From Halanaerobium saccharolyticum (lineage in GTDB: Bacteria > Bacillota > Halanaerobiia > Halanaerobiales > Halanaerobiaceae), in assembly GCF_004362045.1 (NCBI RefSeq), contig NZ_SNWX01000007.1, positions 1-64,000 of the forward strand: 64,000 nt of DNA. Direction: 5' to 3'. Position numbers and translations under genes: made by a program. Shown piece after piece: positions 1 to 64,000 of the stretch. Under the pieces are notes generated by a model. The model made no database searches, had not been told where the DNA came from, and saw only the letters and a list, made by a program, of their open reading frames with translations. Each line of letters starts with the position of its first letter. Position 1 is the stretch's first letter.

Positions 1-112
1 TTCCTTCAGATTCCACCTCGCGATGGACACCCTTGTCTTCAGCTAGCGGTTGGCACTATTAACCCCCACATCAGACTTTCACTGATTAGCAAATATTCAT
101 GCCAGGCAAACT
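1..112 (-). mobile_element. Probable 5' region of a group II intron, cut by the window edge
   Basis: Read on the minus strand, this stretch carries the phrases GTGAAAGTCTGATG, CCAACCGCTAGCTGAAG, AAGGGTGTCC and GAGGTGGAATCTGAAGGAA. I recall these from the RNA upstream of group II intron reverse transcriptase/maturase genes in Firmicutes. The sequence leaves the window at the point where the intron would continue, so no maturase gene is visible. It starts just past the terminator hairpin of the neighbouring binding-protein gene. The exact 5' intron boundary cannot be set from this fragment. Recognition is from memory, hence moderate confidence. Confidence 0.5.
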
Positions 113-146
113 AAAATTGAGAAGGACCGCTCTCGGTCCTTCTCGG
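112..146 (-). terminator. Rho-independent terminator of the sugar-binding protein gene
   Basis: There is a perfect 10-bp stem, GAGAAGGACC at 119-128 and GGTCCTTCTC at 135-144, with a 6-nt loop. On the minus strand it is followed by a short T-rich stretch (AATTTTAG). It lies 25 bases past the stop codon of the gene ending at 171. Confidence 0.75.
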
Positions 147-170
147 TATTATCTAACTGGTCTAATTAAC

Positions 171-1466
171 TTATGGCTGTCTTGGTTCTCCAATTTCATA
201 ACCAAGTAGATCTTTAAGATCTAATTCCATATATTGAACTGCAGTTGAAGCATCACTTTCACCAGTTAATACAGAATGTACTCCCTGGAAGAAAATTTCT
301 GATGCCTGATTATAATTTGGTGCAGTTGCAGTAGAAGGTCTGGCAACAGCATTAGTAAACACCTCATATAACTTACCAAAGAAAGGAACTGCTTCTAAAA
401 CTTCTTCATCTTTATATAATGACTTAATTGTTGGATTAAATGAACCTTCAATTGCACGCATCTTTTGAACCTTTTTACTTGCCATAAATAAAGCAACATC
501 AGCAGCTATTTCAGGATGTTCACTATACTTACTAACTGAAAGATTCCAGCCACCTAAAGTTGCAGCAGAACTACCACTATCACCAGCAGGTAAAGGTGCT
601 ACATCAAATTTACCCTTAATCTGACTTGTGTCTGCATTACCTAAAGTATAAGCATAAGGCCAGTTACGCATAAATAGAGCATTACCAGCTTCCCACATTT
701 TTCTTGCATCTTCTTCTGCCATACCTGTTACACCAGTCGGGGAAATTCCACCAACCCAACCTGATGCCATATCAATTGCTTCGATGGCTTTTTCATTATT
801 AATTGTAATTTTTTTATCCGGACTAACAATGGTACCGCCACCATTAGAAAATACCCATTCTAAGGCATCACAGGTTAAGCCTTCATAAGCATTACCCTGC
901 CAGACATAACCATAAAAGTCAGGGTTTCCGGCTGCTCTTTCCTGCTCCATAATATATTTAGCTGTTTCTTCTAATTCTGTCCAAGTTTGAGGAACTTCAC
1001 GATCATATTTTTTTAACAAATCGGTTCTATAATATAAAAGTCCAGCGTCAGTGAACCAGGGAATTGCAACAAGTCTTCCCTCAACAGTATTGTTCATAAC
1101 TATTTCCTGGAAATGATTATCTGTAACTTCTTCAGCTCCGTACTTATTCAAATCAATAAAGTGCTGAGCTAAATCTCCAGGCCAGATAACATCTACCTGA
1201 TAGACATCAACTTTTGGACTTTCAGCTTCCAAAAACTGTAAATACAAACCTAATCTATCATTAGCAAGATCAGGTGTAGAAAGAACATTAATTTTAACAT
1301 TCGGATGTTCTTCCATATACATCTGTGCTGCCTGCTGGGTTAATTCTAACTCTTTACCCACACTACCTGCAGCTACAGTTATTTCTGTTTTTTCCTGAGC
1401 AAAACCTACAGCTGTAAATGAAACTACTAAAGCCAAAACTAAAACTAAAAGCAAATATTTTCTCAT
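171..1466 (-). CDS. ABC transporter sugar-binding protein (family 1 solute-binding)
   Basis: This 431-aa extracytoplasmic solute-binding protein resembles the trehalose/maltose-type (family 1) binding proteins of carbohydrate ABC importers. Residues 1-23 form a signal peptide (MRKYLLLVLVLALVV core, ending near GFAQ) with no lipobox cysteine. The mature part shows the family's layout, including a hinge-region stretch with GGWNLSVSKYSEHPE and the C-terminal LYEVFTNAVARPSTATAPNY. The start is set by AAGGAGGAG nine bases upstream of ATG. The LacI-type regulator lies 100 bp upstream in the same direction, which points to local sugar control. No permease genes are in view; they would have to lie beyond the intron-like element on the left. 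The sugar specificity cannot be told from sequence alone. Confidence 0.88.
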   Translation of the reverse strand: MRKYLLLVLVLALVVSFTAVGFAQEKTEITVAAGSVGKELELTQQAAQMYMEEHPNVKINVLSTPDLANDRLGLYLQFLEAESPKVDVYQVDVIWPGDLAQHFIDLNKYGAEEVTDNHFQEIVMNNTVEGRLVAIPWFTDAGLLYYRTDLLKKYDREVPQTWTELEETAKYIMEQERAAGNPDFYGYVWQGNAYEGLTCDALEWVFSNGGGTIVSPDKKITINNEKAIEAIDMASGWVGGISPTGVTGMAEEDARKMWEAGNALFMRNWPYAYTLGNADTSQIKGKFDVAPLPAGDSGSSAATLGGWNLSVSKYSEHPEIAADVALFMASKKVQKMRAIEGSFNPTIKSLYKDEEVLEAVPFFGKLYEVFTNAVARPSTATAPNYNQASEIFFQGVHSVLTGESDASTAVQYMELDLKDLLGYEIGEPRQP

Positions 1467-1507
1467 TAATAATTCTCCTCCTTAAAGTTAATTAATAAAA
1501 CAATTAT

Positions 1508-1526
1508 GTTAAGAATATATCTTAAC
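1508..1526. promoter_or_regulatory. Inverted repeat upstream of the sugar-binding gene (candidate operator)
   Basis: GTTAAGAATATATCTTAAC has perfect 7-bp arms around a 5-bp centre and lies 41 bp upstream of the binding-protein start. Its position suits an operator or a promoter element, but it differs from the palindrome in front of the regulator gene at 2598-2611, so the two need not bind the same protein. Confidence 0.35.
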
Positions 1527-1567
1527 TACCCCCTATTATTGACTACAATCACCCCCCTTATTAAGTA

Positions 1568-2575
1568 TTATGCTAATCTATTTGTGCTTTCTCTAACCAC
1601 AAGTTCATGTGGAATAAAGACCTTATTATCTTCAATTTTTTCCTGATTGATAATATTATTCAGAATTTCTATACTCTTTAAACCCAGCTGATAGCCTGAT
1701 TGTTTGATAGTCGTTAAAGCAGGATCAATATATTCCCCCAGCTCAATACCATCAAATCCAACTACTGAAATATCTTCAGGCACTTTAATATTCTGTTCTC
1801 TTAAATAACTTATTGCACCAACTGCCATTTCATCATTAAAAGCAAAAATTGCTGTTACATCTGGAAATTTACTCATAATTTTTTTTGCTGCAGAATAACC
1901 ACTTTCAAATGTAAAATCTCCCTCAATAAACCGCCTGGGTTCGTATCTTATTTCACTAAGCCTTAAAGCAAGTTTGACACCTCTAAGCCTTTCCTGGCTG
2001 GCAAGTAGATCCAGATCAGGGCCCTTAATAAATGCCAGATCTTTATGCCCGGCTTTACATAGAAACTCTACCATATCATAGGCCGCTGCAACATTATCAA
2101 CTGTTACACAGCTGATCTGTGGATCATTAATATAACCCGAAGCAAAAACTACTGGAATCTGATAGTTTTTTACTATGGAGAGTAGATCATTATAATAATT
2201 TGTTGTAATCAAAATAATTCCGTCTATCTTTTTTTGTTTCATAATATTTAAATAATTCTGCTCTTTCTCGAATTCTCCATCTGAATCACCGTAGATTAGA
2301 GCATAACCTCTTTCTCTGGCTTCTGCTTCAATTCCTTTAAGCAGATTAGCCAGAAAAGGCCTTTCCATCCCAGCTCCAATAACTCCGATTAAATTGCTGG
2401 TATTAGTTCGCAATATTCGAGCAGAATCATTAATTTGATAGTCCAACTTATCAACAGCCTTTTGCACCTTTCTGGCTGTTTCTTCTCTAACCAGTGAACT
2501 ATCATTTAAAACACGAGAAACTGTGCTTAATGAAACTCCTGCTAATTTGGCTACATCTTTCATAGTGACATCCAT
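1568..2575 (-). CDS. LacI-family transcriptional regulator
   Basis: This 335-aa LacI/GalR-type repressor has an N-terminal helix-turn-helix at residues 4-24 (MKDVAKLAGVSLSTVSRVLN) followed by the hinge helix region. The rest is a periplasmic-binding-protein-like effector domain, with typical stretches VVGFDGIELGEYIDPALTTI near residue 272 and a C-terminal HELVVRESTNR. The start is supported by GGGAG eight bases upstream of ATG. It is the first gene before the sugar-binding protein and probably senses its sugar or a phosphorylated derivative. Its own promoter region holds a palindrome (2598-2611), which suggests autoregulation. Length and motifs are complete. Confidence 0.93.
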   Translation of the reverse strand: MDVTMKDVAKLAGVSLSTVSRVLNDSSLVREETARKVQKAVDKLDYQINDSARILRTNTSNLIGVIGAGMERPFLANLLKGIEAEARERGYALIYGDSDGEFEKEQNYLNIMKQKKIDGIILITTNYYNDLLSIVKNYQIPVVFASGYINDPQISCVTVDNVAAAYDMVEFLCKAGHKDLAFIKGPDLDLLASQERLRGVKLALRLSEIRYEPRRFIEGDFTFESGYSAAKKIMSKFPDVTAIFAFNDEMAVGAISYLREQNIKVPEDISVVGFDGIELGEYIDPALTTIKQSGYQLGLKSIEILNNIINQEKIEDNKVFIPHELVVRESTNRLA

Positions 2576-2597
2576 ATTTTTCGCTCCCAGTAAATAA

Positions 2598-2611
2598 TGA
2601 AATCCATTTCA
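2598..2611. promoter_or_regulatory. LacI-type operator candidate upstream of the regulator gene
   Basis: TGAAATCCATTTCA has 6-bp inverted arms around CC and lies 22 bp upstream of the LacI-family start codon, just downstream of a TATACT -10-like hexamer read on the minus strand. LacI-family operators are short palindromes of this kind, though usually with a CG centre. The link to this regulator is an inference. Confidence 0.4.
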
Positions 2612-2802
2612 CTAATTAGTATATTCAACACTCAATTAAAAATTCCTGCAAAATTATCAAATTTATTTAAATATTATGCTTATTTCTTATAAAATAGCCT
2701 ATATTTATGTGATTTCTGATAATTTAAGTCAAAATATCTCCTTTTATGAGGAAATAATTCAAATTGAAAATATTTATAACTTTCTGTTAATTTAAGTCTT
2801 GA

Positions 2803-2840
2803 AAAAAGCCTGAAATTCATGAAATGGTTTTCAGGCTTTT
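2803..2840. terminator. Terminator after the lone family-5 binding protein (bidirectional form)
   Basis: AAAAGCCTGAAA near 2804 pairs with TTTTCAGGCTTTT near 2827-2839. The stem is flanked by A and T runs, so it can end transcripts on either strand. It lies directly after the stop codon at 2848 of the minus-strand gene. Confidence 0.75.
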
Positions 2841-2847
2841 AATTGAT

Positions 2848-4437
2848 TTATTGTTCAAAATAAAGCATTTCAAAGTTATATTTTGAATATACATTTTTAA
2901 ACAATTCCTCGTTTTTTATTTTACTGGAAATTAGATAACTATCTGCTCCCTGAAGCAGAAATACAAATGGATTATCATTAATTAATATTTCGGTAATGAT
3001 TTCGTAAGCTTTTTCCCGGTTCTGCCTGCTGCTTATTAATTTTAAATAATCTATCATATTATCCACTCTGCTATTATGATATCCAAAATAGTTTTTGGCT
3101 GAAGTTGAATAAAAATTGTCATAAATAAATTGAAAACGGCTGCTGTATTTAGATGACATGATAAAAAGTTGACTATCTATATTTTGACTTTTTACCTTTT
3201 TAAAATATTCAGCCCAGTTATATTTTTTTACTTCAAGTTTTATATCTTTTGATTTTAACTGGTTTTTCATATATTCAGCTATTTTAATAGCTGTTTTTGA
3301 ATTGTTAATTGTTAAGCTTAAATTATTTAACTCATTATCCAGAGTAGCACTATCATTTTTTACTAAGTTTTCTCTTATTTTAGCTAATAATTGTTGATTA
3401 TTACTGCTGGCCCCGGGTAAAATAAGATTATTAAAATTTAAAGCTGCAGGAAAATCATTTTTATTGATAATATCTCTAATACTCTCTTTAAAATTCATCT
3501 GACTGGAATTGAAATGTAAATCACTTTTATAATTAAATGCAGCAAAATAGATATAGCTGTTTTCAAATTTCATAATTTGATAATCACTAAAATTATTTTT
3601 TTGCTGTTGAAAGGCAGAAAACTCCTCTGAATTAAGCTGGTATAAATCAAATTTCTGTAGATTATTTTTTAAAATTTTACCTTCCACAAAATTTATTTCA
3701 ATCTGATTTAAATAGGGGGTGTTTTGGTCCTGATAATTATTTTTCCAATAATTGTCGTTTTTGAGTAGGGTAACTTTATTTTTAAAAAATCCTCCAAATT
3801 TAAAGGGTCCTGTACCGACTGGAGTTAGAGAAAAATTAAAATCCTTATTTAAAACTGCCTCTGCCGGCATTACAACAGCTGCCCTTTTAGCTAAATTATA
3901 TATAAAAGGAGCATAAGATTGCTTTAATTCAATTTCTAAATTATAGGTATCTAAAACCCTAATACCAGCTATTTCTTTACTTTTACCCTGTCGAAACTTG
4001 TCATAACCTTTAATTTTAGCTAATAACTCAGCATAGGGGGATTTGTTTCTAGCAGCAGCCAGATATTCTAATGACCATTTCCAGTCTTCTGCAGTAACAC
4101 TTCTTTCATTTAGCGGCACTTCTCCTTCTTTAATTTTGTAAGAATGAAAATAAATATTCTTCTTTAATTTAAAATTATAAACCGTAGAATCCTTATTTAC
4201 CTGCCAGGATTCTGCTAAATTTGCAGTTAACTTTCCCTGGCTGTTATAAGATATTAAAGTATCAAATATCTGGTTGTTAATCATAAGCGCAGTCTCATTA
4301 GCAGCATAGATCGGGTTTAAGTTAAATGGCCTTTGTTCAACTTTAATTTTTAAGTTCCCACCATAATTAGCAGCATTAGTGGGAAAAAGAATTAAAAATA
4401 AGATTAAAATAGTCAGTAACGAAATTTTAACTTTCAT
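2848..4437 (-). CDS. ABC transporter family-5 solute-binding protein (peptide/nickel type)
   Basis: This 529-aa extracytoplasmic binding protein is of the oligopeptide/nickel class (SBP_bac_5). The start is MKVKISLL at 4437, because GGAGG sits nine bases before it; an in-frame upstream ATG at 4470 has no such site. Residues 1-22 form a signal peptide ending near PTNAA, without a lipobox cysteine. Family features include the LNPIYAANETALMINNQIFD stretch close to the N-terminus and VTAEDWKWSLEYL further in. It lies behind the terminator of the opp operon and ahead of its own terminator, so it is probably a separately expressed spare receptor for that transporter or for another one. It is more lysine/asparagine-rich and less conserved than the OppA at 8628. 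Confidence 0.82.
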   Translation of the reverse strand: MKVKISLLTILILFLILFPTNAANYGGNLKIKVEQRPFNLNPIYAANETALMINNQIFDTLISYNSQGKLTANLAESWQVNKDSTVYNFKLKKNIYFHSYKIKEGEVPLNERSVTAEDWKWSLEYLAAARNKSPYAELLAKIKGYDKFRQGKSKEIAGIRVLDTYNLEIELKQSYAPFIYNLAKRAAVVMPAEAVLNKDFNFSLTPVGTGPFKFGGFFKNKVTLLKNDNYWKNNYQDQNTPYLNQIEINFVEGKILKNNLQKFDLYQLNSEEFSAFQQQKNNFSDYQIMKFENSYIYFAAFNYKSDLHFNSSQMNFKESIRDIINKNDFPAALNFNNLILPGASSNNQQLLAKIRENLVKNDSATLDNELNNLSLTINNSKTAIKIAEYMKNQLKSKDIKLEVKKYNWAEYFKKVKSQNIDSQLFIMSSKYSSRFQFIYDNFYSTSAKNYFGYHNSRVDNMIDYLKLISSRQNREKAYEIITEILINDNPFVFLLQGADSYLISSKIKNEELFKNVYSKYNFEMLYFEQ

Positions 4438-4483
4438 AATTATATTCCTCCAGAAAATATACCTACTCAATTATTATTATTCT

Positions 4484-4533
4484 TCAAAAAGAAGAAAATC
4501 CCTGTCTGGATTTTAAATATCCATAAACAGGGA
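4484..4533 (-). terminator. Terminator of the opp operon
   Basis: TCCCTGT at 4499-4505 pairs with ACAGGGA at 4527-4533, with an inner TGGAT/ATCCA stem. On the minus strand it is followed by TTTTCTTCTTTTT. It lies 27 bp past the oppF stop codon. Confidence 0.85.
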
Positions 4534-4559
4534 CTAATAATTATCTATTTAATTAATAA

Positions 4560-5534
4560 TTATTGATCTAACAAATGACAGGCTGCATAATGTCCATCTC
4601 CATATTCTTTAAACTCTGGTTCCTTAACAGGACATGGTTCAAAAGCTTTTGGACAGCGGGGATGAAATCTACAGCCAGAAGGTGGATCTACCGGTGAAGG
4701 TACATCTCCCTCTAAAATAATTCTATCTTTTTTCTTCTTCGGATCTGCCTCTGGAATTGCAGATAATAATGATTGGGTATAGGGATGCATTGGATTATCA
4801 AATAATTCTTTTTTGTCTGTTAACTCCACTAACTTACCCAGATACATTACTGCGACTCGATCACTGATATGCTTTACAACACTCAAATCATGGGCAATAA
4901 AGAGATAAGTTAATCCATACTCCTTCTGTAAATCCTGCAGTAAGTTAACAACCTGAGCCTGAACAGATACATCAAGAGCAGATACCGGCTCATCGGCAAT
5001 AATCAGCTTGGGATCTACTGCCAGAGCTCGGGCTACACCTATCCGCTGACGCTGTCCACCACTAAATTCGTGAGGATAGCGGTTCATGTATTCTGCTCCC
5101 AGACCTACATTTTCCAGTATCTCTCTAACCTTTTCATTTCTTTCCTTCTTATTTTTTGCAAGATTATGGATATCAAGCGGCTCACCAACAATATCCGCAA
5201 CAGTCATCCGGGGATTAAGAGAAGCATATGGATCCTGAAAAATAATCTGCATATCGCGTCTGATAGCACGCATTTCTTTTTTATCAAGGTCCATAACATT
5301 TTTACCTTCAAATATAACTTCCCCTGCTGTTGCTTCCAGAAGTCGCAAAATAGTTCTCCCGGTTGTTGATTTACCACAACCTGACTCACCTACCAGACCG
5401 AGTGTTTCTCCTTCTTCAACTACAAAGGAAATATCATCAACAGCTTTTACATGAGCTACTGTTCTTTTAAATATTCCTGCTTTAACTGGAAAATATTTTT
5501 TTAGATTTTTTACTTCTAATAAATTCTCAGCCAT
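4560..5534 (-). CDS. oppF: Oligopeptide ABC transporter ATP-binding protein OppF/DppF
   Basis: This 324-aa ABC ATPase powers a peptide importer together with the OppD-like subunit. The Walker A motif is GESGCGKST (residues 49-57), the signature is [14 protein letters not shown], and Walker B reads [12 protein letters not shown]. The C-terminal oligopeptide-transporter extension contains CRFHPRCP. The start codon overlaps the oppD stop codon by one base (TAATG), so the two are translationally coupled. It is the last gene of the operon and is followed by a clear terminator. Whether the natural substrate is oligopeptide, dipeptide or an oligosaccharide cannot be settled from the sequence, because family-5 transporters of thermophiles and halophiles also carry sugars. 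Confidence 0.93.
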
Positions 5535-6565
5535 TATTTTTGAACACCTCGATCCTCATAAATTCTTTCTCCACGTTTCTTAATTTCTTCTAAATGTTCA
5601 TATCTCCAGCAGCGAACCATATGTCCCCCATCTGTATCTTCTAAAGGTGGTTCTACATCAAAACATTTACCTTCAGCCAGAGGACAGCGAGTATTAAACT
5701 TACATCCCTCCGGGAAATTCAGTGGAGAAGGTACACTGCCTGGAATAGCTTCCAGACGATCTACATCTTTATCCAGTTTAGGAATAGAGTTCATTAATCC
5801 CCAGGTATAAGGATGTTTAGGATCATCAAAAAGGGTATCTACATCTGTATACTCTACTACCTTTCCGGCATACATAACCGCTACTCTATCAGAAACCTCA
5901 GCAATTACTCCCAGATCATGAGTAATCATCATAATTGCCATTCCATAGCTTTCTTTTAAGGAGTTCATCAATTCTAAAATCTGAGCCTGAATTGTTACAT
6001 CAAGTGCTGTTGTTGGCTCATCAGCAATCAATAACTGAGGATCACAGCTTAAAGCCATTGCAATCATTACCCGCTGCCTCATACCTCCAGATAACTGGTG
6101 GGGATATTCGTCTACTCTCTGTTCCGGCAGAGGTATACCCACTTTCTGCAGCATTTCTATTGCCTGGCGTCTGGCTTCTTTTCTTTTTACCTGTTTGTGC
6201 AGCATAATTGCTTCTATAATCTGATCACCAACAGTATAAACAGGATTAAGAGAAGTCATTGGTTCCTGAAAAATCATTGAAATATCATTACCTCTAATTT
6301 TTCGCATTTCTTTTTCAGATAACTTAGTTAAATCTGTTCCCTTAAAATTAATTTCTCCTGCCTCTATTCTTCCTGGAGGAGATTCTACCAGTCTCATAAT
6401 TGATAATGAGGTAACACTTTTTCCACAACCAGATTCTCCTACAATACCTAAAGTTTCACCGGGATAGATTTCGTAATCAACTCCATCTACCGCCTTGACT
6501 ACTCCTTCTTCTGTATAAAAATAAGTTTTTAAGTTTTTAACTTCTACAAGTGCTTCTTTACTCAA
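5534..6565 (-). CDS. oppD: Oligopeptide ABC transporter ATP-binding protein OppD/DppD
   Basis: This second ABC ATPase of the peptide importer is about 343 aa. Walker A is GESGCGKS near residue 45, the signature is [15 protein letters not shown], and Walker B is [12 protein letters not shown]. The C-terminal extension has [15 protein letters not shown], typical of OppD. I favour a TTG start at 6565, because AGGTAGG lies eight bases before it. A GTG at 6574 in the same frame sits almost on the ribosome-binding site. It lies 36 bp after oppC and ends inside the oppF start codon. Confidence 0.92.
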
Positions 6566-6601
6566 AAAATTCACCTACCTTATTAGCGTCTATTTACAAA
6601 T

Positions 6602-7477
6602 CTAATTAAGCTTTGGGTCTAATATATCACGGAAAGCATCACCAATTAAATTCCAGGACAAACAGAATAAGGTGATTGCAATACCAGGAATAACTAGTGT
6701 ATACCAGTAATGAAGTGGATCACCTTCTACCCCTAATATCCAATTTCGGGCAAATGAAATCATCTGCCCCCAGTCAGCATACCCTTCTGGAGCTCCTACT
6801 CCCAGAAAACTTAAAGTGGATGCGGTAATAACCATCGATCCCATCCTCATAGAAGCCTGGATAACAACTGGGAAAATTGTATTAAGAATAATATGTCTAA
6901 AAATTATTCTAAAATCATTAGCCCCCAGCGCAAGCGCTGCCTGAACAAATTCGTCTTCTTTAACTGATAATACCTGGGATCTCATCAGTCTTGCTGTACT
7001 CATCCAACTAAATGTAATTAAGGCAATCATAACATTTGTGATCCCCTGACCTAAAATAGTGACCAGTACAATAGTAGCAATAATAAAGGGGATTGACATA
7101 AAGACATCCGTAATCCTCATAATTATTTCGTCAATTAGACCACCATAATAAGCAGCAACGGTACCAATAATTATACCCAAAGTACTACTTATTCCAACAA
7201 CAACCAAACCAATTCTAAAAGCAGTTCTTGTCCCCCAGACAATACCATAAAATATATCATACTGCCCTTCAGTAGTTCCAAAAATATGTTCTTCACTTGG
7301 CGGCTGAGGTTCAATCGACCAGCCACCCCTGGGAATCAAATATGGTTCATCTGGATCTTGAGGAGGTGCAATCCAGGGTGCCAGTACTGCTACAACAATA
7401 AAAAATAAAATAATTAATATACCTAATAATGAAATTTTATTTTGTAATAACCGTTTTAAAACTTCTTGCCATTCCAC
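6602..7477 (-). CDS. oppC: Oligopeptide ABC transporter permease OppC/DppC
   Basis: This 291-aa inner-membrane permease has a first transmembrane segment at about residues 15-36 (ISLLGILIILFFIVVAVLAP), followed by the long periplasmic loop of OppC proteins and further helices. The binding-protein-dependent transport (EAA) loop reads EFVQAALALGANDFRIIFRH. The start is a GTG at 7477 with GGAGTGATGG upstream, eight bases after the oppB stop codon. It works with OppB as the translocation channel. Confidence 0.92.
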   Translation of the reverse strand: MEWQEVLKRLLQNKISLLGILIILFFIVVAVLAPWIAPPQDPDEPYLIPRGGWSIEPQPPSEEHIFGTTEGQYDIFYGIVWGTRTAFRIGLVVVGISSTLGIIIGTVAAYYGGLIDEIIMRITDVFMSIPFIIATIVLVTILGQGITNVMIALITFSWMSTARLMRSQVLSVKEDEFVQAALALGANDFRIIFRHIILNTIFPVVIQASMRMGSMVITASTLSFLGVGAPEGYADWGQMISFARNWILGVEGDPLHYWYTLVIPGIAITLFCLSWNLIGDAFRDILDPKLN

Positions 7478-7485
7478 TTAAACCA

Positions 7486-8520
7486 TCACTCCAATCTAAT
7501 TCTTGGGTCAATTACAGCATAAGAAACATCAACAAAGAGATTAATTAGTATTAATAATAGTCCGAAATATAGTGCTCCACCCAGTACACCTGGATAATCA
7601 AGCTGCTGAGCTGAAGTGGCCATAAATTGTCCCAGACCTCTTATATTAAAAATACTCTCTACAATAACCAGACCACCCGCAAGACCTAATATCATCTGTC
7701 CAGCAACTGTTACTACCGGAATCAGAGCATTTCTAACCGCATGCTTATAGACAACTATATTATCGGCTAAACCTTTTGCTCTTGCAGTTCTGATATAATC
7801 TTTTTTTAATGTCTCCAGCATATTTGAACGGGTTATTCTTAATATAAAAGCCCACCATAATATTGAAATTGTAATTACTGGTGCAATCATATGTCTGATT
7901 GCATCTAAAACAACTGCAAAATTAAAATTCAATAGTCCATCTAAAATATACATTCCTGTATAATTTGCAAATTCTGCTGACCTGACAATTTCAGTTGCCC
8001 AGTTTGAAAGCCGTCCTGGCGGCAGCCATCCTAAAACCCCATAGAAAATCATTAAAACCAATAATCCAAAAACAAATGAGGGGAATGACCATCCTATAAC
8101 TGCAAAAATTCTAATAATATGATCTATTAATTTATTATGGTGCACTGCAGAAATAACCCCTAATATAATCCCACCAAATATAACAGGTATTAATGATAAC
8201 AATGCTAGCTCAATTGTTGCCGGAAATCTATTTGCAATCGCTGTAGTTACCGGTGCACCAGCTGATTCTGACCAACCAAAATCCCCCTGAGCGACCCCAC
8301 TAATCCAGCGACCATATTGTTCATACCAGGGATCATCTAGTCCATATTTTGCAATAAGCTGCTCAACATCATCTACTCCTTTTAACTGAGCAGGATCAGT
8401 TATATAGGTACTTAACCTCTGGTAAGGGCCCAACATCATAATCATAGAAAATATTAACAAACTTACTCCAAAGAGGATTACTGGTAGTATAAATAAACGC
8501 CTTATAATATAAGAAATCAT
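7486..8520 (-). CDS. oppB: Oligopeptide ABC transporter permease OppB/DppB
   Basis: This 344-aa membrane permease begins MISYIIRRLFILPVILFGVS, the usual N-terminal helix of OppB proteins. About six transmembrane segments can be seen. The EAA loop is DYIRTARAKGLADNIVVYKH, followed by ALIPVVTVAGQMILGLAGG. The C-terminus LLILINLFVDVSYAVIDPRI is typical of the family. It follows oppA by 107 bp and precedes oppC by eight bases. Confidence 0.93.
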   Translation of the reverse strand: MISYIIRRLFILPVILFGVSLLIFSMIMMLGPYQRLSTYITDPAQLKGVDDVEQLIAKYGLDDPWYEQYGRWISGVAQGDFGWSESAGAPVTTAIANRFPATIELALLSLIPVIFGGIILGVISAVHHNKLIDHIIRIFAVIGWSFPSFVFGLLVLMIFYGVLGWLPPGRLSNWATEIVRSAEFANYTGMYILDGLLNFNFAVVLDAIRHMIAPVITISILWWAFILRITRSNMLETLKKDYIRTARAKGLADNIVVYKHAVRNALIPVVTVAGQMILGLAGGLVIVESIFNIRGLGQFMATSAQQLDYPGVLGGALYFGLLLILINLFVDVSYAVIDPRIRLE

Positions 8521-8627
8521 CCTCTAAATTCATCCTTTCCAACTTTTTTATTATATAAACAATAACATATCTGGAGGGTTAAATATCCCCCCAGATATTT
8601 ATTGTAATATTTTTACTGACTAAAAAA

Positions 8628-10439
8628 TTACTTGTCTAAAGAATAGAAATACTGCCCTGGATCTCTAATTGGATTATAGTACCATCCTTCAACCCAGTCT
8701 CTCATAACTACCTGAGCAGTTGGCTGATAGAGATACATATCAATTGCATGCTCATATGCAATATTCTGTAATTCTTTATATACTTTTTCACGCGCTTCTG
8801 GATCTGTTAAAGAAACCCCTTTTTCAATTAAAGGATCAATATTTTCTTTAGCAAATTCAATATAGTTTTTACCTTTAAAGCCACCATAAGTTCCATCACT
8901 TGCTAAGAAAGGTACCACAAAGTTATGTGGGTCAGCATAATCAGCACCCCAGGCAATAAACCCTAGAGTAAACTTATTTGCAATTAATTTATCTAAATAA
9001 GTTGCCCACTGAATTCCCCGAACATTGACTTTAAACTTAGGATTTATCTGTTCAACATAGTACTTCAACATATCGACAGCACTCTTACGAACATCATTAC
9101 CTGTGTTATAAAGAATTGTGATTTCAAAACCTTTCTCCCATAACTCACCATCAAAAGCCTGTCTAAAGTGTTCTTCAGCTTTTTCCAGATCTAAATTATA
9201 AGTTGGAGAATTTTCATCATAGCCTAAGAAAGGTTCTGGAATTGGACCCCGACCTTTCTGACCATCACCCTGAAGCACATCTTTTACAAATGCTTCGTAG
9301 TTCATCGAATAGAGAAATCCTTTTCTGACATGAATATCACTAAAGAAATTAGATGGAATACCATTACCATCAAGTTTTCCACTGTGCACATCAGGATTAC
9401 CCTCTGTTACAATATTAAAGTTCATCAGTCCAGCACCCATGTAGAGGTTTGGAAGGCCGGTAATAACTTCAACACCGTCCATGTTTCTCACCTGTGGTAA
9501 ATACTGCTTATCAACATAAACAATATCAGCATCTCCACGCTGTAACATTAACTTTCTGGTAGACCATTCATCAATCATTCTAATAATAACTTTTTTGATT
9601 GAAGCTGGTTCACGCCAGTAGTCATCATTTCTATTTAAAATAACTTCTTCACCATTAACCCACTCTACTAATTCGTAGGGGCCTGTACCATTCATAGTAT
9701 CAAATAATGGATCTTCTTCTTTAGTTGGGTTAGTATATTCAGCAATACTTCCTGGCTGACCGTCCCAACCTCCCTGTTTGATAGTCCATTCTTTATCAAT
9801 AATTGCTCCAACTCCATTATTCTGAGAGATAATACTTAAAAATGGAGGAAATGCTTGAGGTAAATTGAAAACAACACTATTTCCATCAACTTCGATTGCC
9901 TTTTCTAAATAAGCATATACTTTTTTGGATTCTTCTGCTGTCAGTTCTGAAGGGCTCTTTTCTTCTCCTAATACTTCAGTAACAACATCTGCTAATGAAC
10001 CCTTCTGGAATAATGGCTCATAAAGCATCCAGACTGGACCACCATCGCGATCCTGAATTAAAGCTCTCAGAAAACTATACTTAACATCTTCTGGAGTTAG
10101 AGGATTACCATTCTGAAAAGTAACACCCTCTCTAATTGGAAATTCGTAAACTGTACCATTTTCTCTAATTAAACCATTCTCTACAGTTGGTACTTCTGTT
10201 GCAAGATGAGGTACAAATTCATTGATATTACCTTTATTAAATTTAATTAAATTTTCATAAACATTGTCAATAATCTCAGCACTTGCTGAATCATATTGAT
10301 AATGAGGATCAAGACTATCAATAGTTCCCATATTTACTTCAATAAATGTATCAGGATTTTTAACTTCCTGAGCTCCTACTACTGAGAATACTGAAAAGAC
10401 TAAAACTAAAGTTAATAAAACTACTAATTTTTTTTGCAT
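8628..10439 (-). CDS. oppA: Oligopeptide ABC transporter substrate-binding protein OppA-like
   Basis: This 603-aa family-5 solute-binding protein is the first gene of the transporter operon. Residues 1-23 form a signal peptide (MQKKLVVLLTLVLVFSVFSV...GAQ) with no lipobox cysteine, so the protein should be soluble outside the inner membrane. Family hallmarks include LDPHYQYDSASAEIIDNVYE near the N-terminus, PLTPEDVKYSFLRAL, and a NGTGPYELVEW stretch. The start has a TAGGAGGGA ribosome-binding site. A consensus promoter lies about 160 bp upstream, leaving a long 5' leader. The ligand could be peptide or oligosaccharide; the sequence does not decide. Confidence 0.92.
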   Translation of the reverse strand: MQKKLVVLLTLVLVFSVFSVVGAQEVKNPDTFIEVNMGTIDSLDPHYQYDSASAEIIDNVYENLIKFNKGNINEFVPHLATEVPTVENGLIRENGTVYEFPIREGVTFQNGNPLTPEDVKYSFLRALIQDRDGGPVWMLYEPLFQKGSLADVVTEVLGEEKSPSELTAEESKKVYAYLEKAIEVDGNSVVFNLPQAFPPFLSIISQNNGVGAIIDKEWTIKQGGWDGQPGSIAEYTNPTKEEDPLFDTMNGTGPYELVEWVNGEEVILNRNDDYWREPASIKKVIIRMIDEWSTRKLMLQRGDADIVYVDKQYLPQVRNMDGVEVITGLPNLYMGAGLMNFNIVTEGNPDVHSGKLDGNGIPSNFFSDIHVRKGFLYSMNYEAFVKDVLQGDGQKGRGPIPEPFLGYDENSPTYNLDLEKAEEHFRQAFDGELWEKGFEITILYNTGNDVRKSAVDMLKYYVEQINPKFKVNVRGIQWATYLDKLIANKFTLGFIAWGADYADPHNFVVPFLASDGTYGGFKGKNYIEFAKENIDPLIEKGVSLTDPEAREKVYKELQNIAYEHAIDMYLYQPTAQVVMRDWVEGWYYNPIRDPGQYFYSLDK

Positions 10440-10595
10440 ACTCGAAATTCCCTCCTAATTATTTAATATATATATACTCGCTAATCACTAATCTCTTCTT
10501 TTTAAATTTACACCTCCCTTGTCAGATGTGTCTGTTTTTTAAAAAGAAAAAAAACAAATTTAATAGTTTAACACTTAAATTTTTTACTAACTTAA

Positions 10596-10624
10596 ATTAT
10601 ATAATTATTTACTAAAAAAATCAA
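10596..10624 (-). promoter_or_regulatory. Sigma-A promoter of the opp operon
   Basis: On the minus strand TTGATT (10619-10624) is separated by 17 bases from TATAAT (10596-10601). It is the best promoter in the gap and predicts a leader of about 150 nt before oppA. The leader holds a small hairpin (CAGA/TCTG near 10523-10535) next to an AAGGGAGGTG stretch that is not followed by an obvious gene. Confidence 0.75.
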
Positions 10625-10699
10625 GTTGTATCCAATTATATATCATTATTATTCAATATACGGTAATATTTTCTATCTATGAATATTATATAAAATTTT

Positions 10700-11311
10700 T
10701 TACTCAGATACTTGAGATAAAAAAAGATTTAAATTTGATAAACTGAAAATTTTAAGATTATTTTCTCGATAATAATTTCGAGTGGAGATAACTCTCCTGA
10801 CAAAATTATCTGTTTCATCAAAAGGTAATTTGTGTTCAATATTTCCCTTCCAGCCGTCATCAATCCAGTTTCTAACATTACTTTCTCCTGCATTATAGGC
10901 TGCAATAGTCTTAATCAAATTATTATCAAATTTTTGATATAAATAAGCAAAATACCAGCTGCCAAATTTAATATTCAATTCTGGATCATTAAGATCTTCT
11001 AAATTAAATTTATCATATTCAAGCTGTTCTGCAATCCAGAAAGCTGTAGAAGGCATTAACTGCATCAAACCAACAGCACCTTTAGCAGACTCAGAATATT
11101 TATCAAAACGGCTTTCTACATAAATTAAAGCAGCTAGCAATTCAGTCTCTAAAGAAAATTCTTTCGCATATTTATTTATTTCCTTCTGATATTTAACAGG
11201 TTCTATATTTCTTCTGATTATCCACAAATCAAAATTATTACTGACAACTAAAAACAATAATACCGTCAAAAGTAAGAGAATAATCCCTTTATTAATATAT
11301 TCTGTACTCAA
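10700..11311 (-). CDS. Lytic transglycosylase (SLT domain), membrane-anchored
   Basis: This 203-aa protein has one N-terminal transmembrane helix (residues 9-24, GIILLLLTVLLFLVVS) and a C-terminal soluble-lytic-transglycosylase domain. The catalytic glutamate is E66 in YVESRFD, followed by GAVGLMQLMPSTA and later AAYNAGESNV, the three standard SLT motifs. It should cleave peptidoglycan between MurNAc and GlcNAc outside the membrane. It is the last gene of the polA-mutM-coaE/mgsA-slt block, 20 bp after the fusion gene. Such transglycosylases are often neighbours of coaE in Firmicutes, and no functional tie is evident. Confidence 0.92.
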   Translation of the reverse strand: MSTEYINKGIILLLLTVLLFLVVSNNFDLWIIRRNIEPVKYQKEINKYAKEFSLETELLAALIYVESRFDKYSESAKGAVGLMQLMPSTAFWIAEQLEYDKFNLEDLNDPELNIKFGSWYFAYLYQKFDNNLIKTIAAYNAGESNVRNWIDDGWKGNIEHKLPFDETDNFVRRVISTRNYYRENNLKIFSLSNLNLFLSQVSE

Positions 11312-11331
11312 CTGCCTTTTCCTCCCTTTAC

Positions 11332-12312
11332 TTAAGCTCTATTTTTTTCAGCCAGAGAGTGAATAATCATTTCTGCAGTTGCCAGGTTAGTGGCTAAAGG
11401 AATCTCATGCACATCACAGAGTCTTAAAAGTGCACTAACATCTGGTTCATGGGGCTGAGCAGTTAAAGGATCTCTTAGAAAAATAACTCCATCCAGACGG
11501 TCTTTAGCAATTTCTGCTCCAATCATCTGATCTCCCCCAATTGGGCCAGAAGCCATTCTTTCTACATCCAGACCTGTTTCATCAATTAATCGCTGACCGG
11601 TTGTTCCTGTAGCGATCAGTCTCATTTTTGTCAGAACATCTCTGTGTTTTTTTGCAAACCTAATCATATCATCTTTTTTCTCATCGTGAGCTACTAGAGC
11701 TATTCTAATCAATTTAGTATCTTCCCCCTTCAATACTTTCTCCCAGTACATGTCCAATTTTGATTTTAAAGTTTCAATTGTTGAGTTATTTTCGATAATT
11801 ACATCAGCTTTTTCTTTTTTCTTTTCCTGAGACATTTGAGAATTTATTCTCTTTAAAGCTTCCTCCTGCTTAAGATTATTTCTTTTTTCTAATCTTTTCA
11901 TCTGATTTTCATCAGAACTGGAAATCACCCAGACCTGGTCACAAAAACGAGCCAGTCCAGCCTCATATAATAGTGGTGCCATAAAAACAACAATCTCATT
12001 ATTCTCAAGGTACTGATGGGCTCGCTCTTTCATTTCATAAATAATCAATGGATGCAGCAGTGATTCCAGTTTTTTTCTTTTATCCGGATCAGAAAAAACA
12101 ATATCAGCTAACTTTTCTCGATCAAACTCTCCATTTTTCTTTAAGATTTCTTCACCAAATTCATCAACTACCAGCTGCCATCCCTTTTTACCTTTTTGAC
12201 TAATCTGATGAGAAATCTGATCTGCATCAATAATTTTGGCTCCCTTTTGCTCTAAATACTCAGCAGCCGTTGATTTTCCAGTAGCTATACCACCTGTTAA
12301 GCCTATAATCAT
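11332..12312 (-). CDS. coaE-mgsA: Dephospho-CoA kinase fused to methylglyoxal synthase
   Basis: One uninterrupted 326-aa frame joins two enzymes. Residues 1-195 are dephospho-CoA kinase, the last step of coenzyme A synthesis: P-loop GGIATGKS (7-14), DADQISHQ (29-36) and the LLYEAGL motif (114-120). Residues 201-320 are methylglyoxal synthase, which turns dihydroxyacetone phosphate into methylglyoxal and phosphate. They carry ALVAHD (205-210), ATGTTGQ (234-240), SGPIGGDQ (255-262), [11 protein letters not shown] (281-291) and ATNLATAE (307-314). By alignment from memory with the E. coli enzyme, D261, D281, H288 and D291 match D71, D91, H98 and D101, a constant offset of 190, so the active site looks intact. 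The start has GGAGAAAGGGG upstream. It lies between mutM and the transglycosylase gene. I know these enzymes only as separate proteins. Confidence 0.95.
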
Positions 12313-12333
12313 TATTATCCCCTTTCTCCTTTT

Positions 12334-13164
12334 TTATTTTTGACATTGAGGACAAAAATAAGTTGAGCGTCCACTGATCTTAATTTTTTTAATTAAGCTA
12401 TCACAATTACAGCATTTTTCTCCTTCTCGTTGATGAACCCTGAGTTCTTCCTGGAAAGAACCTTTTTCACCAAAGGCATTAACATAATCACTAAAACTGG
12501 TTCCTCCATAAATTATTCCTTTCCGGAGAATCTCACGCATATTATGATAAACTGCTTCTTTTTCTAATTCGGTTAGAGTGTCAGCAGTTCTATCCGGCCT
12601 AACTTGAGAGCGAAAAAGAATTTCATCTGCATAAATATTACCAATCCCGGCAATAAAATGCTGATTTAAAAGCAGAGATTTCATTAAAGCTCTTCTCTTT
12701 TCGAAAAGTTTTTTGAAATCTTCAACAGTCAAATTGTCACTTAAAGGCTCTGGCCCCAGATCAGCAAGCCCACCAGCCTGTTCGGGATGATTTTTGTCAA
12801 TTAAGTAAACTCGTCCAAATTTACGGATATTATTAAAACGAATTTCCTGACCATCATTGAGGCTGAAAACAACATGAGTATGTTTATCTCTAAATTCCTT
12901 AACCTCTTTAACCAGTAATTTCCCGGTCATTCTTAAATGAATAACCATATTTTTATCTGTATTCAGCTCAATAATTATATATTTACCACGGCGGTTAATT
13001 GCTTTAATTTTTGAGCCAATTAAAGAATCCTTAAAAGCCTGAATATCAGCTTCAGGATAGGCAATCATATTTTCTTCTCTAATCTCTACTGCCGTCACAA
13101 TTTTATCTGTAACTAAAGGTCTCAGACCCTTAACTACAGTTTCTACTTCGGGTAGCTCAGGCAT
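12334..13164 (-). CDS. mutM: Formamidopyrimidine-DNA glycosylase
   Basis: This 276-aa base-excision repair enzyme removes oxidised purines such as 8-oxoguanine. The mature N-terminus PELPEVETV supplies the catalytic proline and glutamate (P2, E3), and a conserved lysine lies in GKYIIIEL near residue 60. The helix-two-turn-helix motif includes AGIGNIYADEILF. The C-terminal zinc finger has CCNC...YFCPQC. Its start overlaps the end of polA by 8 bp and it is followed 21 bp later by the coaE-mgsA fusion, so it belongs to a repair/replication operon. Confidence 0.97.
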   Translation of the reverse strand: MPELPEVETVVKGLRPLVTDKIVTAVEIREENMIAYPEADIQAFKDSLIGSKIKAINRRGKYIIIELNTDKNMVIHLRMTGKLLVKEVKEFRDKHTHVVFSLNDGQEIRFNNIRKFGRVYLIDKNHPEQAGGLADLGPEPLSDNLTVEDFKKLFEKRRALMKSLLLNQHFIAGIGNIYADEILFRSQVRPDRTADTLTELEKEAVYHNMREILRKGIIYGGTSFSDYVNAFGEKGSFQEELRVHQREGEKCCNCDSLIKKIKISGRSTYFCPQCQK

Positions 13165-15799
13165 TACGCTTCACCTCATAGTCTTCTTTATCTCTCCAGT
13201 TTTCTCCAATCTGGAGGTCAACTATCAGAGGGACATCTAATTCAGCTGTATTTTCCATTTTTTCCTTGATCAATTCTGCTGCCTGATCTAAATCAGATTT
13301 TTTAACCTCAAATACCAGTTCATCATGAACCTGAAGCAAGATATTTAAATCAAAATCTGCTTCTTTTAGGGCATCATAGACATCCAGCATTGATTTTTTC
13401 ATTATATCAGCCGCTGTCCCCTGAACAGGAGTGTTAATTGCAGTTCTCTCTGCAAACGATCGGCGGTGATAGTTGCTGCTGTTGATTTCCGGAATATAGC
13501 GGCGGCGGCCAAACATGGTTTCTGCATATCCACATTCTTTGACCTTTTCTATAGTCTGGTCCATATATTCTTTAACCCCGGAAAAACGTTCAAAATATTT
13601 ATCAATGTATTCCTGGGCTTCTTCAACTGGAATATCCAGATCCTGACTTAAACCATAAGAACTCATCCCGTAAGCAATACCAAAGTTAATGACCTTTGCA
13701 TGTCGGCGTAAATTAGGAGATACTTCTGCTGGTTCTACTTCAAAAACCTCAGCTGCTGTTTCTGTGTGAATATCAGCACCGGTATTAAATGCTTCTTTTA
13801 ACTTTTTATCTCCACTCAGGTGAGCAAAAACTCTCAGTTCAATTTGAGAATAATCTACAGCAAGTAATACCATATTCTCAGCCGAAGGAATAAAGGCCTT
13901 GCGGATTTCACGACCTTCCTCAGTCCGAATTGGTATATTCTGCAGATTAGGATCGGTACTGCTCAAACGCCCGGTAGCAGTTACCATCTGATTAAAAGAA
14001 GTGTGGATTTTTCCTGTTTCTTCATTGATCAAAGGAGGTAAAGAATTAATATAGGTTGATTTTAATTTAGATAACTCTCTATATTCGGAGATTAAGGGAA
14101 TAATCTCATGTTTACCCTCCAGTTTTTCTAAAACACTGGCATTTGTAGAATAACCTGTCTTAGTTCTTTTAATAACCGGCAGACCTAATTTGTCAAATAA
14201 GATTTCGCCCAGCTGTTTGGGAGAGTTCAGATTGAATTCTTCTCCAGCCAGTTGATGAGCTTTTTTAGTAATTATATCAAGTCTTTTGCCCAGCTTTTCT
14301 GATAAAGAAGCAAGCCAGTCTTTATCAACTTTAACTCCATTAAACTCCATCCGGGCTAAAACTTTAATTAAAGGCAGCTCTATTTCCTGATACAATTTAA
14401 GTAGATTATCTTTTTCTAGTTTAGAAATTAGTTTTTCTCTTAATTGAAAAAGTTTGGAAATTTTTACTGCAAGTTTATTTTCCTCCTCCAGCTCTTCGAA
14501 AGTTAAAGTTAATTCGCGGCTGAAAACTTCTTCTACTTCCGGTAGTGAAGATGAGGGTTGGAGTAAATAAAAAGCAAGCAGGGGTTCAAAACTAATATTT
14601 AAAACCTCTATTTGATGTCTTAACAAAGCCAGAGAAGCATCCTTTGCCCCAGACATTAATTTTGCGATCTTTTCTGACTCAAGAATATCTTTAATAGTTG
14701 AGTCTATTTCTGCTGCTGGCTGATATGAATATATTTTTTCCTCATCTATAAAAGAAAATAATAATTCTTCTATCCTGCCCTCAATAGCTTTACTGTCTTT
14801 TTCTAAGCGTAAAGCCACAGCAATTTCGCCAGCTTTTACTGCTTTTTCTTTTAAATCATTCAAGTCTTCCTCTTTTAAATTTTCAATTTCTAGATCTTCG
14901 AAATTCGCTTCCTCTTTAAAATCAAAACGATCAAGCAGAGAAGTAAAGCCCAATTTTTTAAATTGTTCTGCAGCTTCCTGATCATCATAAAGATCCAGGC
15001 GGCACTGATCAAAATCAATATCTACTGGTACATCCCTTTTGATCTTCCCAAGTCTATAACTCATTCTGGCCTGCTCAGAATACTTACGCAGATTTTCTTT
15101 CCTCTTTTTCCCGGAAACCTGATCTATATTTGCCAGGATTTCTTCCATTGATCCAAATTCTTTTAATAGTTTGAGAGCAGTTTTTTTACCAATGCCGGGT
15201 ACTCCAGGAATATTATCAGAACTATCACCCATTAACCCTTTGCGGTCTATTAACTTTTCAGGTGGAAGTTCATATTTTTCCATAACTTTATCCAGGTCGA
15301 ATTTTACTAAGTCAGAAATTCCCTTGCGGGTGTACAGGACATTTACATTTTCTGAAACCAGCTGCAGGGCATCTCTATCTCCAGTAACAATATAGACTTT
15401 ATATCCTTCTTCAGCTGCTTCTTTAGAAAGAGTTCCCAGTAAGTCATCAGCCTCATATCCCTCTTTAGCCAGCATCGGAATCTTTAACTTTTCTATTGTC
15501 TGCTGCAGCAGCGGTATCTGCGGCACCAGTTCTTCCGGCATTTTTTTGCGGGTACCTTTGTAATCCTCATATTCTTTGTGTCTAAAAGTAGGTGCTTTTT
15601 TATCAAAGGTAATAATCATCCGGTCCGGATTCCATTCTTCTGTTAAACTAAAAAGCATCCGCACAAAACCAAAAACCGCATTAGTATATTCCCCCTCATC
15701 ATTTGTAAGTAGGGGTAAAGCATAAAATGCACGATGGGTTAAACTGTGTCCATCTAATAAAAAAAGTGTTTTTTTCTCCTCATTTTCGCTATTTGTCAA
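13157..15799 (-). CDS. polA: DNA polymerase I
   Basis: This family A polymerase is about 880 aa. The 5'-nuclease domain covers roughly residues 10-290 (LLDGHSLTHRAFYALP, EGYEADDLLGTL, GVPGIGKKTA). The polymerase domain holds motif A DYSQIELRVFAHLSGD, motif B RHAKVINFGIAYGMS and motif C QVHDELVFEV. The middle 3'-5' exonuclease domain lacks the DxE metal-binding motif (the region reads AGEIAVALRLEKDS), so proofreading is probably lost, as in Bacillus enzymes. I prefer a TTG start at 15799: GGGAG lies nine bases before it, while the in-frame ATG at 15808 touches that site and the TTG at 15841 has none. Confidence 0.95.
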   Translation of the reverse strand: MTNSENEEKKTLFLLDGHSLTHRAFYALPLLTNDEGEYTNAVFGFVRMLFSLTEEWNPDRMIITFDKKAPTFRHKEYEDYKGTRKKMPEELVPQIPLLQQTIEKLKIPMLAKEGYEADDLLGTLSKEAAEEGYKVYIVTGDRDALQLVSENVNVLYTRKGISDLVKFDLDKVMEKYELPPEKLIDRKGLMGDSSDNIPGVPGIGKKTALKLLKEFGSMEEILANIDQVSGKKRKENLRKYSEQARMSYRLGKIKRDVPVDIDFDQCRLDLYDDQEAAEQFKKLGFTSLLDRFDFKEEANFEDLEIENLKEEDLNDLKEKAVKAGEIAVALRLEKDSKAIEGRIEELLFSFIDEEKIYSYQPAAEIDSTIKDILESEKIAKLMSGAKDASLALLRHQIEVLNISFEPLLAFYLLQPSSSLPEVEEVFSRELTLTFEELEEENKLAVKISKLFQLREKLISKLEKDNLLKLYQEIELPLIKVLARMEFNGVKVDKDWLASLSEKLGKRLDIITKKAHQLAGEEFNLNSPKQLGEILFDKLGLPVIKRTKTGYSTNASVLEKLEGKHEIIPLISEYRELSKLKSTYINSLPPLINEETGKIHTSFNQMVTATGRLSSTDPNLQNIPIRTEEGREIRKAFIPSAENMVLLAVDYSQIELRVFAHLSGDKKLKEAFNTGADIHTETAAEVFEVEPAEVSPNLRRHAKVINFGIAYGMSSYGLSQDLDIPVEEAQEYIDKYFERFSGVKEYMDQTIEKVKECGYAETMFGRRRYIPEINSSNYHRRSFAERTAINTPVQGTAADIMKKSMLDVYDALKEADFDLNILLQVHDELVFEVKKSDLDQAAELIKEKMENTAELDVPLIVDLQIGENWRDKEDYEVKRNA

Positions 15800-15857
15800 A
15801 AAAATCATCTCCCAGGTAAGACTTCTATTTATATTAGTCAAGTTAAATTAGTCAAAA

Positions 15858-17258
15858 TTAAGCTTCTTTCTTGTTATTTTTATTTAAAGGTAAAACTACA
15901 ATAAATTTTGTTCCTGCACCTGCTTCACTTTCTACATCAATATCTCCCTGATAATTATCAACAATCTGTTTTGCAATTGCAAGTCCCAGACCAGACCCTT
16001 TATTGGCTTTTCTTGTCCTTGATTTATCAGCCTGATAAAAACGATCAAAAACAAATGGCAAATCCTCACTGGAAATTCCCGGGCCATCATCTGTTACAGA
16101 AAAATAAAAGTTATCTGAATCAATTTTTTCAATTTTAATCTCAATTCTGCCTTTGTGGGAGGTGAATTTAATTGCATTATCCAGAAAAATACGCAGCAGC
16201 TGTTTGAATAAATTCTGATCCCCATAAAAATTGATTTCGTCTTTTTCTACAAATTCCAAATTTACTTCCTTTTCCATTATTTCAAATTCACTAATTATTT
16301 CATTGATCAAATTATTAAAATTAAACATCTCTTCTTCTCTTTTTAGTTCACTATCATCCCCGCGAGCTAAAAGTAGTAAATTTTCCATTAGCTGCTTCAT
16401 ATTAACTGTTTCTTTTTTTATAGCATCTATTGCCTCATCTCTAACATCTTTTTTTTCTTTACCCCAGCGATCAAGCAGATCAACATAACCTTTAATCACG
16501 GAAATAGGTGTCCTTAATTCATGAGAGGCATCAGATACAAACTGTTTCTGTCTTTTAAAAGACTTTTCCAGTCGGTCAAGCATTGAATTAAAAGTTAGAG
16601 CTAATTTTTTTAGTTCATCATCAGGTCCGCTAACTTCCAGTCTGCGGCCTAAATCACTGGAGCTTATTTCTCTTGCTGTTTCGGTAATTTTATTGATTGG
16701 GGACAGCATTTTTTTGGTAGTAAAATAGCCTAAAAAAACAGAAATCAAAGCTCCGATACCACCTGCCATGGTTAAAACTATGATTAAAAAATCAAGAAAG
16801 TTTTTTTCAAAGGTGATATCTCTGACTACCTGTAAATAACCTTTTGAAAAAACAAAATTATTCATTGGTATTGTTTTAACAGCAAGCCTCTTTGTCCCGG
16901 AACGAAATTCTTCAATTTCTGCACTAAATGGAATATCCATATCCTTTAAATATTTTGACTGAGCCTGTATTTTCCCATCTTTATTAAGCACTCTAAAAAA
17001 TATATTTTCTTCACTGCGGCTTATCTGCTGTAAAAGTTCTGTATCAAAAAAATTAACCGGATCTCCAATCCCTGAAGTTTGGGATAGCACTAACTCAATT
17101 GTATTATTGATACTCTTTTTGATATTATCATCAATAAAGTTGGAAAGAAAAAAATAAATTGATAGATTAACTAAAAAAATGAGCATCATAAACATAAAAG
17201 CATAAAGGATTGTAATTTTCCAGGAAATCTTGCTTTTTTTATTTACAAAATCAAACAT
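15858..17258 (-). CDS. Sensor histidine kinase
   Basis: This 466-aa membrane kinase pairs with the OmpR-type regulator next to it. It has an N-terminal transmembrane helix (about residues 15-38), an extracytoplasmic sensing part, a second helix (about 160-180) and a HAMP linker (TKKMLSPINKITETAREIS). The dimerisation domain carries the phospho-accepting histidine in FVSDASHELRTPISVIKGY. ATP-binding boxes are DNAIKFT, VTDDGPGIS and GSGLGLAIAKQIV. Its start overlaps the regulator stop by 8 bp. The signal is unknown. HtrA is the next gene upstream, which makes envelope stress a reasonable guess but no more. Confidence 0.95.
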   Translation of the reverse strand: MFDFVNKKSKISWKITILYAFMFMMLIFLVNLSIYFFLSNFIDDNIKKSINNTIELVLSQTSGIGDPVNFFDTELLQQISRSEENIFFRVLNKDGKIQAQSKYLKDMDIPFSAEIEEFRSGTKRLAVKTIPMNNFVFSKGYLQVVRDITFEKNFLDFLIIVLTMAGGIGALISVFLGYFTTKKMLSPINKITETAREISSSDLGRRLEVSGPDDELKKLALTFNSMLDRLEKSFKRQKQFVSDASHELRTPISVIKGYVDLLDRWGKEKKDVRDEAIDAIKKETVNMKQLMENLLLLARGDDSELKREEEMFNFNNLINEIISEFEIMEKEVNLEFVEKDEINFYGDQNLFKQLLRIFLDNAIKFTSHKGRIEIKIEKIDSDNFYFSVTDDGPGISSEDLPFVFDRFYQADKSRTRKANKGSGLGLAIAKQIVDNYQGDIDVESEAGAGTKFIVVLPLNKNNKKEA

Positions 17259-17949
17259 GCTTATCTGACCTCAGTACATAGCCTACACCACGCACTGTAT
17301 GTATTAATTTTTGCTCATAAGGGTCATCAATCTTACTGCGTAAATAACGAATATAAACATCGACAATATTTGTTTCTCCAGTATAATCATAACCCCAGAC
17401 ATTATTTAATAATTTATCTCTACTGACAACAATACCTTCATTTCGAATTAAATAAACTAAAAGGTCATACTCTTTTTTTGTTAATTCTATCTCTTCATCC
17501 GCCCGTTTAACAATATGAGCATCCAGATTAACCTCTACATCTGCAGTTTTTAAGATGTTATCTGATTCCACATTTCCTTTATCTCTTCTTAAATGAGCTC
17601 TTATTCTGGCCAGCAGCTCTTCTATTTCAAAAGGTTTGGTCAGATAATCATCTGCACCTGTATCCAGTCCTGTTACCTTATCTTCCAGATCAGATTTTGC
17701 AGTCAGCATAATTATTGGTATGTCCGAAAATTCTCTAATTCTACTGCAAACTTCAATCCCATTTAATCCCGGAAGCATAATATCTAATAATAATAAGTCA
17801 AAATTGTTTTCTTTTAAGGCATTAATTCCATCATAACCATTATCATATTTATCAATCTGATAACCCTCATGTTCAAGTTCTAATTCTACAAACCTTGCAA
17901 TTTGAGCATCATCTTCAATCAATAGTATTTGTTTGTCCAATTTACTCAC
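17251..17949 (-). CDS. OmpR/PhoB-family response regulator
   Basis: This 232-aa regulator has a receiver domain with the phosphorylated aspartate in LLLLDIMLPGLNG, threonine in MLTAKSD and lysine in DDYLTKPFE. It is followed by a winged-helix DNA-binding domain (ELTKKEYDLLVYLIRNEG, TNIVDVYIRYLRSKID, IHTVRGVGYVLR). The GTG at 17949 sits on top of its GAGGGG site, so a TTG nine bases downstream (17940) may be the true start. A TATAAT-like -10 lies just upstream. It overlaps the kinase gene by 8 bp. Confidence 0.95.
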   Translation of the reverse strand: MSKLDKQILLIEDDAQIARFVELELEHEGYQIDKYDNGYDGINALKENNFDLLLLDIMLPGLNGIEVCSRIREFSDIPIIMLTAKSDLEDKVTGLDTGADDYLTKPFEIEELLARIRAHLRRDKGNVESDNILKTADVEVNLDAHIVKRADEEIELTKKEYDLLVYLIRNEGIVVSRDKLLNNVWGYDYTGETNIVDVYIRYLRSKIDDPYEQKLIHTVRGVGYVLRSDKHV

Positions 17950-18037
17950 CCCTCTTATTATATCAATTATTAGGATAAAATTAAACCGTTAAAAATAAGT
18001 TCTCAGTAATTTAATCTTTTTGAAATATTTCAGAATA

Positions 18038-18075
18038 TTATTAAAAAAAGAAAAGCCGGGCTGGTGAGGCCCGGA
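18038..18075 (-). terminator. Terminator of htrA
   Basis: CCGGGC (18056-18061) pairs with GCCCGG (18069-18074). On the minus strand it is followed by CTTTTCTTTTTTT. It separates htrA from the two-component genes. Confidence 0.9.
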
Positions 18076-18092
18076 TTCTCTATTATAATTCT

Positions 18093-19241
18093 TTACTGTC
18101 TAATTTTATCGGGTTTATCACCAATACGTCCAAATATAATCTTAGATTGTCCATTTCTAATAACCTTAAACATAATCTTATCGCCTACTTCTTTATTTTT
18201 GATTATTTCACTAACATCAGAAGTTGATTTTATCTGTTTTTGGTCAATTTCTTTGATTATATCATAAGGTTTTAAACCAGCCTTATCAGCAGGACTACCC
18301 TTATAAACTTCTATAACTACAACACCATTTTGATTATCGAGAGAGAAATATTCTTGAACTTCTTTAGTTATTTCACTAAAGACAATTCCCAGCCATGGTC
18401 TGGTAACTTCACCTGTCTTTTGAAGTTCACTGACAATACCTTTAATTTCATTGATTGGAATTGCAAAACCGATTCCCTGTCCTACTTGAGAAACAGCAGT
18501 ATTGATCCCAATCACATTACCTTTAATATTGAGCAGTGGACCACCACTATTACCAGGATTAATAGCTGCATCAAGCTGAATTAAGTTTTGATAAGTTCTA
18601 ACCTGACGACTCTCAGTTGGAATCTGTATTGGGCGTCCTAAAGCACTTATTACACCAACTGTCACTGTGTGCTCAAAACCCAGAGGATTACCAATAGCAA
18701 TTGCCCATTCTCCAGGTCTTAACTTGCTGGAATCACCCATCTTTAAAGGGGATAGTTCCTGATTTATATTTTCAGTATTTACCTTTAAGATTGCCAGATC
18801 AAGACTAAAATCAGACCAGGCTACTTCTGCTTTCAGTGGTTCTTTTATTCCATTGATAGAAACTTCAATTTGATCAGCACCATCAATTACATGCTGATTA
18901 GTTACAATATATCCCTCTTTAGAAACTATAAACCCTGAACCAAAACCTTTTCTTTCTCGCGGCGGCTGTTCTGGTCCCTGAAAACGATCACCAAAGAAGA
19001 ATCTAAAATAAGGATCATTAAACATTTCCGGCAGCTGCTGGCTTCCAGATACTTTAATTGTAGAAGTAACCTTAACAACACCATCATTTGCCTTTTCAGC
19101 TATATCAGCAAAATGATTTGACATATAAAGTTTTTGTGAGTTCTGATTTTGAGCAATTACAGCTGGTGATACAGAAGCCATCAAAGAAATTACAATCAAA
19201 GCTAATAAAACCTTTTTAAAAAGATTATTTTTAATTTTCAT
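18093..19241 (-). CDS. htrA: HtrA/DegP-family serine protease with one PDZ domain
   Basis: This 382-aa protein has an N-terminal signal or anchor helix (NLFKKVLLALIVISLMASVS). The trypsin-like protease domain carries the catalytic histidine in IVTNQHVID, aspartate in FSLDLAILKV and serine in NPGNSGGPLL. A single C-terminal PDZ domain follows (GVVVIEVYKGSPADKAGL). It should degrade misfolded proteins outside the inner membrane. The start is ATG at 19241 with AAGGAAGG eight bases before it; a GTG at 19250 is too close to that site. The 215-bp region upstream holds an unusual nested inverted repeat (19273-19390). Confidence 0.95.
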   Translation of the reverse strand: MKIKNNLFKKVLLALIVISLMASVSPAVIAQNQNSQKLYMSNHFADIAEKANDGVVKVTSTIKVSGSQQLPEMFNDPYFRFFFGDRFQGPEQPPRERKGFGSGFIVSKEGYIVTNQHVIDGADQIEVSINGIKEPLKAEVAWSDFSLDLAILKVNTENINQELSPLKMGDSSKLRPGEWAIAIGNPLGFEHTVTVGVISALGRPIQIPTESRQVRTYQNLIQLDAAINPGNSGGPLLNIKGNVIGINTAVSQVGQGIGFAIPINEIKGIVSELQKTGEVTRPWLGIVFSEITKEVQEYFSLDNQNGVVVIEVYKGSPADKAGLKPYDIIKEIDQKQIKSTSDVSEIIKNKEVGDKIMFKVIRNGQSKIIFGRIGDKPDKIRQ

Positions 19242-19272
19242 GATTAACACCTTCCTTTTTTAGTATGATCAA

Positions 19273-19390
19273 ATAAAACAGTTAACTGGTACTTATTCTT
19301 CTCTCCAGCGCTGTAGGGAAATACCAGAGAGAATATAATCTTAAGGAGGAAATTTCATTCTGCTTTTATTTAAACTTTTAACTGTTTTAT
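19273..19390. repeat. Nested inverted-repeat element between gpmA and htrA
   Basis: Outer arms ATAAAACAGTTAA (19273-19285) and TTAACTGTTTTAT (19378-19390) match over 13 bp with 92 bases between them. Inside are CTGGTA (19286-19291) against TACCAG (19322-19327), and a near-palindrome of 22 bases at 19299-19320 centred on CAGCGCTG with two mismatches. A TTCTCTC/GAGAGAA pairing competes with the inner stems. An AAGGAGGA stretch at 19343-19350 on the plus strand is not followed by a start codon. It could be the htrA leader, a small RNA or a protein-binding region. Confidence 0.5.
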
Positions 19391-19456
19391 CTTACAATAG
19401 AAATATAACAAAGAGAAATTAAAGAATAATTAAGCAAAAATTAAATTTAGATTAAA

Positions 19457-20200
19457 TTACTTTTTTGCCTGATTTTTTACTTTCTTCATTTCTTTTTCTA
19501 TTTCCTCCTGATCACCAAGATAATACTTATCTTTAACATTCATCTCCAGATCAAACTTATAAACTAAAGGCCTTCCTGTCGGGATATTTAAAGAAGAAAT
19601 ATCCTCATCTGAAATTCCATCAAGATGTTTAACCAGTGCTCGCAAACTATTGCCGTGAGCTGAAATAATTATTTTTTTTCCCTTTTTCATCTCTGGTACA
19701 ATTTCATTTTTCCAGTAAGGCATTACTCTATCAATTGTCATTTTTAAACTTTCTGCAGTTGGCAGTTCCTCTTCACTAAGCTCTGCATATTTTTCTTCAT
19801 GACCCGGATAACGTTCATCATCTTTATCTAATTCAGGTGGTGGGGTATCAAAACTGCGGCGCCAGATATGCACCTGTTCTTCCCCCTCTTTCTCAGCAGT
19901 CTCAGCTTTATTTAATCCCTGTAAGGCCCCATAATGTCTTTCATTTAATTTCCAGGATTTAATTACTGGAATCCAGTGCAGATCCATAATATCCAGAATT
20001 ATATTTAACGTTTTAGTTGCTCTTTTTAAATATGAAGTATAGGCCAGATCAAATCTAAACCCCTCTTCATTTAATAGTCTACCTGCTTCTTCTGCTTCTT
20101 TAACTCCCTGTTCACTTAAATCAACATCTGTCCAGCCTGTAAACCTGTTAGCTAAATTCCATTCACTCTCTCCGTGTCTGACCAGTACAATTTTCATCAA
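19457..20200 (-). CDS. gpmA: 2,3-bisphosphoglycerate-dependent phosphoglycerate mutase
   Basis: This 247-aa glycolytic enzyme interconverts 3- and 2-phosphoglycerate. The phosphohistidine motif is [11 protein letters not shown] (H in RHG), followed by the cofactor-dependent family's [29 protein letters not shown] and the second catalytic histidine in [18 protein letters not shown]. Length fits the dimeric/tetrameric dPGM class. It stands between addA and htrA with gaps of more than 100 bp on both sides, so it is probably transcribed alone. Confidence 0.97.
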
Positions 20201-20310
20201 ATCACCCTTTCCTACTTTAGTTAATTACTAAAAATTAATATAAGAACCTTTCTTCACTTATATAATTATAGTCAAATCTTTTCAAAAAGAATATTAATTA
20301 ATTTACAAAT

Positions 20311-23300
20311 TTAAATGTCCACAAATTGAGTTTCTATCTCCCATCCTGCTTCAAGCTGCCTTTCTAATAGTTCCCGGTATTTTTTAAGCTGAGCAGGATC
20401 ACGATAACTACCACTTTTATAATCTATAATCCTAACTTTTTTATTTTGCTGATCAACCAGCAGCCTGTCGATCCAATACTGTTTTTTTCCTGTCTTGGTT
20501 TGTTCTTTAAGTAGATATTCATTAAAAATCTGATATTTTTCTGAAAATATTTCAGAATGAGAACTAATAAACTGCTCTGCTTCTTTAATTACTGTCTCAA
20601 TTTTTTCTCTTCCCATTAAATTTCCATACTTGCTTTTAAGCAGTTTTCGAGCAGAATGTTTTTCCGCCTCCTGATTATATTTTATATTTTCCAGATAATA
20701 ATGAAGAGCCAGTCCCCTGATCTTAGTTTCTGCTATTTTTAAACCGCTGGCCTGCTTCTGAAAAAATTTATATTTTCGATCTTCATTTTCTTCGGCAGTA
20801 AATGAATCTGCTTTTTGCTTTAAGTATTTATTTAATTCAGCTAATTTATAATCACTATCATTTAGCTGAACTTTGGACTTTCTTGACTGACCTCTAGTTT
20901 CAGGCTGCAGCAGCCCCAGTAAATTATCTGCCTCAACAGCATTTAAGAGCATTTTTTCGTAATAATCATAACTGCTGCCTGACCACATTAGATCACTCTC
21001 TGGCTTTATTTTTCTCGGTGCTTCCACATAAAAATGAAGATCATTTTCGGCTCTGCTTAAAGCGACATAAAGATTATTAATCTCTTCCATCTCTTCTTTT
21101 GTATCATTTTTTTCTTTAAAATCATAGTCTAACCAGTCTAAAATTGATAAATATTCGTTCTGGATGAAAAGATATTCATTTAGTTGATCATATTTATCAT
21201 CAAAATCCAGATAAAAGTTGATTCCCTGACCTTCATTTCCTCCCCTGCGGCCGGGATTCCAGTAAAAATATTCTACAGGTAGTGAAAGACCCTTTGACTG
21301 ATGAATGGTCATTAAAGTTACAGCTTCTTTATTTTCTACCTTTTTTTGTTTAAGTTCTTCACTATCTTTATTCTCCTGCAGATAATTTAATAATTTTTTG
21401 AGGGAAGAGTATGAGTTTAGTATTTCAAAAAAACTGTAAATATTTTTTAAAGCAAGACTGTTTTCTGAAGCCAGAGTGATAATTTCTGTTTTCTGATAAA
21501 GATAATTAATCAGCTCCTGATAATCCAGCTCAATTACTTTTTTGATTTCAGTTAACAGCTTTTTTAATTCTGTTACTTTTTTTATATCAGTTGGCAGTTC
21601 AGCCTCGGTAGAATTGAAATATTTTTTTATTTTACTCTGGTTTTCAAGCAGCAGTTTTAATTTTTGCTGACTCAATCTAATCAGATCACTGCGCAGAAAT
21701 TTGAGCAAAAAATAAAAGTCTCTGGCTGCTGCAAAATAAAGAAAGTCATAGATAGCACCAGGCAGTGGAGCATCTAAAAGCGAATTTCTATTTTCTAAAA
21801 TATAGGGTATTTTTTCTTTTTCCAGATTTTCGGCAATTAAATTTAATTCCTTTGCTGTTCTGGCCAGCACACTTACCTGACCGTAATCTGCTGCATATCT
21901 TTTTTTAATATCAGCTGCTATTTCAGCTGGTAAATCTCCTTTAATCTGACTATTTAAATCTTCAATTTCTTTTTGTTTTTTCTCTGCCAGACCGGCAAAT
22001 TTTTTGGTCTCAGTATTATAATAAGCGGAACTGCCTCCATAAACTATACTGCTCAGGCCTTCAACTTTTGAATTAGCCTCCACTGAATGATATTCCCAGT
22101 CAACTTCTGCCCCGGAAAAGAAATCATTGAGCAAATTTATTATATTCTGATCACTGCGATAACAGCGCTCCAGACGATCACTTTCGGCCTCAATAATTTC
22201 TGCCAAAGACGCAAAAAGCTTTTTTTCTCCACCCCTCCAGCCGTAAATTGACTGTTTTTCATCTCCAACAGCAATAAAATCCTCTGCTCCTTTAATTAGA
22301 GGCCGCAAAATTTTCCACTGCAGAATACTGGTATCCTGAAATTCGTCAATATATAGGGCTTTATACTCGCCTCCTAAGAGATCAAGCAGGTAATCAGCTG
22401 CTTTTCCGTCTTCAATTAGGCCAATTTCTTGATCATTTAAATATTTAAATGTATAGTTGCTGAGATCAGCATGAGTAAACTTAGCGCTTTTAAATTTGAG
22501 CTTTTCGTAAATTGATAAAACCAGTTCAGCAAAATCAATGATTTCTTTTTCTGCTGGAATAACTTCCTGGTTAAAAACTTCTACAGCAAGTTTTTTTCTA
22601 AATAAATCATACTCAAATTCTAATTTTGTCTTTAGTTCATTTGTTTTCTTAGCCCGCAGTTTGTTTCCGCTCCAGTAGCTTTCATTCAGTAAATAATTTC
22701 TCCTCCGATAAAGAAATTCCTTTTTGTTAGCTTCAGTTTTCAGCTCCGGATACTGTTCAAAAAATGGCCGTCCATCCTTGACAAAATAAGAAGCTGAAAA
22801 TTCTTCTCCTCTCAGTTCAGCAGCATCTTTTAATGTCTGATAACTGCTTTCAAATAATTTTACAATATCGGCCTGAGGCAGTTTTTCTTTATCTCTAGAC
22901 TCTAAAAGCATAAACTTCCAGGCATTATTTACTATTTCTTTAATGAAATTTAAATAGGGTTCCAGATCCCGGGCAGTATTTCCTTCTAAAAAACCCTGTA
23001 ATTGTTTATAGTATTTTTCATTATTTAAAATTATTTTTAAAAGTTCTTCTATAATCTCCTCATTCTGGCTTTCATCTATAATCTGATAATTATATATTTC
23101 TAAAAAAGGAGCAATTCCCCGACTGAAAATTTGATTTATAAAAGCATCAATTGTGTAAATCTTTATTTCCTCATCATTTAAAATCATTTTTTGATAGATT
23201 TTTTCTAATTTTTCCTTTTCAATTTTTAGATCGGGATAAATTTTTTTTAAAGAATTGATAATATTTTCTTTCTCAGAACTATCAGTAATAATTGTTCTCA

Positions 23301-23463
23301 AATGCTGAAGTATTCTGTTCTTAATCTCAGCTGTTGCCTTTTTAGTAAAGGTCATAACAATAATTTCGGAGAAATCTATATCTTTTAAAAGTGCAGCCAG
23401 GTATTCTAATGATAATCTATAAGTTTTTCCTGTACCTGCACTGGCTTTAATGACTTTCTTCAC
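20311..23463 (-). CDS. addA: AddA-type helicase-nuclease subunit
   Basis: This UvrD/RecB-like protein is about 1050 aa. Walker A is KASAGTGKT close to the N-terminus, the DEFQD box is ALYIDEFQDTSILQW, and helicase motifs include AVGDEKQSIYGWRGGEK and TIHQSKGL. The C-terminus holds a PD-(D/E)XK nuclease (YWIDRLL...VRIIDYKSG). With AddB it should process double-strand breaks for RecA. The start is a GTG at 23463, with GGAGG nine bases upstream, placed so that Walker A begins at the usual distance. The open frame runs on upstream to 23685, but that part lies inside addB. The gene overlaps addB by 17 bp, so the subunits are translationally coupled. Confidence 0.92.
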   Translation of the reverse strand: MKKVIKASAGTGKTYRLSLEYLAALLKDIDFSEIIVMTFTKKATAEIKNRILQHLRTIITDSSEKENIINSLKKIYPDLKIEKEKLEKIYQKMILNDEEIKIYTIDAFINQIFSRGIAPFLEIYNYQIIDESQNEEIIEELLKIILNNEKYYKQLQGFLEGNTARDLEPYLNFIKEIVNNAWKFMLLESRDKEKLPQADIVKLFESSYQTLKDAAELRGEEFSASYFVKDGRPFFEQYPELKTEANKKEFLYRRRNYLLNESYWSGNKLRAKKTNELKTKLEFEYDLFRKKLAVEVFNQEVIPAEKEIIDFAELVLSIYEKLKFKSAKFTHADLSNYTFKYLNDQEIGLIEDGKAADYLLDLLGGEYKALYIDEFQDTSILQWKILRPLIKGAEDFIAVGDEKQSIYGWRGGEKKLFASLAEIIEAESDRLERCYRSDQNIINLLNDFFSGAEVDWEYHSVEANSKVEGLSSIVYGGSSAYYNTETKKFAGLAEKKQKEIEDLNSQIKGDLPAEIAADIKKRYAADYGQVSVLARTAKELNLIAENLEKEKIPYILENRNSLLDAPLPGAIYDFLYFAAARDFYFLLKFLRSDLIRLSQQKLKLLLENQSKIKKYFNSTEAELPTDIKKVTELKKLLTEIKKVIELDYQELINYLYQKTEIITLASENSLALKNIYSFFEILNSYSSLKKLLNYLQENKDSEELKQKKVENKEAVTLMTIHQSKGLSLPVEYFYWNPGRRGGNEGQGINFYLDFDDKYDQLNEYLFIQNEYLSILDWLDYDFKEKNDTKEEMEEINNLYVALSRAENDLHFYVEAPRKIKPESDLMWSGSSYDYYEKMLLNAVEADNLLGLLQPETRGQSRKSKVQLNDSDYKLAELNKYLKQKADSFTAEENEDRKYKFFQKQASGLKIAETKIRGLALHYYLENIKYNQEAEKHSARKLLKSKYGNLMGREKIETVIKEAEQFISSHSEIFSEKYQIFNEYLLKEQTKTGKKQYWIDRLLVDQQNKKVRIIDYKSGSYRDPAQLKKYRELLERQLEAGWEIETQFVDI

Positions 23464-26047
23464 TGTTTTTAACCTCCACTCTACAAATTTCTCTGTAAGG
23501 ACAGCGCTGACAGCGGCTTTTATAAATACGCTCATATTCACCGGCAGCAAATAACTGCAGACAAAGTTCCTTAATTTCTGCACCCAGCTGATCCTCTCTG
23601 TCTTTTTTATAATAGGAATGTTCAAAGTTTTCGCCAAAAACATTGTAAATTGCCTTCCGACTTTCTGCAGGCAGCTGTTCCTCATAATTTTGACGCAGCA
23701 TCAGTGAATAAAAATCAAGCTGCTTAAGATCACCACTACCTGTCTTAAAATCAATAATAAAATACTGATTTTCACTTAACAACAGCAGATCAATTCTACC
23801 GGAAAGATAAAAATCTATCCGGCCAGCTTTAAAATACTGCTGCAGCTCTTTATTCCACTGCGGCCATTCCACTAAAATATTACTGTAATCCTGCGGCAGA
23901 TATTTCTCCAGCAGCCCGGCAAAGCGCATAAAAGAACGATCCAGACTTTTATGTATTATTTGATGATAGTAGTTTAAATAATCCTGATCAATTTTAAGTT
24001 CATCTGCTTTTATTGACTTTTTGATAATCTTCTTCCGCACCGCAGCCGGAAGATCAGATGGTAATATTTTTTCTTTTCTGGCATAAATAATTAACTCTCC
24101 AAATATTTTGTGTGTTAAAATACCCAGGCTCATTAAAGAAAGATAAGGGGTTGTTTTTAATTCAGTATCCAGCTGGACAAGTTCTTCCAGATAAAAACGG
24201 TGATAGCAGTCTTTTAAGTTTTTATACTTGTAATAACTGAAATTAAAGGAACTGCCAAAATCATCATTTGCAAGCTGAAGTTCTCTATTAAAAGCAGCTG
24301 AGGCATTAACTCTTAGCTCTGGCTTTTTATTAAAATTAAATATATTATTTAAAATTTCTTTTTCACTCAGGGCTTTTAATTTAGATTCTTTAAACTCTAA
24401 ACCATATTTTATAATAAGTTCTTCCAAAATAACTGCTGGTGAAATATTTTGATCTTCATTTTCTACAGTAAAAATCACTGCTTTATCTGCACTGAAAAGA
24501 TGGCGCAGAAAATTGTATTTTTTTAAAAGTAGTTTTTTATGCTTCAGCTGCAGACCATTATCCTGAAGCTGTTTTTCACTTAAAAATAAAAGTCCGTCTT
24601 TTTTAAGGGAAAATTCTTTTTGAATACAGCTGTTAAAAAGTAATTTTCTGTGCTTTTTCTGGGCTGTATTATCTAAACTTAAAAATTGAACCGCATCTTC
24701 CTCTGCAGCAAGAGACAGGCTTTTAAATTTAAGGTGATTTAAAAACAATGCAAATAGTCCGGCTCCCCGATCTGCATAATAATCCTGCCAGCTGGTCACA
24801 ATCCCCATCTCTTCAACACTCTGAAGTTCCAGTAAACTATCATTAAATTTTTCTACTATTTCCTGAGGCTGATCTTTTAGCAGGAAATCAAATAGTTTGC
24901 TTAATAATTCAATTAAGCCAGCAGTATCTTTGGTTTTTCTAATTTGCTTCAGAAAAAGTAATAATTTTTTTAAGGAAGGGAGCTGGTGTTCAATCAAATC
25001 CTGATCAAGATAATAATAATCCTCTCCAATCAAATTCTTAATCTGCAGTAAGGATTCTGCCTCCAGTTCAAGCCAGTCTCTAAAGAGTTTCTGTCCTGTA
25101 AAAGAATATAATTCTTTAAGTTCAATTAAAATATTTGAACCCTTTTTTCCCTGCTGATAAAGCTGATACAGACTTTCTAAAAAGATATAAGCTTCAGTTT
25201 CCTGCAAGCTTTTATACCTGGCCAGATCAAGTTTCTGGCTCAAAATATCAGCTGTCTCAATTTCTTCAGCAGGATCGATTATTTCGGTTTCTGCCTCACT
25301 TAAACTTAACTCATCTAATAATGCAGCCAGGCTTTTTAAATTTGAATTATTTTTTCGGATTTCAAATCTATTCTTATCAATTTCGGGCAGAGTTATTTTT
25401 TTGAGTTCTAACTTTTCTTCATCAAAATCGCCCTTTTTTAACTGCAAATGCAGCTTAATTTTAAAATCCTGACTCAATTCCTGCAGTAAATTCTTAAAAT
25501 AGGGTGTGAAATCTAAGATATTAAAAAAATTAATGTTTTGATAATCACTTAAAAATCCAGTGTTTAAATTTTTTTCTTCTTTCAGCAGCAGCTGATCTAG
25601 ATATCCTAGCTTATTTAATTTTTTTTGATATCTGGCTTTGATTTTATTTAATCTCTGCACTCGTTCCTGCTGCCAATCTGCAAGTTGATTAAATCCCGAC
25701 AGCCTGTAATTCTGCTTTAATTTAAAATAGTCAAAAAAGCGCTGAGAAAACTGATAGATATCCTGATAGCTGTCCAGCCTGAGCTCTGACTTCTCTTCTG
25801 CAGTCAGGACTGAAAATAAAATTAGAGGTAATTTTTCTTCTTTAATTACAATCTGGTTACTGCTGAAAAGCCGTTCTTTAAATTCTTTGACAGTTAAAAA
25901 CAAACTCTGTTTCTGCAAAGGCTCAGGCTGATAGACTCTGACTGCCTCTTTTAAATCCTGATAATTTTTAAAAAGATAGACTTCGGCTTCCTGACCGATA
26001 ATTTCTTTAAATAGATCCTGCTGATAATCATAATATTTAAGGTCCAC
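23447..26047 (-). CDS. addB: AddB/RexB-type nuclease subunit with Fe-S cluster motif
   Basis: This 866-aa partner of AddA is shorter than the 1,100-1,200 aa usual for AddB. No Walker A motif is visible at the N-terminus (MDLKYYDYQQDLFKEIIGQE), so it resembles RexB in being an inactive helicase-like scaffold. The C-terminal nuclease reads GRIDLLLL...YFIIDFKTG. The iron-sulfur staple is present: one cysteine in LKDCYHRFYLEEL, then CQRCPYREIC (C-x2-C-x5-C) near the end. It starts 16 bp after the DUF368 gene and ends 17 bp inside addA. Its best support is this Fe-S/nuclease pattern plus the gene order. Confidence 0.85.
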   Translation of the reverse strand: MDLKYYDYQQDLFKEIIGQEAEVYLFKNYQDLKEAVRVYQPEPLQKQSLFLTVKEFKERLFSSNQIVIKEEKLPLILFSVLTAEEKSELRLDSYQDIYQFSQRFFDYFKLKQNYRLSGFNQLADWQQERVQRLNKIKARYQKKLNKLGYLDQLLLKEEKNLNTGFLSDYQNINFFNILDFTPYFKNLLQELSQDFKIKLHLQLKKGDFDEEKLELKKITLPEIDKNRFEIRKNNSNLKSLAALLDELSLSEAETEIIDPAEEIETADILSQKLDLARYKSLQETEAYIFLESLYQLYQQGKKGSNILIELKELYSFTGQKLFRDWLELEAESLLQIKNLIGEDYYYLDQDLIEHQLPSLKKLLLFLKQIRKTKDTAGLIELLSKLFDFLLKDQPQEIVEKFNDSLLELQSVEEMGIVTSWQDYYADRGAGLFALFLNHLKFKSLSLAAEEDAVQFLSLDNTAQKKHRKLLFNSCIQKEFSLKKDGLLFLSEKQLQDNGLQLKHKKLLLKKYNFLRHLFSADKAVIFTVENEDQNISPAVILEELIIKYGLEFKESKLKALSEKEILNNIFNFNKKPELRVNASAAFNRELQLANDDFGSSFNFSYYKYKNLKDCYHRFYLEELVQLDTELKTTPYLSLMSLGILTHKIFGELIIYARKEKILPSDLPAAVRKKIIKKSIKADELKIDQDYLNYYHQIIHKSLDRSFMRFAGLLEKYLPQDYSNILVEWPQWNKELQQYFKAGRIDFYLSGRIDLLLLSENQYFIIDFKTGSGDLKQLDFYSLMLRQNYEEQLPAESRKAIYNVFGENFEHSYYKKDREDQLGAEIKELCLQLFAAGEYERIYKSRCQRCPYREICRVEVKNSEESH

Positions 26048-26063
26048 AATTATTCATCCTTAT

Positions 26064-26834
26064 TTAAGTATTTTTACCGATAATCTCCAAGATAATTATC
26101 AAAATTACTCCTACAGAAAAGGCTATTAAACCTGCAATCTCAAACTGAGCCGGGAAAACTGCTGCTGCCGAGCCCAGAATTAGACCTGTAAGGATTACCA
26201 TAATCTTTGCCTGATGTTTTTTTAAGAGATAGGAAAAAAGCCAGGCGAAAACCAGAAGACCGGCTCCCATACCAAGGGCAAAAACAATTAAAGTTAAGAT
26301 TTCTAAATTATTAACTGCTGCTAATATGGGATGATAAACCCCCATTAAAATTAACAGAGTTCCTCCACTGATTCCCGGTAAAATCATGGCAATACTGCCA
26401 AAAAAACCTGCTATAAAAAAGAGCATTAATCCCTGTGCATTAACAAAACCCAGCTGTATTTCGCGGGAAAAAAAGAGGGCCAGTGCAAAAGCTAAAACCA
26501 TAAAAAGTAGTTTTAGAAAACTAAAACTTCCTATTTTTCTATAAGTAGAATGAGCTGAAGTCACAACCAGGCCAAATAAAAAATAATTGACCAGTTGGGG
26601 ATTACCTGCATAAAGGTCTGTAATCACAGCTGAGCCAATAAAAACTCCCAGGACAGCTCCCAGTCCAATAAATGTAAGCTTCTTAATTTTAATATCTTTA
26701 ATGGCATTAATTAAAGTCTCATAAATATTTAAAACTAGGGCAATTGTTCCTCCACTTACTCCCGGCAGAGTATTGGCCAGCCCAATTGGAATCGATTTTA
26801 AAAACAGAGCTAAATATGTATTTTTTTGTCGCAA
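26064..26834 (-). CDS. DUF368 membrane protein
   Basis: This 256-aa polytopic membrane protein has about eight hydrophobic segments. It contains the DUF368 family's paired motifs, first SIPIGLANTLPGVSGGTIAL and later IAMILPGISGGTLLILMGVY, each with a PGVSGGT/PGISGGT loop between helices. These loops suggest two inverted halves of a transporter. The family has been linked to polyprenyl-phosphate (C55-P) recycling across the membrane in recent work; I cannot show that here. It is the first gene of the addBA operon, with a 16-bp gap to addB. Confidence 0.85.
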   Translation of the reverse strand: MRQKNTYLALFLKSIPIGLANTLPGVSGGTIALVLNIYETLINAIKDIKIKKLTFIGLGAVLGVFIGSAVITDLYAGNPQLVNYFLFGLVVTSAHSTYRKIGSFSFLKLLFMVLAFALALFFSREIQLGFVNAQGLMLFFIAGFFGSIAMILPGISGGTLLILMGVYHPILAAVNNLEILTLIVFALGMGAGLLVFAWLFSYLLKKHQAKIMVILTGLILGSAAAVFPAQFEIAGLIAFSVGVILIIILEIIGKNT

Positions 26835-26909
26835 ATAAATCTTCCTTTCTCTGACTGTTTTCTCTATATTATATATTCAAGATTGCCTCTTTTTTCCCTT
26901 CTTTTTCCT

Positions 26910-26933
26910 GGTACCGGGTACCTGGAAATTATT
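26910..26933. repeat. GGTACC palindromic repeat, partial copy (left of the plus-strand cassette)
   Basis: The stretch starts GGTACCGGGTACCTGGAAAT and continues TATT. It matches the left half and centre of the 41-bp element seen complete at 30816 and 46917, with one C for T change. It lies between the DUF368 gene and the plus-strand promoter at 26972. Confidence 0.85.
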
Positions 26934-26971
26934 GCATTTCTACTCTATCTAAGATCAATCTCTAATTTGTT

Positions 26972-27000
26972 TTGACAGAGGTCCTTATAATTAGTATGAT
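26972..27000 (+). promoter_or_regulatory. Consensus sigma-A promoter of the plus-strand cassette
   Basis: TTGACA at 26972-26977 and TATGAT at 26995-27000 are separated by exactly 17 bases. It predicts a leader of about 13 nt before the 69-aa gene and is one of the strongest promoters in the window. Confidence 0.9.
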
Positions 27001-27019
27001 TAAACTAGGAGGTTTTAAA

Positions 27020-27229
27020 ATGCGAAAAATTAATTTTGAAGAATATAATAAAAAAAGAAAAAAAGCAAAAATTGATATTTTAGAACTCCGAGATCAGCTT
27101 AACAAAAAGAAAACTAAAACCAAACGCAGCCGACAACAGGATAAACAATACTTACTTTATAAACTAGCTAAAAAAAGAAAAGAAAAAATGATTGAAAAAG
27201 TCGGAAACCACCTATATCGTTTTAAATAA
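27020..27229 (+). CDS. Small, very basic protein of unknown function
   Basis: This 69-aa protein has 26 lysines and arginines against 8 acidic residues, a net charge of about +18. It is mostly predicted helix (NFEEYNKKRKKAKIDI, LLYKLAKKRKEKMIEK). The start is ATG at 27020 with AGGAGG seven bases upstream; the same frame stays open upstream to 26972 but has no binding site there. No signal peptide or membrane segment is seen. I do not recognise the family. The charge suits binding to nucleic acid or to an acidic partner. It is followed 75 bp later by a nucleotidyltransferase-fold gene, with its own AGGAGG site, under the same strong promoter, so the two probably act together, for instance as a toxin-antitoxin-like pair. 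That is inference only. Confidence 0.8.
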   Translation: MRKINFEEYNKKRKKAKIDILELRDQLNKKKTKTKRSRQQDKQYLLYKLAKKRKEKMIEKVGNHLYRFK

Positions 27230-27304
27230 TTTTTGGGTTCTCAGTAAAATTAAACAATCAAATTTATATTTAAATGGTGATAATAACACAATAGGAGGTC
27301 TATT

Positions 27305-27886
27305 ATGGACAAAATTTTTTTAAAGTCAAAAATCAATAAAATTATTAATTCTAATAAAGATAAACTATATATTAATATTGCTTTAACAGCTGTTATAACA
27401 GAGGCCTTAAAAGATATCGACATTCGCCCAATCATTGTTGGAGGCCAGGCTGTTGAATTTTATACAGCTGGTGGATACAGCACTATGGATGTTGATCTGG
27501 TAACCCCTGCTGGAATTCAAGAAATTAATTCAGTTATCAAGAAATTAGGATTTAGAAAAGAAGGGAAATACTGGACCTATGATCAGCTTGATTTTGCCCT
27601 GGAAGTTCCTGGCTCAGACCTGGCAGGTGATTATGAAAAGATAAATGAAATCGAAATTGAAGGTTTAAAAGCTTATATTATTGGCATCGAAGATATCATA
27701 ATAGATAGGCTAAATAGATATAAATTCTGGAAAGAGTATGCTGATCAGGAATGGATAATTGGAATGATTTATTTAAATTATGAAGATATTGACTGGGATT
27801 ATCTTTATCAGAAATCAGAGTCTGAAAAAACTCTAGAAGAATTAAAAGAATTTAAGAAAATTGTGGATAAAAAGATAAAAAATTAG
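27305..27886 (+). CDS. Nucleotidyltransferase-fold protein (DUF6036/AbiEii-like)
   Basis: This 193-aa protein has the hallmark of minimal nucleotidyltransferases of the AbiEii/DUF6036 type: VGGQAVEFYTAGGYSTMDVD, with G46-G47 and the metal-binding pair D62 and D64. A later DFALE stretch (96-100) may supply the third carboxylate. The C-terminal half is helical and ends in EELKEFKKIVDKKIKN. AGGAGG precedes the ATG. Relatives include toxins that add nucleotides to tRNA or proteins, and also antitoxins. The partner here would be the basic 69-aa protein upstream. It is followed directly by a terminator. Function is not established. Confidence 0.8.
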   Translation: MDKIFLKSKINKIINSNKDKLYINIALTAVITEALKDIDIRPIIVGGQAVEFYTAGGYSTMDVDLVTPAGIQEINSVIKKLGFRKEGKYWTYDQLDFALEVPGSDLAGDYEKINEIEIEGLKAYIIGIEDIIIDRLNRYKFWKEYADQEWIIGMIYLNYEDIDWDYLYQKSESEKTLEELKEFKKIVDKKIKN

Positions 27887-27926
27887 GCTCAACCACTGGA
27901 TTTTTGCCAGAAGTTGAGCTTTTTTA
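27887..27926 (+). terminator. Terminator of the plus-strand cassette
   Basis: GCTCAAC (27887-27893) pairs with GTTGAGC (27913-27919) and is followed by TTTTTT. The stem begins right at the stop codon of the nucleotidyltransferase gene. Confidence 0.9.
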
Positions 27927-27949
27927 TTTAAATCATTTGTCAAATTAAT

Positions 27950-27966
27950 CCGGGTACCCGGTACTT
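27950..27966. repeat. GGTACC palindromic repeat, partial copy (right of the plus-strand cassette)
   Basis: CCGGGTACCCGGTACTT holds the core of the repeat in rearranged form. With the copy at 26910 it brackets the two plus-strand genes. Confidence 0.7.
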
Positions 27967-27997
27967 AGTAAATTTTGGTAACTAATTCAACAACTGG

Positions 27998-28381
27998 TCA
28001 TCTTGCAATAACTTCTGTTCTGTAGCCGTCTGGATCTGTTATGAAATAATAGCCAGAAGAACCTTCACTCAGGCTTTTTAGATCTCCAACTTTGTAGCCG
28101 GCTTCTTTGTGGCGCTGGTAGGATTTCTGCAGATCATCTACTTTAACTGCAATATGACTGTAGCCATTACCAATTGTGTATGGTTCTTCTCGATCATAGT
28201 TATAAGTTAACTCCAGTTCGAAATTCTCATTCTGATCTGTTAGATAAACTAAAGTAAACTCAGCTTCGGGAAAATCTTTGCGAGAACTCTCCTTCAGGTT
28301 CAAAGCATCTTCATAAAATTCAATAGACTTTTCTAAATCCATTACTCGAATACAGGAATGAACAAAATCATAATTTTGCAT
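27998..28381 (-). CDS. gloA: Glyoxalase I family protein (lactoylglutathione lyase-like)
   Basis: This 127-aa protein matches the small metal-dependent glyoxalase I fold: HSCIRVMDLEKSIEFYEDAL at the N-terminus, FELELTYNYDREEPY, GNGYSHIAVKVDDL and FITDPDGYRTEVIAR. The four metal ligands expected for GloA (H, E, H, E) are present at the matching places in these stretches. It should detoxify methylglyoxal as a thiol adduct; the thiol in this organism is unknown. The start is ATG at 28381. An in-frame ATG at 28414 lacks a binding site. It follows pyrE by 70 bp in the same direction. It is of interest because the window also encodes a methylglyoxal synthase domain. Confidence 0.88.
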   Translation of the reverse strand: MQNYDFVHSCIRVMDLEKSIEFYEDALNLKESSRKDFPEAEFTLVYLTDQNENFELELTYNYDREEPYTIGNGYSHIAVKVDDLQKSYQRHKEAGYKVGDLKSLSEGSSGYYFITDPDGYRTEVIAR

Positions 28382-28451
28382 TATTATCACAGCTCCTTTT
28401 AAGTTTTTCTCCAATTTCTATTATAATCAGCTTAAGAGCAAAATGCAAAAA

Positions 28452-29033
28452 TTATTTTTCTTTGCTGCCCGGGCGGGTAATTGGTAAATCCTGCTGACAT
28501 AATTCACACTGACCTGCTTTATATGATTGAATATCGACCGGGAGCAGCGGCTTAAAATCATAGTTAAAATCAACTTTGCCATTACTGCGATCAACAATTG
28601 AACTTAAACCAACAATTTCCACATCCAGCTCTTCTAAAACTGCCAGTACCTCTTTAACTGAACCACCAGTTGTCACAACATCTTCTACAACTAATGCTTT
28701 TTCTCCTGGTTTCAGCTCAAAACCACGTCTGATTTTCATCTCGCCATTTTTACGCTCACTGAAAATTGAACGAACTCCCAGCTCTTCTGCCACTGCATAG
28801 GATAATACTACTCCACCTAAAGCCGGTCCAATAACTACATCTATTTCTTTATCTTCCCACTTATCTGCAATCTCAGCGGCCAGAGTTGATGCATGTTCTG
28901 GATACTGCAAAACTTTTGCACACTGCATGTAAATATCAGCATGGCGGCCTGAACTTAAAACAAAATGTCCTTCCTGAATTACATCTGTCTCTACTAATAA
29001 TTCTCTAATTTCCTCTTTTGTCATCTCATCCAC
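28452..29033 (-). CDS. pyrE: Orotate phosphoribosyltransferase
   Basis: This 193-aa enzyme joins orotate to PRPP to give orotidine 5'-phosphate. The PRPP-binding motif is KALVVEDVVTTGGSVKEVL, and FVLSSGRHADIYMQCAKVL lies near the N-terminus. It has the ERKNGEMKIRRGF catalytic loop. The C-terminal extension with CELCQQDLPITRPGS is typical of the longer Firmicute enzymes. It is the last biosynthetic gene of the pyr operon, 15 bp after pyrD. Confidence 0.96.
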   Translation of the reverse strand: MDEMTKEEIRELLVETDVIQEGHFVLSSGRHADIYMQCAKVLQYPEHASTLAAEIADKWEDKEIDVVIGPALGGVVLSYAVAEELGVRSIFSERKNGEMKIRRGFELKPGEKALVVEDVVTTGGSVKEVLAVLEELDVEIVGLSSIVDRSNGKVDFNYDFKPLLPVDIQSYKAGQCELCQQDLPITRPGSKEK

Positions 29034-29048
29034 TCCTGTTTAATAAAT

Positions 29049-30029
29049 TTAGTGAGCTGCACCAATAATTGAACTCAAATTCTTAATTTGATGTTTAAGC
29101 ATGTATTCTTTAATTTCACCAATTATTCTTGGTCCGGCCGTAGGGTCAATCATATTGACTGTTCCAATTCCAACTGCTGCTGCTCCAGCGAGCATAAATT
29201 CAATCACATCACTGCCGCTTCTAACTCCTCCCAGGCCTAAAATTGGGATATTAAGTTTTTTAAAGCTCTGATAGACCATCCTTACTGCTACCGGTCGTAC
29301 TGCTGGCCCGGAAAGCCCACCAAAAGTATTAGCAAGCAGAGGCTTTTGTTGATCAATATCAATTTTCATTGCCGAAAGAGTATTAATCATGGATACTGCA
29401 TCTGCTCCCGCATTTTCTGCAGCTAAAGCAGTTTCAGTTATATCAGTAATATTTGGAGTCAGTTTAACTATAAGATAGCCAGAATAAATTTCTCGTACTT
29501 TTTTAGTAATTTGATAAACTTTTTCTGGATCAGTACCGAAGATCATTCCTCCACCTTTAATATTGGGGCAGGATAAATTAACTTCAATTCCGGTGATTTC
29601 TTCTCTCTTTTCTAATTTCTCTGCCAGAGTAATAAAATCTTCTTTACTGTAGCCAGAAATATTAGCTAAAATAGGCAGACTATAATTTTTAGTTTCCGGC
29701 AGAATATCTTTAATAAAACTGTCTACACCAGGGTTTTCTAAGCCAATTGAATTAATTATCCCGGCTGCTGTTTCTGCAATCCTGGGGGTTTTATTCCCAG
29801 CCTGGGGTTTAACAGTAATCCCCTTGGTTGTAAAGGCTCCCAACTGATTTATATCAAAAAAATCAGCCAGTTCCTTCCCGTTACCACAGGTTCCAGAAGC
29901 AGTAATCAGAGGATTTTTTAACTTTAAATTATTCTGCTGCTGATGCTGTTGTGATTTCATTACTACTGATAAATTTAAGTCAGCTTCCGTTAATTTTTGT
30001 TTTAGACTATCTACCTCTCCTTTAAACAC
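29049..30029 (-). CDS. pyrD: Dihydroorotate dehydrogenase, class 1B catalytic subunit
   Basis: This 326-aa FMN enzyme oxidises dihydroorotate to orotate and works as a heterotetramer with PyrK, passing electrons to NAD+. Key stretches are LKNPLITASGTCGNG, GIEVNLSCPNIKGGG with the catalytic cysteine, and ILGLGGVRSGSDVIEFMLAGA. The start is a GTG at 30029 overlapping the end of pyrK by 8 bp. Its ribosome-binding site GGGGGAGG lies within the last pyrK codons at a 9-base distance. This leaves an N-terminus about 20 residues longer than usual, with a glutamine-rich SQQHQQQNN patch. Confidence 0.94.
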   Translation of the reverse strand: MFKGEVDSLKQKLTEADLNLSVVMKSQQHQQQNNLKLKNPLITASGTCGNGKELADFFDINQLGAFTTKGITVKPQAGNKTPRIAETAAGIINSIGLENPGVDSFIKDILPETKNYSLPILANISGYSKEDFITLAEKLEKREEITGIEVNLSCPNIKGGGMIFGTDPEKVYQITKKVREIYSGYLIVKLTPNITDITETALAAENAGADAVSMINTLSAMKIDIDQQKPLLANTFGGLSGPAVRPVAVRMVYQSFKKLNIPILGLGGVRSGSDVIEFMLAGAAAVGIGTVNMIDPTAGPRIIGEIKEYMLKHQIKNLSSIIGAAH

Positions 30030-30798
30030 TAAGAATTACCTCCCCCAGCCCAAATACTGGACCTTCCACACAGGCTCTTTTATTTTTCTGATCTTGATCC
30101 CGGGACTCACAACTGCAGGATAAACAAACTCCAATCCCACAGCCCATTCTTTTTTCAACCGAAAGTTCACCGCCAATATTATGTTTCAGTGCTTCCTTTT
30201 CTACTGCTGCCAGCATTTTTTCTGGACCACAGGTATAAATATAATCGGGAGTATTTTTTTCAAGATAATTTAACCATAAAACAAGAGCTGAACCCCTGAT
30301 CTCAAGTTTCTCTTCCATTGCTGCCAGGTGACACTCCACACCCAGTCCTTTAAATTTTTCTTCAAAAAATTCCAATTCTGCTTTATTTGCAGCTCCCAGG
30401 TATAGTGTCTGCCTGCTGCTTTTTAATTTTTTGGCAAGGTAATATAAAGGAGCAATTCCCATTCCTCCACCGATCAAATGAATGCTGCCACCTGACTTAT
30501 TTAGAGAAAAAGGAGTTCCCAGAGGGCCTAATACATCAAGCTCAGTACCATTTTCTAAATTTGAAAGAATTTTTGTTCCTTTACCAATGACTCTGTAGAC
30601 AAATTCTATCTTTTTTTCTGCAGCATCAAAATCAAAAATACTAAATGGTCTTCTCAAAAGCGGGTCCTCACTACCATCCTGGCTGACTTTGATATTAAAA
30701 AAATGTCCTGGCTCCGGATTTTGAGGCAGCTGATCATAATTTAAAACAAGCTGAAAAATTCCAGGTCCAACCTCTCTATTAGCAATTATTTTAAACAT
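30022..30798 (-). CDS. pyrK: Dihydroorotate dehydrogenase electron-transfer subunit
   Basis: This 258-aa FAD/[2Fe-2S] protein couples PyrD to NAD+. The flavin-binding motif is LLRRPFSIFDFD, NAD binding is at IHLIGGGMGIAPLYYLAK, and the iron-sulfur ligands are in GCGIGVCLSCSC and ACVEGPVF. It has an AAAGGAGGA ribosome-binding site. It lies between pyrF and pyrD; the 64-bp gap to pyrF is filled almost wholly by a complete GGTACC palindrome. Confidence 0.96.
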   Translation of the reverse strand: MFKIIANREVGPGIFQLVLNYDQLPQNPEPGHFFNIKVSQDGSEDPLLRRPFSIFDFDAAEKKIEFVYRVIGKGTKILSNLENGTELDVLGPLGTPFSLNKSGGSIHLIGGGMGIAPLYYLAKKLKSSRQTLYLGAANKAELEFFEEKFKGLGVECHLAAMEEKLEIRGSALVLWLNYLEKNTPDYIYTCGPEKMLAAVEKEALKHNIGGELSVEKRMGCGIGVCLSCSCESRDQDQKNKRACVEGPVFGLGEVILSV

Positions 30799-30815
30799 AA
30801 AAATCCTCCTTTAGT

Positions 30816-30856
30816 GGTACCGGGTACTTGGAAATAATTTCCAAGTACCCGGTACC
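30816..30856. repeat. GGTACC palindromic repeat, complete 41-bp copy (pyrF-pyrK spacer)
   Basis: GGTACCGGGTACTTGGAAAT (30816-30835) is followed, after one base, by its exact reverse complement. It begins 6 bp past the pyrF stop and ends 18 bp before the pyrK start, so it is transcribed inside the operon and would form a 20-bp RNA stem. Confidence 0.97.
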
Positions 30857-30862
30857 AGAACA

Positions 30863-31765
30863 TTACAAAATATCATTAATTTCTTTTTTCATCTTTTCGG
30901 CTGCAGCTCTAGCTGCTTTGGCATAGTTTTCTGACCCAAAATGAGAATATTCTTCTTTTCTGTAGGCAAAATTGATTCCCCGCGATGAATTAACAACTGC
31001 TCCTCTGCCATCTTCGTCAAAACCTGCTTTTATGTCTGCTGCGCCTCCACCCTGAGCACCAAAACCAGGAATTAAGAAAAATACTGTATCAAGCTGAGCT
31101 CTTATTTCTTTTAATTCCTCTGGATAGGTCGCTCCAACTACTGCTGCCAGATTGGAATAACCAGATTCGCCCACATAATCTCTGCCTACTTCCTGGAGAA
31201 AATCACCAACCGCCTGGTAAACTGTTCTACCATCATCCAGCTTAAGATCCTGTAGATCTCCTGCAGATGGGTTTGAAGTTCTTAAAAGTGCAAATGCTCC
31301 TCTTTCTTTATTTCTCAAAAACGGAAGTATTCCATCACTGCCTAAATATGGATTGATTGTTATCGAATCTACTTCTGTTTTTTTGTTTTCAAGATAAGCT
31401 TCCGCATAGGCTCCTGCTGTGGATCCGATATCATTCCTTTTTCCATCCAGCAGTACAATTAAATCTTTAGTTTTAGCATAGGCTATTGTCTGCCAGAGAC
31501 ATTCCATACCAGGTACTCCAAGTTTTTCGTAAAATGCCATCTGTGGCTTTACAACTGCTGTCATATCAGCAACTGCATCAATTAAATTTCGATTGAATTT
31601 TAAGACTGCTGCTGAGATTTCTTTCTGATTTGATTCCAGATCTGCTAATAATTCAGGTGCCAGAATATTCCCCGGAATTAGTTCCAGATGAGGGTCCAGC
31701 CCCACACAAATTCTAGAATTCTTAGCTTCAATTTTCTGCTGCAGCTGATCAATAAAGTATTTCAT
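30863..31765 (-). CDS. pyrF: Orotidine 5'-phosphate decarboxylase (long, subfamily 2)
   Basis: This enzyme of about 300 aa makes UMP from OMP. It belongs to the longer OMPDC subfamily: RICVGLDPHLELIPG near the N-terminus, the catalytic stretch LIVLLDGKRNDIGSTAGAYA, and the phosphate-binding FFLIPGFGAQGG near the C-terminus. The start is ATG at 31765 with GAGGAGG five bases upstream; it overlaps the pyrC end by 17 bp. Confidence 0.96.
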   Translation of the reverse strand: MKYFIDQLQQKIEAKNSRICVGLDPHLELIPGNILAPELLADLESNQKEISAAVLKFNRNLIDAVADMTAVVKPQMAFYEKLGVPGMECLWQTIAYAKTKDLIVLLDGKRNDIGSTAGAYAEAYLENKKTEVDSITINPYLGSDGILPFLRNKERGAFALLRTSNPSAGDLQDLKLDDGRTVYQAVGDFLQEVGRDYVGESGYSNLAAVVGATYPEELKEIRAQLDTVFFLIPGFGAQGGGAADIKAGFDEDGRGAVVNSSRGINFAYRKEEYSHFGSENYAKAARAAAEKMKKEINDIL

Positions 31766-33047
31766 TTTTGCCTCCTCGATCATCATAGACTAACTTACCA
31801 CCAACAAAAGTCAGTTCATTTTTTCCAGATAACTTCTGACCGGCAAAGGGAGTATTTTTACCCTTAGATTTGAATTTGTTTTTATCAACAGTCCATTCTC
31901 GCTCGGGATTAAAAATCAGGAGATCCGCTCTTGCTCCCTGTTTTAAACCTTCAGACTCAATATTTAATATTTTACCAGGATTGTAATAATACATTCTGAG
32001 TAAATCATCCCAGCCAATAATTTCTGTTTTAATAAAATTATGATACAAAAGTGCGAGTGCTGTTTCTAAACCGGAAATCCCAAAGGCTGCATAATCAAAT
32101 TCTCCCAGTTTATCTTCAAATGTATGGGGAGCGTGATCTGTTGCCAGCACATCTATTTCTCCAGCTTTTAATGCTTCAACTAAAACATTTTTATCTCTTT
32201 CCGAACGAAGTGGTGGATGAACCTTAGTATCAGGATTATAATCTCCCACTTCTTTGTCAGTCAGCAGTAAATGATGAGGTGTGACTTCGAAAGTAACATT
32301 TACCCCTCTGTCTTTCGCATCTTTGACCAGATTAAGGCTGCCTTCTGTACTTAAATGGGCTATATGCAAGTGGATTCCCGTCATCTCAGCCAGTACTATA
32401 TCCCGGGCCACCATTATATCTTCAGCAGCTGCCGGAATTCCTTTCAGCCCAAAAATTGTGGAATAATAACCCTCGTGCATTACTCCATCCTGAGAAAGAT
32501 TTTCGTCTTCACAGTGGTCAATTATTGGCAGATCAAAAGCAGATGCATATTCCATTGCTCTCCTCATAATTTCGGAATTCATAACCGGATTTCCATCATC
32601 AGAAAGTGCTTTAACTCCTGTTTTCGCCAAAGTTCCAATTTCCGAAAGCACCTCTCCCTTACTGTCCTGAGTAATACTTCCAATCGGGTAAACTCTAACA
32701 GCAGCCTTTTCTGATTTAAGTTTAAGATGCTCAACAACTGCCGGATTATCAGCAATTGGTTTGGTATTGGGCATTGCCGCTACTGCAGAAAAGCCACCCG
32801 CTGCAGCTGCTTCACAGCCAGTTTTTACCGTTTCTTTTTCTTCATAACCTGGCTCTCTCAGGTGAGTATGAATATCAATTAAGGCAGGGATAATAATTTC
32901 CCCTTCTGCATCTATTACTTCATAACCCTGATTTGTAATTTCTTTATTTATCTCAAAAATTTTATTACCTTCAATTAAAATATCGTATTTCCCAGTAAGT
33001 CCATTTTTAGAATCATAAACACTCCCGTTTTTAATTAAGGTTTTCAT
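31749..33047 (-). CDS. pyrC: Dihydroorotase
   Basis: This 432-aa zinc amidohydrolase closes carbamoyl-aspartate to dihydroorotate. Metal and substrate motifs are DIHTHLREPGYEEKETVKTG, IIDHCEDENLS, HLHIAHLSTEGSL and LATDHAPHTFEDK. The class-I (Bacillus-like) length and motif set are complete. It overlaps pyrB at its start and pyrF at its end by 17 bp each. Confidence 0.97.
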   Translation of the reverse strand: MKTLIKNGSVYDSKNGLTGKYDILIEGNKIFEINKEITNQGYEVIDAEGEIIIPALIDIHTHLREPGYEEKETVKTGCEAAAAGGFSAVAAMPNTKPIADNPAVVEHLKLKSEKAAVRVYPIGSITQDSKGEVLSEIGTLAKTGVKALSDDGNPVMNSEIMRRAMEYASAFDLPIIDHCEDENLSQDGVMHEGYYSTIFGLKGIPAAAEDIMVARDIVLAEMTGIHLHIAHLSTEGSLNLVKDAKDRGVNVTFEVTPHHLLLTDKEVGDYNPDTKVHPPLRSERDKNVLVEALKAGEIDVLATDHAPHTFEDKLGEFDYAAFGISGLETALALLYHNFIKTEIIGWDDLLRMYYYNPGKILNIESEGLKQGARADLLIFNPEREWTVDKNKFKSKGKNTPFAGQKLSGKNELTFVGGKLVYDDRGGKNEILY

Positions 33048-33972
33048 TATCTATCTCCCTCCCGGCCAGTAAGTAAAGCAGTGCCATTCTGATTGCCACA
33101 CCGTTTTTGACCTGTTCGGTAATTACTGACTGTGAGCTATCTGCAACTGAACTTTCAATTTCTATACCCCGGTTCATTGGTCCTGGATGCATTATCATCG
33201 CCTTTTTTCCGATCCGCTCTAAGCGCTCTGCATTCATTCCGTAAATTTCTCTGTATTCTCTAATCGAGGGAAAAAGTCCACTTTCCTGTCTTTCCATCTG
33301 GATCCTTAAAATATTGACAACATCTACATTTTCCAGTGCCTGGTCCAGGTCTGTATAAACCTTAACTCCCATTTTTTCGATTTCTCGAGGCATTAAAGTC
33401 TGTGGTCCGGCAACTGCAACTTCAGCACCAAGTTTATTTAAACCCCAGATATTTGAGCGGGCAACCCGACTGTGAGCAATATCTCCTACAATTAAAACAT
33501 TAAGACCTGCTATCTGCCCCAATTTTTCTTTGATACTGTAAATATCAAGGAGTGCCTGAGTTGGATGAGCATGAGCACCATCTCCTGCATTAAGTACACT
33601 TGCTGAAATATTTTCTGCCAGAAATTTAGCTGCTCCAGGAGCACTATGTCTGATAACTACCACATCAGCTCCCATAACTTCCATAGTTTTTGCTGTATCC
33701 AGCAAACTCTCTCCTTTTGCTATACTGCTGGAAGATTTGGAAATACTCATTACATCTGCACTCAATCTTTTTGCCGCCAGATTAAAGGAAAACTTAGTTC
33801 TGGTTGAAGGTTCATAAAATAAATTGATTACTGTCTTCCCCCGCAGTGTTGGAACTTTTTTTACTGTTCTGGTTAAAATATCTTTCATGGCTACTGCTGT
33901 ATCCAGAATTTCATTGATCTCTTCTTTTGATACATTGTAGAGACCCAAAAAATCTTTTCTTTTTAAACTCAT
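33031..33972 (-). CDS. pyrB: Aspartate carbamoyltransferase catalytic subunit
   Basis: This 313-aa enzyme carries out the committed step of pyrimidine synthesis. The carbamoyl-phosphate motif is NLFYEPSTRTKFSFNLAAKR. It also has GDGAHAHPTQALLDIYSI, GDIAHSRVARSNIWGL and MHPGPMNRGIEI. There is no pyrI regulatory subunit nearby, which fits the Firmicute type. It follows the uracil permease gene by 22 bp with a GGAGG ribosome-binding site. Confidence 0.97.
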   Translation of the reverse strand: MSLKRKDFLGLYNVSKEEINEILDTAVAMKDILTRTVKKVPTLRGKTVINLFYEPSTRTKFSFNLAAKRLSADVMSISKSSSSIAKGESLLDTAKTMEVMGADVVVIRHSAPGAAKFLAENISASVLNAGDGAHAHPTQALLDIYSIKEKLGQIAGLNVLIVGDIAHSRVARSNIWGLNKLGAEVAVAGPQTLMPREIEKMGVKVYTDLDQALENVDVVNILRIQMERQESGLFPSIREYREIYGMNAERLERIGKKAMIMHPGPMNRGIEIESSVADSSQSVITEQVKNGVAIRMALLYLLAGREIDNENLN

Positions 33973-33994
33973 TTACTTACCTCCTGCTCAGATT

Positions 33995-35293
33995 TTAGTT
34001 AGCTTCATATCTCAATTCTGGCTCCAGATCTAGATCCTCATCAAGTTCTTCCGCTTCATCATCTTTATCCATTGCTGGTAAGATTAAATTCATTACTATC
34101 CCGACTATCGCTGCCAGTCCCATTCCACCAAATTCCAGCCCAGCAAAGCTCAGAGTCAGATTTGAAATTCCAACTACCAGAGTAACTGAAACAATAACCA
34201 GGTTTCTATTTTTAGAAAGATCAACATTATTTTCAACTAAGGTTCTGAGACCGATTGAAGCTATCATGCCGAAGAGTAAGAAAACTATTCCACCCATAAC
34301 TGCAGTTGGGATAGTCTGAATTAAAACTCCCACCTTCTGAACAAAGGAACTTAAGATTACTATTACTGCTGTCAGCTGAATAATCATTGGGTTATATACT
34401 TTTGTTAGAGCTAAAACTCCCACATTTTCTCCATAAGTTGTGTTTGGAGGTCCACCGAAAAGTCCGGCAACTAAGGTTGCAATTCCATCTCCCAGGAGGG
34501 TTCTGTGTAAACCAGGTTCTTCAATAAAGTCTTTTTTAACAGTGGAGCTGATTGCCACAACATCACCTAGGTGCTCAACCATAGTTACTAAGGCAATCGG
34601 TGCCACAAGTGTAATCGCTTTTAAGTTACCACTTACTGTTGGTAAGGCAAACTTAGGTAAAGCAACCCAGGAAGCTTCCATTACCGGAGCAAAATCCACA
34701 AGTCCTAAAAAGGCGGCAAAGGTATAACCACCGATGATTCCGAGCAAGATTGGAATTACCTTAATAATTCCCTTAGCAAATACACTGACTCCGACTGCGA
34801 TTGCCAGAGTAACAAAGGCTACCAATAAATGTTCCGAAGCCATATCTTTTGCTGTTGGAGCCAGTCCCAATCCAATTGTAATGATTACCGGGCCAATTAC
34901 TACCGGCGGCAGCAGCTTACGGAAAAATTCTGTGCCCAGCAGTCTAATTACTACTGACATTAGAGCATAAACAAGACCAACTGTGATAATTCCAAGCATA
35001 GCTCCATCTCGACCAAACTGATTTTGAGCCGCTATGATTGGAGCGATAAAGGCAAAAGAAGAACCGAGATAGGCAGGTACTTTTCCCCCGGTAATTAAGT
35101 GGAAAATCAGGGTTCCCAGTCCAGATGTAAAAAGTGCCACTGCCGGATTTAAGCCTGTCAGTGCTGGTACCAGTACTGTTGAGCCAAACATAGCAAACAT
35201 GTGCTGTAGAGCCAGTATAAATAGTCGATTCCTTGTAATCCCATCTTCTTTAAGTTGAGCTAAATTTTCTTTACTTTGTTTTAAAATTTTCAT
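33995..35293 (-). CDS. uraA: Uracil permease (NCS2 family)
   Basis: This 432-aa membrane transporter has about 12-14 helices and belongs to the nucleobase-cation symporter-2 family. It carries FALPTVSGNLKAITLVAPIALVTMVEHLGDV and GDGIATLVAGLFGGPPNTTYGENVG, the family's substrate region. The acidic C-terminal tail (DKDDEAEELDEDLDLEPELR) is unusually charged. It is the first gene after the second PyrR attenuator, ahead of pyrB, as pyrP is in Bacillus. Confidence 0.95.
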   Translation of the reverse strand: MKILKQSKENLAQLKEDGITRNRLFILALQHMFAMFGSTVLVPALTGLNPAVALFTSGLGTLIFHLITGGKVPAYLGSSFAFIAPIIAAQNQFGRDGAMLGIITVGLVYALMSVVIRLLGTEFFRKLLPPVVIGPVIITIGLGLAPTAKDMASEHLLVAFVTLAIAVGVSVFAKGIIKVIPILLGIIGGYTFAAFLGLVDFAPVMEASWVALPKFALPTVSGNLKAITLVAPIALVTMVEHLGDVVAISSTVKKDFIEEPGLHRTLLGDGIATLVAGLFGGPPNTTYGENVGVLALTKVYNPMIIQLTAVIVILSSFVQKVGVLIQTIPTAVMGGIVFLLFGMIASIGLRTLVENNVDLSKNRNLVIVSVTLVVGISNLTLSFAGLEFGGMGLAAIVGIVMNLILPAMDKDDEAEELDEDLDLEPELRYEAN

Positions 35294-35386
35294 TTTATAC
35301 CTCCTGGATGTTATAAAATTATTGAAAAACTTTTGTCAAATTCCCTCATTAAAAAATAATAAAATTCATTTAGACATTAAAAAACT

Positions 35387-35414
35387 CCCTACCAGCGAAC
35401 TGATAAGGAGTTTA
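35387..35414 (-). terminator. Intrinsic terminator of the uraA attenuator
   Basis: On the minus strand AAACTCC and GGAGTTT (plus positions 35392-35398 and 35407-35413) form the stem, followed by TTTTTT. It is the expression platform of the PyrR site just upstream. Confidence 0.9.
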
Positions 35415-35478
35415 GACTCATTTTGCATTCTCTACCTCAACTGACAGTGGTAGAGTTCTGCTAAGTAAATTCCTTACC

Positions 35479-35492
35479 GGCCTCTCTGGACC
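35479..35492 (-). promoter_or_regulatory. PyrR-binding loop, attenuator before uraA
   Basis: The minus strand reads GGTCCAGAGAGGCC, matching the PyrR anti-antiterminator consensus (A/G-U-C-C-N-G-N-G-A-G-G-Y). It is preceded by TTTAAATT and followed by the terminator at 35387-35414. UMP-bound PyrR should hold this hairpin and allow termination. Confidence 0.93.
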
Positions 35493-35525
35493 AATTTAAA
35501 GGATCTTTTATTAAATTATTTAAAC

Positions 35526-36156
<631 letters not shown>

Positions 36157-36180
36157 CTAAAATTTATATTTTCCCTTACT

Positions 36181-36194
36181 AGCCTCTCTGGACT
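36181..36194 (-). promoter_or_regulatory. PyrR-binding loop, attenuator before pyrR
   Basis: The minus strand reads AGTCCAGAGAGGCT, a full consensus match. It is followed by GTAAGG and the terminator at 36126-36156, in the same arrangement as the sites before uraA and carA. Confidence 0.93.
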
Positions 36195-36285
36195 AATTTA
36201 AAGAATCATTATTTATTTGAATTAATTTTATCAGAGTATAAATTTTAAGTCAAGGGTTTATTTTTGTTTTAGGCAGCATATTTTA

Positions 36286-36322
36286 GGTACCGGGTACAAA
36301 AATGATTTTTGTACCCGGTACC
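36286..36322. repeat. GGTACC palindromic repeat, complete 37-bp variant
   Basis: GGTACCGGGTACAAAAAT (36286-36303), one G, then its exact reverse complement. The outer 12 bp equal those of the 41-bp copies; the inner part differs on both sides in step, so the symmetry has been kept. Confidence 0.95.
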
Positions 36323-36337
36323 AATAAATTATTATAT

Positions 36338-36364
36338 GGAAAATAAATCCAAGTGCCCGGTACC
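36338..36364. repeat. GGTACC palindromic repeat, half copy after carB
   Basis: GGAAAATAAATCCAAGTGCC followed by CGGTACC resembles the centre and right arm of the 41-bp element with three changes. It lies 5 bp past the carB stop codon and 15 bp from the 37-bp copy. Confidence 0.8.
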
Positions 36365-36369
36365 TAATA

Positions 36370-39300
36370 TTACTTTTGATAATCCTGAAGTGCTTTATAC
36401 TCTATTCTCTCACCATGTTCAATTTCCTTTAAAACTTTGAGCATAGCATGAGTGGTATCCAGAGAAGTTAAACAGGGAATTCCCATTTCTACAGCTGACC
36501 TTCTGATTTTAAAGCCATCTCTTTCCGGAACCTTTCCTTTAGTTAAAGTATTGATTACCAGATCAACTTGATCATCAGCAATCATCTCCAGTGAATCAGG
36601 TGAGCCCTCTCCTATCTTTTTAACAATATCAACTTCCAGCCCCTCTTCTTTTAAAGCTGCTGCTGTTCCCTCAGTGGCAGCAATTTTAAAACCGAGTTCT
36701 GCAAAGTCTTTAATATAACTTACTGCTTCTTCCTTATCTTTATCGGCAATTGTAGCCAGAATTGTACCAGCTCGGGGAATTTCAAGTCCAGCTCCAATTA
36801 ATCCTTTATAGAGGGCCTTTTCATAACTCTCAGCAAGCCCAAGAACCTCACCTGTTGATTTCATCTCCGGTCCCAGATTGGTATCTACCTGAGTTAATTT
36901 AGAGAAGGAAAAAACAGGCACCTTAACTGCTACATGCTCTTTTTCAGGAACCATTCCACTTTCCCAACCTAAATCTTTTAATTTGCGACCGAGTAAAGCT
37001 TTTGTTGCCAGATCAACCATTGGTACTCCTGTTACTTTACTGAGATAAGGAATTGTCCGGCTGGAGCGGGGATTAACTTCAATGACAAAAATTTCTCCCT
37101 CGCTGACCACATACTGAATATTGACAACACCTTTGACATTTAGGGCCCTCGAAATTCTTTCGGTATATTCCACCGCTTTTTCTTTCAACTCTTCCGAAAG
37201 ACGATGTGGGGGATAAACCGCTATACTGTCTCCCGAATGAACACCTGCTCGCTCTACATGCTCCATAATTCCAGGCACGATAACTGTTTCTCCATCAGAA
37301 ATTGCATCTATCTCAATCTCAGTCCCGGTTAAATATTTATCGACCAGTACCGGTCTGTCAGGTGATACTTTAACAGCATTTTTCATATATTCTTCTAATT
37401 CTTCTTTATTATATACAACTTCCATTGCTCGACCTCCAAGTACATACGAAGGTCTAACAAGTACTGGATAACCAATCCCAGCTGCAATTTTTTCTGCTTC
37501 CGCAAGTGAAGCGGCAACTTCTCCAGCCGGAACAGGTATCTCAAGTTCATTTAAAAGTCCAATAAATCTATCCCTATCTTCTGCAAGGTCAATGGAGTCA
37601 ACTGAAGTTCCTAAAATTTCTACTCCTGCTTCTGCCAGCGGCTCTGCTAAATTAACGGCAGTCTGACCACCAAACTGACAGATTACACCTTCAGGTTTCT
37701 CATTCTCAATAATATGCATAATATCCTCTTTTGTCAGGGGTTCAAAGTATAATCTATCTGAGGTATCAAAATCTGTACTCACAGTTTCTGGATTATTATT
37801 AACAATAATCGACTCATAACCTTCTTCGTTTAAGGTCCAGGCAGAATGAACACTGCAGTAATCAAATTCTATCCCCTGGCCAATTCTAATTGGACCTGAA
37901 CCAATAACCATAACTTTTTTCTTATCTGTTGGTTCAGCCTCATTAACCTTCTCGTAGGAAGAATAATAGTACGGTGTTTCTGCTTCAAATTCTGCCGCAC
38001 AGGTATCCACCATTTTAAAAACTGGTTTAAGCTGCAGCTGATCTCTAATAGATTTTATTTCTGCTTCAGTTCTTTCAGTTAAAAGAGCAATCTCCGAATC
38101 CGAAAATCCTTTTTCCTTAGACTCCAGCAGAAGTTCTCTACTTTCATTTATCTTATCTTTATTTGCTGCCAGCGAGTTTTCTAGCTCGATAATATTTTTT
38201 ATTTTGTGTAAAAAGAAAGTACTAATCTCAGTGAACTGATGGACTTTCTCAACTGTCCAACCACGACGAAGCGCTTCAGCAATCACAAATAATCTATTAT
38301 CATCTGCTGCAAATAAATCTTCTTCAATCTCCTGATCACTCATTTTTCTAAATTCTTCTAAATAAAAGCCATAACGTCCGATTTCCAGTGAACGCACCGC
38401 CTTAAGCATTGAAGCTTCCAGATTTCTTTCGATAGCCATTACTTCTCCGGTCGCCTTCATCTGAGTTCCAAGATCACGATCTGCATAATGGAATTTATCA
38501 AAAGGCCAGCGAGGAATCTTAAAAACTACATAATCTAAGGCCGGTTCAAAACAGGCCGTAGTTTTACCCGTAATCGCATTTTCTATCTCATCTAGAGTGT
38601 AACCCAGGGCAATCCGGGCTGAAACTTTAGCAATCGGATATCCTGTTGCTTTGGAAGCCAGAGCACTGGAACGACTGACTCGAGGATTTACCTCAATTAT
38701 ATAATACTGAAAACTCTCTGGATCCAGGGCATACTGAACATTACAGCCTCCCTCGATCCCCAGGGCTCTAATTATCTTTAAGGCAGAGCTTCTAAACATC
38801 TGATATTCTTTATCTGTCAGAGTCTGGCTGGGAGCTACTACAATACTATCTCCAGTGTGAACTCCAACCGGATCAAAGTTTTCCATGTTGCAGACAACTA
38901 TACAGTTATCATTTTTGTCCCGCATTACTTCATATTCTATTTCCTTCCAGCCTTTAATACTTTTCTCTATTAAAACCTGTCCGATTAGACTGTGTTTAAA
39001 ACCACGGGCGGTAATCTCTTTTAATTCCTCTAAATTATCAGCAACTCCACCACCGGTTCCCCCCATTGTATAGGCCGGACGCACAATAACAGGATAACCA
39101 ATTCCTGCTGCAATTTTTTTTGCCTGATCAATATTTTCCGCAATTTTGCTGTCTAAAATTGGTTCTCCTATTTCATTCATTAATTCCTTAAAATTATTTC
39201 TATCTTCTGCCTTCTCAATTGTATCAATTGGAGTTCCTAAAAGCTCTACATTCAAATCTTTTAAAATATTTGTTTCTGCTAAATCTATTGCTAGATTTAG

Positions 39301-39585
39301 AGCAATCTGTCCTCCTAAAGTAGGAATCAATCCATCCGGATTTTCTTTTTTTAAAATTTCTATTATACTATCAACGGTTAAAGGTTCAATATATACCCGA
39401 TCTGCCATATTCTCATCTGTCATTATTGTGGCCGGGTTGCTGTTAACAAGTACAACTTCCAGCCCTTCTTCTTTAAGAGCCCGACAGGCCTGACTTCCTG
39501 AATAATCAAACTCTGCTGCCTGACCAATAATAATTGGCCCTGAACCAATAACCATAACTTTTTTGATATCTTCTCTTTTAGGCAT
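36370..39585 (-). CDS. carB: Carbamoyl-phosphate synthase large subunit
   Basis: This protein of about 1071 aa makes carbamoyl phosphate from ammonia, bicarbonate and ATP. It has the two homologous ATP-grasp halves: the first starts [20 protein letters not shown], and the second [20 protein letters not shown] around residue 555. Biotin-carboxylase-like loops [20 protein letters not shown] and [20 protein letters not shown] follow. The last 130 residues are the allosteric MGS-like domain. The start is MPKREDIKK at 39585 with AAAGGAGGAAA upstream; the open frame continues into the GGTACC repeat, which is not coding. Confidence 0.97.
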
Positions 39586-39621
39586 CTTTTCCTCCTTTAA
39601 ATTTTTGAAATTTATTGAAAT

Positions 39622-39668
39622 GGAAATATTTTCTAAGTACCCGGTACCATCAGCTGGTACCATCAGCT
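39622..39668. repeat. GGTACC half repeat plus 13-bp tandem duplication at the carA-carB junction
   Basis: GGAAATATTTTCTAAGTACC (39622-39641) runs into CGGTACC, the right half of the palindrome. It is directly joined to two identical 13-mers GGTACCATCAGCT (39643-39655 and 39656-39668). The second covers the carA stop codon (TGA on the minus strand). This looks like a footprint of insertion or slippage at the gene end. Confidence 0.85.
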
Positions 39669-40736
39669 CATCATTTCTATAAATTGGTCAAATAAATAGT
39701 GTGAGTCTTCAGGTCCTGGAGAAGCTTCTGGATGATACTGAACAGAAAATGCCGGATATTTTTGATGTTTAAAACCTTCTACTGTTTTATCATTAACATT
39801 AATATGGGTCAATTCCAGCTCCAGATCCAGCAAAGATTCTTCCCTGATCGCAAAACCATGATTTTGAGAAGTGATATAGACTCGATTTGTACTTAAGTCT
39901 TTAACCGGATGATTTGCTCCCCGGTGACCGAATTTAAGTTTATATGTGTCAGCACCACAGGCTCGACCTAAAAGCTGATGACCAAGACAGATTCCAAAGA
40001 TTGCAACTTCACCTAAAAGATCAGCAATTGTATCTGCCACATAGTCTGCAGCTTCCGGATCTCCGGGACCATTCGAAAACATTACTCCATCAGGTTCAAA
40101 ATTTAAAATTTTCCTGGCTGAAGTACTGGCCGGAACCATTATTACTTCACAATTCCGCTTAAGCAGTGAATCCTTAATATTTGCTTTAGCTCCACAGTCA
40201 ACTAAAACTACCTTATATTTATTTCCTGCTCCATATTTTTCAATTTCTTCTCTGCTGACCAGTGAAACTAAATCTCGACCTGCAAGTCCGGGAGCTTTTT
40301 TTGCTTTCTCTATTAATTTTTCTTGATCCAAATTTTCAGTAGTTATGATTCCACGCATTGTTCCCTGTCGTCGAAGTATTTTAGTAAGAGCTCTGGTGTC
40401 TATCCCACTGATTGCTGTAATTCCATTTTCCTTTAAGTATTTCTCAAGTTTCTTTTTCAGGCGCCAATTTTCCGGTTCTTCAGCAAATTCTTTGACAATA
40501 AAACCATTAACATGTGATTTAGAAGACTCAAAATCATCAGTATTAATTCCATAATTACCTATCAAAGGGTAAGTCATACATACTATTTCTCCTTTGTAGG
40601 AAGGATCAGTTAAAATTTCCTGATATCCAGTCATACTGGTGTTAAAAACAATTTCGCCAGCACTTTCTTTTTCAGCCCCAAAAATTTTCCCTTCGAAAAT
40701 ACTCCCTTCTTCTAGAACAAGTTTTGCTTTTTTCAT
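39663..40736 (-). CDS. carA: Carbamoyl-phosphate synthase small (glutaminase) subunit
   Basis: This 357-aa amidotransferase supplies ammonia to CarB. The N-terminal domain has [19 protein letters not shown]. The class-I glutaminase domain has the nucleophile in [16 protein letters not shown] and the catalytic HPE in [14 protein letters not shown]. The start is ATG at 40736 with GGAGG seven bases upstream; an in-frame upstream start at 40772 has no site. It is the first gene of the pyr block, behind a PyrR attenuator. The stop codon lies in a 13-bp tandem repeat. Confidence 0.97.
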
Positions 40737-40857
40737 TGAACTACCTCCACTTTTTTCTTTTACTAGAATCACTGCAGTGATTTTAGTAATTCTACTTTAT
40801 TACTTTACTACTTTACTTTTTTAATCAGTTTGTAAATCAAATCACTAAAGTTTATTG

Positions 40858-40902
40858 ATAAAAATAAAACCCTCGCCCCAGAAAGAATGGTTTGAAGGTT
40901 AA
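40858..40902 (-). terminator. Intrinsic terminator of the carA attenuator
   Basis: On the minus strand AACCTTC pairs with GAGGGTT (plus 40894-40900 and 40868-40874), with one G-U pair, followed by TTATTTTTAT. Confidence 0.82.
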
Positions 40903-40957
40903 AATTGATATAGTTAGACTATAAAATCTAAATATAGCTATACCTGTATACCTTTAC

Positions 40958-40973
40958 CAGCCTCTCTGGACTG
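40958..40973 (-). promoter_or_regulatory. PyrR-binding loop, attenuator before carA
   Basis: The minus strand reads CAGTCCAGAGAGGCTG with a short flanking stem. It is the third copy of this signal and controls carAB. The region between carA and hydA (40737-41117) otherwise holds only the terminator stem and AT-rich sequence. Confidence 0.93.
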
Positions 40974-41117
40974 ATTTAAAAGGAAATTATATTCTTTTAT
41001 TATTGTTGTATAGTTTACCATTTAAAAATTAAACTGTCAATAGAGAAGCTAAGATTAAGAAAATTAATTATTTTAGATTAATTAATACTTAATTTAACAG
41101 CATTTTCTTAATTTTAA

Positions 41118-42830
41118 TTAAATTTTTCTGGCCTTATATTTGGTATGCAGTAATTTATGAGCAATTTCACTACCCGGATTTTCAAGATAGTCATCATATG
41201 ACTTTTTAATATACGGATTTTCGTGAGACTTCCTTAACTTTTTATTCTTATCTATCTGATAAATAGCCTGCTGCCTTTTTTCTAAAACATTTTGATCAGA
41301 GGAAATTGGCTGGCCTCCACCACCCATACATCCTCCCGGGCAGGCCATAAATTCTACAAAATCAAACTCTTCTCCCTCTTTGACCATTTCCATTACTTTC
41401 CGGGTATTACCAAGTCCATTAGCAACAGCAGCTTTTAGTTTTAAACCACCAATCTCTACTTCTGCCTTTTTTATTCCTTGCAGACCTCTTACATCTTCAA
41501 ATTCTATTTTCCTAAGTTCTTCTCCAGTGATTAGTTCAGTAGCTGTTCTCAGTGCTGCTTCCATTACTCCACCAGTAGTCCCAAAAATATCTGCTGCACC
41601 TGAGGAAACTCCTAACAATTCGTCATATTCACTCTCTTCTAAATTAAGAAAATCTATACCTGCCGACTTAATAATAGAAGCAAGTTCTCTAGTTGTTAAA
41701 ACATAATCCACATCTCCTGCCATCTCTTCTCTCTTCGATTCAAACTTTTTGGCTGTACAGGGCATTACTGAGACTACCACAATATCATCAGGATTAATAC
41801 CTGCTTCTTTTGCATAATAGCTTTTAGCAACTGCTCCAAACATCTGCTGGGGTGATTTAGCAGATGACAAATTATCCAGGTACTCTGGATAAAAATGCTC
41901 AATAAATTTAATCCAGCCCGGACTGCAGGAAGTAAATAGTGGCAATTCTCCCTTATTATTAATTCTTTCGATTAATTCTGTACCTTCCTCCATAATTGTT
42001 AAATCAGCGGCAAAATTGGTATCAAATACTGCATCAAAGCCAAGTCTTTTTAGTGCTGTAACCAGCTGACCGGTAGATATATCTCCTGCCTGCTTGGAAA
42101 AAGGTTCGGAAATTGCAACTCTAACTGCAGGTGCAGTCTGGACAACTACATGTTTACTTTCATCATTTAAAATATCTAAAACTGAGTCTTTTTGATAAAG
42201 TTCGTGCAGAGCACCTGTGGGACAGGAAAGAATACACTGACCACAGTTAGTACATTCTACATTCCCCATACCTCTATCTTTAAAAGTGGTAACTACAGTT
42301 TCTGGACCTCTATTTGCTGTTGTAAAAATGCCAATACCCTGTACTTCTTCGCATTTTCTGATACAGCGATTACAGCTGATACACTTTTCTGGTTCTCTAA
42401 CAATTGAATAACTGGAGTTATCAATACTATCACCGCGTTTGATGGGGGCCAATCTCATCTTAGATAATCCAATATCTTCAGCAATATCCTTTAACTCACA
42501 GTTGCTGGCCCGGCTGCAGGTTAAACAGTTTAGCTGACAATCAATATTATGAGTTGCAATAATTAATTCAAATAGATTTTTCCTCAGGTCTCTTACCTTT
42601 TTAGAATGAGTTTTTATTTTCATTCCTGCTTCAATTTTAGTTGCACAGGCAGGTTTAAGCAGATCTTCTCCTTCAATTTCCACAACACAGAGTCTACAAC
42701 CACCATAAATTGACAGTCCATCTTCATAACAGAGAGTAGGAATATTTATATTTGCTTTTTTGGCAGCATCTAAAATACTCATTTTTTCTTCCAGTTCTAT
42801 ATTAAGTCCATCAATTTCTGCTCTAAGCAT
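41118..42830 (-). CDS. hydA: [FeFe]-hydrogenase catalytic subunit HydA
   Basis: This protein of about 570 aa reduces protons to H2. The N-terminus is a [2Fe-2S] domain with cysteines at about 34, 45, 48 and 62. Next comes a His-Cys cluster region, HNIDCQLNCLTCSRASNC, with one cysteine more than the usual H-x3-C-x2-C-x5-C. Two [4Fe-4S] sites follow (CISCNRCIRKC, 150-160, and CTNCGQCILSC, 193-203). The H-cluster has all three signatures: TSCSPGW (300-306), MPCTAKK (356-362) and ACPGGCMGGGG (496-506). There is no C-terminal extra [2Fe-2S] domain. The start is ATG at 42830 with GGAGG eight bases before it; it overlaps hydB by 8 bp. Confidence 0.96.
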   Translation of the reverse strand: MLRAEIDGLNIELEEKMSILDAAKKANINIPTLCYEDGLSIYGGCRLCVVEIEGEDLLKPACATKIEAGMKIKTHSKKVRDLRKNLFELIIATHNIDCQLNCLTCSRASNCELKDIAEDIGLSKMRLAPIKRGDSIDNSSYSIVREPEKCISCNRCIRKCEEVQGIGIFTTANRGPETVVTTFKDRGMGNVECTNCGQCILSCPTGALHELYQKDSVLDILNDESKHVVVQTAPAVRVAISEPFSKQAGDISTGQLVTALKRLGFDAVFDTNFAADLTIMEEGTELIERINNKGELPLFTSCSPGWIKFIEHFYPEYLDNLSSAKSPQQMFGAVAKSYYAKEAGINPDDIVVVSVMPCTAKKFESKREEMAGDVDYVLTTRELASIIKSAGIDFLNLEESEYDELLGVSSGAADIFGTTGGVMEAALRTATELITGEELRKIEFEDVRGLQGIKKAEVEIGGLKLKAAVANGLGNTRKVMEMVKEGEEFDFVEFMACPGGCMGGGGQPISSDQNVLEKRQQAIYQIDKNKKLRKSHENPYIKKSYDDYLENPGSEIAHKLLHTKYKARKI

Positions 42831-44055
42831 AGATTTTACCTCCAAACTTTAATTCTTTGCCATAGTTTTCAATAACCGATGTTATAAAATTAAGAGAAGA
42901 CTGTCCCAGTCCACAGCGAGCTGCCAATCTAATAGTATTACCAATATCTGAAATTAATTCAGTATCTATTTTCCCGTCTTCTTCTTTAAATGCTTTTAAT
43001 ATTTTATTAATCTGCCTATTTCCTTCTCGACAGGGAAAACAGGTGCCGCAGGTTTCATCCATATAAAATCTGGAAACATTCAACATTAAATCTAAAAGAT
43101 CATGCTTTTTACTGACTGCAATAACCGCTCCAGAACCCAGACTGCTGCCTCTTTTTTCAAAAGCCTGGTAGCTGTAGGGAAAATCTAAATCATCTGCTTT
43201 AATTACTGCCGTTGAAATTCCTCCAGGTATCACAAATCTTAAATCCTCACTCCCCTTAATGCCTCCACCTAAATCATAAATTATTTCTATAAGAGTAATT
43301 TGGCCAAACTCAACTTCATAAAGCCCAGGTCTATTTAGATCACCACTTAAACAGAGTAATTTTGTTCCCCGGCTTCCTTCAGTTCCAAGCTCTGAAAAAT
43401 CTTCAGAATCCGGATTCATAACTTCTGCGGTACAGCATAAACTCTCAACATTATTAACTACTGTCGGCTGCTTAAACAATCCTTTTTCAATCGGATAAGG
43501 AGGTTTAATCCGGGACCGTCCCCTTTTTCCCTCAATGGAATTAATTAATGATGTTTCATCCCCGCATACATAGGCACCTGCTCCTCGAACAAGTTTTAAT
43601 TCTAATTTAAAACCACTGTTAAATAGATTATCATTTAGAATATTTTTCTCTCGAGCAGCTTTAATTATTTCAGAAAACACCTCAATTGCTCTTGAATATT
43701 CTCCTCTAATATAAATATATGCCTTATCTGCACCAACAGCATAAGCTGCAAGCATAATACCTTCCAGAACTTTCAGCGGCCTTTCTTCCAGTAAATATCT
43801 GTCTTTAAAAGTCCCTGGTTCTCCCTCATCAGCATTACAGACCACAAATTTTTCTTTCCCTTCAACATCTGCTGCCATTTCCCATTTGATTCCTGTTGGA
43901 AATCCTGCTCCCCCACGGCCTTTTAAATCTGAATCTTTTATTTTTTGAATTGTTTTTTCTCTACCAATTTGTAGTGCATTTTTTATTGATTTAAATTCAT
44001 AATTCGAAATATCCAGCAGTTTATCCCCTTTTAGATATAATTTTTCCTGAACCAT
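42823..44055 (-). CDS. hydB: Hydrogenase NADH-binding flavoprotein subunit HydB (short form)
   Basis: This 410-aa NuoF-like protein carries FMN and the NADH site: LKGRGGAGFPTGIKWEMAAD, VVCNADEGEPGTFKDRYLLE and GAGAYVCGDETSLINSIEGK. A [4Fe-4S] site is at ETCGTCFPCREGN with a fourth cysteine in ARCGLGQSS. Unlike the roughly 600-aa HydB of Thermotoga-type bifurcating enzymes, it has neither the N-terminal thioredoxin-like [2Fe-2S] domain nor the C-terminal ferredoxin domain. It lies between hydC and hydA and should pass electrons from NADH to HydA. Confidence 0.94.
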   Translation of the reverse strand: MVQEKLYLKGDKLLDISNYEFKSIKNALQIGREKTIQKIKDSDLKGRGGAGFPTGIKWEMAADVEGKEKFVVCNADEGEPGTFKDRYLLEERPLKVLEGIMLAAYAVGADKAYIYIRGEYSRAIEVFSEIIKAAREKNILNDNLFNSGFKLELKLVRGAGAYVCGDETSLINSIEGKRGRSRIKPPYPIEKGLFKQPTVVNNVESLCCTAEVMNPDSEDFSELGTEGSRGTKLLCLSGDLNRPGLYEVEFGQITLIEIIYDLGGGIKGSEDLRFVIPGGISTAVIKADDLDFPYSYQAFEKRGSSLGSGAVIAVSKKHDLLDLMLNVSRFYMDETCGTCFPCREGNRQINKILKAFKEEDGKIDTELISDIGNTIRLAARCGLGQSSLNFITSVIENYGKELKFGGKIYA

Positions 44056-44100
44056 AAGCTCACTCCTTTCAAAAATATTCCTGTAAAGTTGAAGTTAAAA

Positions 44101-44532
44101 TTACATACAGTCATTTAAAATTTCCAGAGCCTTATTTTTATTTATTTTTGTAAATATCTTATTATTAACCATCATTACAGGACCTTCTCCACAGTGGCCC
44201 AGACATTCTACCACCTCTAATGTAAATTTTTTATCCTCTGTAGTCTGGTGACTTTTCAAGTCCAGATATGACTTTACAGCCTTTAGAACAGAATCGGATT
44301 CGTTGAGATGGCAGGAAATAATGTCACAAATTCTAATTATATATTTTCCTGTCGGTTCGGTATAAAACATTGAATAAAATGAAATAACTCCGTAAACATT
44401 TGCTCTGGATAATTGATATTTCTCAGACAGATTTTCAATTTCAGCTTCCGGAATATAACCATAAGTATTCTGAAATTGATGCAGTTTTTCTAAGAGGCTG
44501 TCCTGATAAAATAGAGATTTAAACTTATCCAT
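44101..44532 (-). CDS. hydC: Hydrogenase [2Fe-2S] subunit HydC (NuoE-like)
   Basis: This 143-aa thioredoxin-fold ferredoxin has the four-cysteine pattern C-x4-C (ICDIISCH) and C-x3-C (ECLGHCGEGPV). The N-terminus YGYIPEAEIENLSEKYQLSR is the usual NuoE helical domain. It is the first gene of hydCBA, 45 bp before hydB. The 180-bp region upstream is AT-rich and should hold the promoter. A Rex-like half-site GTTAATAAC is visible near 44688 but no full palindrome. Confidence 0.95.
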   Translation of the reverse strand: MDKFKSLFYQDSLLEKLHQFQNTYGYIPEAEIENLSEKYQLSRANVYGVISFYSMFYTEPTGKYIIRICDIISCHLNESDSVLKAVKSYLDLKSHQTTEDKKFTLEVVECLGHCGEGPVMMVNNKIFTKINKNKALEILNDCM

Positions 44533-44714
44533 TAATAACCAACTCCTTTGTGATATTTTTAACTAAATTAATCAAATTTTTATGAATTTTCAGTCTTTTG
44601 AGTCAAAAATATATACTTTTTCTCTTCTGACTTTTCTGCGTTAAGTTAATAATATCACATCTGAACCATTATAATCAAATGTTAATAACTTCTTTTATTT
44701 ATAAAATATTAAAT

Positions 44715-45317
44715 TTATTTAAAGTTTTTATTAATTTTCTCTAAATTTATTATTTTTTCCATTATAAATCCAATCAGAAAAATTGAGATTAAAGTAAAAA
44801 TAAATCTGAGTATTGAAAACTTGAGTCCTATAAATTGAATTTCCACTCCTAACTGAGGAATTTTCAATGAAGCCCAGACTCCTAAAAATATTATAACATT
44901 AGAAAGACTTGCATTTTTGCGCAGGAGTTCTGCTGCAATTGGAAAAGCAATATACATTGGTCCGGTGGGCAGTGTTCCCAAAAAAACTGCTAGAAATTTT
45001 CCCTTGAAGGAAGAATTATATCCTAAATATTTTTCTACCAGTGCTGTGGGCACCCAGCGGTCAGACAATCCCATAATAACAAGCACTGCCGGAAAAATCA
45101 TAACCATTTCTCTTAAGTAGCGAACTGATATAGAAACTGCATCTGGAAATCGTTCAGGAAAAAAATATTTAAATACTGCCAGTATTATTCCCCAAAAAAT
45201 AAGAGTTTTAATTATCTTTTTAAGATTATCTTTTATTTTTTTCTGCTGCTTTTCAGCCTGTATTTTTTGGTTATTTTCTTTTCCATTTGTATTTTCAATA
45301 TTTTTTGCTGCTCCCAT
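44715..45317 (-). CDS. Permease, second half of a split DUF318-like transporter
   Basis: This 200-aa protein has a charged N-terminal tail (residues 1-35, rich in K, N and Q) and about five membrane segments. It carries VALVEKYLG-like and LGTLPTGPMYIAFPIAAELL stretches that resemble one half of permeases of the DUF318/ArsP type. Its ATG overlaps the stop codon of the 102-aa gene (TAATG), so the two are made together and probably form one transporter. Full-length relatives are about 320 aa, close to the sum of both parts. The substrate is unknown. Confidence 0.72.
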   Translation of the reverse strand: MGAAKNIENTNGKENNQKIQAEKQQKKIKDNLKKIIKTLIFWGIILAVFKYFFPERFPDAVSISVRYLREMVMIFPAVLVIMGLSDRWVPTALVEKYLGYNSSFKGKFLAVFLGTLPTGPMYIAFPIAAELLRKNASLSNVIIFLGVWASLKIPQLGVEIQFIGLKFSILRFIFTLISIFLIGFIMEKIINLEKINKNFK

Positions 45318-45625
45318 TAAATAAACACCCCAATCATAAATGCAATTACTACAGCAAAAATCAGAGCAAGACTATTTCTATAAATTGTTATTTTTTTACC
45401 TAACTCTTTTAATTCAACTGGAAGAGTAACAAAACCGACCATAGTTAAAGTCGTAATAAAAGCTGCTATCGGTGTATATGAAGCTCCAGCATCAATTAGA
45501 GATCCAGCTAAAGGGAGGGCAATCAAACTGGGAATCATCATTACTGCTCCAAATAAAGCGGCTGCTCCAACCTGAATTAAAGAAAAATCTCCTCCTAGAA
45601 ATTCTTTAATCAACTCTGGTGTCAA
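45317..45625 (-). CDS. Permease, first half of a split DUF318-like transporter (start uncertain)
   Basis: This 102-aa protein has three membrane segments with FGAVMMIPSLIALPLAGSLI and TTLTMVGFVTLPVELKELGK, as in one half of DUF318-type permeases. The TTG at 45625 has no ribosome-binding site. The frame stays open about 28 codons further upstream, back to a TGA just inside the antiporter end, and the residues directly before the TTG (KKSDLFAF) look like coding sequence. No standard start codon occurs there, so either a rare start is used or a small frameshift is present. Confidence 0.65.
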   Translation of the reverse strand: MTPELIKEFLGGDFSLIQVGAAALFGAVMMIPSLIALPLAGSLIDAGASYTPIAAFITTLTMVGFVTLPVELKELGKKITIYRNSLALIFAVVIAFMIGVFI

Positions 45626-45699
45626 AAAAGCAAAAAGATCTGATTTTTTTACATATATTTTTTCTTTATAAAATAAAATTTCTGGACAATCAGCAGCTT

Positions 45700-46890
45700 T
45701 TAAAGAGCTGAATCATCACTTAACCAGTTTTGACCCGCTTTTTTAATAGCTACTGCTCCCAGAGGAGCTGTGACTACAATAGATAAGACTGCCAGGGCCA
45801 GAATCAGTTCTCCTGAAGCTACACCTGCCGCCAGAGGTATTGCACCAATTGCAGCCTGAACTGTAGCTTTTGGTGTATATGCCAGAACACAAAAAGCTCT
45901 TTCTTTTAAATTAAGATGGGTTCCAGTTAATGAAATCAAAACACCAAGTGATCTTGCACCTAATCCTATAGCGATGATAATTAATCCAATCAAACCTGAT
46001 TCCAGCGCAAGGTAAATATTTACTTCGGCCCCGATTAGAACAAATAACATCAATTCTGCAAAAACCCAGATCTTATTAAATTTAGAGGATAATCTTTTCC
46101 CTAAAACTGAATAACGCTCCTGAATTACAAAACCAATTACCATAATTCCAAGTAGAGTAGCTATTGGAACTATTCCTTCTAAAAAATGTTCTAAAGAATT
46201 CATTAGAATTCCGAAACTCAAAAGCAGCAGTGCCTTTTTGGTATCACGAATATGATATTTTTTAAAAATATAAATTAAAAATAAAGCAATCCCTGTACCT
46301 AAAATAATACCCAGCAGAATTGCAATTGGTACATTTAAAACCTGTCTCAAAACATTGATCTGCTGGCCTCCATAAATACTTAAAAAAGCAGAAAAAATTG
46401 TGATTGCCACAACATCATCAACTGAAGCCCCAGTTAAAACCAGAGTGGGAATCCCTTTTTTTGTTCCTTTCTGCTGTTCAATTAAAGCTAACATCTGGGG
46501 TACTACTACTGCCGGTGAAACCGCAGCTATAATAAAAGCTAAAATACCAGCTTCTACAAAACCAAAATTCAGCAAATAAATAGCAGCTAAAATCACAGCT
46601 GTCCCTTCCATTAACCCGGGAATAAAACTTAGCTTAACTGCTGGAACTCCCACTTTTTTTAAGGTTTCCTTTTCAATCCCCAGACCAGCCCTAATTAAAA
46701 TCACAATTAAAGCAATCATTCTTAAATCTGAAGAAATATTTAAGATATCCTGACTTATTAAATCAAAGCCATAAGGGCCCAAGAAAATTCCAATTAAAAG
46801 CATTCCCAGTAAAGCAGGCAGCTTTAATCTATCAAAAAACCTCCCAAATAATAATGCAAATAAAATAATTAGAGCTAAACTTAAAGCCAA
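45700..46890 (-). CDS. Cation:proton antiporter (CPA family)
   Basis: This 396-aa protein has about 11-12 membrane segments. It resembles Na+/H+ or K+/H+ exchangers of the CPA1/CPA2 superfamily: LPALLGMLLIGIFLGPYGFD near the N-terminus, an AVSPAVVVPQM motif, and LVLTGASVDDVVAITIFSAF with the acidic pair expected in the transport site. There is no regulatory TrkA-type domain after the membrane part. In a halophile such exchangers keep cytoplasmic sodium low. A complete GGTACC palindrome lies 26 bp upstream of its start. Confidence 0.88.
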   Translation of the reverse strand: MALSLALIILFALLFGRFFDRLKLPALLGMLLIGIFLGPYGFDLISQDILNISSDLRMIALIVILIRAGLGIEKETLKKVGVPAVKLSFIPGLMEGTAVILAAIYLLNFGFVEAGILAFIIAAVSPAVVVPQMLALIEQQKGTKKGIPTLVLTGASVDDVVAITIFSAFLSIYGGQQINVLRQVLNVPIAILLGIILGTGIALFLIYIFKKYHIRDTKKALLLLSFGILMNSLEHFLEGIVPIATLLGIMVIGFVIQERYSVLGKRLSSKFNKIWVFAELMLFVLIGAEVNIYLALESGLIGLIIIAIGLGARSLGVLISLTGTHLNLKERAFCVLAYTPKATVQAAIGAIPLAAGVASGELILALAVLSIVVTAPLGAVAIKKAGQNWLSDDSAL

Positions 46891-46916
46891 AGTAATCTCT
46901 CCTTTCTTGGTACCTT

Positions 46917-46957
46917 GGTACCGGGTACTTGGAAATTATTTCCAAGTACCCGGTACC
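46917..46957. repeat. GGTACC palindromic repeat, complete 41-bp copy (antiporter leader)
   Basis: It equals the reverse complement of the copy at 30816-30856, base for base. An extra GGTACCTT unit precedes it at 46909-46916. Confidence 0.97.
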
Positions 46958-46966
46958 ATAAACCAT

Positions 46967-47011
46967 AAAAAAAACTCCTATCTAGATAGGGTAATCCTAA
47001 ATAGATAGGAG
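46967..47011 (-). terminator. Strong terminator downstream of the aminotransferase gene
   Basis: CTCCTATCTA (46975-46984) pairs with TAGATAGGAG (47002-47011). On the minus strand eight Ts follow. A second, weaker hairpin (GGGGA/TCCCC, 47044-47059) lies right at the aminotransferase stop codon. Confidence 0.9.
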
Positions 47012-47059
47012 CCATCAACTGTCATTTCCTCCAGTAGTTAAAAGGGGAGCTCCATCCCC

Positions 47060-48196
47060 TTAATTCATTTCATTTACGAATATCTTATGTAAATCTACAT
47101 TTAGATCAAAACCAAGTTCTCGCAAGCTGTGATCAAAAGCCTTTAAAGTGCGATATAATTTTTCTTCATAACAATTTTCTCCCATATGGCCAATTCTGAT
47201 TAATTTATCTTCAAATTCTCCCAGTGAGGCTGCAATCATCACATTATGGCTTTCTGTCATCAGCTGATTTAACTCCTGATAAGTTATACCCTCCGGTATT
47301 ACTATTGCAGTAACTGTATCAGAATGACCATTTTCGGAATATAAATTAAGATTGGATTGTTTTATTGCTTCTCTGACAGCCGCAGCAATTTTACTGTGGC
47401 GCTCAAAAACCTCTTTATCTGCCAGCCATTTATCCAGAGCCGCATCTAGAGCATAAATATCACTTACTGCCTGAGTATAAGGGAAATATTTTTCTTCATA
47501 CCAGTTCTGCCAGAGCTGTAAATTGGTATAATAACCCCTGACAGCAGTTTTTCTATTATTTACCGCTTCCCAGGCCGCATCACTGACGCTCATAAAAGTC
47601 AGTCCCGGCGGAACCGAAAGACATTTTTGAGAACCTCCAAGAATTATATCAATTCCCCATTTATCTACCTCTATCGGCACACCACCAATTGCAGAAACAG
47701 AATCTACAACGGATAAAATATTATATTTATTTAATAAATTAGTGATCTCTTCAGCATTATTTATTACCCCAGTTGGAGTTTCACAGTGAACAAAGGTAGC
47801 AAATTTAAAATCGTTTTCTGCTGCCAGCTTTGATTTCAATTTATCTATATCAATCTCTTTATCATATGGGAATTCCCATCTTATAACATCTGCTCCATAA
47901 AGATCAGCAAAATCAGCGAATCCTCTCCCGAAGATTCCATTATCTAAGACTAAAACCCTATCTCCTGGCTCGATTAAGGAAGCACAGGCAGATTCCAGTC
48001 CTAAAATCCCCTCCCCACTCATAATAATCACATCATTTTTTGTTCTCATTACCTGCTGCAATTTTGAACTTACATCCAGGTAAAAATCAAAAAATTCAGG
48101 ATCAAGATCAGGGTTGGTAATTTTGCGACTCATTGCCCGTCTAACTTCTTCGCTAACCTCAGTTGGACCGGGTGTCATTATTAGTAAATCACTCAC
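47060..48196 (-). CDS. Class-V aminotransferase (serine-pyruvate / alanine-glyoxylate type)
   Basis: This PLP enzyme of about 378 aa begins LIMTPGPTEVSEEVRRAM, the usual N-terminus of the alanine-glyoxylate/serine-pyruvate group. The PLP lysine is in LGGSQKCLSVPPG. VVDSVSAIGGVPIEVDKWGI holds the cofactor aspartate, and HCETPTGVIN is typical. The start is a GTG at 48196, seven bases after GGGAG. It has its own promoter and a double terminator, so it is a single-gene unit. The exact amino donor and acceptor (glyoxylate, pyruvate or ureidoglycine) cannot be told. Confidence 0.9.
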   Translation of the reverse strand: MSDLLIMTPGPTEVSEEVRRAMSRKITNPDLDPEFFDFYLDVSSKLQQVMRTKNDVIIMSGEGILGLESACASLIEPGDRVLVLDNGIFGRGFADFADLYGADVIRWEFPYDKEIDIDKLKSKLAAENDFKFATFVHCETPTGVINNAEEITNLLNKYNILSVVDSVSAIGGVPIEVDKWGIDIILGGSQKCLSVPPGLTFMSVSDAAWEAVNNRKTAVRGYYTNLQLWQNWYEEKYFPYTQAVSDIYALDAALDKWLADKEVFERHSKIAAAVREAIKQSNLNLYSENGHSDTVTAIVIPEGITYQELNQLMTESHNVMIAASLGEFEDKLIRIGHMGENCYEEKLYRTLKAFDHSLRELGFDLNVDLHKIFVNEMN

Positions 48197-48233
48197 AAAA
48201 ATCACTCCCATATTTTTACGGTCTAATATAGAT

Positions 48234-48261
48234 TTTATAACTTTTTATAGGAGATTGTCAA
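48234..48261 (-). promoter_or_regulatory. Sigma-A promoter of the aminotransferase gene
   Basis: On the minus strand TTGACA (48256-48261) and TATAAA (48234-48239) are 16 bases apart, about 38 bp before the GTG start. Confidence 0.75.
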
Positions 48262-48279
48262 GCTGATTTGTCTCAGAAA

Positions 48280-48340
48280 CTGTACTGTCATTTTTGATTT
48301 GAAGTGATTATCGTTGAATAAACAGTACAGCCTCTTTTTT
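48280..48340 (+). terminator. Hairpin with T-run, oriented to the plus strand
   Basis: CTGTACTGT (48280-48288) pairs with ACAGTACAG (48322-48330) across a 33-nt loop, then CCTCTTTTTTT follows on the plus strand. No plus-strand gene ends here. On the minus strand it lies 38 bp past the modB stop and may also serve there, although its T-run is short in that direction. Confidence 0.55.
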
Positions 48341-48377
48341 TGAACAATTACTTATTTTTTCAGTTCTGGAGTCAAAG

Positions 48378-49235
48378 CTAATCTTTAATCCTGAATTCAA
48401 CCAGAAATAAAGGAAGTAAAAAGGCACTGATCATAATTACAGCCAGGGCAACAGCCTGAGATAAATTTGTCTGGGTCAAACTATAAATTGCCGTAGTTAA
48501 AGTCTGAGTTTTGCCGCTCATATTACCAGCAAAAATTATAGTGGCTCCAAATTCCCCAGCTGCTCTTAAAATCGAAATGATTAAAGCTGTAGTAAATCCT
48601 CTTAAACTTAATGGTAGATAAACTTTAAATAAAAGATCATTTTCAGCTGCACCTTCAACTACAGCTGCTTCTATTATGTTTTCATCAATTGAAGAAAATG
48701 AGTTTTTTAAGGTCAAAGTAAATAAAGGCAGCATTACAAATAGTTGAACAATAATAAGGGCAGTAAAACTAAAAACAAGATTAGAAGTCAAACTGGCTAA
48801 TATCCCTCGACTGCCAAAACTTAAAAGTAGTGCTAGACCAGTAATACTTGGAGGAAGCAAAAGCGGTAAACTGATCAAAATATTTAATATTTTATTAATA
48901 TATTGATTTCTACGGCTGATCAGATAACTGAAGGGGGTACCCAGCAGTACTGTCAATGAAGCGGAAATACTTAAGGAAAAAAATGTGATTTTAAATGCAG
49001 ATAAGATATTGACACTACTGAAAACATTAATAATATCTGTGACCGAGCTTTCAATAAATAGAGATGAGATTACAAGACCAATAAAAATTATATTCAAAGC
49101 TGCTGTCAGAATAATTAAAATTTGAGCAGTAAAGGAAAAGCTCTGAGGTTCATTAAAATAAGTCGGTGAAAATAGAGCTGTTTTTTGATAACTGTTGTTT
49201 TTCTTTTCTGCTTCTGAGAAAATATTCTCATTCAT
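48378..49235 (-). CDS. modB: Molybdate ABC transporter permease
   Basis: This 285-aa membrane permease has about six helices. The binding-protein-dependent loop reads NIIEAAVVEGAAENDLLFKVYLPLSL, matching ModB, followed by ILRAAGEFGATIIFAGNMSG and the TQTLTTAIY stretch. The N-terminal 40 residues are hydrophilic and longer than usual. It overlaps modA by 4 bp (ATGA). No ATPase (modC) gene follows; the next gene downstream is unrelated. Confidence 0.92.
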   Translation of the reverse strand: MNENIFSEAEKKNNSYQKTALFSPTYFNEPQSFSFTAQILIILTAALNIIFIGLVISSLFIESSVTDIINVFSSVNILSAFKITFFSLSISASLTVLLGTPFSYLISRRNQYINKILNILISLPLLLPPSITGLALLLSFGSRGILASLTSNLVFSFTALIIVQLFVMLPLFTLTLKNSFSSIDENIIEAAVVEGAAENDLLFKVYLPLSLRGFTTALIISILRAAGEFGATIIFAGNMSGKTQTLTTAIYSLTQTNLSQAVALAVIMISAFLLPLFLVEFRIKD

Positions 49236-50023
49236 TTATTTTGCACCTGCTTAAAATTATATTCTCCAAATACTTTCTGAGCTGCCGTACTTAAAATATA
49301 ATTATAAAATTTTACTGCTCCAGCTTGCGATTGCTGGCTCAACCCCATATAATAACTGGCCTCAATATTATATTCTGCCGGAATCTCGACTTTATACAAA
49401 TTTTCATCCTGACTGTAGTCACTTAAATAGACAATTCCAGCCTCAGCCGCTCCTAATTTAACTTTATTTAATACACTTTTTACATCAAATTCCCGGGAAA
49501 CAACTGCAGAATCAAAACTGTTTTTTAATTTTTGTCTCTTTTCTTTATTTGAAATTGATTTTAAATATTGATTGAACATTTTTAGAGTATAATCTCCAAC
49601 CGGAACTGCTTCTGCTCCAATAAGCAGAGAATAATCACTGCCCAGTAATTGTTCTAGATTGGCAACTTTTTTACTGCTAGAGTTTATGATTATAATCAAT
49701 TCATTTTTAGCAAATATTTTATCTTTTGTAATCATATTTTCCTTTTTTAACTGAGCTAAATAATGAAAATTAGCTGATAAAAATAAATCAAATTTTACTC
49801 CCAGTTTAATCTGACTAAAAAGTGCCTGGCTGCCTGCATAATTGATTTCAAGTTCAAAATTAGTATTTTCCGCCTCAAATCTTTCTTTTATTTCATTTAA
49901 AGGCTCCTGTAAGCTGGCTGCTGCCATTACTCTAATTGCAGCAGCGGCAGATGTCTGGAGTGTAAACATAATTAGAATCAATATAATAAAACTTAAAATC
50001 AAGCTTATCTTTCTTTTTTCCAT
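49232..50023 (-). CDS. modA: Molybdate ABC transporter substrate-binding protein
   Basis: This extracytoplasmic binding protein for molybdate or tungstate is about 263 aa. It has a signal peptide (residues 1-28, ISLILSFIILILIMFTLQTS) with no lipobox cysteine. The ligand-site stretches are VMAAASLQEPLNEI, INYAGSQALFSQIK, DLFLSANFHYL and LGAAEAGIVYLSDY. The start is ATG at 50023, with GAGG nine bases upstream; an in-frame ATG at 50068 lacks a site. Confidence 0.92.
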   Translation of the reverse strand: MEKRKISLILSFIILILIMFTLQTSAAAAIRVMAAASLQEPLNEIKERFEAENTNFELEINYAGSQALFSQIKLGVKFDLFLSANFHYLAQLKKENMITKDKIFAKNELIIIINSSSKKVANLEQLLGSDYSLLIGAEAVPVGDYTLKMFNQYLKSISNKEKRQKLKNSFDSAVVSREFDVKSVLNKVKLGAAEAGIVYLSDYSQDENLYKVEIPAEYNIEASYYMGLSQQSQAGAVKFYNYILSTAAQKVFGEYNFKQVQNK

Positions 50024-50114
50024 CTTTATCAACCTCTTTAAAATCAATTTCGTTAGGTTTAACCTCATATAATGGGAACATAGTAATTCACTTAATAGTT
50101 ACAGTTAAATAAAT

Positions 50115-50672
50115 CTAGATAATTTCTCTTCTCACAATTTTACTAAAAACCTCTACTAGGTGAGGCGAAAATTGAAGACCGCTGTAATCAGCTAATTCTG
50201 TCAGAGCTGCTTCAATCGATTTAATTGAAGAATAAATATTAGAAGAAGTCATTACATCAAAAGCAGAGATAATAGAGATAATCTGAGCCATCTGGGGAAT
50301 CTGCTCCCCTTCTAATCCTTCAGGATAACCGCTCCCGTTCCACCATTCATGATGGTATTTTGCAATTTCAATAATTCTCTGGTCATAACCAGCTTCTTCT
50401 AAAAGATTAGCTCCTATTTCGGGATGCTCACTAACTACTTCTTTCTCTACTTTATCTAATTTTCCTGGTTTATTTAAAATATCATGTGGCAGTAAAAGTT
50501 TACCAACATCATGTAATAGAGCTCCCTTTTTTAGAAGCTCAATTTCAGCTTTTGACATTTTTAATTCTTCGGCAATCATTTCTGCAAAAATAGCAGTTTT
50601 TTGGGCGTGTCTTTGATTATGTAGGTCATGCCCCTCAAACAAAAGTAATATTAAATTCATTTCATTATCCAT
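50115..50672 (-). CDS. HD-GYP domain protein (predicted c-di-GMP phosphodiesterase)
   Basis: This 185-aa single-domain protein has the HD pair in LLHDVGKLLLPHDIL and the HD-GYP hallmark in KYHHEWWNGSGYPEGLEGEQ. Further stretches fit the family: SEHPEIGANLLEEAG and IISIISAFDVMTSSNIY. It should hydrolyse c-di-GMP or a related dinucleotide. It lies 13 bp after the FapA-like gene, in the transcript that begins with a c-di-GMP riboswitch. There is no receiver or sensor domain, so control may be mainly by expression. Confidence 0.9.
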   Translation of the reverse strand: MDNEMNLILLLFEGHDLHNQRHAQKTAIFAEMIAEELKMSKAEIELLKKGALLHDVGKLLLPHDILNKPGKLDKVEKEVVSEHPEIGANLLEEAGYDQRIIEIAKYHHEWWNGSGYPEGLEGEQIPQMAQIISIISAFDVMTSSNIYSSIKSIEAALTELADYSGLQFSPHLVEVFSKIVRREII

Positions 50673-50685
50673 AATTAATCCCCCC

Positions 50686-52479
50686 TTAAGCTTTTACAAT
50701 TGGTATCTGTTGATAAGTAGAAATTTCTTTTAATTTTTTGAAATCAGGAGAACCCACCTTTTGTTTGAGCTGACCCTGTTGATCTACCTCTAAGTAAATA
50801 TTTGATCTTGGCCTGTCTATAAAAATAAAATCTCCAGCAGAACTAATTTTGATATTACCTGCTGTATTTTTGATATAAATCCCCTTACCCACTTGAAATT
50901 CAGTAACACTTAAGGAGCTTCCTACCTCCTTTAAATAAATATAATCTCTGGCAAAATATTTTCCACCTTTGATAAAACCTCTGCCAGAAATATTAATAAT
51001 ACTCTGCCCCGAATGAATCGTAGAATTATAGCAGCCCTTTTTCATGATAATTACATTTCCAGAAGCAGTAATTTCCGAATTCTGAATATATTTTGCATAA
51101 ACATCTGATTCCTTTAAATTTTCCTGTGAATCAATAATATTTTCCAACTCTTCTCTTAACTTTTCAAAAAGTTCCGTGTTTTTAAGCCTCAAGATTTTTT
51201 TATAACCCTTAAACTCAGAATGCAGTTCTTTTAAAGTAGCTGCAGCTTTCCATTCAAAATTAAATTCTTCCATCTCTTCGGCCAGCTCTGCAACATGTGG
51301 TGGTAATTCTTTAAACTTATCGGTTAAGAGCAGCCGTAGGATCCTTCCAAGCTGCATATTTTTTTCTAAAAATCCTTTTCTATTTTTGGCAGCACCTAAA
51401 ATCTGATCAACTGCCTGGAGAAGAGCATCCAATTCTTCATATAATTTTTTAATCTTCTCTATTAATTTTATTGGCATAAATAATCCGGCTGTGATTTCAC
51501 TATGGACAATATTTTCTTTTACCAGTACATCACCATCTACTGAAGCCTTACAGCCGGCAATACTTTTTTTGACCTGCAGATTATTCCCAATTCTGACATC
51601 AAAATAATCAAAAATTCCTCCCTGAACAATTAAATCCCCTTCGTATTTAATATTTCCGGTCGTTTTATCAACATCTCCATTGACAACATACTGAGGTACA
51701 ATTGATACCACAAATTTATCTTTTTTCTTTTCAATTTTAGGTCTGCCAGCATCCACAGCTACTGCTTTCATATTATTCTTAATCAATTTAATACCATTGC
51801 CTGCTGTCAACTGATAATCCTTAACCTGTGGAGCTTTAACCCTTTCCTGCTGGACATTTATCCCGTCCTTGCCTGGAACTGCCGGTATTTTTTCGGCTAC
51901 AATCTCTCCTACAGAAAAAGAAGTAATACAATTAAAATCACGGCTCAGAGTTCTTTCGTCTTTTTCTACTGGTTCAATTTTTGCATCCTCACCCTGAATT
52001 ACTTCCTTTCCTTCGGCAATCAAAAAATTTCCGCTCTTATTATTTTTTGCTATTTCTTCTATCAGATCTTTTTTAACTCCATACCTGACTCTATTCTGCA
52101 GCAGAATAATTGAAATTTCCGATTTTTCTATTTCAGGATATTCTTCCCCTGTTTTTTCGGCTTCAACTTCTACGAGATCAGAGGGCGAATGATCTTTAAT
52201 TTCAAGCTGATAGGAAGGCTGCAGCTCAATATTTAAATAAGCCTCCATAGCATTATTATTCAATTCTAAACTGAGCTCTTTTTTAGCATCCTGATTTTCT
52301 TTTTTTATTTCAATTTTACTGTCAGCAAAAACTACCCTTTCTTCTTTTATTTTTTCGCCATTTAGATAAATTTCAATTCCTTCTCCAGGTTTAAGTCTGG
52401 CATACCTGCCATTACCTTCTGGATCAGAAACTAAAATTTTACCCTGTTTAATTTCTATTTTTCCATTGCTGTTAGTCAT
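50686..52479 (-). CDS. FapA/DUF342 family protein
   Basis: This protein of about 597 aa belongs to the DUF342 (flagellar assembly protein A-like) family. It has an N-terminal polar region, a central beta-helix-like part (NGDVDKTTGNIKYEGDLIVQG and DGDVLVKENIVHSEITAG), a coiled-coil of about 110 residues (around 375-485, rich in L, E and K) and a second beta-helix segment (SEITASGNVIIMKKGCYNST). The start is ATG at 52479 with GAAGAAGG upstream. The open frame continues to 52545, but that part is the end of a c-di-GMP riboswitch. The family's role is poorly known; links to cell-surface or motility functions are likely given the riboswitch. Confidence 0.88.
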   Translation of the reverse strand: MTNSNGKIEIKQGKILVSDPEGNGRYARLKPGEGIEIYLNGEKIKEERVVFADSKIEIKKENQDAKKELSLELNNNAMEAYLNIELQPSYQLEIKDHSPSDLVEVEAEKTGEEYPEIEKSEISIILLQNRVRYGVKKDLIEEIAKNNKSGNFLIAEGKEVIQGEDAKIEPVEKDERTLSRDFNCITSFSVGEIVAEKIPAVPGKDGINVQQERVKAPQVKDYQLTAGNGIKLIKNNMKAVAVDAGRPKIEKKKDKFVVSIVPQYVVNGDVDKTTGNIKYEGDLIVQGGIFDYFDVRIGNNLQVKKSIAGCKASVDGDVLVKENIVHSEITAGLFMPIKLIEKIKKLYEELDALLQAVDQILGAAKNRKGFLEKNMQLGRILRLLLTDKFKELPPHVAELAEEMEEFNFEWKAAATLKELHSEFKGYKKILRLKNTELFEKLREELENIIDSQENLKESDVYAKYIQNSEITASGNVIIMKKGCYNSTIHSGQSIINISGRGFIKGGKYFARDYIYLKEVGSSLSVTEFQVGKGIYIKNTAGNIKISSAGDFIFIDRPRSNIYLEVDQQGQLKQKVGSPDFKKLKEISTYQQIPIVKA

Positions 52480-52527
52480 AGTTACACCTTCTTCCCCTAT
52501 TTTTACAAAGAACCATCCCTCTGGATA

Positions 52528-52612
52528 AAGGTGGCAGTCGGGCAATCATAGCTCTCAAGCCTTAGACCCCTTAACTTTGCGTCACTGTTTTTCAACAATT
52601 TTGCCTTTTATA
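52528..52612 (-). ncRNA. c-di-GMP-I (GEMM) riboswitch before the FapA-like gene
   Basis: The minus strand has the order of the GEMM-I aptamer: GGCAAAAT, CAGTGACGCAAAG, then GGGTCTAAGGCTTGAGAGC, TATGATTGCC and GACTGCCACC closing P1. GTGACGCAAAG and GGGTCTAAGGC are near-exact consensus pieces. No clear terminator follows before the start codon, so control may act on translation. Confidence 0.93.
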
Positions 52613-52762
52613 TACTCTAATATTTATATTCTTGATTAGCACTCATTATCCTTTATTTTAACAGAAGCCCTAAATCATTTTTATAGTGTTTAATCAGGCA
52701 AAGTTGGATAGTTTATATTATGTATCCTCACAAAAACTTCATAATATTTGTTAGCTATAATC

Positions 52763-52791
52763 TTGCAATAAAACAAAGCTTTTATTATACT
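52763..52791 (+). promoter_or_regulatory. Sigma-A promoter of the plus-strand membrane-protein gene
   Basis: TTGCAA (52763-52768) and TATACT (52786-52791) are 17 bases apart and 26 bp before the start codon. It diverges from the riboswitch-controlled fapA transcript. Confidence 0.75.
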
Positions 52792-52817
52792 TAATGTAAA
52801 TAAAATTTTGGGAGGTG

Positions 52818-53537
52818 ATGCTAATTACTGCTCAAAAGAATAACAAAGAAGAAAATTATGAAAAAGATGGAAGAATACCTTTTATTATCAGCAGCTCCTA
52901 CCTTCTAACTTTTTTATTTATTAGACTGGCTGTAATGATTGCCGGTTCTGCTGGTAGTGCAGCCTCAACTGCTGCTAAAACTGGTGATCTACAATTTTAT
53001 ATCGGTTCAAATATAATCCTTTTCGGCTATCATATTCATCATTTATATATCGGAATATTTCTAATTGCTCTGGCCGGGTGGTTTTCGATTACCAGGACAG
53101 AATTTATAGACCGCAGAGACAATGCTTTAATTTATGGAATCGGACTGGGATTGTTTATGGATGAGATTGGTTTATTATTAAGCGGGGGAGATTACTGGCA
53201 CAGCACAACTTATCTCTTAAGTTTACTGCTCGGAGGAATATTTTTGAATATAATATTTTTCCCGGATTTCTGGAAAGATTTAAGATCACATCTGGGAGAA
53301 TTTAATCCAAAAAATAAGATCTTAAGGCATTATAAATCAAGTGCCTTAATTTCGGGGGTGGATAAATTGGCAGATGAAGCAGATAAAACAGGTAAAGTAA
53401 CACTGGTATTTTCAGGTTTAATTTATATAATTGTTGGAATGTTAATTATTTCTAACCCAGAATTAGTTTATTACTGGGTTGCAGGAGGATTTTTCCTGCA
53501 GGGTTTAACTAAGTTTGTAGAAGCCTGGAAAGCTTAG
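52818..53537 (+). CDS. Unknown integral membrane protein with HxHH motif
   Basis: This 239-aa protein has about six membrane segments. Conserved-looking polar residues lie in GYHIHHLYIGIF near residue 76 and MDEIGLLLSGGDYWHSTTY near residue 118, which could bind metal or haem. A hydrophilic loop (about 160-195) precedes the last two helices. GGGAGG is only two bases before the ATG at 52818, which is unusually close. I do not recognise a characterised family. It is transcribed away from the c-di-GMP-regulated operon and is followed by a tRNA gene on the other strand. Confidence 0.75.
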   Translation: MLITAQKNNKEENYEKDGRIPFIISSSYLLTFLFIRLAVMIAGSAGSAASTAAKTGDLQFYIGSNIILFGYHIHHLYIGIFLIALAGWFSITRTEFIDRRDNALIYGIGLGLFMDEIGLLLSGGDYWHSTTYLLSLLLGGIFLNIIFFPDFWKDLRSHLGEFNPKNKILRHYKSSALISGVDKLADEADKTGKVTLVFSGLIYIIVGMLIISNPELVYYWVAGGFFLQGLTKFVEAWKA

Positions 53538-53549
53538 AAAATATATCAA

Positions 53550-53625
53550 TGGAGCCGGTGACAGGAGTTGAACCTGCAGCCTGTGGTTTACGATACCACT
53601 GCTCTACCAATTGAGCTACACCGGC
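53550..53625 (-). tRNA. tRNA-Thr (anticodon CGU)
   Basis: The 76-nt cloverleaf includes an encoded CCA. The acceptor stem is GCCGGTG/CACCGGC, the D arm GCTCAATTGGTAGAGC, the anticodon stem GTGGT/ACCAC with loop ATCGTAA, and the T arm holds GGTTCAACTCC. It begins 9 bases past the degV stop codon. Confidence 0.97.
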
Positions 53626-53634
53626 TTTTTTCTA

Positions 53635-54471
53635 CTAAAAAGCCAGTACTATCCCACCTTCATTGGCATAGACTGTGCTGATTCCAGCAGTTTCTACAAT
53701 AATTATTTCTCTGAAATTGTACTTTTCTGAAGCCTGTTCTTTTATAAATTCTGCTTTCTCTAAAGCATTACAGTGAGCAATACCAAGTACTTTCTGTTCT
53801 AAGTTTTCTCCCTTTTCTCCAATTTTATCTATCAGCTTTCTAACTGCTCTTTTACTACCTCTGGCTTTATCAACAAGAGTTATAGTTCCTTCTGCAGTAG
53901 CCCCTAAAACGGGCTTTATATTAAAAAAAGAAGCAATTTTACCTTTCAATTTTCCCATGCGTCCTGCTTTAATCAAATTATCTAAAGAATCTAGTACAAA
54001 CAATGTCTGCATTTCTTCAACGTATTTTTCAGTCTTTTCTACAATCTCTTCTCTAGTTAAACCAGCTTCGATTAATTCACCCAATTTATAAGCAATCATT
54101 GTCTCACCTGCAGAAGCACTAAAAGAATTAAAAACTTTGACAAATTTATTTTCAGCCTCTTCCATCAGCATTTCCTTTGCCAGGACAGCATTCTGATAAG
54201 TTGCACTCAATTCTTTAGAAAGTGTTACCACAAAAATATTTTCGTATTTTCGATATAAATCTAAAAAAGGCCCTGGACCCGGACTTGCAGTTTTAGGAGC
54301 CTCACTGCTGTTGCGCATTGCGTTTAATAGACCTTCTCGATCAAGATCTTCATCATCTACAAAGTGCCTATTTCCCACATCTATCGACAGTGGTGCTGTT
54401 GAGATATTAAATCTTTTTCTTAATTCTTCTGTTAAATCACAGCAGATGTCAACTATTATTTTGAAGTCCAT
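53635..54471 (-). CDS. DegV family fatty-acid-binding protein
   Basis: This 278-aa DegV protein has a first domain starting FKIIVDICCDLTEEL with STAPLSIDVGNRHFVD, then KTASPGPGPFLDLYR and TLSKELSATYQNAVLAKEM. The second domain includes FVLDSLDNLIKAGRMGKLKG. DegV proteins bind a fatty acid and, as FakB, present it to the FakA kinase for phospholipid synthesis. No fakA is in the window. It is a single gene followed by tRNA-Thr. Confidence 0.92.
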   Translation of the reverse strand: MDFKIIVDICCDLTEELRKRFNISTAPLSIDVGNRHFVDDEDLDREGLLNAMRNSSEAPKTASPGPGPFLDLYRKYENIFVVTLSKELSATYQNAVLAKEMLMEEAENKFVKVFNSFSASAGETMIAYKLGELIEAGLTREEIVEKTEKYVEEMQTLFVLDSLDNLIKAGRMGKLKGKIASFFNIKPVLGATAEGTITLVDKARGSKRAVRKLIDKIGEKGENLEQKVLGIAHCNALEKAEFIKEQASEKYNFREIIIVETAGISTVYANEGGIVLAF

Positions 54472-54589
54472 AGTATTACCTCCAATATATTCTATTTAAA
54501 ACTTTAAAGTTTAATCTACTATATAATTTTATCTTTATTGTAAGCAAAAATCAACAAATTAATTCAATTTTATTTTCAATTTGCACATA

Positions 54590-54622
54590 GAAAAGCCCCG
54601 ACCAAATTAACAGTCGGGGCAA
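54590..54622 (-). terminator. Terminator of the cold-shock gene
   Basis: GCCCCGAC (54595-54602) pairs with GTCGGGGC (54613-54620). On the minus strand TTTTCT follows. Confidence 0.92.
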
Positions 54623-54643
54623 GCTTACATAATTATGTTTTAA

Positions 54644-54847
54644 TTATATAACTTCAACATTCTCTGCCTGAGGTCCACGATCGCCTTCAACGATTTCGAA
54701 TTCAACTTCCTGACCTTCTTCTAAAGTTTTGAAACCTTCCTGCTGAAGAGCAGAGAAATGTACAAATACGTCGTCGCCATCTTCTCTTTCAATAAAGCCA
54801 TAACCTTTTTTCTCATCAAACCACTTAACTTTTCCTGTGTAAACCAT
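54644..54847 (-). CDS. csp: Cold-shock protein (CspA family)
   Basis: This 67-aa RNA/DNA-binding protein is a single cold-shock domain, with the RNP-1-like KGYGFIERE and RNP-2-like DVFVHFSAL motifs. The start has a TAGGAGGAAG binding site. It has its own consensus promoter, a leader of about 60 nt with a 7-bp hairpin, and a strong terminator, so it is a single-gene unit. Such leaders often change shape with temperature. Confidence 0.97.
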
Positions 54848-54874
54848 ATTAATATCTTCCTCCTAAAATTTAAG

Positions 54875-54906
54875 CTGAGTATGTGTAACTAGTTTAGAAT
54901 ACTCAG
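54875..54906 (-). promoter_or_regulatory. Hairpin in the cold-shock gene leader
   Basis: CTGAGTA (54875-54881) pairs with TACTCAG (54900-54906) in the 5' leader just before the ribosome-binding site. It may contribute to temperature-dependent control. Confidence 0.5.
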
Positions 54907-54913
54907 TGATTTA

Positions 54914-54942
54914 AATATATCATTTGATTTCTTATTTGTCAA
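54914..54942 (-). promoter_or_regulatory. Consensus sigma-A promoter of the cold-shock gene
   Basis: On the minus strand TTGACA (54937-54942) and TATATT (54914-54919) are exactly 17 bases apart. Confidence 0.9.
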
Positions 54943-55003
54943 ATTTTTCTGATTTGCAATTTATCAATATATTTAAATGTATTGATCTTATACTCACAAT
55001 CAC

Positions 55004-56974
55004 TTACAATTTAAACCTGGAAATAGAATCTGATAGCTCTTCTGCCATCTCTGCCAGCTCCTGGGAAGCAGTAATAATCTCATCTGTGGCTGCATTCTGT
55101 TCCTGACTGGAAGCTGCAACTTCTTCAGCGTTGGCAGCTGCAGTTTCACTTGCTGCTGCAATTTCTCTAATTGCTCTTTCTACATCCTCACTATTTGCTG
55201 CCATTTCTTCTGCTTTATTATTTATATTGGTAATTATTCTGCTTAATACTCCTGCTGTATGTTCTATTTCTTCAAATGCTGTCCCACTTTCCTCAATAGA
55301 ACTAACACTGGAATCAACTACTTCTTCTGTTTCCTCCATGTTTTCTACCGAAGCCTGTACATCTTTCTGAATATCTGCTATTAATTCTGTAATCTCATCT
55401 GTGGCCTGATTTGATTCTTCAGCCAGCTGTCTTATTTCGTCTGCTACTACTGAAAAACCGCGTCCCGCCTCTCCTGCTCTGGCAGCCTCAATGGCTGCAT
55501 TTAAAGCAAGCAGATTTGTCTGAGAAGATATATCTTTGATCAGACTAACAATTTCTCCAATTCTCTGGGATGACTCAGCCAGAGAATGAACTGCTTTTTC
55601 TACCTGTTCCGAATTATTCTTAACTTTATTGACTTCAGCTGCAGATTTATCAATCGACTGATTACCTTTTTCTATATTTTCCATTACATTCACTGACTGA
55701 CGGTCCATAGCATCAGAAGAAGTATTGATCATTGTAATCTGTTTGATTAACTCTTCCATAGTTGCAGAAGTTTCCTCAACCTGAGCTGATTGTTCTTCAG
55801 TGTTAGAAGCCACTTCCTGGATAGCTTTACTTACCTCATCTGCACTTTCTCCAACCTGATTTCCACTTGCAGACAGTTCCTCACTGGAGGCTGCAACCCG
55901 CTCTGAAACGTTTTTGACATCCAGAATCATTGATTTTAGGTTATTGATCATTTCGGAAAATGAATTTGTTAATTTTCCAATTTCGTCTTTCCGCTTTAGA
56001 TATTTATCCTCAATATTAATATTAAAATTACCGGCTGCCAGTTTCTGGGCAGTTGCAGTAACATAATTAAGCGGTTTTGCTATATAAGAGGCAATAACTA
56101 CTGTAACTATTATTCCAATTATTAAAGCAGCCAGTGCAATAATTAAGCTGACATTTTTCAAATTAACAAGGTCACTCATAACTTCTGACCTGTCTGCTGT
56201 CATAGCAACAGACCATCCATTTATATCTACAGGATGATAGGCCATTATTTTTCGCTGATTATTAAAGCTATAATGAACTGCTCCACTTTTTTCTGCAATC
56301 ATCTTGTCTGTAATTGAAATAAGATCCTGATTGCTTTCGGCCAGTTCTCTACTTGCTATGTACTCCTGTTCCGGATAAGCAATGGTATTTTTATTTTGAT
56401 TTATAATCCAGCCATACCCGGCCCCATTGATGTTCATCTCAGTAATTAACTGCTGTAAATACTCAGTAGAAACAGTTCCAATTAAAACACCAACCTGTTC
56501 TCCCAGGTCAACAATAGGTACCGCAATAGAAATCACATTACCCTCAGTTAATTGACTGGGACGTGCATTTGAATATGTGACTTCGTTTGTTTCTAGCGCC
56601 CTCTGAAAATAATTTCTGTCGGAAACATTAATATTTTCACCGCCAACTACATTAGCTCTTCCATCCGGTCTTGCCACAATTATATTTTCCAGTTCTGGAT
56701 GTTTTGCTTCTTTGAGATATCTTTCCTGACTGCTCCACATCATAGTCTGAACATCATTAGAATCAGCTAAATCTTTTAAGAATACTTCTATCCCACTTAG
56801 CCATTGATTAATGGTGTTAGAATTCTGTCTCGCACTCTCTTTAGCACTTGACATTATTGTTTCTTCTAAAATATTTGTTGATTGATTATATAAAGTAAAA
56901 GCTGTTCCACCAACAATAAGTAAAATTAAGATTGTGACTGCCAGTAACATTTTTCCCTTGATTGAATTAAGCAT
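55004..56974 (-). CDS. Methyl-accepting chemotaxis protein (dCache sensor)
   Basis: This 656-aa chemoreceptor has an N-terminal membrane helix (residues 7-29) and an extracytoplasmic dCache-type sensor region (about 35-270, including [20 protein letters not shown] and [19 protein letters not shown]). A second helix (about 275-297) and a HAMP domain follow. The signalling tip is [26 protein letters not shown] in reduced form. Alanine/glutamate-rich methylation helices flank it. No CheW-binding pentapeptide is seen at the end. It starts 40 bp after the GGDEF/EAL gene and may share its riboswitch-controlled transcript. Confidence 0.95.
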
Positions 56975-57014
56975 TTAAACCCCTACCTTTTTTCTATGTG
57001 ATAGTAAAATTATA

Positions 57015-59003
57015 TCATACAGACTGAATATTGCAATCTATAGAAATAATAGATTCTAATTCATTTATTGGCATCGGACGATAATAATAGTATCCCTGTA
57101 CAAAATCACAGTTCAATTTCTTTAATATTTCCAGTTCCTCTTGTTCTTCTACTCCTTCTGCAATAACCATAAAATCAAGCTCATGGGAAAGTTCAATTAT
57201 CTTTTCAGTTAAGATTCTGGTTTTTCTCTGATCTAAATTACGAATAAAAGACATGTCAATCTTTAGCATATCAATCGGTAGTTTAGCTAAATAAGAAAGC
57301 GAGGAATAACCCTTACCAAAATCATCAAGAGAAATATAAAAGCCAGCTCTTTTTAATTTATTTAAATTTTCTAAGTCTCGCTCAGCTGCATCCAGAAAAA
57401 TTGATTCTGTAATTTCAAAATCAATCTGATCAGGACATAATTCCCTTTTTTCAATTAAATTTTCTAAAAAAGTAATTAGTGAATCATCCTTTAGATCATA
57501 GGCAGATAAATTAATTGAAATTATTTTTTCTGATTCTCTTAATACTTCATTCTCCGAGAATTCTTTAATCACTCTTTTGATCACCCAGCGGGTAATTTGA
57601 GTTATTAAGTTGCTCTGTTCGGCAATCGGAATAAAATATCCGGGCGAAATCTGACCAAATTCTGGATGATGCCAGCGAAGTAAAGCTTCCAGAGCTACTA
57701 TTTTTTCGTTTTGTAGATTAATTTTAGGCTGATAAACAAGATTTAGTTCTCCGTTTTCTACAGCTTTTCTCAAATCATTTTTTAACTGACTATTATTTAG
57801 TTTTTCAAAGTAAATAGTCCGATCATAGATCTGATAAAGTTTACTGCTGTCTTCAATTGTATGCATCGCGTGATGAGCTCTGGTAATTAGGGTTTTAGCT
57901 TCATCTCCATCTTTAGGATAAATTGTAATACCAATTTTAAAATTCAAAAAATAATTAATTTCATTTTCTTTCCAGAGCTTTTTTATTGAATTCAAAATTT
58001 CTTCTGCCTTAGCTTTAATTTCTTCCTTGTTAGATATATTTTTAAATAAAAGCAAAAATTTGTCACCATAATAATGACTTATTAAATCAGGTTCTGAATC
58101 ATATTTTAGAATATCCGCAATTTTTTGTGCAGTCTGATTTCCATGTAGTGAACCAATTACATTAGATATATTGTCCATGTCTATTACTTCGAGATAAAAA
58201 ACAGAAAATTCCCGCTCCGTTTTAGAATTCTGAGAGATTTTAATCTGACTCTCCAATTTTTCAGAAAAATATTTTTCATTGGGTAAATTGGTAAAATCAT
58301 CGTAATAAGCTAACTGATATAATTTATTTTCTAACCGTTTTTCTCTTGTTATTTCTGTTGTAGTTCCAATTACTTTAACTGCTCTCTCCTCGTCATTTTC
58401 TAAAAATCTACCACTATGTTTGATATAAATATACTTTGAATTATTTTTTACTCTAAAAACATTCTTATAATTTTTATTTTCCCCAGCAAGAAAAAGATCC
58501 CATTTTTCCTGAGCCTGTTTTCTATCTTCAGGATGTATATATTCTTTTATTGATTCAATTGGTCCCTGCCGAGTATATTTTTGATGGATATTTAGTTTAT
58601 TCTGGGCCCAATAAGATAAATATAATTCTTTTTTCTTCAGATCATATTCCCAGATTCCAACATCTATCATATCCTCAATTAAATTAAATTTTTTAATTTT
58701 ATCTTCTTCAGTTTTAATTTTTTCAATTTTATCGATGATACTTTTACTAATTACATAGTGACTTTTTAATCCTCTTTTTATAAAAACATAAATTAAAATT
58801 GAAGAAAAAACTACAAAAAGAAATTCATTGATCAAATGAGAGAGGACAAAAAAATTGTTTTCAGAAAAAAAGTAATTAATTAAATATTCAAATGTTAAAA
58901 TCCAGATGACTCCCAGAGCAAAGTATTTCACCATGATTTTAAAACTCATCCGTGATGGGTCAATTTCTTCCAGCTTATTTTTTAGTTTAAATATAACATC
59001 CAT
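57015..59003 (-). CDS. GGDEF/EAL protein with PAS domain (probable c-di-GMP phosphodiesterase)
   Basis: This 662-aa protein has two N-terminal membrane helices (about 27-45 and 55-73), then a PAS-type domain (about 105-220) and a GGDEF domain whose signature is YYGDKF instead of GGDEF, so cyclase activity is doubtful. The EAL domain looks complete: EALLRWHHPEFG, ISINLSAYDL, DFEITESIF, LDDFGKGYSSLSYL, LKIDMSFIR and QGYYYYRPM. It should break down c-di-GMP, perhaps with GTP or another nucleotide acting through the degenerate GGDEF domain. It is directly behind a c-di-GMP-I riboswitch. Confidence 0.93.
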   Translation of the reverse strand: MDVIFKLKNKLEEIDPSRMSFKIMVKYFALGVIWILTFEYLINYFFSENNFFVLSHLINEFLFVVFSSILIYVFIKRGLKSHYVISKSIIDKIEKIKTEEDKIKKFNLIEDMIDVGIWEYDLKKKELYLSYWAQNKLNIHQKYTRQGPIESIKEYIHPEDRKQAQEKWDLFLAGENKNYKNVFRVKNNSKYIYIKHSGRFLENDEERAVKVIGTTTEITREKRLENKLYQLAYYDDFTNLPNEKYFSEKLESQIKISQNSKTEREFSVFYLEVIDMDNISNVIGSLHGNQTAQKIADILKYDSEPDLISHYYGDKFLLLFKNISNKEEIKAKAEEILNSIKKLWKENEINYFLNFKIGITIYPKDGDEAKTLITRAHHAMHTIEDSSKLYQIYDRTIYFEKLNNSQLKNDLRKAVENGELNLVYQPKINLQNEKIVALEALLRWHHPEFGQISPGYFIPIAEQSNLITQITRWVIKRVIKEFSENEVLRESEKIISINLSAYDLKDDSLITFLENLIEKRELCPDQIDFEITESIFLDAAERDLENLNKLKRAGFYISLDDFGKGYSSLSYLAKLPIDMLKIDMSFIRNLDQRKTRILTEKIIELSHELDFMVIAEGVEEQEELEILKKLNCDFVQGYYYYRPMPINELESIISIDCNIQSV

Positions 59004-59060
59004 TTATGACCCTCCAAAGTAAATTTTTGTATTTCTAGCTGCTAAAAGTATGTTAATAAA

Positions 59061-59088
59061 AAGAAAAAACCGACCATTAGAGGTCGGG
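59061..59088 (-). terminator. Terminator platform of the second c-di-GMP riboswitch
   Basis: CCGACC (59070-59075) pairs with GGTCGG (59082-59087). On the minus strand TTTTTTCTTTTT follows. The 5' arm shares bases with the 3' strand of the aptamer's P1 stem (GCCC), so the two folds may exclude each other. Confidence 0.88.
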
Positions 59089-59164
59089 CGTTAATCTCTG
59101 CAGCCTGGCAGTCTCAGTAAGACCCATAGCTTTGCGTCACTGCTTTACAGCAGTTTTGCCCTTA
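59086..59164 (-). ncRNA. c-di-GMP-I (GEMM) riboswitch before the GGDEF/EAL gene
   Basis: The minus strand has GGGCAAAACTGC, CAGTGACGCAAAGC, ATGGGTCTTACTGAGAC, TGCCAGGCTGCAG and AACGCCC, the GEMM-I order with P1 formed by GGGC/GCCC. GTGACGCAAAGC is an exact consensus piece. A TATAAT -10 box lies at 59188-59193 upstream, so the aptamer sits at the very start of the transcript. Confidence 0.92.
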
Positions 59165-59276
59165 ATTCAATATATTTTCTTTTAGTAATTATATTGTACT
59201 AAAGCTAAGACTATAATTCAAGTTATTTGATTAACAAATTTTGTTTTAATTTCTTGTTATTTCAAAGTGACAGCAC

Positions 59277-59305
59277 TTGCTTTTGCTATTTTTCTATGTT
59301 AAAAT
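59277..59305 (+). promoter_or_regulatory. Sigma-A promoter of tRNA-Leu
   Basis: TTGCTT (59277-59282) and TAAAAT (59300-59305) are 17 bases apart and end 13 bp before the mature tRNA. Confidence 0.75.
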
Positions 59306-59318
59306 AGATAATGTTGAT

Positions 59319-59405
59319 GCCGAAGTGGTGGAATTGGCAGACGCGATGGATTCAAAATCCATTATCCTCACGGATGTGTGGGTTCGAGTCCCACCTTCGG
59401 CACCA
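59319..59405 (+). tRNA. tRNA-Leu (anticodon CAA)
   Basis: The 87-nt class-II tRNA has an encoded CCA. The acceptor stem is GCCGAAG/CTTCGGC, the anticodon arm TGGATTCAAAATCCA gives CAA, the long variable arm is TATCCTCACGGATGT-like, and the T arm holds GGGTTCGAGTCCC. Confidence 0.98.
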
Positions 59406-59437
59406 TCTTTACATATCAACAATTATAGGACTTTTTA

Positions 59438-59463
59438 AGATCTCCTTACCGGGAGATTTTTTT
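59438..59463 (+). terminator. Terminator after tRNA-Leu
   Basis: ATCTCC (59440-59445) pairs with GGAGAT (59452-59457), followed by a run of Ts to 59463. Confidence 0.85.
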
Positions 59464-59508
59464 AATTTATGGAAGAAAAACCAATTAATATAAATGGAGG
59501 GAATAATA

Positions 59509-60735
59509 ATGAATGCTGATTTAATTATTGCAGGTGCTGGTCCAGCAGGACTTTTTTCTGCTGTTCAGGCTGCAGAAAATAATGAGAATAAAAAAATTAT
59601 AATCTTAGAAAAGAACTCCAGTGCCGGCAAAAAACTTTTAATCAGCGGTTCAGGTCAGTGTAATTTAACCCATGCAGGTGATATTTCTCAGTTCTTTGAT
59701 CACTATGGAGAAAATTATAATTTTCTAATGGGACCTCTTTATACTTTTGACAATCATCAGTTAATGAAATTTTTTAAAGATAGAGGGATTAAATTTAGAA
59801 AAGCTAGAGGTGGAAAGATTTTTCCTGAGTCAAATAAAGCCTCTGATATTTTAAATGTATTATTAAAAGAAGCAAAAGCTAGAGGAATTAAAATAATATA
59901 TAATACTCCAGTAGAAAATGTTAAATATAAAACCGGACGATTTAAAATTAAAACTGCAGATAAAATTTATAAAAGTAAATATTTTTTGCTTGCAGCCGGA
60001 GGAAAATCCTTTCCTCGAACAGGTTCAACAGGTGATGGCTTTCAAATTGCCAGTAGTTTAGGTCATAATATTATCGAACCACAACCTGCTTTAGCCCCAG
60101 TAATTATTAAAAATTATCAGTTCAAAATGCTGAGTGGAATTTCGCTTAAGAATAAAGAGGTTTCACTCTGGAGAAAGGAAAATTTAATAAAAAGCTGGAG
60201 TGGTGATCTGTTGTTAACACATCAAGGACTCTCCGGACCGGGAATTATTAATTATTCCCGTTATATGCAAAAAGGAGATATTATAAAAGTAATGTTATTA
60301 AACTATTCTAAGGAAGAGTTAGAAAACAACCTGCTCAAAAAAATTGAAAGAGAAGGGAAATTGAATTTACTCAATCTTTTAATTAAATTCCCAATTGCCC
60401 AGAGATTAATTGAAAAGATACTTGAAATTGCAGAGATTGACGGCAGCCAGAATGCAGCTCATCTGACTAGACAGGAAAGAAAAGAAATTATTGAAATTTT
60501 TTCAAATTTAGAATTTAAAATTAAAAGTTTAGCGAACTTTAATCAGTCCATGGTAACAAAAGGAGGGATTGACCTCAGCGAGATCAATCCCCAGAATATG
60601 GAATCAAGAATTATTAGTAACTTTTTTGCTGCCGGCGAAGTTCTAGATATTGATGGAGATACCGGCGGCTATAATCTGCAGGCTGCTTTTTCTACAGCCT
60701 TTTTGGCAGGCAGCGAACTTAAAGAAAGATTATAA
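59509..60735 (+). CDS. BaiN/HI0933-family NAD(P)/FAD-dependent oxidoreductase
   Basis: This flavoprotein of about 408 aa has an N-terminal Rossmann motif DLIIAGAGPAGLFSAVQAAE, the family stretch GKKLLISGSGQCNLTHAGD, and AAGGKSFPRTGSTGDGFQIA. The C-terminal FAD motif is NFFAAGEVLDIDGDTGGYNLQAAFSTA. BaiN-type enzymes reduce carbon-carbon double bonds in some gut bacteria; the natural substrate of most members is unknown. The start is ATG at 59509 with GGAGG eight bases before it; an ATG at 59494 overlaps that site. It ends with no gap against the convergent next gene. Confidence 0.9.
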   Translation: MNADLIIAGAGPAGLFSAVQAAENNENKKIIILEKNSSAGKKLLISGSGQCNLTHAGDISQFFDHYGENYNFLMGPLYTFDNHQLMKFFKDRGIKFRKARGGKIFPESNKASDILNVLLKEAKARGIKIIYNTPVENVKYKTGRFKIKTADKIYKSKYFLLAAGGKSFPRTGSTGDGFQIASSLGHNIIEPQPALAPVIIKNYQFKMLSGISLKNKEVSLWRKENLIKSWSGDLLLTHQGLSGPGIINYSRYMQKGDIIKVMLLNYSKEELENNLLKKIEREGKLNLLNLLIKFPIAQRLIEKILEIAEIDGSQNAAHLTRQERKEIIEIFSNLEFKIKSLANFNQSMVTKGGIDLSEINPQNMESRIISNFFAAGEVLDIDGDTGGYNLQAAFSTAFLAGSELKERL

Positions 60736-61875
60736 TTAATATCTATAAATCGCTGCTATATCTTCTCCATCTGGCATCTCTTCTTTTTCCAGAGAATAAA
60801 CTGTTCCCCCATTTTTAATTGTCTGCATGGCAGCAAAATTATAAAGATCATAATCATCATTATTACCCATCACTTTAATTTCATTTTCAGCTTCAACAAA
60901 AACTCCGTCCTTCTCAGCTTTTTTATTAAGCAGAAGGGTATCAATTTTACTGTAATGGGCAGCTTCAACAATATCTTCTAACTCAGCTGAACATTTATCT
61001 CCTGATTTAAGCTCTAAATATTTATCCTTAACTTCTCTTAAATAATCATAAAGATGTGGACCTACAATTTCCCATCCTTTTTCTCGTAAAACCTTTTTAT
61101 TCATCTGTTTTGCATTACCACTTAGATTTTCTTCCACTAATTTATCATAATTATTAATATTTTTATAAAGAGCAAATACACTGTCATCAGCAGCTATAAC
61201 AAGATAACTGTCTTCATCTTTTAGTTCTAAATTAATAATCCTATCAATTTCTTTTAAATAATGCATTAAATCTTCATTATCATCATCCGGTGCTCCACCC
61301 TGTCCGTGAAATACTGCTGATCCACCTGCTGTATTAACAGATTGATGTTTTTCAGCTGCTTCATCATCAAGATTTAAAAACTCTTTAATATTGAGAGGTA
61401 AGTTCTCTACTTCAACTTCTTCAATATTATCTCTGGTAGCCTGGTACAGTTGATTATGCTTTGGACTCATAGCTAGAAGATAGTATTTTTGATTATCATG
61501 TAATTCTGCAATTAACTGTTTTAGATTGAAATTATAACTTACATATGACTTATCATAGGTATCAACTGCAAGTTTGAAATATTCAAATCTATCAGGTGCA
61601 ATAAAGACTGCCAGCCCCTCTTTTTGCTGCTGCCAGAAGCTGCTGTCAGCTGCCAGAGAAAATGCTGGTTTTAAAAATTCATCAACCTCTCGCTGCTTGT
61701 AATCCCACTTTTCTTTGAGTTTTTCTTCAACTTCCTGCAGCCGATTTTTAAACTCAATTTCTAATTTCTTGAATTCTCCATTATGCACAGCCTTAGTTGA
61801 TAAATAAATTGAAACACAGGGGCTTTCCTGATCTTGAATAAGGTCTTTTAAAGTATCCAGCTTAATTTCAGTCAT
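60736..61875 (-). CDS. Bacterial eRF1-like protein (baeRF family)
   Basis: This 379-aa protein fits the bacterial archaeo-eukaryotic release factor group (baeRF). The N-terminal part starts CVSIYLSTKAVHNGEFKKLE. The middle holds AVFHGQGGAPDDDNEDLMHY, a loop typical of this group, and the C-terminal part resembles the L7Ae-like domain 3 (EDIVEAAHYSKIDTLLLNKK). It has no GGQ peptide-release motif, but GQGGAPDDD lies at the comparable place. A role at stalled ribosomes has been proposed for the family and is unproven here. AGGAGG precedes the ATG. Confidence 0.8.
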   Translation of the reverse strand: MTEIKLDTLKDLIQDQESPCVSIYLSTKAVHNGEFKKLEIEFKNRLQEVEEKLKEKWDYKQREVDEFLKPAFSLAADSSFWQQQKEGLAVFIAPDRFEYFKLAVDTYDKSYVSYNFNLKQLIAELHDNQKYYLLAMSPKHNQLYQATRDNIEEVEVENLPLNIKEFLNLDDEAAEKHQSVNTAGGSAVFHGQGGAPDDDNEDLMHYLKEIDRIINLELKDEDSYLVIAADDSVFALYKNINNYDKLVEENLSGNAKQMNKKVLREKGWEIVGPHLYDYLREVKDKYLELKSGDKCSAELEDIVEAAHYSKIDTLLLNKKAEKDGVFVEAENEIKVMGNNDDYDLYNFAAMQTIKNGGTVYSLEKEEMPDGEDIAAIYRY

Positions 61876-62012
61876 ATATATTACCTCCTATTTAATTAAA
61901 TAACCTACTCTCTACTTTTAACTTCTTGCTCAAGAAAATAAAATTTTGATATTATTAATTAATTGTCTATAATTATATTCTATCAAAAATTGAAAAAATA
62001 TAAAGTAATTTT

Positions 62013-63467
62013 TTAACTGACAAACTGCCAGTAAATTTTTGCCAGGGCCATAACTCCCTGTTTAATCGAAAACTGACTTAAAGCAGCTGCTGAAATTATT
62101 AGTTGATTACTCACTTCAGCACTCAAAAAGTTCTTATAATCAGGAAGCAGGATAGAGTTTTTTTCGGCAAAAACTTTAAAATCATGCTGGCTGATTTCTT
62201 GATTTAATTGCAGTTTGAGATAAAAGAGAGAATCGGTCTCTACAGACTCAACTCCTCTAAAATGATCTTTAATTGCTTCTTTTAAGAGTAATTTCCTGTT
62301 TTTAAGACGCTGCTTTAAAAATTTAATTCTTTTTTCTAAATAACCATGGTCAAGATAATAACTCAATAAATTATTAATTAAATTATCTCCAGCTGAAAAT
62401 TTCTTTGTTTTAATTATCTGCTTGAGAATATATTTATTTAAATTTGAGTTTAACTCGTTTTTCTTATTTTTAGACTCGGTTTCTAAATAGACAAGTCCTA
62501 TTTCTAAACCAGGAAAAACTCTGGAACTAAGGTCCTGGACTAAAATAATCTCTCTTTTATATCTTGACTCTAATAGTTCCTGAATCTTCTTATTTTTTTG
62601 ATAGAGCCCAAAATACTCATAGATTATAACTTTAAATTTAAGCATCTGTGCCAGTTCAAGCAGCGATTTAAGTTTTGAAAGACTCCAGTCCAAGAGACTA
62701 TCTCCTACAGATTCATCACTAATAATTAAATAATCAATGGTATTATTTTCTAGAAATTCCATCAGACTATCATAATCAGCAGAACTCAAATTAAGATTAC
62801 TTTTTTCAGCTGGAGGCGGGGCTTTTTCGAGTTCCCCAGAAATTTTAAATTTTTCTGCATAAAACGAGCTAAAAAAAGAAATATCAGTAGCTCTGGTAAA
62901 TAATAATTCTTTGTTTTCACCGATCATTGAATTTAAAATCTCATGCAGCTGTTCTTCTGAACTGTAATATAATTTAGTTTTTTCTATTTCCTGATATTGA
63001 TCCTGCAGAAGTTTAAAATAACTGCTTTCCTGCACTCCCATTTTCCTGAAACTCTGCCCTTTAAATTCTGAATAAAAGCGATCAAAAATTAAATCCCAGG
63101 CAAATTCCTCCAAAAATTCTCCCCCATTTTCCGGACCACTAAAATCAATAATTTTTTGGGGGGCTGAAAAAGCTTTAGAGGTCAAGATTCTTAACCGCTG
63201 GTCATCTCCATTACTTTTTAATGCTGCAGCAGGAGCAATGTAGCTCCCACTGCCTTCCTTTTTATAAATAAGATTCTCTGCAGCTAAAAGATCATAAGCC
63301 TTAACAACTGTTTCGGCATTCACATTCAGGCGGGAAGCAAGATTTCTAATTGAGGGCATTTTAGTATCCGGAGTGTATTTATCTGCCAGGATCTCCGCTC
63401 TAATTGCTTCATAGATCTGAGTATATAGATTTTCTTCTCCATCTCTGTTTAATTCAATTTCGAACAT
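62013..63467 (-). CDS. MocR-type GntR regulator with degenerate aminotransferase domain
   Basis: This 484-aa protein has an N-terminal GntR winged helix (residues 10-77: NLYTQIYEAIRAEILADKYT, MPSIRNLASRLNVNAETVVK, KKEGSGSYIAP). An aminotransferase-like domain of about 370 residues follows. MocR proteins bind PLP there through a lysine in a G-x-F-S-K-x-x-x-P motif. Here the matching stretch is QDLSSRVFPGLEIG (311-324), so the lysine is replaced by S315 or R316. The D-P-Y motif is also lost (IIYEYFG, 281-287). It probably senses something else or nothing at all. It lies upstream of the baeRF gene. Confidence 0.85.
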   Translation of the reverse strand: MFEIELNRDGEENLYTQIYEAIRAEILADKYTPDTKMPSIRNLASRLNVNAETVVKAYDLLAAENLIYKKEGSGSYIAPAAALKSNGDDQRLRILTSKAFSAPQKIIDFSGPENGGEFLEEFAWDLIFDRFYSEFKGQSFRKMGVQESSYFKLLQDQYQEIEKTKLYYSSEEQLHEILNSMIGENKELLFTRATDISFFSSFYAEKFKISGELEKAPPPAEKSNLNLSSADYDSLMEFLENNTIDYLIISDESVGDSLLDWSLSKLKSLLELAQMLKFKVIIYEYFGLYQKNKKIQELLESRYKREIILVQDLSSRVFPGLEIGLVYLETESKNKKNELNSNLNKYILKQIIKTKKFSAGDNLINNLLSYYLDHGYLEKRIKFLKQRLKNRKLLLKEAIKDHFRGVESVETDSLFYLKLQLNQEISQHDFKVFAEKNSILLPDYKNFLSAEVSNQLIISAAALSQFSIKQGVMALAKIYWQFVS

Positions 63468-63540
63468 TCTGCTTCCCTCCAGTAATTAATTTATATTTTC
63501 TATAATAAATTTACTGCTAAATTGAATATATTTTTAAAAA

Positions 63541-64000
63541 TTATACATTTGCTTTCCGACGTCTGAAAAACTTAATAACCTCATTTAAGATTAAAAATAA
63601 TACACTGGAAATCAAAATTCTAATCCAGGGATTAATTCCTACCCCTGCGAACCCCAGAAAATCATTAATAAATGGAATATATACTACTCCTAAAACCAGA
63701 GCAATTGAAATTAAAATAGAATATAACATCTTTGAGTTATTGAAAAAATTTTTCGAAAAGATACTCTGATATTCATATCTTAAAGACATAATATTTATCC
63801 ACTGCAGACAGGCAACTGTCAAATAACTAATAGTTGTGGCCTGTGCATATAATCGACCACCTTCACTAACTGCAGAAACTCGACCATTAATAAAGGAATA
63901 AAAGTTAAAATAAGCTAAACCACCAATTACTAGTGACATAAAAGCAAAATTACTAAATGTTTTTCTATTAACAATGTGGTCATTTTGACTTCGCGGTGGT
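63541..64000 (-). CDS. Cation-transporting P-type ATPase, C-terminal part (runs off the window)
   Basis: The frame is open from the right edge to the stop at 63541, about 152 residues. It starts PPRSQNDHIVNRKTFSNF, the P-P-R stretch that precedes the last membrane helices of calcium-type (P2) ATPases. It contains AQATTISYLTVACLQWINIMS and the final helices LGVVYIPFIND and WIRILISSVLFLILNEVIK, as in the Cation_ATPase_C domain. An internal ATG at 63939 is not the gene start. The phosphorylation and nucleotide domains lie outside the window, so the ion cannot be named. Confidence 0.85.
   Translation of the reverse strand, partial: PPRSQNDHIVNRKTFSNFAFMSLVIGGLAYFNFYSFINGRVSAVSEGGRLYAQATTISYLTVACLQWINIMSLRYEYQSIFSKNFFNNSKMLYSILISIALVLGVVYIPFINDFLGFAGVGINPWIRILISSVLFLILNEVIKFFRRRKANV

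Follow-up and report, generated by a model that had tools for sequence, protein, structure and literature searches.

The 64,000-nucleotide stretch of Halanaerobium saccharolyticum DNA analyzed here, referred to as the window, belongs to the genome designated G000; the other G numbers designate genomes of relatives. The element at positions 19273 to 19390 is surrounded by the following features.

19457–20200, minus strand: gpmA, the upstream gene (NF010713, 414.6 bits for a cut-off of 305).
19250–19257, minus strand: ribosome-binding site of htrA, AAGGAAGG, recognized by its sequence.
18093–19241, minus strand: htrA, encoding a protease with Trypsin_2 and PDZ domains, with an ATG start codon at 19239–19241.
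17251–17949, minus strand: gene for a response regulator of the OmpR family, identified by sequence comparison.
15858–17258, minus strand: gene for a histidine kinase with HAMP, HisKA, and HATPase domains.

Since gpmA, htrA, and the response regulator and kinase genes are all located on the minus strand, the element lies upstream from htrA and on the htrA sense strand. HtrA was named from its Trypsin_2 and PDZ domains because NCBIfam scores were below the cut-offs. The nearest solved relatives of the response regulator by sequence were MtrA, PhoP, and RegX3, which are of the mycobacterial type according to their labels. No gpmA or htrA match was obtained in G001 at the thresholds used.

All of the repeats, the stems, and the near-palindrome named in the original prediction, as well as the plus-strand AAGGAGGA, were confirmed position by position. 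The outer arms, ATAAAACAGTTAA (19273–19285) and TTAACTGTTTTAT (19378–19390), are complementary at 13 of 13 positions. Between them lie an inner stem, CTGGTA (19286–19291)/TACCAG (19322–19327), a near-palindrome of 22 bases (19299–19320), and a competing stem, TTCTCTC (19299–19305)/GAGAGAA (19327–19333). As the two flanking genes are encoded on the minus strand, the htrA leader carries UCCUCCUU, of which AAGGAGGA (plus strand, 19343–19350) is the antisense. A perfect outer repeat of 13 bp is uncommon for the gpmA-htrA spacer: when the spacer (19242–19456) was dinucleotide-shuffled 5000 times, 22 shuffles contained a perfect inverted repeat of this length with a gap not exceeding 130. The whole window holds four perfect 13-bp inverted repeats, for an average of 0.23 and a maximum of 2 in 30 shuffles. 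The remaining three are part of a dispersed, unrelated palindrome around GGTACCGGGTAC(TTGGAAAT), which looks REP- or MITE-like and has 12 matches in the window for 0.01 expected (26910, 27953, 30815–30857, 36281–36370, 39637, and 46916–46958). Half-sites of this palindrome with at most two mismatches number 38 in its own genome, 23 in G003, 17 in G009, 10 in G002, and one each in G004 and G008; the other eight family genomes contain none.

Two features just upstream from the element were not mentioned in the original prediction.

19413–19456, minus strand: direct repeats TTTAAT, TTTAAT, CTTAAT, and TTTAAT at an exact spacing of 11 bp (hexamers at 19418–19456), a putative operator for a response regulator of the OmpR/PhoB family.
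19402–19407, minus strand: −10-like hexamer TATATT, with a transcription start predicted at about 19392–19395.

The repeat array of G000 scored 24 matches out of 24 (maximum of 19 in shuffles) and provides the tandem 11-bp direct repeats upstream from a −10 sequence that define an OmpR/PhoB-type operator. It is likely to be such an operator, to which a response regulator would bind, and the htrA promoter is likely to be under two-component control. This promoter has no −35-like hexamer and was missed by the promoter scan. The operator-promoter block follows the gpmA stop codon and precedes the element, and 48 of its 55 columns are invariant in seven species. It was found in all 12 gpmA-htrA spacers and also upstream from htrA in G012, in which no gpmA was found adjoining, indicating that the repeats belong to htrA rather than to the end of gpmA. 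Together with gene order and strand, the conservation of this block supports the reading of the element as the htrA leader, which was one of the possibilities raised in the original prediction.

The htrA site had zero or one mismatch in 13 of the 14 family genomes and, in each of those 13, ranked first or joint first among the listed sites. Other operator-type sites with one mismatch were present in G005, G011, G001, and G013. Total numbers of operator sites exceeded those of a reversed-pattern control in most family genomes, the exceptions being G006, G012, and G013. In the order, 30 htrA loci were examined out of 43 htrA matches, in a survey in which some stretches were short and the shuffles were single-base; 20 of these loci scored at least 21 out of 24. 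Such scores were observed for 15 of 15 loci with a response regulator gene seen in the fetched stretch and for 5 of 15 loci without one (Fisher p = 0.0002, uncorrected for relatedness). Related repeats of the TTTAAT/TTTAAAG type were additionally observed in G000 at C2:60607–60645 (L173) and at L164, L169, and L176. As judged from translations only, those of L173 are near a gene resembling that of an ABC substrate-binding protein, and the other three are near DtxR-family-like regulators with FeoB-like neighbours.

Since the transcription start is placed approximately 7 nucleotides after the −10 hexamer, the element would be nearly the whole 5′ leader of htrA. From 5′ to 3′, this leader contains the following features.

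19378–19390, minus strand: distal 5′ arm of stem P1, AUAAAACAGUUAA, identified by the repeat and the duplex test.
19360–19371, minus strand: proximal and weaker 5′ arm, AAAUAAAAGCAG, which could compete for the same 3′ arm (−6.6 versus −11.9 kcal/mol).
19340–19361, minus strand: conserved stretch AGAAUGAAAUUUCCUCCUUAAG, with CCUCCUU at 19343–19349, identified by comparison of relatives.
19299–19333, minus strand: predicted P2 hairpin, with arms at 19323–19333 and 19299–19309.
19273–19285, minus strand: 3′ arm of P1, UUAACUGUUUUAU, identified by the repeat and the duplex test.

Seven of the 12 gpmA-htrA spacers harbor a long leader, the distance from the −10 hexamer to the start codon being 160 nt in G000, 148 in G003, 154 in G002, 204 in G009, 206 in G005, 213 in G004, and 145 in G007. 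The distance is 100 nt in G011. The leaders of G013 (79 nt), G010 (50 nt), and G006 (50 nt) are short, and G008 (24 nt) has none. A MAFFT alignment revealed a core, AAA..AGA...AAATT, common to the seven long leaders; in a separate anchoring of these leaders, which used a pattern from the core stretch, invariance is partly by construction. The core, located 97 to 161 nt past the gpmA stop codon in the seven species, is followed by CCTCC in five of them and by CCTTTTTT in G003 and ATTTTATT in G007. In a tree of the HtrA, response regulator, and GpmA proteins, the seven long-leader species and G008 formed one group (support of 97). G008 was placed inside this group (supports of 54 and 79), and loss of the leader in this species is therefore likely, with weak support. 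Searching the 14 family genomes with a leader pattern yielded eight matches, including the htrA leaders of G000, G009, G005, and G004; the pattern was too strict, as it missed those of G002, G003, and G007. One of the remaining matches falls in a CRISPR array of G003, and for the other three (G004, G009, and G012), no frame longer than 80 codons was listed as starting in the 400 bases downstream. A CRISPR-like array with the repeat GTCAAAAGACTAAATCCACTACAACAAGGATTGAAAC was observed at L145 (G003 contig 14).

The conserved stretch contains AUGAAAUUUCCUCCUUAA (MKFPP followed by a stop codon), which raised the possibility of a leader-peptide attenuator based on ribosome stalling at Pro-Pro-stop. 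The sequence AAA TTY CCT CCT plus a stop codon is indeed readable in G000, G009, G005, and G004. However, the start position is occupied by ATG in G000, by TTG in G003 and G002, and by none of ATG, GTG, or TTG in G009, G005, G004, and G007. In addition, G002 has no stop codon at this place, and no ribosome site precedes the ATG. The leader peptide was rejected because its start codon is not kept across the long leaders; this explanation is largely refuted and almost certainly wrong.

The 118-nt segment folded better than shuffled sequences on both strands (z of −2.56 on the plus strand and −2.97 on the minus strand), with the caveat that its ends were defined by the repeat itself. The best minus-strand fold contains the TTCTCTC/GAGAGAA pairing, extended to 11 bp by G-U pairs, and the best plus-strand fold contains CTGGTA/TACCAG. 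For the G000 leader, from the predicted transcription start to the start codon, z was only −1.61, 13 of 200 shuffles being equally good, and a 226-nt sequence including the promoter gave −0.08. Whole-leader values were −1.6 for G000, −2.3 for G003, −1.8 for G002, −2.9 for G009, −2.7 for G005, and −4.2 for G004, and −0.8 for G007, −1.2 for G011, 0.6 for G013, 0.2 for G010, and −0.2 for G006. P1 was evaluated as the best duplex between the sequence upstream from the motif and the sequence before the ribosome site, in species that are not independent. P1 was better than in shuffles for five of the eight leaders (G000, p = 0.017; G003, 0.015; G009, 0.021; G002, 0.002; G004, 0.020) and no better for G005 (p = 0.34), G007 (0.57), and G011 (0.11).

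In the leaders of G009, G005, and G004, all 63 of the P1 and P2 cells are standard pairs, for 41 to 56% in slid versions. One pair is changed on both sides in these leaders, and their covariation score was reached by 162 of 500 shuffles. The outer stem of G000, G003, and G002, the arms of which were chosen by eye, displays one two-sided change, one one-sided change, and one broken terminal pair in G002. Two-sided covariation is therefore present at two pairs in total across both leader sets. Thus, of the conservation and covariation that the original prediction had called for, the motif and the stem arrangement are kept in several relatives and the covariation of the stems is slight. RNAalifold, applied to MAFFT alignments of eight, six, and three leaders, returned a usable shared P1 only for the three leaders of the G009 type. 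A covariance model built from these three leaders (R1; G009, G005, and G004) was used to search 38 genomes. The G000 and G002 leaders were the best matches in their own genomes (rough E values of 0.014 and 0.019), the alignment to G000 using the second, proximal 5′ arm. Genome-wide, the model missed the leaders of G003 and G007, and no htrA-locus match was obtained in the 38 genomes beyond the three training leaders, G000, and G002. A match to the opposite strand of the G005 leader (E of 0.009) was as good as that of G000, because the hairpin is self-complementary. Other matches, with E values up to 0.019 (G035, on a contig other than that of htrA), were taken as chance.

The four one-sided changes, three in leaders of the G009 type and one in those of the G000 type, all produce G-U on the htrA-sense strand and would be A-C on the other strand. 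Although only four, these changes speak for an RNA read in the htrA sense rather than for an antisense RNA or a palindrome in the DNA. They bear on an alternative in which the inverted repeat, which is present in the DNA, acts as a DNA site (operator or cruciform), derives from a mobile miniature element, or specifies an antisense or small RNA transcribed from the plus strand. Insertion of a mobile element would also account for the absence in G008. However, the element gave a single full match in its own genome, all other matches being short and weak, and a mobile or dispersed repeat was rejected on this basis. The confined position of the motif after the gpmA stop codon in seven species also argues against these alternatives. 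The small RNA proposed in the original prediction was not supported, since scans were at or below the level of shuffles, with no terminator-like site and one promoter-like site for 1.3 in shuffles. We consider this set of alternatives quite improbable.

The contribution of P1 to the accessibility of the ribosome-binding site was modeled by blocking its 5′ arm in full leaders. The openness of the site decreased from 0.71 to 0.33 in G000, 0.59 to 0.20 in G003, 0.80 to 0.46 in G002, and 0.80 to 0.31 in G007, reaching or passing the lowest control block in each case. The effect was thus clear in four of seven modeled leaders. The decrease was small in G005 (0.57 to 0.43, for a lowest control of 0.45) and negligible in G009 and G004, and the start codon became more open in G003 and G004. 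In G000, the predicted fold lacking the distal arm (−24.1 versus −29.8 kcal/mol) has CCUCCUU paired over its full seven bases with AAGG-A-AGG. The leaders paired with the Shine-Dalgarno sequence no more strongly than their shuffled versions did (p of 0.12 to 0.90 for the nine leaders compared, two others being too short), and anti-Shine-Dalgarno pairing was not retained as the main proof since it is at chance level.

The original prediction had proposed a temperature sensor, and an RNA thermometer would be in keeping with the nature of htrA as a stress gene. In models run without salt terms, the openness of the ribosome site of G000 was 0.70, 0.71, 0.77, and 0.87 at 20, 37, 50, and 60°C, respectively; it barely moved up to 50°C and showed no step. 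The G007 leader was more sensor-like, its Shine-Dalgarno sequence having an openness of 0.49 at 20°C and of 0.80 at 37°C, whereas the openness decreased with temperature in G004. The Shine-Dalgarno sequence also lies outside P1. A temperature sensor was not supported for G000, and a thermometer appears very unlikely, although the G007 model leaves one conceivable elsewhere in the genus. Closing of the ribosome site by heat was likewise not borne out by these models.

The best explanation, on which our judgment is evenly divided, is that the element is the htrA mRNA leader, with P1 as an insulating stem and masking by the leader as a possible off state. The four 11-bp TTTAAT repeats would be bound by a response regulator, the most likely candidate being the product of the gene that follows htrA, and the promoter would thereby be switched on; the transcript would begin a few bases before the outer arm. 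We infer that the arm at the 5′ end of the leader pairs with bases located 92 nt further on, forming P1, which would close a domain comprising the conserved CCUCCUU stretch and the P2 hairpin. In the modeled folds, closed P1 would keep leader segments off the htrA ribosome-binding site, and it may also protect the 5′ end of the mRNA. Without P1, the leader could cover the ribosome site (in G000, through pairing of CCUCCUU with the site), which would lower translation. The best reading is that of an accessory leader acting on translation or stability, which may tune the amount of HtrA protease, rather than of a new class.

Alternatively, the leader could be a passive transcribed spacer, the terminal stem of which at most slows mRNA decay and has no role in translation control. 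The modest whole-leader fold of G000, the chance-level pairing with the Shine-Dalgarno sequence, and the missing or short leaders of G008 and three other species are consistent with this possibility. The presence of a near-invariant stretch within fast-changing sequence in seven species and the maintenance of P1 with different arms argue against it, and we retain it as a tentative explanation. A further possibility, which we regard as unlikely, is that of a two-state switch in which the CUGUUUU 3′ arm is contested by two 5′ arms, the distal UAAAACAG and the proximal AAAA(G)CAG, the outcome deciding whether the htrA site is masked. The arms involved are present in G000, G003, and G002. The choice between the two 5′ arms would be made while the leader is being transcribed or be imposed by a factor that binds the conserved AGANNGAAAUU loop. 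If true, this would define, in halophilic anaerobes, a new class of envelope-stress riboregulator acting on top of a promoter under two-component control.

Leaders that control translation through competition between an anti-Shine-Dalgarno strand and another stem form a general class. The accessory leader considered here resembles this class in that CCUCCUU is paired with the Shine-Dalgarno sequence in the modeled G000 fold without P1 and is not in the fold with P1. In contrast to this class, no aptamer was recognized, CCUCC is absent in G007, and it is not the partner of the Shine-Dalgarno sequence in the G003 and G002 duplexes.

With respect to the promoter, the accessible parts of the reports on known systems describe control of HtrA-family genes by the two-component systems CutRS and CssRS in Streptomyces (PMC12802291) and of an HtrA-family protease by CssRS in Bacillus (PMC4812647). 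As in these systems, an HtrA-family protease would be controlled here by a two-component system of the OmpR type. The CutR site described in the accessible part of PMC12802291 is a single TAWATAAA, whereas four TTTAAT units are present here at 11-bp spacing, and the leader is predicted to be structured, in contrast to the CssRS and CutRS descriptions, the accessible parts of which contain no such leader. PhoB-type regulators bind tandem 11-nt direct-repeat units, the PHO box, according to the accessible part of PMC4415409; the units found here share this arrangement and differ in sequence and in the gene concerned, htrA.

An unexplained inverted repeat thus becomes a testable control region. 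Conservation of the operator ahead of htrA across several families within the order points to the regulator of htrA in halophilic anaerobes. The leader RNA has so far been found in one genus, one species of which lacks it. Nature thus provides a comparison, between species that carry the leader and species that do not, of what such a leader contributes when an envelope protease is under two-component control.

At their gathering scores, the Rfam covariance models did not match the region, the best sub-threshold E values (3.6 and 8.2) being far below these scores, in agreement with the original prediction, which had recognized no known riboswitch. A search of mostly open-access literature found no paper on the Halanaerobium htrA leader. 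Elsewhere, the window contains three PyrR sites along with a fluoride riboswitch and two riboswitches of the c-di-GMP-I type (35376–35506, 36120–36208, 40860–40987, 46999–47068, 52530–52615, and 59095–59169).
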